A stretch of DNA of 36,456 bases from Armatimonadota bacterium (lineage in GTDB: Bacteria > Armatimonadota > Fimbriimonadia > Fimbriimonadales > GBS-DC), in assembly GCA_023511915.1 (NCBI GenBank), contig JAIMAN010000024.1, positions 1-36,456 on the forward strand, given 5' to 3'. A model generated the notes under the pieces. That model saw only the letters and a program-made list of their open reading frames with translations. It did no database searches and had not been told where the DNA came from. A program made the position numbers and the translations under genes. Shown here piece after piece: positions 1 to 36,456 of the stretch (its first letter is position 1; every line of letters starts with the position of its first letter).

Positions 1-1286
<1,286 letters not shown>

Positions 1287-1335
1287 GCGGCAGGAGTCGC
1301 CCCCTGTGCGCCGAAGTATCGACGCGGAGACGACG

Positions 1336-1992
1336 ATGCGAATCCTCTGGGCTGTGGCACTGTGGTGCTTGGCGCTGACCTACGGCGCGCTGGACGCGCA
1401 GGACACAAGGCGCGTGCAGGTCATCAAGCTCTTCAACGGGCGCGACCTGACGGGCTGGAAGGCGTACCTCGCTGACCCGAACGCGAAGATGGACGATGTG
1501 TGGCGCGTGGAGGACGGCATCCTCATCTGCAAGGGCGAGCCGTTGGGCTACATCTACACCGAGCGGGACTTCAAAAACTACATCCTGAAAGTGGAGTGGC
1601 GCTGGGCGCCCGACAAAAAGCCAGGCAATAGCGGTGTGCTGCTGCGCGTACACGGCGAACACAAAATCTGGCCCCGCTCGGTGGAGGCGCAACTGCTGCA
1701 CACCAACGCGGGCGACTTCTGGCTGATTGACGGCGCGCCCCTGCAGACCGACCCCGAATATGTCGACAAAAACGCCGAACGCCACCGCTGGCGCAAAAAG
1801 AGCATGGAGAAGCCCGCGCCCGAGTGGAACCAGTACGAAATCATCGTCTACAACGATCAGGTCATCCTGAAGGTGAACGGCGAGGTGGTCAACGAGGGCA
1901 CGGGCGCGGAGGTACTGGCGGGCAAAATCGCCCTCCAGTCCGAGGGCGGCGAGATTCACTTCCGCAGGGTGGAGTTGATCGAACTGCCGTGA
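1336..1992 (+). CDS. Secreted 3-keto-disaccharide hydrolase-like protein (DUF1080)
   Basis: A 218-residue exported protein of the DUF1080 / 3-keto-glucoside hydrolase family (PF06439), a concanavalin-like jelly roll acting on glycosides outside the cytoplasm. A signal peptide covers about residues 1-21. Family landmarks follow: LFNGRDLTGWK, FKNYILKVEWRW, NSGVLLRV, VEAQLL, and a C-terminal WNQYEIIVYNDQVILKVNG strand pair. I chose ATG 1336 because GGAGA lies 6 nt upstream and it begins the signal peptide; an in-frame GTG at 1306 would put ten charged residues in front. It lies 49 nt after gyrB, possibly as read-through, with no functional link to it. Substrate cannot be told from sequence. Confidence 0.85.
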   Translation: MRILWAVALWCLALTYGALDAQDTRRVQVIKLFNGRDLTGWKAYLADPNAKMDDVWRVEDGILICKGEPLGYIYTERDFKNYILKVEWRWAPDKKPGNSGVLLRVHGEHKIWPRSVEAQLLHTNAGDFWLIDGAPLQTDPEYVDKNAERHRWRKKSMEKPAPEWNQYEIIVYNDQVILKVNGEVVNEGTGAEVLAGKIALQSEGGEIHFRRVELIELP

Positions 1993-2197
1993 GGGGCAGG
2001 CTACGGTTGCTGGGGCGCGTCGAGCAGGGCGGTAATCGCACGCTTGATTGCCGCGACATCTGCCCCGAATCTGGCACTTCTCACGGGCGAATTGACCCCT
2101 GTTTGGCACGCAGTTTGCTGTTTTAGCGTCCGGTTTCTGCGCTGTTTTGAGTCTATTAAGCGCGGAGAGGAAACCTCTCACACTATGGAGGTAAGCA

Positions 2198-3076
2198 ATG
2201 CAGAACAGCAAACTGATCCTGGGTCTTTGCGCCGCACTCGTTGCGGCTTCGGCGTTCGCGCAAGCAACTGTGACTGTCTACTCGCAAAACCCTGCGCCTG
2301 GGGACCAGTTCACAAACCCTGGTCCTACGAATCAGGGAAGCAACTTCGGCAACGCCAACTGGGTTTACAACAACACGCGCGGGGGCGGCAGCGTCGGCAT
2401 CCGCAATAACTACCCGCGCAGCGGCAACGGCTCCGCCTACTTCAACAGCACCAGTGGCAGCGGCAAGGCGGATATCGAGTACTTCTTCGATCCCCAGAAT
2501 TCGGGAGGGAATTTCGTTCCCAACCAGCTAAATCCAAATTCTATTCTCGGAACGCTCAATCAACTCACCCACCTGAGCTACGAGTGGTACCGAGACAGCA
2601 TTTCCACTGCGCCGAATCACCTGCACCCTGTGCTGCGCTTGGGGATCCTGCGTGTGAACCAGGACAACTCCACCAATTTGGGCTATCTCGTCTTCGAGCG
2701 CATCTACAACAATCTCTCTACGCTGACCAACAGCTGGCAGTCGGATGATATTATCGGCAGCAACTACGGGCTATGGGCGACTGCATCGCTGGGCTTCGGC
2801 GACCCGAATCTCAATTTCTATCAAGTGTTCAAGACCATTCCTGACTGGCTGAATGCTGCCAACGCTGCGAACGCAACTCTCTATGTCATCTCTGTCAACG
2901 CAGGGATTGGCTCTGGGTGGAACGGAACCTTCACAGGCGCCGTAGACAACATCACCTTCGGCTTCAACAACACCTACACGACCTACAACTTCGAGGTTGT
3001 CCCAGAGCCTGCGAGCATGGTCGCGCTCGGTTCGGGGCTGATTGGCTTGCTGGGGCTGCGCCGCCGCAAGCGGTAA
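2198..3076 (+). CDS. PEP-CTERM sorting domain protein, secreted
   Basis: A 292-residue exported protein. Residues 1-22 are a signal peptide ending ASAFAQA. The body is rich in Asn, Gly, Ser and aromatic residues and looks like an extracellular beta-rich domain of unknown function. The last 25 residues are a textbook PEP-CTERM signal: VPEPASM, a hydrophobic segment and the basic end GLRRRKR, recognised in known systems by an exosortase at the membrane. No exosortase is in the window. The start is fixed by a strong GGAGGT at 2187-2192. Base composition is less GC-rich than the neighbours, as expected for an Asn-rich surface protein. The 205-bp upstream gap has a possible -10 (TATTAA, about 2154-2159) but no convincing -35. 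Confidence 0.88.
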   Translation: MQNSKLILGLCAALVAASAFAQATVTVYSQNPAPGDQFTNPGPTNQGSNFGNANWVYNNTRGGGSVGIRNNYPRSGNGSAYFNSTSGSGKADIEYFFDPQNSGGNFVPNQLNPNSILGTLNQLTHLSYEWYRDSISTAPNHLHPVLRLGILRVNQDNSTNLGYLVFERIYNNLSTLTNSWQSDDIIGSNYGLWATASLGFGDPNLNFYQVFKTIPDWLNAANAANATLYVISVNAGIGSGWNGTFTGAVDNITFGFNNTYTTYNFEVVPEPASMVALGSGLIGLLGLRRRKR

Positions 3077-3104
3077 ACGCAACCGGTCCTGCCTCTTTCC
3101 ATCG

Positions 3105-3140
3105 CCCCTCGCCCGCGCTGTGGGCGGGGGGATTTCGTTT
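3105..3140 (+). terminator. Probable intrinsic terminator after PEP-CTERM gene
   Basis: A 10-bp GC-rich stem (3105-3114 with 3122-3131, one G-T pair, 7-nt loop) is followed by ATTTCGTTT. It lies 28 nt after the stop codon and before pdxH. This is the only hairpin in the window with a moderate T-rich tail. Confidence 0.55.
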
Positions 3141-3180
3141 ATGGGGTAAGATTCCGTGCAGTTCGTATGGGGTACGCGCT

Positions 3181-3816
3181 ATGATCGAGGATATTCGCAA
3201 GAGCTATGAGTTGAGCGAGTTGACCGAAGCGGCGGCGGGCGACGACCCGTTTGCGCTGTTGCGCCGCTGGCTGGACGACGCGCTGCAGGCGAACCTGATA
3301 GAGCCGAATGCGATGTGCTTGGCGACGGTGGACGAGCAGGGCAATCCCGACGCGCGGTTCGTGCTGCTGCGCGGTCTGGACGATTCGGGGCTGGTGTTCT
3401 ACACGAACGGCAACAGCGCGAAGGGCAGGCAACTAACGCATCGCCCGTATGCGACGCTGGTGTTCTGGTGGGGCGCGCTGGAGCGACAGATACGGCTGCG
3501 CGGGCGCATCGAGCAGGTGAGCGACGCGGAGGCGAACGCCTACTTCGCGCGTCGCCCGCGCGGGCATCAACTCGCAGCGTGGGTCTCGCCCCAGAGCGAG
3601 CCGATTCCGAGCCGTGAGTGGCTGGAGCAGCGCGCCGCTGAGGTGGAGCGCGAGTTCGAAGGGCGCGAAGTGCCCCGCCCGCCCTACTGGACGGGCTACA
3701 GGCTCATCCCCGACGCGATCGAGTTCTGGCAGGGGCGTCGCAACCGCCTGCACGATCGGATTCTGTTCACGCGCCAGCCTGACGGTGGGTGGGCGCGGGT
3801 GCGACTTGCGCCTTAG
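3181..3816 (+). CDS. pdxH: Pyridoxamine 5'-phosphate oxidase
   Basis: FMN enzyme that oxidises pyridoxine/pyridoxamine 5'-phosphate to pyridoxal 5'-phosphate, the last step of PLP salvage. 211 residues, the usual family length. Landmarks: MCLATVDEQGNPDARFVLLRG (FMN/substrate strand), FYTNGNSAKGRQL, ATLVFWWGALERQIRLRG, the YFARRPRGHQLAAWVSPQS segment, PPYWTGYRLIPDAIEFWQG, and the conserved end RNRLHDR...RVRLAP. The frame is open upstream, but ATG 3181 matches the normal N-terminus (IRKSYELSELTE). The PLP produced would serve, among others, the alanine racemase encoded at 7660-8937. Confidence 0.95.
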   Translation: MIEDIRKSYELSELTEAAAGDDPFALLRRWLDDALQANLIEPNAMCLATVDEQGNPDARFVLLRGLDDSGLVFYTNGNSAKGRQLTHRPYATLVFWWGALERQIRLRGRIEQVSDAEANAYFARRPRGHQLAAWVSPQSEPIPSREWLEQRAAEVEREFEGREVPRPPYWTGYRLIPDAIEFWQGRRNRLHDRILFTRQPDGGWARVRLAP

Positions 3817-3820
3817 AGAA

Positions 3821-3852
3821 AGCGGGGCACGGCGGTGTCGCCATGTCCCGCT
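3821..3852. terminator. Hairpin between convergent pdxH and chemoreceptor remnant
   Basis: A 14-bp stem with one mismatch (3821-3834 with 3839-3852, loop GTGT) sits 4 nt after the pdxH stop and 28 nt beyond the end of the opposing gene. There is no T-tract on either side, so it may act as a bidirectional terminator or as an mRNA 3'-end stabiliser. Confidence 0.5.
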
Positions 3853-3880
3853 TGACTGGAGGCAGAAGGAAGACCTTGTG

Positions 3881-4746
3881 TTAAGCCGCGACTGCTGAGC
3901 GCTCTTGCGCCCTATTGAAGTAGCGCAGTATCTCTCGCAGGGAGTTCGCGGTCTCCTTCAGTTGCGTTGCCCACTGCGCGACTTGTTCCACCTGCGCTGC
4001 CACTTGCTGGGTAGACGCGCTGACTTCTTGAGTCGCGGCGCTGGTCTGCTCGCTTGCGCTGGCGACCTCCTCGACGGCATCGCGCACGACTGCAGCGTTC
4101 TCGTCCATGCGCTGTGCCACCGACTGGTACTGAACGACAATGTCTTGCACCTGTTGCACTGCCGCCACCAGCTCCTGCTCAAACTGGGCGACGGAGGTTT
4201 GCATCGACTGGACGGCAGCGCTGACGACATTCTGAATTTCCGTCACGATTCGTCCAACATCTTTGGCGGATTGAGCGGATCGCTCAGCAAGTTGTTGCAC
4301 CTCTTTGGCGACGACGGCGAACCCGCGTCCTGATACAGTGCGTAGGAACCGAGGTACCACTTCATCGGCAGGTTGATCTCGTTGTGGATATAACCAATGC
4401 GGAGTCGTTTTTCCAGAAACGCTGATCCGAAGTCGCCGCCGCGTTTCGCTTCACGGAAAATCTCGAGAAAGTACTGGAGCTGCGCCTGCTCCAAGCGTTG
4501 TCGCAAGGTAGAGAGGGATATCCCCCGTTGCTGGGCATACTGGTTGAAAAAGTAGGCTGTCTCAGGGAACTGGAACTGGAAGTCGTAGAACTCGCGGACA
4601 AGTTGGGGAGCGACTTGTTCCATGTGCTCGCTTACTGCGCACAGCGCTTGTACCCGCTCTGGGGTGATTCGCAAGAATTGCTTCCGTAGCGCCAACCCTT
4701 GCTCCGTAATGTGGAGCGAACCGCCGATGCTCTGTGCTGTATGCAT
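3881..4746 (-). pseudogene. Globin-coupled chemoreceptor, broken by internal deletion and frameshift
   Basis: From ATG 4746, with AGGAGGT about 10 nt upstream, the frame encodes a protoglobin-type sensor globin: LRITPERVQALCAVSEHM, YFFNQYAQQRGISLSTLRQR, and the haem proximal His (about residue 121) in RIGYIHNEINLPMKWYLGSY. Near 4325-4345 the coding sense jumps to another frame that reads GRGFAVVAKEVQQLAERS and the rest of a methyl-accepting signalling domain (QMDEN-type coiled coil, ending at 3881). Intact globin-coupled sensors have over 100 residues of linker and the first half of the signalling hairpin between these points; here they are missing. The span (866 nt) is not a multiple of three. 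It would originally have sensed O2 or redox and signalled to CheA. Either real gene decay or an assembly collapse. Confidence 0.75.
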
Positions 4747-4904
4747 GTTTACCTTACCTCCTGGCTTGGTCGGACATGCTGGGTTCAGCGTCGCACCAAA
4801 CCAGCAATTATTTTGGAGATGTCATGCCCTATCTTTAGGGGGTAAGTGGGGCTTTGCAGCCTAAAACCCAAGAATTGTGCGCTTTCTGTAGCACACAAGG
4901 AATC

Positions 4905-5414
4905 TCAATCCTCTTGAGGCTTCTCAGGCAGCTCCTCCAGGCTGTTCAGCCCGAAGTAGTGCAAGAACTGGGGGGTGATGCCGTAGAGGGCGGGCTTGCC
5001 GGGGGCGTCTTTGCGTCCGACCTCTTGAATCAGCCCGCGGGCAAGCAGTTGGCGCACGGTGTGGCTGCTGTCTACGCCGCGCAGGGCATCAATCTGCGCT
5101 TGGGTGACAGGCTGTTCGTAGGCGATAATCGCGAGCGTCTCCAACGCGGCGCGGGAGAGCCGTTTCTGCGGCGGGTTCAGCAGGCGGGCGATGTAGAAGG
5201 CGTATTCGGGCTTCGTGGCGAGTTGGTAGCCGCCTGCTATGGCGACGAGTTGAACCGCGCCCCGCGCCGCCAGTTCCTCCTGCAGCGCACGCAGGGCAGC
5301 CTCTACCGCTTCGGCGGGTTCGCCCGTCGCCTCGCACAGCGTCTGCACGCTCAGCGGCGCATCCGCCACGAACAGCAGCGCGTGCAGCACATCCTTCAGG
5401 TCTGGCTCTGGCAT
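4905..5414 (-). CDS. scpB: Segregation and condensation protein B
   Basis: Kleisin-associated winged-helix protein of the SMC-ScpAB condensin, needed for chromosome segregation. 169 residues from ATG 5414 (MPEPDLKDVLHALLFVADAPLS). Typical motifs: tandem winged helices, VAIAGGYQLATKPEY, LSRAALETLAIIAYEQPVTQAQIDALRGVDSS, LLARGLIQEVGRKDAPGKPALYGITPQFL. The frame is open further upstream, but the homologous region begins at this Met. A TATACG box lies 7 nt before it, in line with the close -10 boxes seen elsewhere here. It diverges from the Uma2 gene. scpA and smc are not in the window. Confidence 0.93.
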   Translation of the reverse strand: MPEPDLKDVLHALLFVADAPLSVQTLCEATGEPAEAVEAALRALQEELAARGAVQLVAIAGGYQLATKPEYAFYIARLLNPPQKRLSRAALETLAIIAYEQPVTQAQIDALRGVDSSHTVRQLLARGLIQEVGRKDAPGKPALYGITPQFLHYFGLNSLEELPEKPQED

Positions 5415-5461
5415 CACAGGGCGTATACGCCGCGCAGAGGGGCTTTCCTGCTTGCGCGGGG

Positions 5462-5467
5462 TATACT
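5462..5467 (+). promoter_or_regulatory. -10 box of the Uma2 gene
   Basis: TATACT preceded by GGGG, 7 nt before GTG 5475. No clear -35 is visible. Divergent to the scpB promoter. Confidence 0.4.
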
Positions 5468-5474
5468 GCAGGCG

Positions 5475-6034
5475 GTGAGGACGATGCCTACAGCGACGGC
5501 GCGCCCCCGACGCAAACGGCTTACGGAGCGCGAACTGCTCCAGATGCCCAGCGACGGACGCAAGTACGAACTGGTGAACGGGCGGCTGCAGATTGTGCCC
5601 ACAGCGCACGACACGGCGAGATTGTGAGCAACCTGATTGGGCGATTGCACACCGCGAAGACGCCGACGGTCGCGCTCTACAGCGAGGCGGTCGGGTTCCG
5701 CATGCGCAGCGGAAACATCCGCAGTCCCGACGCTTCCGTAATGCGTCGCGAGCGACTGCCCGACGGCGTCTCGCCCGACGAGTTCATCGACGGCGCGCCC
5801 GACCTTGCTGTAGAGGTCGTCTCGCCGTCCGAGCGCGCCGCCAAACTGCTGCAAAAGGTCGCCGAATACTTCGAGTCGGGCGCGCAGGAGGTGTGGCTAT
5901 TGCTGCCCGACCGCCGACAGGTGTACCGCTACCGCACGCCGCTGGAGGTACAGACGCTTGAGGCTGACGACACGCTCACAGGGGGCGAGTTGCTGCCCGA
6001 GTTTCGCGTGCGCGTGGGTGAGTTGTTCGAATAG
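5475..6034 (+). pseudogene. Uma2 family nuclease, single-base frameshift
   Basis: Uma2 proteins are PD-(D/E)XK-fold, putative restriction-like nucleases of unknown role. The first frame gives LTERELLQMPSDGRKYELVNGRLQIVP, the usual N-terminus, and runs into a stop at 5625-5627. The second frame continues the family: GEIVSNLIGRL, SGNIRSPDASVM, the catalytic-core string PDLAVEVVSPSE, then KLLQKVAEYFESGAQEVWLLLP. One missing base near 5612-5615 explains it: 560 nt observed versus 561 for an intact 187-codon gene. Start is GTG 5475 (7 nt from a -10 box) or ATG 5484. Real mutation or sequencing error cannot be told apart. Confidence 0.8.
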
Positions 6035-6037
6035 CGT

Positions 6038-6763
6038 TTATTCGCGCTGGGCGACGGCGACGAGGCTCACCCCGAAGGGCAATCGGCGGCGCAGCAGGTA
6101 GCGCGTCTCCCAGTCCTGCAGGCGGATGAGCGCGCGGTTCAGCCAGCGGGGGAGGGGCATCACGGTCGCGGCGGGCGCGCCAGGGCGCAGCCGATCGAGC
6201 CAGCGCATCAGCGCAATCGCGGGCAGCAGCGCGCCGAGCGCATACGAGAGCCGCTGCACCTGAAAGCCCGCCTCGCACAGCCGCGCCTGCAGCATGCGCG
6301 CCGTGTAGCGACGATAGTGCGCCAGCGCGACATCGTGCTTGCTCCACAGCCACGAGTAGGCGGGTACGCTCACAATCAGATAGCCGCCCACCTGCAGCAC
6401 GCGATGCAACTCGCGCAACGCAGGGCGCTCGTCGGGCAGGTGTTCCAGCACATCGAGCGCGAAGGCGACCTGAAAGCACGCGCTGGCGAACGGCAGCGTC
6501 TCCAGCCGCGCCTGCACGACGGTCAGCGCGCCCCGCTGGCGCGTGAGGCAAAGCGCCTCGCGCTCCACATCCACCCCGACAGCGACGCCGCGGGCGTGCA
6601 ACTCGCGCAGCAGCGCGCCCGTGCCGCAGCCCGCATCCAGCATCCGCCCCGTGATTTCGGGCAGGTGCGCCTGCAGCAACGCCTGCGCTAGCCGCCGACG
6701 CGCCACAAACCACCAGTAGTCCCCCTCCCACTGGAACATCCGCTGGTACTCTTGGGGTTGCAT
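6038..6763 (-). CDS. Class I SAM-dependent methyltransferase (Methyltransf_11 type)
   Basis: 241 residues. N-terminal WEGDYWWFVARRRL is common in glycan/lipid-associated methyltransferases. SAM motif I is MLDAGCGTGALL (about 41-52), then the acidic VGVDVE strand and the post-motif FALDVLEHLPDERPALRELHRVLQVGG. The C-terminal half has hydrophobic helices and many Arg residues, suggesting membrane association. Its start is 2 nt after the folD stop, so the two are co-transcribed and probably coupled. Substrate is unknown; nothing links it to folate beyond the operon. Confidence 0.82.
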   Translation of the reverse strand: MQPQEYQRMFQWEGDYWWFVARRRLAQALLQAHLPEITGRMLDAGCGTGALLRELHARGVAVGVDVEREALCLTRQRGALTVVQARLETLPFASACFQVAFALDVLEHLPDERPALRELHRVLQVGGYLIVSVPAYSWLWSKHDVALAHYRRYTARMLQARLCEAGFQVQRLSYALGALLPAIALMRWLDRLRPGAPAATVMPLPRWLNRALIRLQDWETRYLLRRRLPFGVSLVAVAQRE

Positions 6764-6765
6764 CG

Positions 6766-7650
6766 TTAGCCGTAGCGTTCCGCCGCCTCGACGGTATTGT
6801 GCAGCAGCATCGCGACAGTCATCGGTCCGACCCCGCCAGGCACGGGCGTTATCGCCGACGCGACCTGCGCAGCGGAGTCAAACGCCACATCGCCCACATC
6901 GCCTGTGCGCCCCTCCACGCGGTTGTAGCCCGCGTCGATGACGATTGCGCTGGGCTTGAGCATCTCGCCCGTGATGAACTCGGGCTTGCCGACCGCCGCC
7001 ACGAGGATGTCCGCTTGGCGCGTGAGGCTCGCCAAATCGCGCGTGCGCGAGTGGCATATTGTCACGGTAGCGTTGCGATTGAGCAGCATCAGCGCCATCG
7101 GCTTGCCCAGAATCACGCTGCGCCCGACCACGACGGCATGCTTGCCCTCAATCGGCAGCCCGTAGGCGTCCAGCAGACGGATGATGCCCAGTGGGGTACA
7201 CGCGCCGAACGCAGGCTCGCCCGCAACCAGCGCGCCCAGCGAGTAGGGCGTGATGCCGTCCACATCCTTGCGCGGGTCTAACCGTCGCAGCAGCGCAGGC
7301 TCGTCCAGCGGCGCGGGCACAGGGTGCTGAATCAACACCCCATGCACGCTGGGGTCGGCGTTCCAAGCGTCCAGTTGCGCCTCCAGTTCCGCCTGCGCGA
7401 CGCTTGCGGGGAAGTGGCGCACGATGGAGCGGATGCCGACCGATTCGCACGCTTTGGCTTTGGTGCGCACATAGGTGTGCGAGGCGGGGTCGTCGCCGAC
7501 GAGCATCACGGCGAGGCAGGGGGTAATGCCGCGTGCGTGCAGGGCGGCGACGCGGGTTGCAAGCGACTCGCGGATCAGCTGTGCGACGCGCTTGCCGTCC
7601 AGCAGCAGCGCGTTCGTGTTCGGCACATAGGTGCGTGGCAGGCTCTCCAT
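6766..7650 (-). CDS. folD: Methylenetetrahydrofolate dehydrogenase / cyclohydrolase
   Basis: Bifunctional enzyme converting 5,10-methylene-THF to 10-formyl-THF with NADP. 294 residues. Active-site Tyr60 and Lys64 lie in SHTYVRTKAKACESVG. LIQHPVP stands where most family members have a VQLPLP-like motif. DPRKDVDGI, the nucleotide-binding VVGRSVILGKPMALMLL, and TPVPGGVGPMTVAML are all present. ATG 7650 lies 8 nt after a TATAAT box with no Shine-Dalgarno, so the mRNA may be leaderless. That -10 overlaps the alr stop codon (TAA at 7660-7662), so folD has its own promoter inside the end of alr. Confidence 0.95.
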   Translation of the reverse strand: MESLPRTYVPNTNALLLDGKRVAQLIRESLATRVAALHARGITPCLAVMLVGDDPASHTYVRTKAKACESVGIRSIVRHFPASVAQAELEAQLDAWNADPSVHGVLIQHPVPAPLDEPALLRRLDPRKDVDGITPYSLGALVAGEPAFGACTPLGIIRLLDAYGLPIEGKHAVVVGRSVILGKPMALMLLNRNATVTICHSRTRDLASLTRQADILVAAVGKPEFITGEMLKPSAIVIDAGYNRVEGRTGDVGDVAFDSAAQVASAITPVPGGVGPMTVAMLLHNTVEAAERYG

Positions 7651-7658
7651 CGCGCGGG

Positions 7659-7664
7659 ATTATA
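7659..7664 (-). promoter_or_regulatory. -10 box of folD overlapping alr stop
   Basis: TATAAT on the minus strand, preceded by CAGG, 8 nt before the folD ATG. The TAA stop of alr lies inside the box. No convincing -35. Confidence 0.5.
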
Positions 7665-8937
7665 CCTGCGGGCGCGCGACACGCCTGCCTATGCGCGTCG
7701 TCAGTTCGTGCGGGGTGGTCTCCAGCAGGCGGGCGAGCGTTTCGACGCGCACGGATGCCGCGCCGTCCTGCCCAATCAGCGTCGCCACATCACCGACCTG
7801 CACTTCGGGCAGGTCGGTCGCGTCCACCATCAGCATATCCATGCACACGCGCCCGATTTGGGGCACGAGTTTGCCGCGCAGGGCAATCGGGGCGCGGTTC
7901 GTCAGCCCGATGGGGTAGCCATCGGCGTAGCCAACGCTGAGCGTGGCGACGCGCGTCGGGCGTGCAGCGCGGAACCGTGCGCCGTAGCTGACGCCCTGTC
8001 CCTTCGGGATTGTGCGCACGGAAATCACCCGTGCCCGCCAGCTTAGCACGGGGCGCAGCTGGGCGCACAGCGGGTGCGACTCCAGTCCCGTCGGCGCAAT
8101 GCCGTACAGCAGCAGCCCACAGCGCACGGCGTCCAGCAGACTGTCGGGCGCGGTGAGCAGTCCTGCGCTGGCGGCGGCGTGCAACGGCGTTTCGGGGAAG
8201 CCCCCCGCCCGCAGGCGACGCACGCCCTCCAGAAACATGCGCAGCTGCTCCGCCGTGAACTCAGGGTCGCTGTCCGCGCAGGCGAAGTGCGTGAAGACGC
8301 TTTGCCATGCGAGGGGAGCGTTTGAGTTGACCCCCCTCCTTAAGGTTCCCCCCGCTTCGCGAGGGGAACCGTGCGCGGGGGCGGTTCGCCCCACCCCGTG
8401 AGGGGAAACAGACGGGGCTTCGGTTCCCCCTGCTTGCAGGGGGAACCTGAAGGAGGGGGTCAGGAAATCGGGAACACGGGACTGCTCCAGAAAGCGTGGA
8501 ATCTCCTCCAGCGTTAGCCCCAGTCGGCTCATGCCCGTGTCCAGCTCCAGATGCACGGGCAGGGCGCGTCCGAGCTGCTGGGCGGTTTTGTATGCCCGCG
8601 CGTAGCCCTCCAGCGAGTCGATGACGCCCTCGACGGCGTACTCGGCGGCGGTGCGCCACTCGTCGGGCGAGGTTGGGGGGTAGAGCGTCATCAGGCGGAA
8701 GGCGCGCTGAGGCAGGGCTTCGCGTAGGGTAATGGCTTCGTCAAGGCTTGCCACGATGAAGTGCGCCACGCCCGCCTGCAGCAGCGCGTCGGTCGCTTGC
8801 ACCGCGCCGTGCCCGTAGGCGTCCGCCTTGACCACTGCCCACAGGGTGCGCTTCGCGCCGATGTAGTCTTGCACGGCACGCGCGTTGTGGCGCAGTGCGT
8901 CCCAGTCCAGCTCCAGCCAGTTCGGAGGTGTGTGCAT
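7660..8937 (-). CDS. alr: Alanine racemase with in-frame palindromic-element insertion
   Basis: PLP enzyme making D-alanine for peptidoglycan. 425 residues, about 45 longer than the family norm. PLP Lys38 is in VVKADAYGHG; LELDTGMSRLGL, VFTHFACADSD, the second catalytic Tyr318 (GVSYGARFRA), SVGYADGYP and IGRVCMDMLMVD are all present, so the catalytic set is complete. Residues about 159-204, between FLEQSRVPD and NAPLAWQSVFTHFA, are encoded by a 135-bp palindromic repeat (8328-8462) that keeps the frame and is rich in Pro, Gly, Ala and Arg. ATG 8937 lies 9 nt after TATCCT with no Shine-Dalgarno. Probably functional if the extra loop is tolerated. Confidence 0.93.
   Translation of the reverse strand: MHTPPNWLELDWDALRHNARAVQDYIGAKRTLWAVVKADAYGHGAVQATDALLQAGVAHFIVASLDEAITLREALPQRAFRLMTLYPPTSPDEWRTAAEYAVEGVIDSLEGYARAYKTAQQLGRALPVHLELDTGMSRLGLTLEEIPRFLEQSRVPDFLTPSFRFPLQAGGTEAPSVSPHGVGRTAPAHGSPREAGGTLRRGVNSNAPLAWQSVFTHFACADSDPEFTAEQLRMFLEGVRRLRAGGFPETPLHAAASAGLLTAPDSLLDAVRCGLLLYGIAPTGLESHPLCAQLRPVLSWRARVISVRTIPKGQGVSYGARFRAARPTRVATLSVGYADGYPIGLTNRAPIALRGKLVPQIGRVCMDMLMVDATDLPEVQVGDVATLIGQDGAASVRVETLARLLETTPHELTTRIGRRVARPQV
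8328..8462. repeat. 135-bp palindromic (REP/MITE-like) element inside alr
   Basis: Terminal inverted repeats: TGACCCCCCTCCTT at 8328-8341 and its near-complement at 8449-8462 (one C/G fewer). Inside are two GGTTCCCC...GGGGAACC hairpins (8344-8370 and 8422-8447) flanking GC-rich spacer. The 8344-8370 hairpin is nearly the reverse complement of the 28-bp palindrome at 36429-36456. Length 135 is divisible by three and the alr frame is kept. Confidence 0.85.
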
Positions 8938-8946
8938 CTCGGCAGA

Positions 8947-8952
8947 AGGATA
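8947..8952 (-). promoter_or_regulatory. -10 box of alr
   Basis: TATCCT on the minus strand preceded by GAGG, 9 nt before the alr ATG. No Shine-Dalgarno between. The 70-bp gap upstream also holds a second GGATACC copy (minus strand). Confidence 0.4.
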
Positions 8953-9007
8953 CCTCGCAGCGAGCTACTTTGGCGTGCGTAACGAGGGGTTGCGCTAAGG
9001 TATCCCC

Positions 9008-9226
9008 TTATTCATGAGCGCAGTTGGGGGTGTAGCCGCCTGCGTCGGGGAAGGGGATCATCGGGCAAAAATAGTGCGCAGGGATAGTGTACTGACATTC
9101 ACGCACGCGCTCGACGGTGTGCGTGGCTTTGAGCCTGCGCGCGTGCCCGTCGAAGAAGGTGAGGTTTGCACCGTTGAAGTGGGCAACCAGTAGCTCTATC
9201 AGTGTAAAGGCGCGTTTTCCTGCCAT
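9008..9226 (-). CDS. Miniature pseudopilin, internally deleted
   Basis: 72 residues. The first 14 ([14 protein letters not shown]) are a type IV prepilin leader, cleaved and methylated by prepilin peptidase in related proteins. It then jumps directly to HFNGANLTFFDGHARRLKA, which is normally the C-terminal H-x9-DG motif of 200-350-residue DUF1559-like pseudopilins. The rest of the hydrophobic helix and the whole globular domain are absent, yet the frame is open. The start (GAGG 6-9 nt upstream) overlaps the amidohydrolase 3' end by 28 nt. Likely a deletion derivative of a neighbouring pseudopilin gene; whether it is expressed is unknown. Confidence 0.6.
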   Translation of the reverse strand: MAGKRAFTLIELLVAHFNGANLTFFDGHARRLKATHTVERVRECQYTIPAHYFCPMIPFPDAGGYTPNCAHE

Positions 9227-10536
9227 CGCTCAACCTCCTGTTGCAGCGCGGGCACATCCAGCCCTATCCAGCGTCCGTCGTGGTACAGCACGCGCCCGTC
9301 CACCATCGTGAAGGCGACATCTTCGCTGCGGGCGACCAACACAAGCGCGGCGTAGGGGTCGGGCATCGAGGCGTAGGCGAGCCGATGGGTGCGGAGGGCA
9401 ATCACATCGGCGCGTTTGCCCACCTCCAGCGAGCCGATGTGCGCGTCCACGCCGAACACCTTCGCGCCGTCCAGCGTGAGGATGCGCACCCAGTCGCGCC
9501 AACTGGGGCTGGCGGCGTAGCTGGCGGCGCGCTGCGCCAACGCCGCGAAGCGCAACTCCTCCCAGATGTCCAAACTGCCCGCGCTGACCGCACTGTCCGT
9601 GCCCAGCACGACGGGGATTCCGAGCCTGCGCATCGCATACACGGGCGCGACACCCGTCAGCAGTCGCGCGTTGGAGCGGGGGCAGTGCGCGACGCTCACG
9701 CCCGCCCGCGCCATCATCTCCAACTCGCGCGGCTCCGCGCGGGTCGCATGCACCAACTGCACATCGGACGCCAAAATGCCCGCGTTGTGCAGGTACTCGA
9801 TCGGCGGCACGCGCGGGTGCAGATACGGGATCTTGCGCTCGACAAACATCTCAGCGAAGGAGCCCGACCCCGCCCGCGCCAGCGCGACCTCCTCCGACGA
9901 CTCGGCGGCGTGAATGCTAAGCGGAAGCGACTCTTCGCGGGCGTACTGGCGCACGGCGCGCATGAGGCTATCGCGCACGGTGTATATCGCGTGCGGGGCG
10001 ACGCCCAGCGTGATGCGCTCCGACGCCTCGTAGCGCTGCAGCGTCTGCCGATGCGCCTCCAGCTTGGCGGTCAGCTCGCGCAGGATGGTCGCATCGTCGG
10101 GTTCAGGCGCAATCCCGAACACCTCTTGGTAGACGCGCCCGCGCAGCCCTGCTCGCGCCAACGCTTCCACGCTCACGCCCGCGTCGGTGTTGTCGGATAC
10201 GAAGCCGACGCCGCTGGCAATCAGCTCCGCCGCGCCCAGCAGCGCGGACGGCAGCCACAGCTCAGGCGGGCACTGCGCCTTCAGCGCGACCAGCGTGCGT
10301 ATCCAGTCGAAAAACGGCGTGCGATCGTTTAGCCCGCGCAGCGCGGTGTATTCCAGATGGCAGTGCCCGTTGACCAGCGCGGGCATCAGAATCGCGTCGC
10401 CGAAGTCGAGCGCGTCGCCGTCAGGGAGGCTGCTGCGCGGGCGCACTTCGGCAATCTGCCCGCCCTCCACGACCACCTCGCCGTCGGGGATTGGCTCACT
10501 GCTGACGGGTAGCACCCAGCGCGCGCGCAGAATCAT
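9199..10536 (-). CDS. Amidohydrolase family deaminase (MtaD / aminofutalosine deaminase-like)
   Basis: 445-residue metal-dependent hydrolase of the cytosine-deaminase-like branch. Metal and catalytic motifs: [68 protein letters not shown]. The HLEYT and HCPRSN signatures fit 5-methylthioadenosine / S-adenosylhomocysteine / aminofutalosine deaminases, so a purine-ribosyl substrate is likely but not proven. C-terminal [15 protein letters not shown] is the usual family end. ATG 10536 overlaps the pseudopilin stop as ATGA, so translation is coupled. Confidence 0.82.
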
Positions 10537-11186
10537 AGCTCAACGCCCCACGCTTGCCACATCTGATCTAGCGTGATGTTTTTCACATGCAGGTCGGCGA
10601 ACAGGCAGTTGTAGCGGTAGTTGGGGTCGGGCGGGTATTCGGGGGCGAAGCGCGGCTTGCTCCCGTGCCACTTGCCCGACGCATCGAACACCATGTTGGT
10701 CTCGGCGGGTCGCTGCATGCCGCCGATTCGCATCTGGCGGAAGGCGATCTCCGTGCGGAAGAAGTAGCTGGAGCCGTACTGCTCGTAGACCGACGGGCGT
10801 GCGGGGAACGGCGTGCCCGAAAAGTCGGCAATCTCCATCCCGATATCCGACGGGCAGCGCCAAATCTCCTTGCTCTTCTGGTAAGGCTGCAACGCTTCGT
10901 GCAGGAGCGGTAGATGGGGAATCCACACCTGCCAGTAGGGATGGTCGCTCCAGATTTCGGGGCTATACTTGTCGATGACATCCACCGCAAGCGGGTAGAG
11001 GTCGTCGTAGTCCATCGCGTAGAGTTCGATGGAGATGCCGATTTGACGCAGGTTAGAGATACATGTGTTTTGACGGGCTTTCGCGCGTGCGGAGGCGAAC
11101 ACGGGGAAAATCAGCGCCGCCAGCACCGCGATAATCGCGATAACTACCAATAGCTCTATCAGGGTGAACCCAGACCGTTTCATCAT
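10533..11186 (-). CDS. Type II/IV pseudopilin (DUF1559-like)
   Basis: 217 residues. Prepilin leader MMKRSG then [21 protein letters not shown], the N-methylated helix that anchors and polymerises pseudopilins. The globular part has [15 protein letters not shown] and a C-terminal [13 protein letters not shown], a degenerate H-x9-DG-like end. Such genes are abundant in Armatimonadota and Planctomycetes; the role (secretion pseudopilus or surface structure) is not settled. Start is one of two adjacent ATGs (11186 or 11183), preceded by AGGGG that forms part of a palindrome. First gene of an operon with the amidohydrolase and the miniature pseudopilin. Confidence 0.88.
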
Positions 11187-11191
11187 AGAAC

Positions 11192-11220
11192 CCCTGCATG
11201 GGATTGTACCCCATGCAGGG
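11192..11220 (-). promoter_or_regulatory. Palindrome enclosing the -10 box of the pseudopilin gene
   Basis: Perfect 11-bp inverted repeat CCCTGCATGGG (11192-11202 / 11210-11220) with a 7-nt loop that reads GTACAAT on the minus strand, a good -10 (TACAAT). The right arm ends 5 nt before the pseudopilin ATG and contains its AGGGG. The left side begins 6 nt after the upstream cytochrome stop. No T-tract, so an operator or RNA switch is more likely than a terminator. Confidence 0.5.
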
Positions 11221-11225
11221 TGGGA

Positions 11226-13067
11226 TTATGGTTGCGTGCGTACCGTGATGGTGTTGCTGAAGGGTGAGGCGTTGCCGCTGGCGTCTACGGCGCGCACAGA
11301 GTATTGGTATTCGGTGTCGGGGTGCAGCCCTGCGTCGGTGTAGGTGGTCTCGTCGGCGAAGGTGGTTCCGATTTTGCGGAGCTTGGCCTCGAACGGCGCG
11401 CGCCGCCAGATTTCGTAGTGGACGACCTTGTCATCGTCGTGTGAGGCGTTCCAGTTCAGCACGGCGCGGTACGAGGAAGGCGACTGCCCCTGAAGGTTCG
11501 TCGGACGGGTAGGTGCGTTTTTGTCGGGCGGGTAGACAGCAGTCGCGATGGCGATTGGCGGCGCTTTGTCGCTGGCGAGCCACGCCTGGTAGAGTTGCTG
11601 CCCCCAGTTGTCGGTGGTATTGGCGTCGCGCAGGAACTCCACATACTCGCGCGTCATCACTTGGAAGTAGAGGGTCGCGCGCACTTTAGCAGTGCCTGGC
11701 GGCAGGGTGTAGGCGGTGTCGTCCCAGAACTGCCCGTCGCGGTAGTTCGCGCCGACGGGCGCGATGTTGAACTGCTGGAACGCGCGGCGGCGGAAGCCCT
11801 GCGGCGGGATACGGTTGTCCTGCAGCACATTGTTCGCCAAAATCATGTGGAAGGTGGGGGTGCTGCCCTGCGCCAGCTTGACGCGGTAGACCTTCGCCTG
11901 CGGGTCTTCGATCAAGGTCGCCGTGTCGAAGTCGTAGCGTCCCGATTCGCCGATCACGCGCCCCTTGCTGTCGAGGAACTCCACATGCAGCCATGCGCGG
12001 CGCGATTCGGGGTCGCCGCTGGGGAACTTGTGTCCTGTGAGGTTGTAGACGCGGAACACGATGGGGCTGCCTGCTTTGGGCAGCTCAACGATGTTCAGCT
12101 TCGCGGAGGAGCGCAGGAAGTCTATCGTGCGGTTGCGCCCCGCCACAAGCGCGTCCAGTTCGCGCTGGTCGTAGTTCCAGAACATCGGCAGGATTTGGGG
12201 CACCCAATAGTTGCCGCCCAAGAAGGTGTGCTGCGCGAGGTCGGGGCGCGTGGGGAGATATTCGAAGTTCGCCGCCTTGCCTGGTATGCGGGGCATGTGG
12301 CAGGTCTGGCACTCGATGCCGCGCCGCGCGAAGCTGCTGAGCTTCCACTCGCTGTAGATGCGATCGATGGGGAAGTATTCGTGGGGCGCTTGCGTGCGCG
12401 GGTCTTGCGCCAGCAACGGGTTGCTCACATCGTGGCACACGCCGCAGAAGCTGCTGCTTTTGTGGAAGGGCGAGTAAATCCACTCGTGGTTCGCCTGCGA
12501 GTCGTCGCGCGGACCGCGCTTGGCGGATTCGGGGCTAATCACATACATCCCGTTGCCGATGCCTGGCACGGGCATATCGGAGTTCTCGCGCCCTTCTGCA
12601 CTGCGCGGGTCTACCATGCGGTGGCAGTGGTCGCACTGGATGCCCTTGAGGTCGTCGTGTTCGAAGTTGGAGCCGTCGTAAGGGGTGGAGCGTCCCTCAA
12701 GCCACGCGCCGGGGGAGTGGCATCGCCAGCAGAACTGTCCCACGCCAGGTGCGTCTTGCTCGGCAATCGTGAGCGCGGCGCGGAATACTGGGTCGCGCGC
12801 CGACTGCGCCATCATCCCGCCCATCCACTGGAAGTGCGGCTCGTGTTCGGTGGTGAAGTTCGGGTCGGGACCCTCGAAGGTATCGGGGTTGTAAGCGTAC
12901 TGACTATTGCCGTGACAGTAGGAACATAGCTCGGTGGATTGAAAGTTGTAGCCGTCGGGGCTTGGTTGTGAACCAGGCAGGTGGAAGTCGCCGCCGCCCA
13001 GCGCCATCAGCGTCATCAGCGGCAGGCTGTACAGTCCGACCATTCCTGTGCGTCTCCATTTCGACAT
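11226..13067 (-). CDS. Secreted pentahaem cytochrome c with C-terminal fibronectin type III domain
   Basis: 613 residues from ATG 13067. Hydrophobic N-terminal export segment (GMVGLYSLPLMTLMALGGG). Five CxxCH haem-attachment motifs at residues 48-52, 113-117, 145-149, 208-212 and 253-257. A beta-rich region follows with TGHKFPSGDPESRRAWL (about 350), as found in multihaem cytochromes related to the NrfA/cytochrome c-554 group. Residues about 525-613 form a fibronectin type III domain (YRAVLNWNASHDD...YSVRAVDASGNASPF). Likely a periplasmic or surface electron carrier; the electron partner is unknown. TATAAT and AGAGG lie 18 and about 10 nt upstream. ccmA/ccmB nearby fit its maturation. Confidence 0.87.
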   Translation of the reverse strand: MSKWRRTGMVGLYSLPLMTLMALGGGDFHLPGSQPSPDGYNFQSTELCSYCHGNSQYAYNPDTFEGPDPNFTTEHEPHFQWMGGMMAQSARDPVFRAALTIAEQDAPGVGQFCWRCHSPGAWLEGRSTPYDGSNFEHDDLKGIQCDHCHRMVDPRSAEGRENSDMPVPGIGNGMYVISPESAKRGPRDDSQANHEWIYSPFHKSSSFCGVCHDVSNPLLAQDPRTQAPHEYFPIDRIYSEWKLSSFARRGIECQTCHMPRIPGKAANFEYLPTRPDLAQHTFLGGNYWVPQILPMFWNYDQRELDALVAGRNRTIDFLRSSAKLNIVELPKAGSPIVFRVYNLTGHKFPSGDPESRRAWLHVEFLDSKGRVIGESGRYDFDTATLIEDPQAKVYRVKLAQGSTPTFHMILANNVLQDNRIPPQGFRRRAFQQFNIAPVGANYRDGQFWDDTAYTLPPGTAKVRATLYFQVMTREYVEFLRDANTTDNWGQQLYQAWLASDKAPPIAIATAVYPPDKNAPTRPTNLQGQSPSSYRAVLNWNASHDDDKVVHYEIWRRAPFEAKLRKIGTTFADETTYTDAGLHPDTEYQYSVRAVDASGNASPFSNTITVRTQP

Positions 13068-13085
13068 CGTCGTGTCCTCTGCTCT

Positions 13086-13118
13086 ATTATAGCACACTTT
13101 TGGCTCAGGCGGTACAAT
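13086..13118. promoter_or_regulatory. Divergent promoters for the cytochrome gene and recO
   Basis: Minus strand: TATAAT at 13086-13091, 18 nt before the cytochrome ATG. Plus strand: TACAAT at 13113-13118, preceded by GCGG, 7 nt before the recO ATG. The two genes share a 58-bp gap, so the polymerases would compete for it. Confidence 0.55.
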
Positions 13119-13125
13119 TGCCGCG

Positions 13126-13863
13126 ATGGCGCGTGAGGTTCAAGTGGAGGGCGTCGTGTTGCGTCGCTGGTATGCGGGCGAGTACGACAAGTGGGTGAGC
13201 CTGTTGACCCCAGAGAGTGGCAAACTGCGGCTGCGTGTGCGTGGCGGACGCAAGCCCAAAAGCAGGATGGGCATGCTCACCGAGCCGCTGAGCCACATCA
13301 AGGCGCGGGTCATTGAAGGGCGTGAGCAGCGACTGCTTGTCCAACCGCAACTGGTGCGCAGCTATGTGAATGTCCGTTTGGATTTGGAGCGGCTCACGAT
13401 TGCGCTGGCGTTGGGCGAGACGCTTGATCGGTGGCTCCCCGAAGAGCATCCCGAACCCGAGGTCTACGCGGTGCTGGTAGACGCGCTGGGGTCGCTGGAG
13501 AGCGGGGCGTTGCCTGCGGGCGTGGCGGCATGGGCTATCTGGCGGTGGCTGGCGGTACTGGGCTACGCGCCTGAAGTGGGTCAGTGCGCACGGTGCGGCG
13601 CAGGGGGCGGCGATGGGGGCGTGATTGTAGGGGGGCAGCTGTGGTGTGCGCGGTGCGCCCCGCGCGACAACGGCGTACCGCTCAGCAGCAGGGCAGTGGA
13701 ACGCTTGCAGGAATGCTTGCAGGGCGAGCCGCTGGAGGCTCGCCCTGACGAGGCGCAGATGCTGCTGCGTGCGGGGCTACGCTACGCTGAAGACGCGCTG
13801 GAGTCGCCCCTGCGCTGGCTGGAGTTCTGGGAGCGTCTGAGCGCCCTGCGTGAGAGCGGGTAG
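13126..13863 (+). CDS. recO: DNA repair protein RecO
   Basis: RecFOR pathway mediator that binds ssDNA/SSB and loads RecA. 245 residues, normal length. N-terminal OB-fold: VEGVVLRRWYAGEYDKWVSLLTPESGKLRLRVRGGRKPKSRMG. C-terminal helical domain with a zinc site: CARC (Cys154, Cys157) and CARC (Cys174, Cys177). ATG 13126 lies 7 nt after a -10 box with no Shine-Dalgarno. Its last 82 nt overlap, convergently, the 3' end of the PEP-CTERM gene on the other strand. Confidence 0.92.
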   Translation: MAREVQVEGVVLRRWYAGEYDKWVSLLTPESGKLRLRVRGGRKPKSRMGMLTEPLSHIKARVIEGREQRLLVQPQLVRSYVNVRLDLERLTIALALGETLDRWLPEEHPEPEVYAVLVDALGSLESGALPAGVAAWAIWRWLAVLGYAPEVGQCARCGAGGGDGGVIVGGQLWCARCAPRDNGVPLSSRAVERLQECLQGEPLEARPDEAQMLLRAGLRYAEDALESPLRWLEFWERLSALRESG

Positions 13864-14681
13864 AGCAAGCCCAGCCCCGCGCCCAGAATCAGCGCGCTGG
13901 TCGGCTCGGGAACAGGGGCGAAGTCGTTGCCACCGCGCGGCGCAAGCAGCGCGACCAGCGGCAGAAACGGCAGCCAGTTGAACCCTCTGCCCGTGATGGC
14001 AGGCGGCAGCTGCGGCGTCGGCGCGGACGCTACAGGCGGCAGCACGGGCGGCGCTTCGGGTTCGGGCGCGGCTTCGGGCAGCGTCTCCACCAGCGTCTCT
14101 GTCGGCAGCACATCGGCGGCGACCACTTCCTCAATCGGGGTGGGGGGAATCTCCACAATCTCAAGTATAGGCGCTTGCGGCGCAGTAATCATTTCCGAAA
14201 ACACAGGCGTCGGCGTTGCGACGCTGGCGATTTCTATTGGGTGCGTCGCTTGTGGGGGCGCTGGAATTGCTGCGGCGGGCGTCAGTGGGTTCCCGCAGTT
14301 CGCCTTCAAAATCGGCTTGCCCGAGCGCTTCTCCACAAATACGGGCGTGCCCTTCGGCAGCGTGCGCCGCACCACCAACAGGCGGTCGTCGGGCGGCGAG
14401 TAGTAGACATTGAAGGTCTGCGCCCGCTCAAGGCGCGTGAGACGCAGATGCTTCTCTACATAGTCCGCGAACTCCCACGCGCTCCGCTTGAAGTGGCGAG
14501 CATATCGCTGCGCCACCACAGGCTCTGTACGAATCTGGTTTGCCAAATCTCGCGCGCTCGCAACGGGGCGTATGAGATAGCTATTGCGCGGCACAACGGC
14601 AATCGACTCCGCGGCGATTGCCACGCTTGTCAATAATACAAGCCCGAATACCAAGCCAACTCCAGCAAATGTTCGCATCAA
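13782..14681 (-). CDS. PEP-CTERM protein with Pro-rich linker
   Basis: 299 residues. Signal peptide 1-23. A conserved-looking domain (about 25-135) includes LANQIRTEPVVAQRYARHF, FADYVEKHLRL and the end GKPILKANCGNPL; I do not recognise a named function. A Pro/Glu/Ala-rich linker (about 140-235) follows, then a hydrophobic segment and VPEPTSALILGAGLGLLYPL plus basic residues: a PEP-CTERM sorting signal. Unlike a normal one, it runs on for about 15 residues after the basic cluster. The last 26 or so residues are encoded antisense to recO. Start ATG 14681 (or the next ATG) has GAGGAGG upstream. Confidence 0.78.
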   Translation of the reverse strand: MMRTFAGVGLVFGLVLLTSVAIAAESIAVVPRNSYLIRPVASARDLANQIRTEPVVAQRYARHFKRSAWEFADYVEKHLRLTRLERAQTFNVYYSPPDDRLLVVRRTLPKGTPVFVEKRSGKPILKANCGNPLTPAAAIPAPPQATHPIEIASVATPTPVFSEMITAPQAPILEIVEIPPTPIEEVVAADVLPTETLVETLPEAAPEPEAPPVLPPVASAPTPQLPPAITGRGFNWLPFLPLVALLAPRGGNDFAPVPEPTSALILGAGLGLLYPLSRRALRRSQNSSQRRGDSSASSA

Positions 14682-14703
14682 ACACCTCCTCTCGATTGTT
14701 CCA

Positions 14704-14725
14704 CCTGTGGGGGCAAATCCACAGG
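14704..14725. promoter_or_regulatory. Inverted repeat upstream of PEP-CTERM gene
   Basis: CCTGTGG (14704-14710) and CCACAGG (14719-14725) with an 8-nt loop, lying between the divergent PEP-CTERM gene and the metallo-hydrolase gene and just upstream of a possible -10 (AACAAT, minus strand). Candidate operator only. Confidence 0.25.
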
Positions 14726-14806
14726 CGAATCATTAGACTGCAGTGGGCATACCCGTGTTCCGCAGCCTGCCCGTAGTGTACCCAGTTTCGGCAGGAAATT
14801 CAGACG

Positions 14807-15736
14807 ATGTTCAGAATCAGACGGGCGATGGTACCTTCGGGCGTGGAACTGATCGACCTGCAGTTTCTGGGCTATCCGCTGGCGATTGCGGCGTACCTGC
14901 TGGACGATGGGGCGGACGCTGCACTGGTGGAGGTCGGTCCGACCAGCACAGCACAGACGCTGCTTAGCGAGGTGCAGGCGCGCGGCGCGCCGCTGGAGCG
15001 CATCCGACACCTCATCGTGACGCACATCCACTTAGACCATGCAGGCGCACTGGGCTGGCTGCTGCAGCGGCTGCCGAACGCCGTTGCGTATGTGCATCCC
15101 GTCGGCGCGCCGCACCTGGCGGATCCCAGCCGCCTGCTTGCCAGCGCGTCGCGCCTGTACGGCGAGATGATGGAGCGGCTGTGGGGCGAGGTTGTGCCCG
15201 TGCCCGAAGCGCGGCTGCGCATCGTGCGCGACGGCGAGCGCATCGAAGCCGCAGGGCGCACCCTGCTGTCCATCGACACGCCCGGACACGCCCGCCACCA
15301 CCACGCCTACCTCGACGAGGCGACGGGCGTGCTGTTCGCAGGCGACATCGCGGGCGTGCGCATGCCGGGCACGACCTATGTGCGCCCGCCCACCCCGCCG
15401 CCCGAACTAGACATCGAAGCGTGGCAGTCAAGCCTCGCGAAACTGCGCACACTGCCGATTCGCCAACTTGCGTTGACCCACTTCGGGCTGTACGACGATG
15501 TTGCCCGCCACCTGGACGAACTGGAGGCGCGCCTGCTCGACTGGGCAGGATTCACCCGCGCCCTCGTCGAACAGGGCGTCTCGGACGCGGAGCTGATGCA
15601 GCGACTGCGCGAGTACGGCGACGCCGAGATGCACGCGCACGGGGCAGACCCCAGCAGCTACGACCTCGGCGCAGGCTACGAACTCATCGCGCTGGGCTAC
15701 GCCCGCTACTGGCGCAAAAAACTGGGACTGCAATGA
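14807..15736 (+). CDS. MBL-fold metallo-hydrolase
   Basis: 309 residues of the metallo-beta-lactamase fold. The dinuclear metal site is THIHLDHAG (His73, His75, Asp77, His78), then STPGHARHH-like DTPGHARHH, FAGDIAG (bridging Asp) and LTHFG (final His). The C-terminal third is helical. Family members include glyoxalase II, lactonases and others; the substrate cannot be assigned. AGGAAA lies 8 nt before ATG 14807. Its stop overlaps the ABC ATPase start as ATGA, so the two are translationally coupled. Confidence 0.85.
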   Translation: MFRIRRAMVPSGVELIDLQFLGYPLAIAAYLLDDGADAALVEVGPTSTAQTLLSEVQARGAPLERIRHLIVTHIHLDHAGALGWLLQRLPNAVAYVHPVGAPHLADPSRLLASASRLYGEMMERLWGEVVPVPEARLRIVRDGERIEAAGRTLLSIDTPGHARHHHAYLDEATGVLFAGDIAGVRMPGTTYVRPPTPPPELDIEAWQSSLAKLRTLPIRQLALTHFGLYDDVARHLDELEARLLDWAGFTRALVEQGVSDAELMQRLREYGDAEMHAHGADPSSYDLGAGYELIALGYARYWRKKLGLQ

Positions 15737-16890
15737 CCGCAGAGAGTGTACGCTTCGAGCAGGTGACCAAGCGCTTCGGCGCGGTGACGGCGGTCAACAA
15801 CCTGACGCTGCACATCCAGCCGGGCGAGTTTATGGTGCTGGTGGGACCGTCGGGCTGCGGCAAGACGACCGCGCTGCGCATGCTCGCAGGGCTGGAAGAC
15901 CCCACCGCAGGCGAGATTTACATCGGCGAGCGGTGCGTGAACGATGTCTCGCCGCGCGACCGCGACATCGCGATGGTGTTCCAGAACTACGCGCTGTACC
16001 CGCACATGCGCGTGTACGACAACATCGCCTTCGGGCTGCGCCTGCGCGAGCTGAAGGGCGCGCTGTGGCAGCTGACGCACCTCGGCGAGGCGCGCGCCAT
16101 CAAACAGCGCATCGACGCCCGCGTGCGCCAAGTTGCCCAGATGCTGGAAATCGAGAACCTGCTGCACCGCCTGCCCAAGGAGCTTTCGGGCGGGCAGCGA
16201 CAGCGTGTTGCACTGGCGCGGGCGATTGTGCGCCAGCCGAAAGTGTTCCTGATGGACGAACCGCTGTCGAACTTGGACGCCAAATTGCGCGACCAGACCC
16301 GCGCCGAACTCAAAAAACTCCAAGAGCGGCTGGGCGTGACGACGATTTATGTGACGCACGACCAGAAAGAGGCGATGACGCTGGGCACGCGCATCGCGGT
16401 GATGAAAGACGGGGTGCTGCAGCAGGTGGGCACGCCCGAAGCGGTCTACTTCCGCCCCGCGAACACCTTTGTGGCGACCTTTGTTGGCGCGCCGCCGATG
16501 AACCTGCTGCAGGCGCGGGTGGTTGAACACGACGGCAAGCCCGCCCTGCGCCTCGGCGGGAACACGATTGCTGTGCTGGAGGCGCAGGCGCGTGCGCTTA
16601 CCCAGTGGGTGGGCAAGCCCGTGCTGATGGGCGTCCGCCCGCAGGATATTTACACCGACCGCACCGCGCCGCCCGACGCGATTCTGTCCGAGCCGATTCA
16701 CGCCGTCGTGGATGTTGTGGAGCCACACGGCGACCGCAACGATGTGCACCTGCTGATTGACGGCGCGACGGCGATTGCGCAACTGAGCGCGCGCGTAAAA
16801 GTCAGCGAGGGCGAACCGCTGCCCATCCGCCTGCATTTGGAGTATTTGCACTTATTCAATCCTGAGACGGGAGACGCAATCGGGGGGTAG
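15733..16890 (+). CDS. Sugar-type ABC transporter ATPase (UgpC/MsmK/MalK family)
   Basis: 385-residue ATPase of carbohydrate ABC importers. Walker A GPSGCGKT (38-45), Q-loop FQNYALYPHM, signature LSGGQRQR, Walker B VFLMDEPLSNLDA, switch His in YVTHDQKEAM. The C-terminal TOBE/OB regulatory domain (about 245-385) ends in RLHLEYLHLFNPETG. The helical segment after NIAFGLRLRE carries about 15 extra residues compared with E. coli MalK. No permease or binding protein lies nearby, so it may be a shared ATPase for several sugar importers, as MsmK is in streptococci. Starts within the metallo-hydrolase stop codon. Confidence 0.9.
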   Translation: MTAESVRFEQVTKRFGAVTAVNNLTLHIQPGEFMVLVGPSGCGKTTALRMLAGLEDPTAGEIYIGERCVNDVSPRDRDIAMVFQNYALYPHMRVYDNIAFGLRLRELKGALWQLTHLGEARAIKQRIDARVRQVAQMLEIENLLHRLPKELSGGQRQRVALARAIVRQPKVFLMDEPLSNLDAKLRDQTRAELKKLQERLGVTTIYVTHDQKEAMTLGTRIAVMKDGVLQQVGTPEAVYFRPANTFVATFVGAPPMNLLQARVVEHDGKPALRLGGNTIAVLEAQARALTQWVGKPVLMGVRPQDIYTDRTAPPDAILSEPIHAVVDVVEPHGDRNDVHLLIDGATAIAQLSARVKVSEGEPLPIRLHLEYLHLFNPETGDAIGG

Positions 16891-16892
16891 TT

Positions 16893-17627
16893 CTACTCCC
16901 GCCATACCTTCTCGAACACCCACGCGCCGCCTGCACTCAAGGCAAGCGCGTAGCCAAAAACGCCCTGCAGCGGCTCGGCGGGGAACGCGCCCTCCAGCGC
17001 TTGGCGCGTGCCTGCAATTAAGATGAGTAGCAGGGGCAGCAGCAGCGGGAAGGTCAGCCCCGCCAGCAGCGCGCCGCGCACGGCAGTCTGCGCCACCAGC
17101 GCGCCGCACAGCGTCAGCACCGTCGTCAGGCAGAACCCGCCCCCCAGCCACAGCAGCAGCCACGCGCCCCACGCCCCGCCCAACGGCGCGACCAGCAGCG
17201 CGTACAGCGGAACCAGCACCGCACTGAGCAGCCCGTACAGCGTCGCGTGGAACAGCCACTTGCCCCAGAAGATGCTGACGGGACGCGCCGCCAGACGCAG
17301 CAAGTCCGCCGTGCCCGTCTCCTCCTCCACGATGAAGCCGCGTGCGAGCGCGGGGAACATCCCGAACAGCACGGCGACCCAGAACAGCCCCGCCTGCAGC
17401 CCCACCGAGAGCGTCTGCCCCAGCGCGGCGAAGCCGACCCCGACCACCGTCGCCACGCCCATCAGCAGCGCGGCGACCATCCCCTGCCGCAGACGCCACT
17501 CCTGCCGCAGGTCTTTGCGCCAAATCGCCAGCGCCTCACGCGCCCAGTTCGAGCGCGAGGTCGCCCCACGCGGCGCACTCGGCGCGATTGGTCGCGAAGA
17601 GCGCGATTCCACAACGGGTTTGCTCAT
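16893..17627 (-). CDS. ccmB: Haem exporter permease CcmB
   Basis: Membrane subunit of the CcmABCD haem-handling machinery of cytochrome c maturation system I. 244 residues with about six hydrophobic segments; LALAIWRKDLRQEWRLRQG-like start (EALAIWRKDLRQEWRLRQG), GFIVEEETGTADLLRLAARP and WGKWLFHATLYGLL are typical CcmB features. ATG 17627 gives a 92-nt overlap with ccmA; no later start codon precedes the conserved region, so this overlap seems real. It ends 2 nt from the stop of the convergent ABC ATPase gene. ccmC-H are not in the window. Confidence 0.8.
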   Translation of the reverse strand: MSKPVVESRSSRPIAPSAPRGATSRSNWAREALAIWRKDLRQEWRLRQGMVAALLMGVATVVGVGFAALGQTLSVGLQAGLFWVAVLFGMFPALARGFIVEEETGTADLLRLAARPVSIFWGKWLFHATLYGLLSAVLVPLYALLVAPLGGAWGAWLLLWLGGGFCLTTVLTLCGALVAQTAVRGALLAGLTFPLLLPLLLILIAGTRQALEGAFPAEPLQGVFGYALALSAGGAWVFEKVWRE

Positions 17628-18153
17628 CCAGCACCTGTTGAAGCAGGTTCAGCCCCGACGGGTCTAAGCCCGCGTCGGGTTCATCGAGCAGCAGCAGCGG
17701 CGGGTTGCCGTAGGTCGCCAGCGCGAGGCGCAGCCGTTGGCGCATGCCCGTCGAGTAGGCGCGTACCCACTCGTGGGCGCGATGCGCCAGTTCGAAGCGT
17801 TCCAAGTGCGCCATCAGCGTCGGGCGGTCGCTGGGCAGCCCGCGCGTCTGCGCCCACCAGTGCAGGTGTTCGTAGCCTGTGAGTTCGCGATACAGCGCGG
17901 CGTCGGCGGCGCACCAGCCCACTACGCGCATACGGTCAGCAACGGGACGCCCGTTTGCGCGGAGTTCGATGCGCCCTTCGGTCGGCGCGAGCAGCCCCGC
18001 GATGAGGCGCAGCAGCGTGCTTTTGCCCGAGCCGTTCGCCCCGCGCACAATCAGCCGTGCGCCCGTGCCCAATTCCAACTCCAGCCCGCGAAAGACCCAC
18101 CGCTCGCCGAACCGCTTGCCCAGCCGATGACACGCCAGTGTCCAATGCGCCAT
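17536..18153 (-). CDS. ccmA: Haem exporter ATPase CcmA
   Basis: ABC ATPase that partners CcmB. 205 residues, the short length typical of CcmA. FRGLELELGTGARLIVRGANGSGKSTLLRLIAGLL carries Walker A (GANGSGKST). The signature region is YSTGMRQRLRLAL, then Walker B LLLLDEPDAGLD. In place of the switch His it reads ALFATNRAE (Asn). ATG 18153 lies 7 nt after TACACT; a GTG two codons earlier is an alternative. Encoded before ccmB on the same transcript and plausibly serving the pentahaem cytochrome at 11226-13067. Confidence 0.82.
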   Translation of the reverse strand: MAHWTLACHRLGKRFGERWVFRGLELELGTGARLIVRGANGSGKSTLLRLIAGLLAPTEGRIELRANGRPVADRMRVVGWCAADAALYRELTGYEHLHWWAQTRGLPSDRPTLMAHLERFELAHRAHEWVRAYSTGMRQRLRLALATYGNPPLLLLDEPDAGLDPSGLNLLQQVLDEQTRCGIALFATNRAECAAWGDLALELGA

Positions 18154-18160
18154 CGGCACA

Positions 18161-18166
18161 AGTGTA
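18161..18166 (-). promoter_or_regulatory. -10 box of ccmA
   Basis: TACACT on the minus strand preceded by CAGG, 7 nt before the ccmA ATG, in the 24-nt gap after the glycoside hydrolase-like gene. Confidence 0.4.
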
Positions 18167-18177
18167 CCTGCTTGGGG

Positions 18178-20763
18178 CTACCCCCGCGCCTCCACCTCGT
18201 ACCACAGCGTGCGGTGCTGGGGTGAGAGTTCGACGGCGGCGCGGTCTTTGCCGACGGGGGTCGGCTTGAGGGCGCGGGCGCGTTTGCCGTCCTCGCCCAG
18301 CGCCCACACGCGCACGCGCGCCGCAGGGTAGGGCAGCGTCAGCGTCGCCGTCGGCACAGCGACCCGCGTCGGCGCACTGCCCCACTGGTTGCCCAGCGTG
18401 ATGCGCCCCTCGCCCAAGTCGCGCAGGTTCCAGCCCGTGTTCTCGGCAGTGCTAACCGTCGTTATCAGCGTGCGCCAGACGGGCTTCTCCTGCAGCACGG
18501 TCAGCGCCACGACGCAGAAGCCCCCAAGCGGCGCGTCCTGCACCTGCAGGCTGAACTTATCGCCCAAGTCCAGCGTGCGCCCGCCGATGAAGCCAATCGC
18601 CATCTTGGAACGCTTCGCTCGCACCACCACATAGCCGCGCCCCGCCTGCGTGCGATCCCAAATCAGTTCGCCCGTGTCGGCAACGCGCCGTCGGTCGGGG
18701 ATTGTGATGGCGTCGGGGCGTAGCGCGTCGCGCGGAACCTGCGCAGGCTCCAGCGCGGTTGCCAGTCGATGCATCGTCGCCGCCTTGCCGTCCAGCCCCG
18801 CGAACCTGCCGTCGGGCAGCCCCCACGCCCACACCTGGCGCAGCGCGTCCATCTCCGCCTCGCGCGGGAACGCCGCGCACACCAGTTGCTTCGCAGGGCG
18901 CACATCCGCCCGCAGGAACAGCGCGGCGCACGCTCGCATCAACGCCCACTTCGCAGGGTGCGTGCGCTGCTCGAAAAAGCCCCCTATGCGCCCCTCGCCC
19001 TCTGAACCGCCGTAATCGAACGGGAACAGCCCGTCCCAGTCCTGCAACGCGCCGTGCGCCGCCAGCAGCGGTAGCCCTTCCGCCGCGTACTGGTTCGGCG
19101 CGGGATGGTCGTACTCCGTCACCGTGTACGGCTTGCCCCACACGCGATGCTGCGCCAAGCGATGCACCGTCGCGCTGTCGCTGTTGACCATCGGCTCGTT
19201 GCGCACGAACCAGTTGTTGAAGTCCCACGCCGCGCCGGGGAACTCAGGGTGCATCCAGTAGGCGTGCCCGTCCACCGTGTCGAGTTGCGCCATCAGGTGC
19301 GGCGTGCTGCAGATGATAATCGTGCCGAACACGATACCCTTGTAGCCCAAGTCGCGCTTGATGTAGGTCGCCATCTCCAGCCAGTAGGCGCGCTCGGTGT
19401 CCCACAGGAACTGCAGCCAGTCGCGCAGGATTGGGGTCGGCGTCGCGCTGCGCTGGCTATGCAGGATGATGGGGATGCGCCGCTCGGCAAGCGCGTCGCC
19501 GTCGGGCAAAACGCGCAGCGTCCCGCCAGGGCGCAGCGAGAAGTCGGCGAACTCCACCGCGCCTGGCTCCATCGCCAGTCGGTAGAAGTTGATGCGGGCG
19601 TTCTCCTCGCCGCGCGGCAGCACAAAGGTGAACTCGAAGGTGCGCCACTGGGTGTCCAGCGCGAGGTTCTGCGCGAAGCCCAGCCACGCCCACGGCTCGC
19701 GCGCCTGCATAACGGTCAGCCCAATTGTGCGGGGTCGGTCGGCGCGGGCGGCGAAGCGCAGGGTATACAGTCGCTCCGCCTGCAGGCGCAGGTTCGGCTG
19801 GTTGAACTGCCCGTGCCAGTCGGTCAGGCTGGTCTGCACCGTGCGCAGGCGTATGCTGGGCGCGCCGCCCATGCCTGCGGGGACGACCTCCGCCTGCAGG
19901 CGCGCCTCGCCGTGCTGCTCCACCACCCAGTGCTGCAGCCCGTCCGCAAAGCGCGGGTTGCGCAGCATCTCCTCGCCCAGCGGCTCGCGCCGTTCGCCCC
20001 ACGCGCGACGCACGGCGTCCGTGTCGGCGTACCTGCGCTGCAGCCACTCGTTCCACTGACGCTGCAGGTCATCTTGGAACACCTTCGGCGCGCTGTCGAG
20101 GTAGCCCATCAGCCAGCCCTGAATCAGCCCGTTCTCGTTGTTGATTTCGACCATCGCGACGGCGGGGTCTTCGGCGTAGGTGCGCCCCGTTTTGGGATTG
20201 CGATGCGTCAGCAGTTGCCGCGCGTACTCCTTCTGCAGGTCAATCAGCGGGCGGTAGTAGCACCCAATCGCGTGTTGCGCCTTCACCTCGCCGATTTGGT
20301 CGATCTCGGCGGGCAGCCCGTCGGCGGCGTAGAAGCGTCGGTTCACCAGCAGGTTGAGGTTGACGTAGACGCCCCGCGCCCGCAGCTGCGCAAACAGTTC
20401 GTCGAATCGCGCGAGTGCTTGCGCGTTGAAGTGCCGCGAGTTGCCCCGCGCGTAGTCAATCAGGCACGGGTTCGCCCAGAAGGCGTCCATATGGTGAAAG
20501 CGCACGATGTTGCAGCCTGCTTGGGCGATTTGGGTTGCCATGCGCGAGGCGTCTTCGGGTTCGGGGAAGCACGCGCCCGCGCTGACATTCACGCCCCAGA
20601 AGCGCACGCGCTGCTTGCCGAGGTAGTAGTGCCCGTCCGCGCCGACGCGCACCCACCCTTTCGCGCCTGCAGGCTTGTGATCCAGCAAAAAGCTAAAGTC
20701 GGGCGCGCCCTGTAGCGGTTCGTTGTAGCGCGCCACCCACGGGAAACTGCCTTGCGTTTGCAT
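18178..20763 (-). CDS. Large glycoside hydrolase-like protein with inserted carbohydrate-binding domain
   Basis: 861 residues. N-terminal (beta/alpha)8 glycosidase half: QRVRFWGVNVSAGACFP, AGCNIVRFHHMDAFW, and VAMVEINNENGL, whose Glu is the likely acid/base. Then about 150 residues resembling a CBM4/9-type jelly roll (LRNPRFADGLQHW ... WRTFEFTFVLP ... VEFADFSLRPGG). The barrel resumes: DLGYKGIVFGTIII, and YTVTEYDHPAPNQY, whose Glu is the likely nucleophile. The last 200 residues are beta-rich. No signal peptide is visible, so it may act in the cytoplasm on imported oligosaccharides. ATG 20763 chosen; a TTG at 20781 would add six residues. Substrate unknown. Confidence 0.78.
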   Translation of the reverse strand: MQTQGSFPWVARYNEPLQGAPDFSFLLDHKPAGAKGWVRVGADGHYYLGKQRVRFWGVNVSAGACFPEPEDASRMATQIAQAGCNIVRFHHMDAFWANPCLIDYARGNSRHFNAQALARFDELFAQLRARGVYVNLNLLVNRRFYAADGLPAEIDQIGEVKAQHAIGCYYRPLIDLQKEYARQLLTHRNPKTGRTYAEDPAVAMVEINNENGLIQGWLMGYLDSAPKVFQDDLQRQWNEWLQRRYADTDAVRRAWGERREPLGEEMLRNPRFADGLQHWVVEQHGEARLQAEVVPAGMGGAPSIRLRTVQTSLTDWHGQFNQPNLRLQAERLYTLRFAARADRPRTIGLTVMQAREPWAWLGFAQNLALDTQWRTFEFTFVLPRGEENARINFYRLAMEPGAVEFADFSLRPGGTLRVLPDGDALAERRIPIILHSQRSATPTPILRDWLQFLWDTERAYWLEMATYIKRDLGYKGIVFGTIIICSTPHLMAQLDTVDGHAYWMHPEFPGAAWDFNNWFVRNEPMVNSDSATVHRLAQHRVWGKPYTVTEYDHPAPNQYAAEGLPLLAAHGALQDWDGLFPFDYGGSEGEGRIGGFFEQRTHPAKWALMRACAALFLRADVRPAKQLVCAAFPREAEMDALRQVWAWGLPDGRFAGLDGKAATMHRLATALEPAQVPRDALRPDAITIPDRRRVADTGELIWDRTQAGRGYVVVRAKRSKMAIGFIGGRTLDLGDKFSLQVQDAPLGGFCVVALTVLQEKPVWRTLITTVSTAENTGWNLRDLGEGRITLGNQWGSAPTRVAVPTATLTLPYPAARVRVWALGEDGKRARALKPTPVGKDRAAVELSPQHRTLWYEVEARG

Positions 20764-20808
20764 AGTGCTGAAGCGTTTCAACGCCCCGCGCGAGATTCCT
20801 GCAAGCCG

Positions 20809-21195
20809 CTATCCGTTGGGCGCGTGCAACGGCGCGGCGAAGCGCAGGCGGTTGCCGTCGGGGTCTACAAGATGCATCTCGCGGCGTCCCCACGGCATCT
20901 CGTCGGGCGGTTCGGGTTGCACGATTCCACGCTGGAGTACCTCGTGATAGAAGGCGTCCAGGTCGTCCAGCACGATGTACGCCGCGCCGCCCGGCTCGCA
21001 GTCGCCTGCATGCTCGGTCAGGAACAACGCGCGTCCCTCACGGCTCACCTGCGCGAAGACGGGAAACCCCTCCCCGAACTGATGCGTCCAGTCCACTTGG
21101 AACCCCAGCCCGTCCACATAGAAGCGGTGGGCGCGTTGCCAGTCGCGCACGCGCAGTTGCGGGAAGACATGCTGTTGGATTGTACGGTTGGTCAT
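20809..21195 (-). CDS. VOC (glyoxalase/bleomycin-resistance) superfamily protein
   Basis: 128 residues, one complete vicinal-oxygen-chelate unit of two beta-alpha-beta-beta-beta modules: FPQLRVRDWQRAHRFYVDGLGFQVDW, REGRALFLTEH, AAYIVLDDLDAFYHEVLQRG and the closing REMHLVDPDGNRLRFA with the usual metal-ligand region. Resembles the bleomycin-resistance-like subgroup, most of which have no known substrate. It precedes the glycoside hydrolase-like gene by 28-45 nt and is likely co-transcribed with it. Confidence 0.82.
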   Translation of the reverse strand: MTNRTIQQHVFPQLRVRDWQRAHRFYVDGLGFQVDWTHQFGEGFPVFAQVSREGRALFLTEHAGDCEPGGAAYIVLDDLDAFYHEVLQRGIVQPEPPDEMPWGRREMHLVDPDGNRLRFAAPLHAPNG

Positions 21196-21285
21196 ATTCT
21201 CGTTTTTCGGTAGGGGAAAGGTCTCTCCTGCTGGCTCGTTCGGAAGGGACTCGCGTCGAGATGGGATAGACTTGACCCCAGCCCC

Positions 21286-21330
21286 TCCGCCACGATGCGG
21301 CGGATTGTAGGGGCGACGGGCCCGTCGCCC
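21286..21330. repeat. Palindromic repeat downstream of zwf
   Basis: A small hairpin (TCCGCC 21286-21291 / GGCGGA 21299-21304) is followed by a perfect 20-bp palindrome at 21311-21330 (GGGCGACGGG and its complement). GTCGCCCTAC at 21334-21343 can pair alternatively with GTAGGGGCGAC at 21307-21317. It lies in the 150-bp gap between zwf and the VOC gene. REP-like, or a factor-dependent 3' end for zwf. Confidence 0.55.
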
Positions 21331-21345
21331 TTGCGTCGCCCTACT

Positions 21346-22794
21346 TCACCCCCGCAGGGGGCGCCAGTGGTGCTGTTCGCTGTCCAGAATGCGCACGGCT
21401 TCGGGGGGACCCTCGCTGCCTGCGGGGTAGGTGGGCAGCGGGCTGTCGTCGCTTTGCCACGCTTTGAGGATGGGATCTAACACGCGCCACGCCCACTCCA
21501 CCTCGTCAAAGCGCAGAAAGTGCTGGCGGTTGCCCTCCAGCGCGTCCAGCAGCAGCGTGGTGTAGGCGTCGAAGCCCTCTTGTCCCGCCTCGCGGTAGGG
21601 GGCGCGCAGCACCAGCGTGCGCGGGGTCAACTCCAGCCCGACTTTTTTGGCTTGCGCCACAAGGTAGATGGCTTCGGCGGGCTTCATCTCAAACAGAAAC
21701 CAGTTCGGCTCCAGCCGATCCAGTGGCGTTTCGCGAAACAGGTGCAGCGGGGGCGTTTTGAACTGCACGGCGATTTCGCTGCGGTCGGCGGCGAGGCGTT
21801 TGCCCGTGCGCAAATAGAACGGCACGCCCCGCCAACGCCAGTTGTCCACATAGAGTTTGATTGCCGCGTAGGTCTCCGTGCGCGAGTCGCGGGGGATGCC
21901 CTCCTCTTCCAGGTAGCCAGGCACGCGCTCGCCGTTCACCATGCCTGCGGTATACTGGGCGCGCACGGCGAAGGCGTTCACTGCGCTGCGCGGGATGGGG
22001 CGCACGCTCTTGAGGACTTTTACCTTCTCGGTGCGCAGATCGTCGTACACGAGGCTGCTGGGCGGCTCCATCGCCGTCAGCGTGAACAGTTGCATCAGGT
22101 GGTTTTGGATCATATCGCGCAGGGCGCCTGCTTGGTCGTAATAACTCGCACGCCCTTCCAGCCCTGCCGTCTCCGCCGCCGTGATTTGCACATGCTCAAC
22201 ATAGTTGCGGTTCCACAGCGGCTCCAGCAGCAGGTTCGCGAAGCGGAACACGAGGATGTTCTGCACGGTCTCCTTGCCCAGATAGTGATCGATGCGGAAG
22301 ATTTGCTCTTCGCGCCAGTGTTCGCGCACTTGGCGGTCGAGGGTTTGTGCGCTTTCGAGGTCGTAGCCGAAAGGCTTTTCGATGACGAGTCGTCGGAAGC
22401 CGTGCGTTTCGTCGTGCAGTCCTGCGCGGGCGAGGAGTTGGCTGGCGGTTGCGAACGCGCCTGGGGGTAGCGCGAGATAGAACAGCGCGTTGCCGCGGAT
22501 GTGGTCGTGCAGTTGGCACACGCCGTGTTCGTCCAGCCCGCCCTGCACATAGGCGACGAAGCGCGTGCAGAACTCATCCCAGCCGTCGAGCGGTTTGCCT
22601 GCGGTGCGCAGCTCGTCTTCGACTTCGGCGAGGTAGGTGTGCAGGGTGTAGGGGCGTCGGGCGTAGAGGAGGATGCGCACGGTGTCGGGCAGGGCGCGTG
22701 CGCGGCACAGTTGCAGCAGCGCGGGCAGCAGCAGGCGTCGGGTCAGGTCGCCCGTCGCCCCGAAGATGACAATCGTCGTCTCGCGCGGAGTCAT
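21346..22794 (-). CDS. zwf: Glucose-6-phosphate 1-dehydrogenase
   Basis: First step of the oxidative pentose phosphate pathway: glucose-6-phosphate to 6-phosphogluconolactone with NAD(P) reduction. 482 residues. Rossmann motif [10 protein letters not shown] (11-20), [11 protein letters not shown], active-site RIDHYLGKE, and the C-terminal substrate regions [11 protein letters not shown] and [16 protein letters not shown] 22794 lies 10 nt after TATCCT with no Shine-Dalgarno. Same strand as gnd, with only the nuclease-like gene between, so the two oxidative NAD(P)H-forming steps are clustered. Confidence 0.95.
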
Positions 22795-22804
22795 GGCGGG
22801 GTTA

Positions 22805-22810
22805 AGGATA
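22805..22810 (-). promoter_or_regulatory. -10 box of zwf
   Basis: TATCCT on the minus strand preceded by CAGG, 10 nt before the zwf ATG and 17 nt after the end of the frameshifted nuclease gene. Confidence 0.4.
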
Positions 22811-22826
22811 CCTGCCTGCGGGAAGC

Positions 22827-23451
22827 CTACTCGCGCATAAGTGGCGCGACCAAGTGAATTGACTTGTGCAGCTGCAAGACGAGGGTGAACTGCGCTCCTG
22901 TGGGTGTCAAGTAAACACGATCACCGATACGCGCCAGCAGACCCAGTTGAGCCGCGTACTCCACATACATTCGTGTTGCGTCGTGTCGCGTCTTTGGCTT
23001 ATTCCAGCGCGTCTCGTTACCTACCGCAAAGGTGAAGTAATCACTAATGCTGCAACACGCGGGATGGCGCGTACTCGATCGCGTGGATCTGGTATTGCTG
23101 GCATTCGGATAGCAAACGGGGCGGGATGCGAGGGGAAAGCAAGTAGCCTTGTACGTTACCTGCTGGCAGTTCGCCCTGCTGCTGCAGAGTGGGGATTTGA
23201 GCGAGGTAGCGCGCTGTTTGCTGTACGAATTCTGAGCGTGCAGGTTCCACTTTGATTTCTACGAGGTAGAGTTGTCCGCCGCCGAGGCAAATCAAATCCA
23301 GCCGTCCGCCATCGGGCAGCTCCAGCTGACGCGCCAACACTCGCAGCGGCGCAGGTGCGCCCAGCATCTGACCCAGAAGGTCTGTGTAGGTCGCCAGGAT
23401 GTCCTCAATTTGACGCTCGCGAACAACAATCTCTTCACGATTGCTTGTCAT
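22827..23451 (-). pseudogene. NucS/DUF91-like PD-(D/E)XK nuclease, frameshifted
   Basis: From ATG 23451 (overlapping the gnd end by 17 nt) the frame encodes a restriction-endonuclease-like core: ERQIEDILATYTDLLG, RQLELPDGGRLDLICLGGG, LYLVEIKVEPARSEFVQQTARYL. Asp in RLDLI, then E-x-K in VEIKVE, is the nuclease pattern. It stops at 23044. The next frame, shifted by one base, is open for 73 codons with protein-like sequence ([40 protein letters not shown], a winged-helix-like end) and stops at 22827. This second part has no start codon before its conserved region, and the total length (625 nt) is 3n+1, so one gene with one extra base (or two missing) near 23044-23050 is the best reading. Target unknown. 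Confidence 0.65.
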
Positions 23452-24358
23452 CGACTGCTTTCTTAACTGCATGCCCACCAAACGCGCGGCGCAGCTGCGC
23501 CAGGAACCGATACTGGAAGCCCTCCGAGTCTTGGCTGCGGAACCGCTCGTGCAACGCCAGCGTAATCAGCGGTGCGGGCGCCCCCAAGTCGATGGCTTCG
23601 TGCGCCGTCCAGCGACCCTCGCCCGAATCGGCGACATAGGGCGCGATTTCGCTGAGCTGCTGGTCTTCCTGCAGGAAGCCCGCAATCAAGTCCAGTAGCC
23701 AGCTGCGAATCACAGTGCCGTGCCGCCACGCTTCGGCGACAGCGGCGAGGTCTACCGAGAACTCCTCTTTGCGCCGCAGCAGCTCGAACCCCTCTGCATA
23801 CGCCTGCATAATCGCGTACTCGATGCCGTTGTGGATCATCTTGGCATAGTGCCCTGCGCCGACGGGACCGACATGCACCCAGCCTTTGTCGGGCGCGGGC
23901 GCGAGGTCGCGCAGGATCGGCTCGATGCGGGCAATCGCTTCGGGGTCGCCGCCTGCCATTAGTCCGTAGCCGTTCTCCAGCCCCCACACGCCGCCCGACA
24001 CGCCCACATCGGCGAAGTGGATGCCGTACTCGCGCAAGCGTTCGGCGTAGCGGATGGAGTCTTTGTAGTAGCTGTTCGCGCCGTTGACGATGAGGTCGCC
24101 AGCCTGCAGCAGGGGCGCGAACTCAAAAATCGCCTGTTCGGTCGGCTCGCCTGCGGGGTACATGAACCACACCACGCGCGGCGGCGCAAGACGCTCCACC
24201 ACCTCCTGCGGGCTGTAGGCGGGGATGATGCCGTAGGGGATGTACTCGTCGACGGTTGCGCGGGTGCGCGAGTAGCCGACGACCTGATGCCCGCGCTGCA
24301 CGAGGCGACGCGCCATGTTGCCGCCCATCCGTCCCAGACCCACGATTGCCAGTTGCAT
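23435..24358 (-). CDS. gnd: 6-phosphogluconate dehydrogenase, short (NAD-type) form
   Basis: Oxidative decarboxylation of 6-phosphogluconate to ribulose-5-phosphate. 307 residues, the short YqeC/GndA-like form. Rossmann GLGRMGGNMARRL (8-20), SGGVWGLENGYGLMAGG, and the catalytic Lys region HYAKMIHNGIEYAIMQAYAEG. The motif that is usually DGGNS reads NGANS (92-96), an unusual change at a substrate loop. ATG 24358 lies 9 nt after TATACT. The closely related 2-hydroxyacid dehydrogenase branch is an alternative, but clustering with zwf supports gnd. Confidence 0.9.
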   Translation of the reverse strand: MQLAIVGLGRMGGNMARRLVQRGHQVVGYSRTRATVDEYIPYGIIPAYSPQEVVERLAPPRVVWFMYPAGEPTEQAIFEFAPLLQAGDLIVNGANSYYKDSIRYAERLREYGIHFADVGVSGGVWGLENGYGLMAGGDPEAIARIEPILRDLAPAPDKGWVHVGPVGAGHYAKMIHNGIEYAIMQAYAEGFELLRRKEEFSVDLAAVAEAWRHGTVIRSWLLDLIAGFLQEDQQLSEIAPYVADSGEGRWTAHEAIDLGAPAPLITLALHERFRSQDSEGFQYRFLAQLRRAFGGHAVKKAVDDKQS

Positions 24359-24367
24359 AGCGGGGGA

Positions 24368-24373
24368 AGTATA
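24368..24373 (-). promoter_or_regulatory. -10 box of gnd
   Basis: TATACT on the minus strand preceded by CAGG, 9 nt before the gnd ATG, directly downstream of the repeat block. Confidence 0.45.
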
Positions 24374-24385
24374 CCTGTGGAAGCA

Positions 24386-24626
24386 CCCCCTCTCCCACAG
24401 CGTGGGAGAGGGGGGTTATGGAGTGCGGAAGCGGAGCTTCCGCCTGATGCTGAAGCTGCGCTTCAGCACTCCAAAAGGCTTGGCGCGCGGTGCCTCTCGC
24501 CTACAAGCGGGCGAGGGGGATTATGGAGTGCGGAAGCGGAGCTTCCGCCTGATGCTGAAGCTGCGCTTCAGCACTCCAAACAGGTCAGCGTGCGGCTCAC
24601 CCCTCTCCCACAGCGTGGGAGAGGGG
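24386..24626. repeat. Composite palindromic repeat block between sdhA and gnd
   Basis: Three G/C hairpins alternate with two identical 60-bp repeats. Hairpin 1: 13-bp stem 24386-24398/24402-24414, loop AGC. Hairpin 2: imperfect, 24493-24520. Hairpin 3: 12-bp stem 24600-24611/24615-24626, same loop. The 60-bp repeats at 24416-24475 and 24521-24580 match base for base, 105 bp apart. Each folds as a three-way junction: outer arms TGGAGTGC/GCACTCCA, inner hairpins GCGGAAGC/GCTTCCGC (loop GGA) and GCTGAAGC/GCTTCAGC (loop TGC). No open reading frame of note. Confidence 0.85.
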
Positions 24627-24643
24627 CAGGGGGTGAGGGTATC

Positions 24644-26518
24644 TTACTGTGCGCCTTTGACGCCCGCGGCGACTTTGGCTTCGGTCTTGGTTTCTGTCTT
24701 GGGCGTGTCGTAGCGGCGCGGGCGCGGCTTGATCAGCGACACATCCACTGGCTCGTAGTGGATTTCGGGTCCGTCGGGCGTCCAGCGCGCCATGGTGGTC
24801 TTGAGGTAGCGTTCGTCGTCGCGCTGAGGGAACTCGGGCTTGTAGTGCGCCCCGCGGCTCTCGTTGCGATCCAAGGCGCACGCCGTGATGCAGATGGCAA
24901 GCTCCAGCTGGTGCTGCAGCGTGCGCACGAACGGGATGACCTGGTTCGTCCAGCCTGCGTGGTCGGCGATGTTGACATTACGCACGCGCTCGCGCAGCGC
25001 CATCAGTTGCTCCAGCGTGCGTTGCAGGCGCGGATTCTCGCGCACGACGGTCACATTCTCGTCCATCAGGATGCGCATCTCGTCGGCAAGGCGGTAGGGG
25101 TTCTCGCTGCCGCTGCGCTTGCTGATGGCGTCGAACTGCTCTTGGTGCTTGCGCTGCTCCCGCTCGAACAGACTGCTGGGCAGGTCGAACGCGGAAGTCT
25201 CCAGCGACTTGAGGTACTCCACGATGGCGGGACCTGCCGCCTCGCCTGCGAAGATGCAGCTCAGCAGCGAGTTCGCGCCCAGCCGATTCGCGCCGTGATA
25301 CTGGTAGTCCACCTCGCCGACGGCGTATAGCCCTGCGATGTTGGTCATCTGGTTGCGCGGGTGGACGGGTTCCATCACGCCGTCGCCGTTCACCGCGTAG
25401 TCCACCCAAAGCCCGCCCATCGAGTAGTGCTGCGCAGGGTAGATGCGCATCGGCGTTTCGCGCGGGTCGTCGCCCACGAACTTGATGTAGACCTCGAGGA
25501 TGCCCAACAGCTTTTTCTCGACCTGCTGGCGCGGCAGGTGCGAGATGTCGAGGTAGACTTGGTTCTTGCCCTGTATCCCGCGCCGCTGGTTGACGCACAC
25601 ATCGAAGATTTCGCGCGTAGCGATGTCGCGCGGCACGAGGTTGCCGTAGGCGGGATACTTCTCCTCAAGGAAGTACCAGCGGTCGCTTTCGGGGATGTCG
25701 CGCGGGTGCCGGTTGTCGTGGGGGTCTTTGGGCACCCACACGCGCCCGCCCTCGCCGCGCACCGCCTCCGAAATCAGGCGGCACTTGTCCTCGCCAGGAA
25801 TCGCCGTCGGGTGAATCTGGATGAACTCGCCGTTGGCGTAGTACGCGCCCTGCTGGTAGCAGATGCTTGCCGCGCTGCCCGTGCAGATGATGGAGTTGGT
25901 CGTGTTCTTGAAGATCATGCCCGGTCCGCCTGTGGCGATGACGACCGCTTCTTCGCGGAAGGCGCGAATCTCCATCGAGCGCAGATCTTGCGCGACCAGC
26001 CCGCGGCAGACGCCGTTCTCGTCCAGAATCAGCCCCAGGAACTCCCAGCCTTCGTACTTGGTGACGCGCCCTTCCACCTCCCAGCGGCGCACCTGCTCGT
26101 CAAGGGCGTACAGCAGTTGCTGCCCTGTGGTCGAGCCAGAGAACGCCGTGCGGTGGTGGCGCGTGCCGCCGAAGCGTCGGAAGTCGATCAAGCCCTCTGG
26201 GGTGCGGTTGAACGGCACGCCCATGCGATCGAGCAGGTAGATGATCGCAGGGGCGCGCTCCGCCATGCGCAGCACGGGCGGCTGGTTCGCCAGGAAGTCG
26301 CCGCCGTAAATCGTGTCGTCGAAGTGGATCCATGGCGAGTCGCCCTCGCCTTTGGTGTTCACTGCGCCGTTGATGCCGCCCTGCGCGCACACCGAGTGCG
26401 AGCGCTTCACGGGCACGAGCGAGAACAGATCCACATGCACGCCCGCTTCCGCGAGCTTCATCACGGTCATCAGACCGCCTAAACCGCCGCCAACAACGGC
26501 TACTTGTCGCTTTGCCAT
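24644..26518 (-). CDS. sdhA: Succinate dehydrogenase / fumarate reductase flavoprotein subunit
   Basis: Covalent-FAD catalytic subunit oxidising succinate to fumarate (complex II). 624 residues. FAD-binding GGGLGGLMTVMKLAEAG, the FAD-linking His41 in RSHSVCAQGGINGAVN, RHHRTAFSGSTTGQQLL, IQIHPTAIPG, SEAVRGEGGRVW, QHYSMGGLWVDY and GANRLGANSLLSCIFAGEAAG are all present. It resembles the Bacillus-type enzyme. A low-complexity Lys/Thr/Ala tail ends the protein. GGAGG lies about 8 nt before ATG 26518, overlapping the sdhC stop region. No sdhB follows; a repeat block and gnd do. Confidence 0.95.
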   Translation of the reverse strand: MAKRQVAVVGGGLGGLMTVMKLAEAGVHVDLFSLVPVKRSHSVCAQGGINGAVNTKGEGDSPWIHFDDTIYGGDFLANQPPVLRMAERAPAIIYLLDRMGVPFNRTPEGLIDFRRFGGTRHHRTAFSGSTTGQQLLYALDEQVRRWEVEGRVTKYEGWEFLGLILDENGVCRGLVAQDLRSMEIRAFREEAVVIATGGPGMIFKNTTNSIICTGSAASICYQQGAYYANGEFIQIHPTAIPGEDKCRLISEAVRGEGGRVWVPKDPHDNRHPRDIPESDRWYFLEEKYPAYGNLVPRDIATREIFDVCVNQRRGIQGKNQVYLDISHLPRQQVEKKLLGILEVYIKFVGDDPRETPMRIYPAQHYSMGGLWVDYAVNGDGVMEPVHPRNQMTNIAGLYAVGEVDYQYHGANRLGANSLLSCIFAGEAAGPAIVEYLKSLETSAFDLPSSLFEREQRKHQEQFDAISKRSGSENPYRLADEMRILMDENVTVVRENPRLQRTLEQLMALRERVRNVNIADHAGWTNQVIPFVRTLQHQLELAICITACALDRNESRGAHYKPEFPQRDDERYLKTTMARWTPDGPEIHYEPVDVSLIKPRPRRYDTPKTETKTEAKVAAGVKGAQ

Positions 26519-26529
26519 CGTAGTCCCTC

Positions 26530-27225
26530 CTAATGATTCGCCAACGGGTTCGGCGGCGCCTCGTGCATAAAGAAGCCCGCCAGTGCAACAATCCCTAACG
26601 CCGTCAGCAACACAAACCCGACCATACAGAACTTGTAGACATTGCGCTGCGCACGGTCGCTAATCGCCAGCCCCCAGCGAATCGCGAAGTTCCACACGCC
26701 GTTGAACAGATGGTACGAGCTGGCGGTAATCCCAATCACATACAGCGCGACCACCCACGGGTTCTGGAAGTGCGCCTGCATCCCCGCGTAGGAGATGTCC
26801 TTGCCGTAGAGCTTGTGGCTAATCGTCGTCGAGTAGACATGGAACAGCAGGAACAGGAAAATCACCACGCCCGATACGCGCTGTAGTGTGTAGCCCAAGT
26901 TCTCGCGGAAACGGTATCTGAAGATGTTCGCCTTGCCGTGATAGGTGATCACGAAGCCGTACAGCGAGTGGAACAGCAAGGGCAGGATGATGAAGAACAG
27001 CTCCATCGCCCACAGCACCGGTTTCGGAAGGATGGCGTTGAAGAAGTAGACCACCGCGTTGAAGTATTTGGGGTCGATGGCTGCCATCGAGTTCAGAAAC
27101 AGGTGCTGTACGAGATAGTAGCCGACGGGGAAGATGCCCGTAAGCGAGTGCAGCTTGTGGAGGAAGTAGTTATCCCCCTTGAGCTTCTCTCGCCAGCCGA
27201 CAGAAGTGGTTGTTTGAACGCTCAT
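26530..27225 (-). CDS. sdhC: Succinate dehydrogenase cytochrome b558 subunit
   Basis: Single-polypeptide membrane anchor of B-type complex II, carrying two haems b. 231 residues from ATG 27225, with about five transmembrane helices. Candidate haem-ligand His residues occur in LHKLHSLTG, YYLVQHLFLNS, LLFHSLYGFVI, LLFHVYSTTISH and SSYHLFNGVWN. The frame extends upstream without homology; ATG 27225 has GGAGG 9 nt upstream and is the right length. Co-transcribed with sdhA (11-nt gap). Confidence 0.92.
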   Translation of the reverse strand: MSVQTTTSVGWREKLKGDNYFLHKLHSLTGIFPVGYYLVQHLFLNSMAAIDPKYFNAVVYFFNAILPKPVLWAMELFFIILPLLFHSLYGFVITYHGKANIFRYRFRENLGYTLQRVSGVVIFLFLLFHVYSTTISHKLYGKDISYAGMQAHFQNPWVVALYVIGITASSYHLFNGVWNFAIRWGLAISDRAQRNVYKFCMVGFVLLTALGIVALAGFFMHEAPPNPLANH

Positions 27226-27246
27226 AGCGATATGCCTCCGAGAGGG

Positions 27247-27276
27247 ATTATACCCGATGGGGCGCGTATACCGCAA
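27247..27276 (-). promoter_or_regulatory. Promoter of sdhCA
   Basis: Minus strand TTGCGG (27271-27276), 18-nt spacer, TATAAT (27247-27252), then 21 nt with GGAGG to the sdhC ATG. Faces the tubulin-like operon promoter across a 157-bp gap. Confidence 0.55.
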
Positions 27277-27312
27277 GTTGGCAAATAGGCGCGCGGGGGT
27301 GATAGTGGATTC

Positions 27313-27342
27313 TTGACACAGAGAGATGAAATGTGGTATAAT
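27313..27342 (+). promoter_or_regulatory. Consensus sigma-70 promoter of the tubulin-like operon
   Basis: Perfect TTGACA (27313-27318) and TATAAT (27337-27342) with an 18-nt spacer and a TGTGG just before the -10. It is the only full consensus promoter in the window, implying strong housekeeping expression of the downstream operon. Predicted leader about 30-35 nt. Confidence 0.85.
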
Positions 27343-27382
27343 TAGCAGGCGATAGAGCGCTTTGCTCAAGGGGATGGTGTGC

Positions 27383-28606
27383 ATGGGACGCGGGAGGATA
27401 AGCAGCGTTGTTGCTGCACTGTTGATTGCGAAAGCGGGAGCCAGCCCGATCGAGGTTCTCGCGCCGAAGCCCGACGCGATTTACGGGTGGGGACGGCAAG
27501 CGCCGACGATTCGGTTGGAGGCGCGAGCGCGCCTTACGGAGCCTGCCGAGCGCGTGTTCATTACGGCAATCATCGCCAACGCGCGGGGCGAGCTGGTGCA
27601 GCGCGTCTCGCTACGCGACGATGGCAAATACGGCGACGCCGCCGCCAACGACCGCGTGTTCACAGGCGCGTTCACCCCCACAACGGCGGAGCTGCACCAG
27701 CTGCGCTTCAAGATGGAGTGGCAGCGCGAGGGCAAGCCCGCGCGCGCCTACAGCCCGTTCCAAGCGTTCGAGGTGGTTCGTGCGCCTTACGCGCGGTTCC
27801 TGAACAAACTCGACCAAGACGGCGCGTCCGTCGGCGCAACGACGCGACAGCCTGTGGCGCTGCTGATTGGCGACTCGGAAGCCCGCTACACAGGCGCATT
27901 AGACAACCTATCGCTACAGGCGCAAGCCGAGCCTGCTGCCACTGTTGAGCTGCCGAAAAGCCTCGCCCCGCAAAGCAGCATCCTCTACAAATTCCAGAAG
28001 CCCAGCAAATATACGCTCTATGTGAACGCCGTGCTGACCTATAAGGGGCAACGCATCGCCACAGAAGCAGATAGTATGACCGTGCAGTACGCGCGCCCCA
28101 ACAACGGATGGTTCATCGGAGGGGTATTCGCGCTGCTACTTGCCTTGCTGCTTCCAGGAAAGCGCATTCCCCTCTACACGCACGAAATGCAGGCGATAGA
28201 CCCCAAGCTCGGCACGCGCTACTCGGTGGAGGTGAGCAGCGAACAATCAGTGCGGATTGGTTCCCGAGATGCTGATTATCCACTGCCGAGCTACACAGGC
28301 GACGCCGTTGTGCTACAGGCGCGTGCGGGCGAGTCGCAGGTACGCCTGATGGAAGGCAGCCTCACACCCGCGTTGGGCTTCGGAGAATCCCTAAGCCCAG
28401 GCGATGCGCTCACGCCTGGCGAAAAGTACCGGTTGGGGAACGGTACCACACTGGAATACATCGAGGCTTACGAAAACGGCGCCCGACACACGAATCGCTT
28501 CTTACCGAACACGCCGCCGAAAGCGATTGCTCTCCTTGTCGGCATCGCTTTAGTGGCATACTATCTGTACCAGCATTACCAACTGCAGCAACTGGCGCAA
28601 CTGTGA
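27383..28606 (+). CDS. Two-pass membrane protein with Ig-like ectodomain and FHA-like domain, first gene of tubulin-like operon
   Basis: 407 residues from ATG 27383 (GGGG 9 nt upstream; earlier in-frame starts at 27362 and 27374 are possible). Residues 1-20 are a signal peptide. Residues 21-240 look extracytoplasmic and beta-rich, with DDGKYGDAAANDRVFTG (79-95), a string seen in Ig-like/choice-of-anchor-X regions of von Willebrand A proteins; no VWA MIDAS (DxSxS) is present. Helix 1 spans 243-258, then RIPLY. Residues about 280-365 (SVRIGSRDADYPLP ... LSPGDALTPGEKYRLGNGTTLEYI) have the strand and loop pattern of an FHA domain, though the phosphothreonine-binding residues are not clearly kept. 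Helix 2 spans 379-396. It may anchor the tubulin-like protein to the membrane. Confidence 0.7.
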   Translation: MGRGRISSVVAALLIAKAGASPIEVLAPKPDAIYGWGRQAPTIRLEARARLTEPAERVFITAIIANARGELVQRVSLRDDGKYGDAAANDRVFTGAFTPTTAELHQLRFKMEWQREGKPARAYSPFQAFEVVRAPYARFLNKLDQDGASVGATTRQPVALLIGDSEARYTGALDNLSLQAQAEPAATVELPKSLAPQSSILYKFQKPSKYTLYVNAVLTYKGQRIATEADSMTVQYARPNNGWFIGGVFALLLALLLPGKRIPLYTHEMQAIDPKLGTRYSVEVSSEQSVRIGSRDADYPLPSYTGDAVVLQARAGESQVRLMEGSLTPALGFGESLSPGDALTPGEKYRLGNGTTLEYIEAYENGARHTNRFLPNTPPKAIALLVGIALVAYYLYQHYQLQQLAQL

Positions 28607-28619
28607 AGGAGGCACACTC

Positions 28620-31600
28620 ATGCAGAGACCGATTGCAGTGGAGTATCACGAGCGCGGCGAGGTGCGCCCGACTTTGGTGGTCGGGCTGGGCGGCAGCGGC
28701 GTCTACACCGCGCGCCGACTGAAAAGGCTGATTCAGGAACGCTACAACACGGGCGGGCTTATACGGTTCCTCTGTTTGGACACGGATCAGGGGCAGTTCC
28801 AGCACGAGCCGCTGCTGGCGGATGTCGGACCCGACGAGTCCGTGCAGCTGGCGATTGCGCACCCCGAGCAGATTGTCGACGAGTGGCGGCGCAAGTCGGA
28901 ACTGCACCCCTACCTCGAGTTTTTGAACGGGGATGTGAATGTGGGCTTGCTGCGCAACGCGGACGGCGCAGCGGGTATTCGCCCGATCGGGCGTTTCGGC
29001 TTCCACGCCTCGTTTGACCGAATCTACCCGCGCCTGCAGCAAGCCGTGCAGCAGATTATGCAAGTGGAGGAGCAGGTGCGCGCGTTGATGGCGACCGTGC
29101 GCTACAGCGTGGAGGTGGTGAGCAGCCAGCCGCGCGTCTACATCATCGCGTCGTTGTGCGGGGGCACAGGGTCGGGCATCTATTTCGACACCGCGCTCGT
29201 GCTGCGGGAGATTTTGCTGCAGCAAAATCTGGACGGCGAGCTGGTGGGCATCTTCTACCTGCCGTCGGTGTTCCAGAACGAGGCAGGCATCACCCGCTCG
29301 ATGCGCGAGGTTATCGAGGCGAACGCCTACGCCGCGCTGATGGAGCTGGAATACTTCTGCAACAGCAACAACCTGCACCAGGAGGATTGGGAAGTCAAGT
29401 ACCGCATGATTCCGCCGATTGCGCTTAAGGAGCCGCTGGTGGACGAGGCGTATGTGGTGGAGAGCGCGAACGCGGCGGGGCGCACGCTCGGCTCCAAGTA
29501 CGAGGTGTTCGAGATGGTCGCGCGGAGCGTGCTGATGGACATCGGCTCGCCGCTGGGCGCGCGGGCGCGCAGCGCGAAACGCAACTCGCTGGCAGTGATC
29601 GACGCCATCCGATGCCCCGAAACGGGCGAGCCGCGCTTGCTGTCCAGCCTCGCGGTCGCCAGCCTCGCCGTGCCTATCCGCGAACTCACCGAATACTGCT
29701 GCCTGCGCGCCGCTTTAGACCGACTGGAGGAGAAGTTTTCAGGAAATCAGTCCCACGATTGGCGAGCGGAGGCGGAGAACTTCCTGCAGACCAACGGGCT
29801 GACTGCCGACTCTGTTCAAGCGGCTTTCTCGGAATTCATGCGCGTGGACAGAGTCTTTCGTGGGAGCGACAATCTAATAGCAGCCATCGACTCCGCCGAG
29901 CAACGGGCGCTGGAGCAGAGACAAAACATCGATGCACTTGCGCCGAGGGTGCGTGCCGACTTCCTGCAGCGGGCGCGCGCCGCACTTGCGGAGCGCTGTC
30001 GCACACTCCAAGAGCAGCACGGCATCGCAGGCGTGCAAGGCTTTCTGGAAGCCCTTGAGGAGCGAGTGAAAGCAGAAAGCAACAGCATCTTAAGCCAACT
30101 CAACGGGCAGAGCAGTCCTAATCCCTCTTGGGACGCGCTGCGCGAGAAAGCCAAGCGGAGCCCTAATCTCGTGCAACGCCTCGGTGGGTTCCTCGCGCAG
30201 CGCAATCCTGACGATCACCGTCGCCAGCAACTGGAAGATGAGGTCAAAAAACATCTGCGTCAAATGGCTAACAGTGCAGCTGTAGAGAAGACCAAGCAGA
30301 TACTCGACGCAGATGCCGATTCCATCAGGGCAGTTGTTCAGGAGATGCGCCGCCAGCAGGCTCACGAAACCCAGTCGACGAAGCAAATCGTAGAGGAGAT
30401 ACGCAAGCGCTTGAACGAGATAGAGCACGGGCAACCTGCAGGCACGACCTACCCACTGGAACAACTGGCGTGCCTCAAGCACCACTTCAGGCGTTTCTAC
30501 GAGATGCACAAGAGCGTGTTCACAGCCCCTATACAAGTCTTCGTGGCAGGCAGCACGCTTCATCTGGTGTTCCTGAATGGGCGCGGGAAGTCGCGGTCGT
30601 ATACGGTCGCCGACATGCGCGAGCTGCTCAACCGCCTGGTTGAGGGGATGGCTGAGCCTCTTGCAGAAACCATTCGCGACAAGGCGAATGTGATGGAGTT
30701 CCTCAAGCCCGTCTACGGCGAGCCCACGGCGGACGACTCGGACGACAGGGTCTATCTGGAGCGCAAGGTGGAGTACCTGCTGGAGGTGGCGAAGCCGTTT
30801 TGGAGCGCGGCGCAGCCGCCTGGCGATGCGCGCTTCGAGGAGTTTATTGCGGTGAGCGTGCCGTTGTCGCCTGAGGACTACCAGCGGGATGAGGAGGCGC
30901 GCCGCCTCGACGAAGCCGTCGAGCGGCTCACCCAGCGCGCGGGCGTAGCGTGCGAGCGCGTGCGGGACGGCTACCCCTTCGCACTGACGGTGCTGAACCG
31001 CACCTACGGCGCACGCGCCTACTACTTGCGAAGCATCGCGGGGATGGAGCATACTTACCGCAGGCGCGCCAGCAACCCGCAGGTGCGCGCTCACCTGCAC
31101 TTGGACGCGCGGTTCGCGCAGCTGCCGATGCTCACGCCGCCCGACCCCAACGCGAGCCGCCTGTGGGTGGCAGCGGTCAATATGGGCTATGTGGCGGAGA
31201 TCGACGGCAAGTTCTACTTTGGGATTGAGACACTGCAACGGCAGGATGTGCCGCGCCCCAAGTACCAGACTCAGCGCACGCCGCGACTGGCACTGCGCGA
31301 CGCTGCAGGCGACGACCTACTTCAGGGCAGCTACACCGTCGCCGAGCGCGAGGCGTTGCTGGGCGAGACCTACGACGCCGCACGACGCGCGTTCCTCAAC
31401 GACGCGCAACTGCAAGACGAAGTGCGGGACGCCCTGACGCGCGTGGCGCGGCATATCGGGCGCGAATCGCTCATCGATGCGCTGAAACAGCATGCTGACC
31501 GTCTGCTTGATGAAGCCAATCGGGCACAAGGCATCGTGGCGCAGCGATGGCGCGAGGAACGAGAGACGCTCTCATCGATGGCAGACACTCTGGAGGAGGA

Positions 31601-31640
31601 GATCTATGTTCTATCCTACGATGGTCGTCGCCGTTGGTGA
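28620..31640 (+). CDS. Tubulin/FtsZ-superfamily GTPase (Tubulin_2-like)
   Basis: 1006 residues. The N-terminal 375 residues carry the tubulin-superfamily nucleotide fold: PTLVVGLGGSGVYTARRLKR (loop GLGGSG, 22-27), FLCLDTDQGQF (LDTD 53-56), the tubulin signature CGGTGSGIYFD (GGTGSG, 181-186), REVIEANAYAALMELEYF (229-246, base-binding region) and VDEAYVVESAN. A long helical part follows (about 375-640, coiled-coil-rich), then a C-terminal domain unlike FtsZ. This is the large bacterial family (PF13809, 'Tubulin like') that Makarova and Koonin tied to membrane remodelling; biochemical function is not established. AAGGAGG overlaps the previous stop; 13 nt separate the two genes. Confidence 0.85.
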   Translation: MQRPIAVEYHERGEVRPTLVVGLGGSGVYTARRLKRLIQERYNTGGLIRFLCLDTDQGQFQHEPLLADVGPDESVQLAIAHPEQIVDEWRRKSELHPYLEFLNGDVNVGLLRNADGAAGIRPIGRFGFHASFDRIYPRLQQAVQQIMQVEEQVRALMATVRYSVEVVSSQPRVYIIASLCGGTGSGIYFDTALVLREILLQQNLDGELVGIFYLPSVFQNEAGITRSMREVIEANAYAALMELEYFCNSNNLHQEDWEVKYRMIPPIALKEPLVDEAYVVESANAAGRTLGSKYEVFEMVARSVLMDIGSPLGARARSAKRNSLAVIDAIRCPETGEPRLLSSLAVASLAVPIRELTEYCCLRAALDRLEEKFSGNQSHDWRAEAENFLQTNGLTADSVQAAFSEFMRVDRVFRGSDNLIAAIDSAEQRALEQRQNIDALAPRVRADFLQRARAALAERCRTLQEQHGIAGVQGFLEALEERVKAESNSILSQLNGQSSPNPSWDALREKAKRSPNLVQRLGGFLAQRNPDDHRRQQLEDEVKKHLRQMANSAAVEKTKQILDADADSIRAVVQEMRRQQAHETQSTKQIVEEIRKRLNEIEHGQPAGTTYPLEQLACLKHHFRRFYEMHKSVFTAPIQVFVAGSTLHLVFLNGRGKSRSYTVADMRELLNRLVEGMAEPLAETIRDKANVMEFLKPVYGEPTADDSDDRVYLERKVEYLLEVAKPFWSAAQPPGDARFEEFIAVSVPLSPEDYQRDEEARRLDEAVERLTQRAGVACERVRDGYPFALTVLNRTYGARAYYLRSIAGMEHTYRRRASNPQVRAHLHLDARFAQLPMLTPPDPNASRLWVAAVNMGYVAEIDGKFYFGIETLQRQDVPRPKYQTQRTPRLALRDAAGDDLLQGSYTVAEREALLGETYDAARRAFLNDAQLQDEVRDALTRVARHIGRESLIDALKQHADRLLDEANRAQGIVAQRWREERETLSSMADTLEEEIYVLSYDGRRRW

Positions 31641-33561
31641 TTTGGCGCATCGGGCGGTGGACGAGGCGCACGCGCTGCTGCAGGCGTTCCGCTCGCCCGC
31701 GCTGCACATCACCGCGCTGCTTGCTTACCGCGAGGGCGTCTACCACGAGATTAGCGCGCCCAGTCTCGGCGACGCGGGCGCGTTCGAGTCACCGCTGGCG
31801 CGGTGTCTGTACGCAACGCGCCTCGAGCAGAACATCCACCGCGCGCGCAACGACGGGATGGCGGTCGGTCCGCCAGGGGGCTACTTGCTGGAACAGGTTC
31901 TGCTGGTGGTGGACAGCGACGCCTATGCGGACGCTCTGCAGGTGGTTCAGGCGATTGCAGCGTTGTGTGAGCGCGCGGACGATTTGGTGCCCGCGCGGCT
32001 GCACTGGCTGGTGCTGCACCCCTCTTACGACGCGCCGTTGCCGAGTGCGCTCTGGCAAGACCACTTGGCGCGGCAGCATACGCCGTCTGCCCTGCAAGAG
32101 GGCAAGATGTACCTGCTACGCCTTGTGCGTTCCGACGGCTCGGCGATGACGCCTGACCAACTGCGCGAGACGACAGCGTACCTGCTGCTGATGGCGTTGC
32201 ATCCTGCCGAGTTCGTCGGCGAACACTGGCTCTACCGCAGCTTGGTCAACGCCGACCGTGCGCCCAGCACGCTGGGGTGCGGGCTGGTGGTGCTGCCGCT
32301 GCACAAAGTCATCCAGTGCCTGCAAGACAAGCTGGTCGCTGAGGCGTTGACGACGCTGCTGAGCGGTTCGGGGGGCGCGGTCGGGTTGCCGCAGCCCGAC
32401 GAAGCGCACTTGTGGGGGCACATCGTGGGGCAAGCGGCGCAGGCGTGGGGTGAGGCGGTGCGCCTGCAGCCCCAAGACGCGCTCGGCTTGACCGCGACCA
32501 TTCCTACGCCCGCGCTCAATCCGCGCGGGTTGAGCGCCGCCAGCCTCACAGCCGTCGATGACTGGGAGCGCGAATGGCACGAGCAGAAGCTACCCCGCTG
32601 GCGCAGGCTGCTCCACGACGCCGCGCAACGCGCCGCCGACGCCTATCGCGAGAGCCTGCACGCTGGCGTCCAACAGCACCTGCGCACGCCCGACGCGAAC
32701 CTGACTGCCCTCAAAGCGCGGCTGGAAACGCTTGCGAGCGCCGTCAGCAGCTGGCAAATCCATACGCTGACGCCCACGCGCCCCTCCGCCGAGCGCAAAA
32801 CCGCCCTACGCACGCGGCTCGAAAAGTCCCTCGCGGAGGCGGAACGGTTCAAAGGAAGCTTGTTCCGCCGTCGCCCCGCGCCCGACGCCGAGACCGTGAA
32901 CGCCTACGCCCAAGCGCTGCACGACTACTACGCCCAGAGCCTGCGCGCGGACGCGCACGAGGCGTTCAACAGCCTCGCCCAGCAGATTCGGGACGCTATC
33001 CAGCAGCAGTTGCATAGCGTGCGCGCCGCCCTCGAGCGCATCCAATCTGAGGCGCGCGAGCGCGAGAACCGCGCACGCGCCTTCCACCTGCCGCCCCTGC
33101 CGTGGCTGCGACCGCTGGTCTCCCGCTGGGAACACCTCGAACCCACTGCACAGGCGCTGTGGGGCACGCGCGACTTAGCGACGCTCGTCAGGCAACTGAT
33201 AGACCCCAAACGCGACCTGCGCGAGCAACTCCCGTGGATCACCCAGCAGTTAGAGCAGTATCTACAGCGTTGGATGACCGACTACTTTCGGCGGTTCTCG
33301 TACTATCTGCGCGAACGGTATCCGAATTTGCAATCGCGTATCACACACTGCGAGCAGCATCTGACGGCGATGCGGGAGCAAGCGCCGCGCGTGTTGTGGC
33401 GCGCTGAGAAGCCGACGCCGCAGGTCTGGCAAGTCGCGCCGCCCGAAGAGCGCAGCAGCCTGCCCCACCCCGCCGACGCGCCCATTCGCGACTGGCTCAC
33501 CGACACGGGGCTGGGCTACATCGCGGTTGTTGGGGAAGTTGCACTGGGGGATGTCTCGTGA
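31606..33561 (+). CDS. Partner of tubulin-like GTPase; possible GTPase-dead paralogue
   Basis: 651 residues from ATG 31606 (GGAGGAGGA 5 nt upstream), overlapping the tubulin-like gene by 35 nt. I know no named family for it. Its N-terminus MFYPTMVVAVGDLAHRAVDE parallels PTLVVGLGGSG of the upstream protein with the glycine loop lost; QVLLVVDSDAYADALQVVQ (97-115) falls where the GGTGSG loop would be; TLGCGLVVLP (222-231) and LSG (252-254) match SLAVASLAVP (343-352) and FSG (373-375) at identical spacing. The remainder is helical with several coiled-coil-like stretches. Overall similarity is weak, so common origin is an inference. Probably made in fixed ratio with the GTPase. Confidence 0.6.
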   Translation: MFYPTMVVAVGDLAHRAVDEAHALLQAFRSPALHITALLAYREGVYHEISAPSLGDAGAFESPLARCLYATRLEQNIHRARNDGMAVGPPGGYLLEQVLLVVDSDAYADALQVVQAIAALCERADDLVPARLHWLVLHPSYDAPLPSALWQDHLARQHTPSALQEGKMYLLRLVRSDGSAMTPDQLRETTAYLLLMALHPAEFVGEHWLYRSLVNADRAPSTLGCGLVVLPLHKVIQCLQDKLVAEALTTLLSGSGGAVGLPQPDEAHLWGHIVGQAAQAWGEAVRLQPQDALGLTATIPTPALNPRGLSAASLTAVDDWEREWHEQKLPRWRRLLHDAAQRAADAYRESLHAGVQQHLRTPDANLTALKARLETLASAVSSWQIHTLTPTRPSAERKTALRTRLEKSLAEAERFKGSLFRRRPAPDAETVNAYAQALHDYYAQSLRADAHEAFNSLAQQIRDAIQQQLHSVRAALERIQSEARERENRARAFHLPPLPWLRPLVSRWEHLEPTAQALWGTRDLATLVRQLIDPKRDLREQLPWITQQLEQYLQRWMTDYFRRFSYYLRERYPNLQSRITHCEQHLTAMREQAPRVLWRAEKPTPQVWQVAPPEERSSLPHPADAPIRDWLTDTGLGYIAVVGEVALGDVS

Positions 33562-33576
33562 ACGCGCCCCAGCGAG

Positions 33577-33582
33577 TATAAT
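33577..33582 (+). promoter_or_regulatory. -10 box of nuoE
   Basis: TATAAT ending 9 nt before the nuoE ATG, no Shine-Dalgarno between, no clear -35. It gives nuoE its own, probably leaderless, transcript. Confidence 0.5.
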
Positions 33583-33591
33583 TCCCCCGCC

Positions 33592-34227
33592 ATGCAGGAG
33601 CCGATTATTCGGATTACCGAGCGTCCCAAGCCGCCGCAGCCCGAAGAGCTGAACCTGCGCTTCTCGGAGCGCGCCGTTCTGGAACTGGAAGCGCTGCTGA
33701 CGCACTACCCCGACAAGAAGTCGGCGATGCTCCCCGCGTTGTGGATTGCCCAACGCGAGTACGGCGGGCATCTGACCTCGGACGCCATCGCCGAGGTTGC
33801 CTACCGTCTGGGGCGTTCCTACGCCGAAGTGGAGGGCGTCGCCACCTTCTACACGATGTATAACAAAACGCCCGTCGGCAAGTATATGCTGGAGGTCTGC
33901 ACGAACCTGAGCTGCATGCTGTGCGGCGGGTATCGGATTCTGGAGTACCTGCAGGAGAAACTCGGCATCCGCTTGGGCGAGACGACGCCCGACGGGCTGT
34001 TCACGCTGACGGAGGTGGAGTGCCTCAACAACTGCGGCGACGCGCCCGTGATGCAGGTCGGCGACATCTACTGCCGACGGCTGACCCCAGAGAAGATCGA
34101 CGCGCTGCTGGAGGAGCTGCGCCAAAGCGAGGCGCACACCGTCGTCGCGCTGGCGGACGCCGAAGTGCAGCTGCACCTCAGCGCACAGGAGCGTGAGCAA
34201 ATCGAGCGTGCGCTCACCCAATCGTAG
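33592..34227 (+). CDS. nuoE: NADH-quinone oxidoreductase subunit E (24 kDa-type [2Fe-2S] protein)
   Basis: Thioredoxin-fold subunit carrying the N1a-type [2Fe-2S] cluster of complex I or a related NAD-linked dehydrogenase/hydrogenase. 211 residues. Ligands: Cys103 and Cys108 (CTNLSC) and Cys144 and Cys148 (CLNNC), the canonical C-x4-C and C-x3-C spacing, followed by GDAPVMQVGD. SAMLPALWIAQREYGG and VEGVATFYTMYNKTPVGKY are typical. The C-terminus has about 35 extra helical residues. No nuoF or other nuo gene follows, so it is detached from the usual cluster. Confidence 0.92.
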   Translation: MQEPIIRITERPKPPQPEELNLRFSERAVLELEALLTHYPDKKSAMLPALWIAQREYGGHLTSDAIAEVAYRLGRSYAEVEGVATFYTMYNKTPVGKYMLEVCTNLSCMLCGGYRILEYLQEKLGIRLGETTPDGLFTLTEVECLNNCGDAPVMQVGDIYCRRLTPEKIDALLEELRQSEAHTVVALADAEVQLHLSAQEREQIERALTQS

Positions 34228-34236
34228 GAGCCTGCC

Positions 34237-34716
34237 GTGCGCGAGAGCGGCTTCGACATCCAGCGGGTGATTGAACTCATCGCCGACCGCAAGATCGAGG
34301 AGGCGATGCAGGAGGGCAAGTTCGACGACCTACCGGGCAAGGGCAAGCCGCTGCCGCTGGACGAGGAGTGGTTCGCCCCGCCCGAGTTGCGCCCTGCGAT
34401 ACGGCTGCTGAAGAGCGCGGGGGTGCTGCCCGACTGGATGGAGCGCGCCCGCGAGATTGAACGCCTGCGCGCCGAGTGCGACCGCTTGTGGCGCATCGCC
34501 GAGTTGGAGTACCCGCGCGCGGTGCAACTTGGCGAGGTGCGGTTTGCGGAGTGGCAGGCGCGCACTTGGGCGGGGCTGGAGCAGGTGATGGCGCGCGTGA
34601 ACTCGCTGGTGCTGGCGTACAACTGCACTGCGCCTGCGTGCGCCGCGCCGCAGACGCCCTACAACCTCGCCCAACAGCAGGCGCGCTTTCTGGAGCGGTT
34701 CGGGCAGGAAGGGTAG
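34237..34716 (+). CDS. DUF1992 (DnaJ-homologue subfamily C member 28 domain) protein
   Basis: 159 residues. The N-terminal 70 residues are the DUF1992 signature: IADRKIEEAMQEGKFDDLPGKGKPLPLDE, then PPELRPAIRLLKSAGVLPDWM. The rest is a helical stretch. Function is unknown; there is no J-domain. GTG 34237 is the start, with AGGAG 7 nt upstream overlapping the nuoE stop codon, so it is co-transcribed with nuoE. Confidence 0.85.
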   Translation: MRESGFDIQRVIELIADRKIEEAMQEGKFDDLPGKGKPLPLDEEWFAPPELRPAIRLLKSAGVLPDWMERAREIERLRAECDRLWRIAELEYPRAVQLGEVRFAEWQARTWAGLEQVMARVNSLVLAYNCTAPACAAPQTPYNLAQQQARFLERFGQEG

Positions 34717-34718
34717 AC

Positions 34719-34748
34719 GGTACGGGCGCAGCAAACTGCACCCGTACC
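34719..34748. terminator. Hairpin between convergent DUF1992 and small membrane protein genes
   Basis: GGTACGGG (34719-34726) pairs with CCCGTACC (34741-34748), then a C/A mismatch and GCAG/CTGC around a CAAA loop. It begins 3 nt after one stop codon and ends 8 nt before the other. Symmetrical, no T-tract: a bidirectional 3'-end hairpin, like 3821-3852. Confidence 0.55.
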
Positions 34749-34755
34749 TGCGTGA

Positions 34756-34980
34756 TTAGCGTCCGCCTCGGGTGCTGCCCGCGATGGGGGGCGCAACCTC
34801 GGGTCCGCGAAGCTCGCTGTCGGGCAGCGGCTCGTTGCGCTTGTATTCAGGGTACGCGCTGGCGGGAACCTCTCCACTGCGCCCGCCGCCCGCGCCGCCC
34901 GACAGGAAGTAGACCGCTGCCAGCGCGATAATCGCCACGACTACAATAATCCCAATCGCTACGGGTTTCGGAATTTCCAT
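34756..34980 (-). CDS. Small single-pass membrane protein after pseudopilin
   Basis: 74 residues. Short MEIPKPV start, one transmembrane helix (about 8-27, AIGIIVVVAIIALAAVYFL), a Gly-rich turn, then a Pro/Glu/Arg-rich hydrophilic tail. No known family. ATG 34980 is 8 nt after the pseudopilin stop (TGAGG serves as ribosome site), so the two are co-transcribed; a role with the pseudopilin is a guess from position. Confidence 0.65.
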   Translation of the reverse strand: MEIPKPVAIGIIVVVAIIALAAVYFLSGGAGGGRSGEVPASAYPEYKRNEPLPDSELRGPEVAPPIAGSTRGGR

Positions 34981-34988
34981 GGCGCGCC

Positions 34989-35957
34989 TCAATAGTAGTC
35001 GTCCAGATCCCACAGGTACTGTTGCGGGTCCAAGATGCGTCCGCGGCACATGGATTGGAGGTCGCACCCTTGCGCGAGTTGGCGTGGGGTGTAGGATTTC
35101 GCGTGCCCGTCCGCGAAGACGACGGTCATGCGCTCGCGCCGATGCCACGGCCACGCGCCGCCGAACTCCATCCAAGTGTACCAGTTGCGTGCGTTCTCCA
35201 ACATCCAGCAGGCGGGGAGACGATTGCCGCACGATTGCCCGCGATATTGGTACCAGCCCCACGCGCGTCCACTACTGCACTCTTCGCGCACAATTGTGAA
35301 TGTGTCAACTTCGCCCGAGGGAGAGTTCCAATAGCGGCACGGGGGCATGACAATCCAGTTCCCGCCGCACAGCGGCTGGCGCGAGTTTGGATCGCGCCAC
35401 CAGAGGCTGTCAACGAACAAGATGGTGCTCGCAGCGTTCTTGATTCGCGCGTCAGTGGCGGGCACATTCGTCCAGTTGTTGCGCCCCGGATAGCCGTTGC
35501 CGACCATAATCGGCGAGAGGTACACATAGTTGTAGCCGAGGTTGGTCTTCAGCGCCCAGCGGTACTCGCGGGCGCACTGGCGGGTGGGCGGCGCCTCGCC
35601 GTCTGCGGGGCAGGCGTCCAAAATCGCGTCCGTCGCATCAGGATCCGCAGGGCAGCGGAACACAGTCCAGTTTTTCACATAGGGTTGAATGAGCTGCGCC
35701 AAGATACGGTCTTGACACTGAGCCTCGTCGGGGTCGTTGGCGAAGGAGGCAAACCACTGGGTCAAGGGCTGCGTCGTATCGAAGTCGCTCGTGTACATAA
35801 TCACCGCGCGCGCCACTTGATGGAAGCGCGTCGTGCAGTTGATCTGTCGCGCGCTTTCCCGCGCCTGCGCAAACACAGGGAACAATATCGCCGCTAAAAT
35901 GGCGATTATTGCGATTACAACCAGAAGTTCAATCAACGTGAAGCCATGCCGTCTCAT
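34989..35957 (-). CDS. Type II/IV pseudopilin with H-x9-DG end
   Basis: 322 residues from ATG 35957 (GGAGG 7 nt upstream; the frame extends upstream without homology). Leader MRRHG then [21 protein letters not shown]. Globular part with [23 protein letters not shown] and many Cys and Trp residues, ending [18 protein letters not shown], the DG-containing C-terminal motif. A minus-strand TATCAT (35979-35984) is a possible -10. Same domain type as 10533-11186 and an intact model for what was lost in the miniature pseudopilin at 9008-9226. Confidence 0.9.
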
Positions 35958-36007
35958 AGATAGCCTCCGTATCCTCGAATGATACCCTATCGAGTTGAAT
36001 TGCAAGT

Positions 36008-36399
36008 TTAGCAGCCGTTGCCGAAGTTGAACAGCACCTCCAGTAGGTCGGCGTCGTCAACTGTGCCGTCGCAGTTGACATCCGCAGGATCGCTGCCCGA
36101 GTTGCCGAACGCGAACAGCACCGCCAGCAAATCGGCGTCGTCGACGCAGCCGCTTGGGAACCGAAATGGTCGAACACGAGCGTTTCGCCCGCTTGGCAGG
36201 GACTTGCGGGGTTGAAATCGCCGTACTCCACCCACGGCGAGGTCGGAATTAGTTGCCCAGCCTCCCAGCGCACGCGCATCATCCGTTGCGGCGCGACCGA
36301 TTGAATGGAGGTGTCCACAGGTCGCGGCGAATCGTCAGCGACTGCAACGCTCTGCGCCGCGCATGCCAGCGCCACTGCTATCCACGAATAGAATCGCAT
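36008..36399 (-). pseudogene. Exported dockerin-like protein, frameshifted
   Basis: From ATG 36399 (GGAGG upstream) the first frame encodes a signal peptide (AVALACAAQSVAVA) and about 60 residues including LIPTSPWVEYGDFNPASP. Near 36150-36165 the sense passes to another frame, which reads CVDDADLLAVLFAFGNSGSD then [20 protein letters not shown] and stops at 36008: two EF-hand/dockerin-like calcium loops. Either two bases are missing or one is extra. The distance from signal peptide to dockerin is short for an extracellular protein, so a larger deletion is also possible. Confidence 0.7.
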
Positions 36400-36428
36400 C
36401 CTTCGTCGCCTCCGTACTCCTTCCTTGA

Positions 36429-36456
36429 GGTTCCCCCTCGCGAAGCGGGGGGAACC
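36429..36456. repeat. REP-like palindrome at window edge
   Basis: 28-bp palindrome GGTTCCCCC / GGGGGGAACC around TCGCGAAGC. Nearly the reverse complement of the left hairpin of the alr element (8344-8370). CTCCTT upstream (36418-36423) resembles the alr element's terminal repeat, so another copy probably continues past the window. Confidence 0.7.

Follow-up and report, generated by a model that had tools for sequence, protein, structure and literature searches.

A conserved three-gene operon with an FtsZl1-type tubulin relative, a membrane anchor and a putative loop-less paralogue in Armatimonadota

Layout of the operon

The window, that is, the whole stretch of 36,456 nucleotides that was analysed, belongs to a 2.73-Mb genome assembly whose named relatives are Armatimonadota, i.e., Fimbriimonadales and HRbin16-type MAGs; the organism is a hot-spring bacterium. 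On the forward strand, a promoter is followed in order by genes A (407 residues from its ATG, with an alternative TTG start possible at 27362), B (1006 residues) and C (651 residues counted from a conserved ATG), as listed in Table 1. An earlier sequence-only reading had described a full TTGACA/TATAAT promoter and three genes, the last two overlapping by 35 nt, and both descriptions were borne out. Over 8 kb the promoter scan returned 4 promoter-like sites where 1.1 were expected, the one ahead of A being the sole perfect site, and the same element recurs ahead of the orthologous operon in three related genomes, with weaker forms in two more loci (L067 and L069). Together the three genes make up a conserved, strongly promoted operon.

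The genes flanking the operon are housekeeping genes. A NuoE-like gene (33592-34227) begins 30 bp past C with a TATAAT-like box just upstream, and among the compared genomes such a gene lies behind C only in the window and in G010. The empty-site test through the downstream nuoE gave no empty site: among the congeners examined the order frd-ABC-nuoE is kept in G010 only, and the others have nuoE without adjoining frd genes.

Table 1. Features of the operon in the window, with the basis of each assignment (TM, transmembrane; f19, second family with A-B-C)
Feature	Position	Strand	Basis
Sigma-70 consensus promoter TTGACA-N18-TATAAT, TG before -10	27313..27342	+	12/12 match; perfect in orthologous L062, L063, L066
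Gene A, 407 aa: signal sequence, choice-of-anchor X domain, TM, cytoplasmic FHA-like domain (candidate), C-terminal TM	27383..28606	+	NF041940 E 1.1e-9; homologous to VWA partner
Choice-of-anchor X domain of A, residues 75-109	27605..27709	+	NCBIfam NF041940, 37.8 bits vs cut-off 25
First TM helix of A, about residues 241-263	28103..28171	+	Hydropathy; conserved hydrophobic block
Cytoplasmic beta-rich candidate FHA-like domain of A, about residues 265-375	28175..28507	+	Sequence pattern; sub-threshold FHA match in VWA homologue L074
C-terminal TM helix of A, about residues 381-401	28523..28585	+	Hydrophobic stretch conserved in A alignment; under hydropathy cut-off used
Ribosome-binding site AGGAGG of gene B, right behind A stop codon	28607..28612	+	Sequence
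Gene B, 1006 aa, FtsZl1/Tubulin_2 protein	28620..31640	+	PF13809 E 1e-51; AF2 model, VIA Z 19.4 to tubulin
T1 loop GLGGSG of B, residues 22-27	28683..28700	+	Alignment conservation
Motif LDTD of B, residues 53-56	28776..28787	+	DTD invariant in alignment
T4 signature GGTGSG of B, residues 181-186	29160..29177	+	Alignment conservation; GGTGSS in L019/L070
Long helical/coiled-coil segment of B, about residues 419-603, apparently between halves of tubulin fold	29874..30428	+	AF2 secondary structure; tubulin matches span model residues 15-840
B/C overlap, 35-nt	31606..31640	+	Sequence; recurs in L062, L063, L064, L065
Gene C, 651 aa, putative divergent nucleotide-loop-less tubulin-like paralogue, two long coiled coils	31606..33561	+	Profile-profile links; AF2 with tubulins as four top VIA rows
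C site equivalent to T1, GDLAHR for GxGGSG, residues 11-16	31636..31653	+	Alignments
C site probably equivalent to T4, DSDAYA for GGTGSG, residues 103-108	31912..31929	+	Alignment and AF2 strand-loop-helix order
C site, about residues 414-419, matching two-TM hairpin (~50 residues) of f19 homologues	32845..32863	+	Alignment

The tubulin relative B and the anchor A

FtsZl1 proteins, whose systems are predicted to be cytoskeleton-like, are present in many bacterial lineages, and our searches of the literature and the PDB found no experimental function or structure of them. Judged by profile match and structural model, B is a bona fide member of this group: it reaches 176.8 bits against a curated cut-off of 27 in Pfam PF13809 over residues 19-366, in agreement with the tubulin-superfamily assignment made earlier from the sequence. 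The motifs GLGGSG, LDTD and GGTGSG that had been picked out in the 1006-residue protein were all located and are conserved among aligned relatives, GLGGSG and GGTGSG being the intact T1 and T4 nucleotide loops; a diverged B paralogue (L019/L070) carries GMGGSG, VDTD and GGTGSS in their place. The sequence-only reading had named a missing tubulin fold in the second protein as a point on which it could fail, and the AF2 model, built from 10 sequences and of moderate confidence (pLDDT 68), supports the fold. Tubulins, FtsZ and CetZ recur throughout its Foldseek list, and VIA aligned 297 residues to tubulin with Z up to 19.4 and rmsd 3.9 (model 15-840 against tubulin 1-417). Sequence matches of B in the PDB were chance helical ones only and were rejected. 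An ordinary FtsZ is also encoded in the host genome, separately from B.

Since the helical segment falls within the range spanned by the tubulin matches, its coiled coils can be read as inserted into a complete tubulin fold, and the simplest reading of these ranges is that B would be a two-domain tubulin interrupted by coiled coils. This model bears on the remark of Makarova and Koonin (2010, PMC2875224) that T6-H7 and the C-terminal domain had escaped recognition.

For A, an Ig/FHA-like membrane anchor had been proposed from the sequence; A is indeed a membrane anchor, with a beta-rich domain on the extracytoplasmic side, and NF041940 is matched by all seven homologues of A. The cytoplasmic domain matched no FHA model and nothing in the PDB; at the C-terminus of a VWA homologue, L074, an FHA match stays below the threshold (E 0.014). 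VWA partners of B elsewhere carry NF041940 as well, namely L099 and L074, the latter with two copies (E 4.7e-23) beside its VWA domain (E 6.8e-18). In hhalign, A and L074 align at 96.7% (E 3.6e-10) over 232 columns, from the choice-of-anchor X domain through the membrane helix, and VWA-less anchors also stand upstream of B in L085 and L104. A is thus best read as a VWA partner that lacks the VWA domain, and we infer a loss rather than a gain because the form with VWA is the one usually met in the literature. The earlier claim that the known partners are absent and replaced therefore holds in one half. No VWA domain was matched in A, B or C (Pfam), and neither a GTPase distinct from B nor an OmpA-family protein was found among them (Pfam, NCBIfam). 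Replacement is the half that did not stand, as A appears to be related to the VWA partner itself and to differ in having no VWA domain.

Protein C and its relation to the c7 family

The sequence-only reading had taken C for a novel protein. By direct sequence search C indeed matches no family in Pfam, NCBIfam, PADLOC or the PDB, tubulin family models included, and a plasmid search with C gave zero matches. Profile comparison nevertheless changes that view and suggests that C is a divergent B-like tubulin paralogue in which both nucleotide loops are missing, akin to c7, a family of 770-920 residues encoded behind B in five further Armatimonadota genomes. The layout of c7 is that of C, with an N-terminal beta-G-x-G-alpha unit, coiled coils around two TM helices and a C-terminal part, and three of its five members match PF13809 directly (best 2e-5). 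In hhalign, the C family aligned with c7 at 94.1% with nine C sequences and at 97.6% with twelve (E 2.8e-12, 495 colinear columns). Against a 48-sequence set of B proteins, c7 reached 99.5% (E 5.6e-23) and C 96.8% (E 3e-10), and the controls, made up of reversed profiles and four unrelated families that included coiled-coil and VWA ones, all stayed at or below 0.4%. C alone against the B profile of the window family gave a weak 19.2%, so that C and B are linked by way of intermediate families and of profiles that are broader. The direct C-B comparison within the narrow family, matching the coiled coil only, was set aside.

Could C be unrelated to tubulin, an alpha/beta plus coiled-coil adaptor whose likeness to B merely reflects coiled-coil bias? 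We consider this quite improbable. The lack of a Pfam family for C, the weak direct comparison with B and a Foldseek search with the C model that returned no significant match would all fit such an adaptor. Against it, the alignment with c7 is colinear from the N-terminal beta-loop-alpha unit through the coiled coils, the coiled-coil, VWA and reversed controls gave next to nothing, and c7 itself matches PF13809. C and c7 also have their position and a downstream gene in common: the C of f28 (L130) is followed by c12, a transglutaminase-like membrane gene that also follows c7 (E 1.3e-38). Finally, tubulins head the VIA list for the C model (pLDDT 73.6), the four best rows all being tubulins, with Z of 9.2, 8.3, 7.9 and 7.8, barely above the usual background. 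Pore-forming toxins among the Foldseek rows were rejected as long-helix matches with rmsd near 40.

Canonical T1 and T4 loops were found in none of the twelve C and none of the five c7 sequences. Because both are absent from all twelve C proteins, we file C as a tubulin-derived homologue and not as a tubulin GTPase. A two-TM hairpin is present in the C proteins of the second family with the trio (f19) and absent from those of the window family (f1). One further C gene (L017:4669-6621, the same as L065) has an in-frame stop near residue 92, either a sequencing error or the mark of a pseudogene. As far as our searches show, a second tubulin-like component has no earlier description in this lineage.

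Distribution, related systems and possible role

The sequence-only reading had proposed a neighbourhood survey, with the adjacency of the three genes in relatives as a point at issue; at least eight more genomes, from two Armatimonadota families, have A-B-C in this order, so the arrangement is not due to chance. In f1 the three genes stand in order in G016, G010, G011 and G017, and run in pieces to contig ends in G002 and G006; in f19 they are found in L067/L083, L088, L103 and L132. C occurs in 7 of 61 genomes, all seven of which have B. The trio is missing from several congeners that are more than 90% complete and is thus patchy within the genus. A second locus of G017 has A and B without C. 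In the B tree, the proteins of f1, f19 and f17 fall together with support 1.0, inside a wider clade (0.78) that holds the c7 loci. The A-B locus without C (L019:6395-10751, the same as L070), a diverged second locus in the same genome as L018, is followed by two related PEP-CTERM-like genes; with A and B present there, C is not strictly required. The split A, B and C frames of G161 (L133) were set aside, as a flanking gene is split too, which suggests assembly errors.

Like the FtsZl1/Tubulin_2 systems (PMC2875224), the window has a membrane-linked operon and a B with a tubulin-like N-terminal domain, intact loops, a coiled coil and a helical C-terminal part; unlike them, it has no VWA, TRAFAC-type GTPase, kinase or OmpA genes, but a VWA-less anchor and C, the putative loop-less tubulin paralogue. 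The GAP1-N2 neighbourhoods of Kaur et al. (2020, PMC7159879), in which VWA proteins accompany tubulin genes (two in Firmicutes), resemble it in their coiled-coil tubulin-domain proteins, in having sometimes two tubulin genes, and in their VWA and membrane proteins. They differ in that no GAP1 or TRAFAC GTPase was matched in the three operon genes (Pfam, E<=1) and in that the second candidate tubulin relative here lacks the nucleotide loops. The Armatimonadota VWA-B-c7-c12 loci (L099, L108 and L094) have an upstream VWA membrane partner, B and a tubulin-like second protein in the same order, B proteins that cluster with the window B, and choice-of-anchor X in the VWA partner of L099; the window differs by having no VWA in A, no TM hairpin in C and no c12. 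Some of the unnamed families B1-B9 of PMC2875224 may already correspond to c7 and c12. With BtubA/BtubB and alpha/beta-tubulin the operon shares the idea of two cooperating tubulin relatives; it differs in the loop-less C and in the long coiled coils of B and C, and heteropolymerisation here is only putative.

Two related loci bear on the role. In G162, the site of A-B-C holds a c3-B'-ZorA-like-ZorB-like set, and a 50-residue C-terminal remnant of C is left between conserved flanks, the immediate flanking genes being 68-92% identical to those of G159; the shared site, the flanks and the surviving end of C point to an in-situ replacement of one system by the other. The Zor-like label of these genes rests on homologous genes of L024 and L081. 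In G112 (f17, L086:880-11009), A and B are separated by a same-strand gene for a 1682-residue NACHT/AAA_16-TPR STAND-type NTPase. The replacement and the NTPase make a stress or conflict role plausible beside membrane remodelling.

We hold it to be fairly probable, from sequence and models, that the operon is a pared-down FtsZl1-type system whose two tubulin relatives sit at the inner membrane, with B binding GTP, C being a GTPase-dead co-subunit and A acting as tether. B would bind GTP through its T1 and T4 loops and assemble through its tubulin fold with the long coiled coils projecting. Translation of C would start inside the end of B, and C most likely co-assembles with B through matching coiled coils, as a cap, nucleator or spacer subunit. 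The anchor A, which shares its origin with the canonical VWA-containing partner, is predicted to place an exported beta-sandwich outside the inner membrane, followed by a TM helix, the cytoplasmic FHA-like domain and a second TM helix, and the FHA-like domain would contact B or C. The operon is probably an optional envelope-associated scaffold for a membrane or a stress/conflict response, and not part of core cell division.

The filament and the membrane remodelling put forward by the sequence-only reading are inferences, and the comparative data leave as much room for a role in stress or conflict. Kaur et al. (PMC7159879) proposed GTPase/tubulin-centred systems as biological-conflict devices, and an A-anchored tubulin assembly that responds to invasion or envelope damage, as a stress or anti-phage device, is in our view a possible if tentative account. 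Their GAP1-N2 tubulin neighbourhoods, the NTPase between A and B in f17, the swap in G162 and the patchiness within the genus all speak for it. The window operon, however, has no toxin, nuclease or other effector, its flanks are housekeeping genes, and its consensus promoter suggests constitutive expression. In PADLOC, moreover, A, B and C match no defence protein model meaningfully (weak coiled-coil matches only), and the weak matches of the MotA/MotB-like genes to Zorya models could be generic. For FtsZl1, Makarova and Koonin proposed an assembly that bends or organises the inner membrane, serving its remodelling or the biogenesis of vesicles. This view draws on the membership of B in FtsZl1 and on membrane-linked partners, such as the TM helices of A and the TM hairpin of f19 C. 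We regard it as slightly less likely here than the conflict account; the 2010 argument is one of gene context only (PMC2875224), and VWA, GTPase and OmpA are missing from the window operon.

A bolder version of the reduced-system reading would make B and C an obligate asymmetric pair, one GTP-binding and one nucleotide-free, co-translated, held at the membrane by an anchor without VWA, arisen separately from BtubA/BtubB and from alpha/beta-tubulin, and serving as an exchangeable envelope stress/defence device; as a whole this is unlikely, and we offer it as speculation. Should the loop-less C co-assemble with B, it would represent another route to asymmetric tubulin assemblies. The reduction of an FtsZl1 system to three genes makes the operon a tractable target for expression, structure determination and localisation.

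Some further loci deserve mention. FtsZl1 tubulins are paired with MotA/TolQ-like and OmpA/MotB-like genes, with weak ZorA/ZorB matches, in the Armatimonadota loci L024:2771-8342, L081:8770-14478 and L089:8321-12973, and such genes may account for the OmpA partners noted in the 2010 paper. L084:8382-14278 and L103:4264-10694 represent one chromosomal site with different FtsZl1 systems, a C remnant lying beside a MotA/OmpA (ZorAB-like) set in L084. Behind B, a membrane protein that from its sequence is of the trypsin-like serine protease type (cluster c5) is found in L087:5740-6501, L096:11518-12423, L093, L106 and L109.
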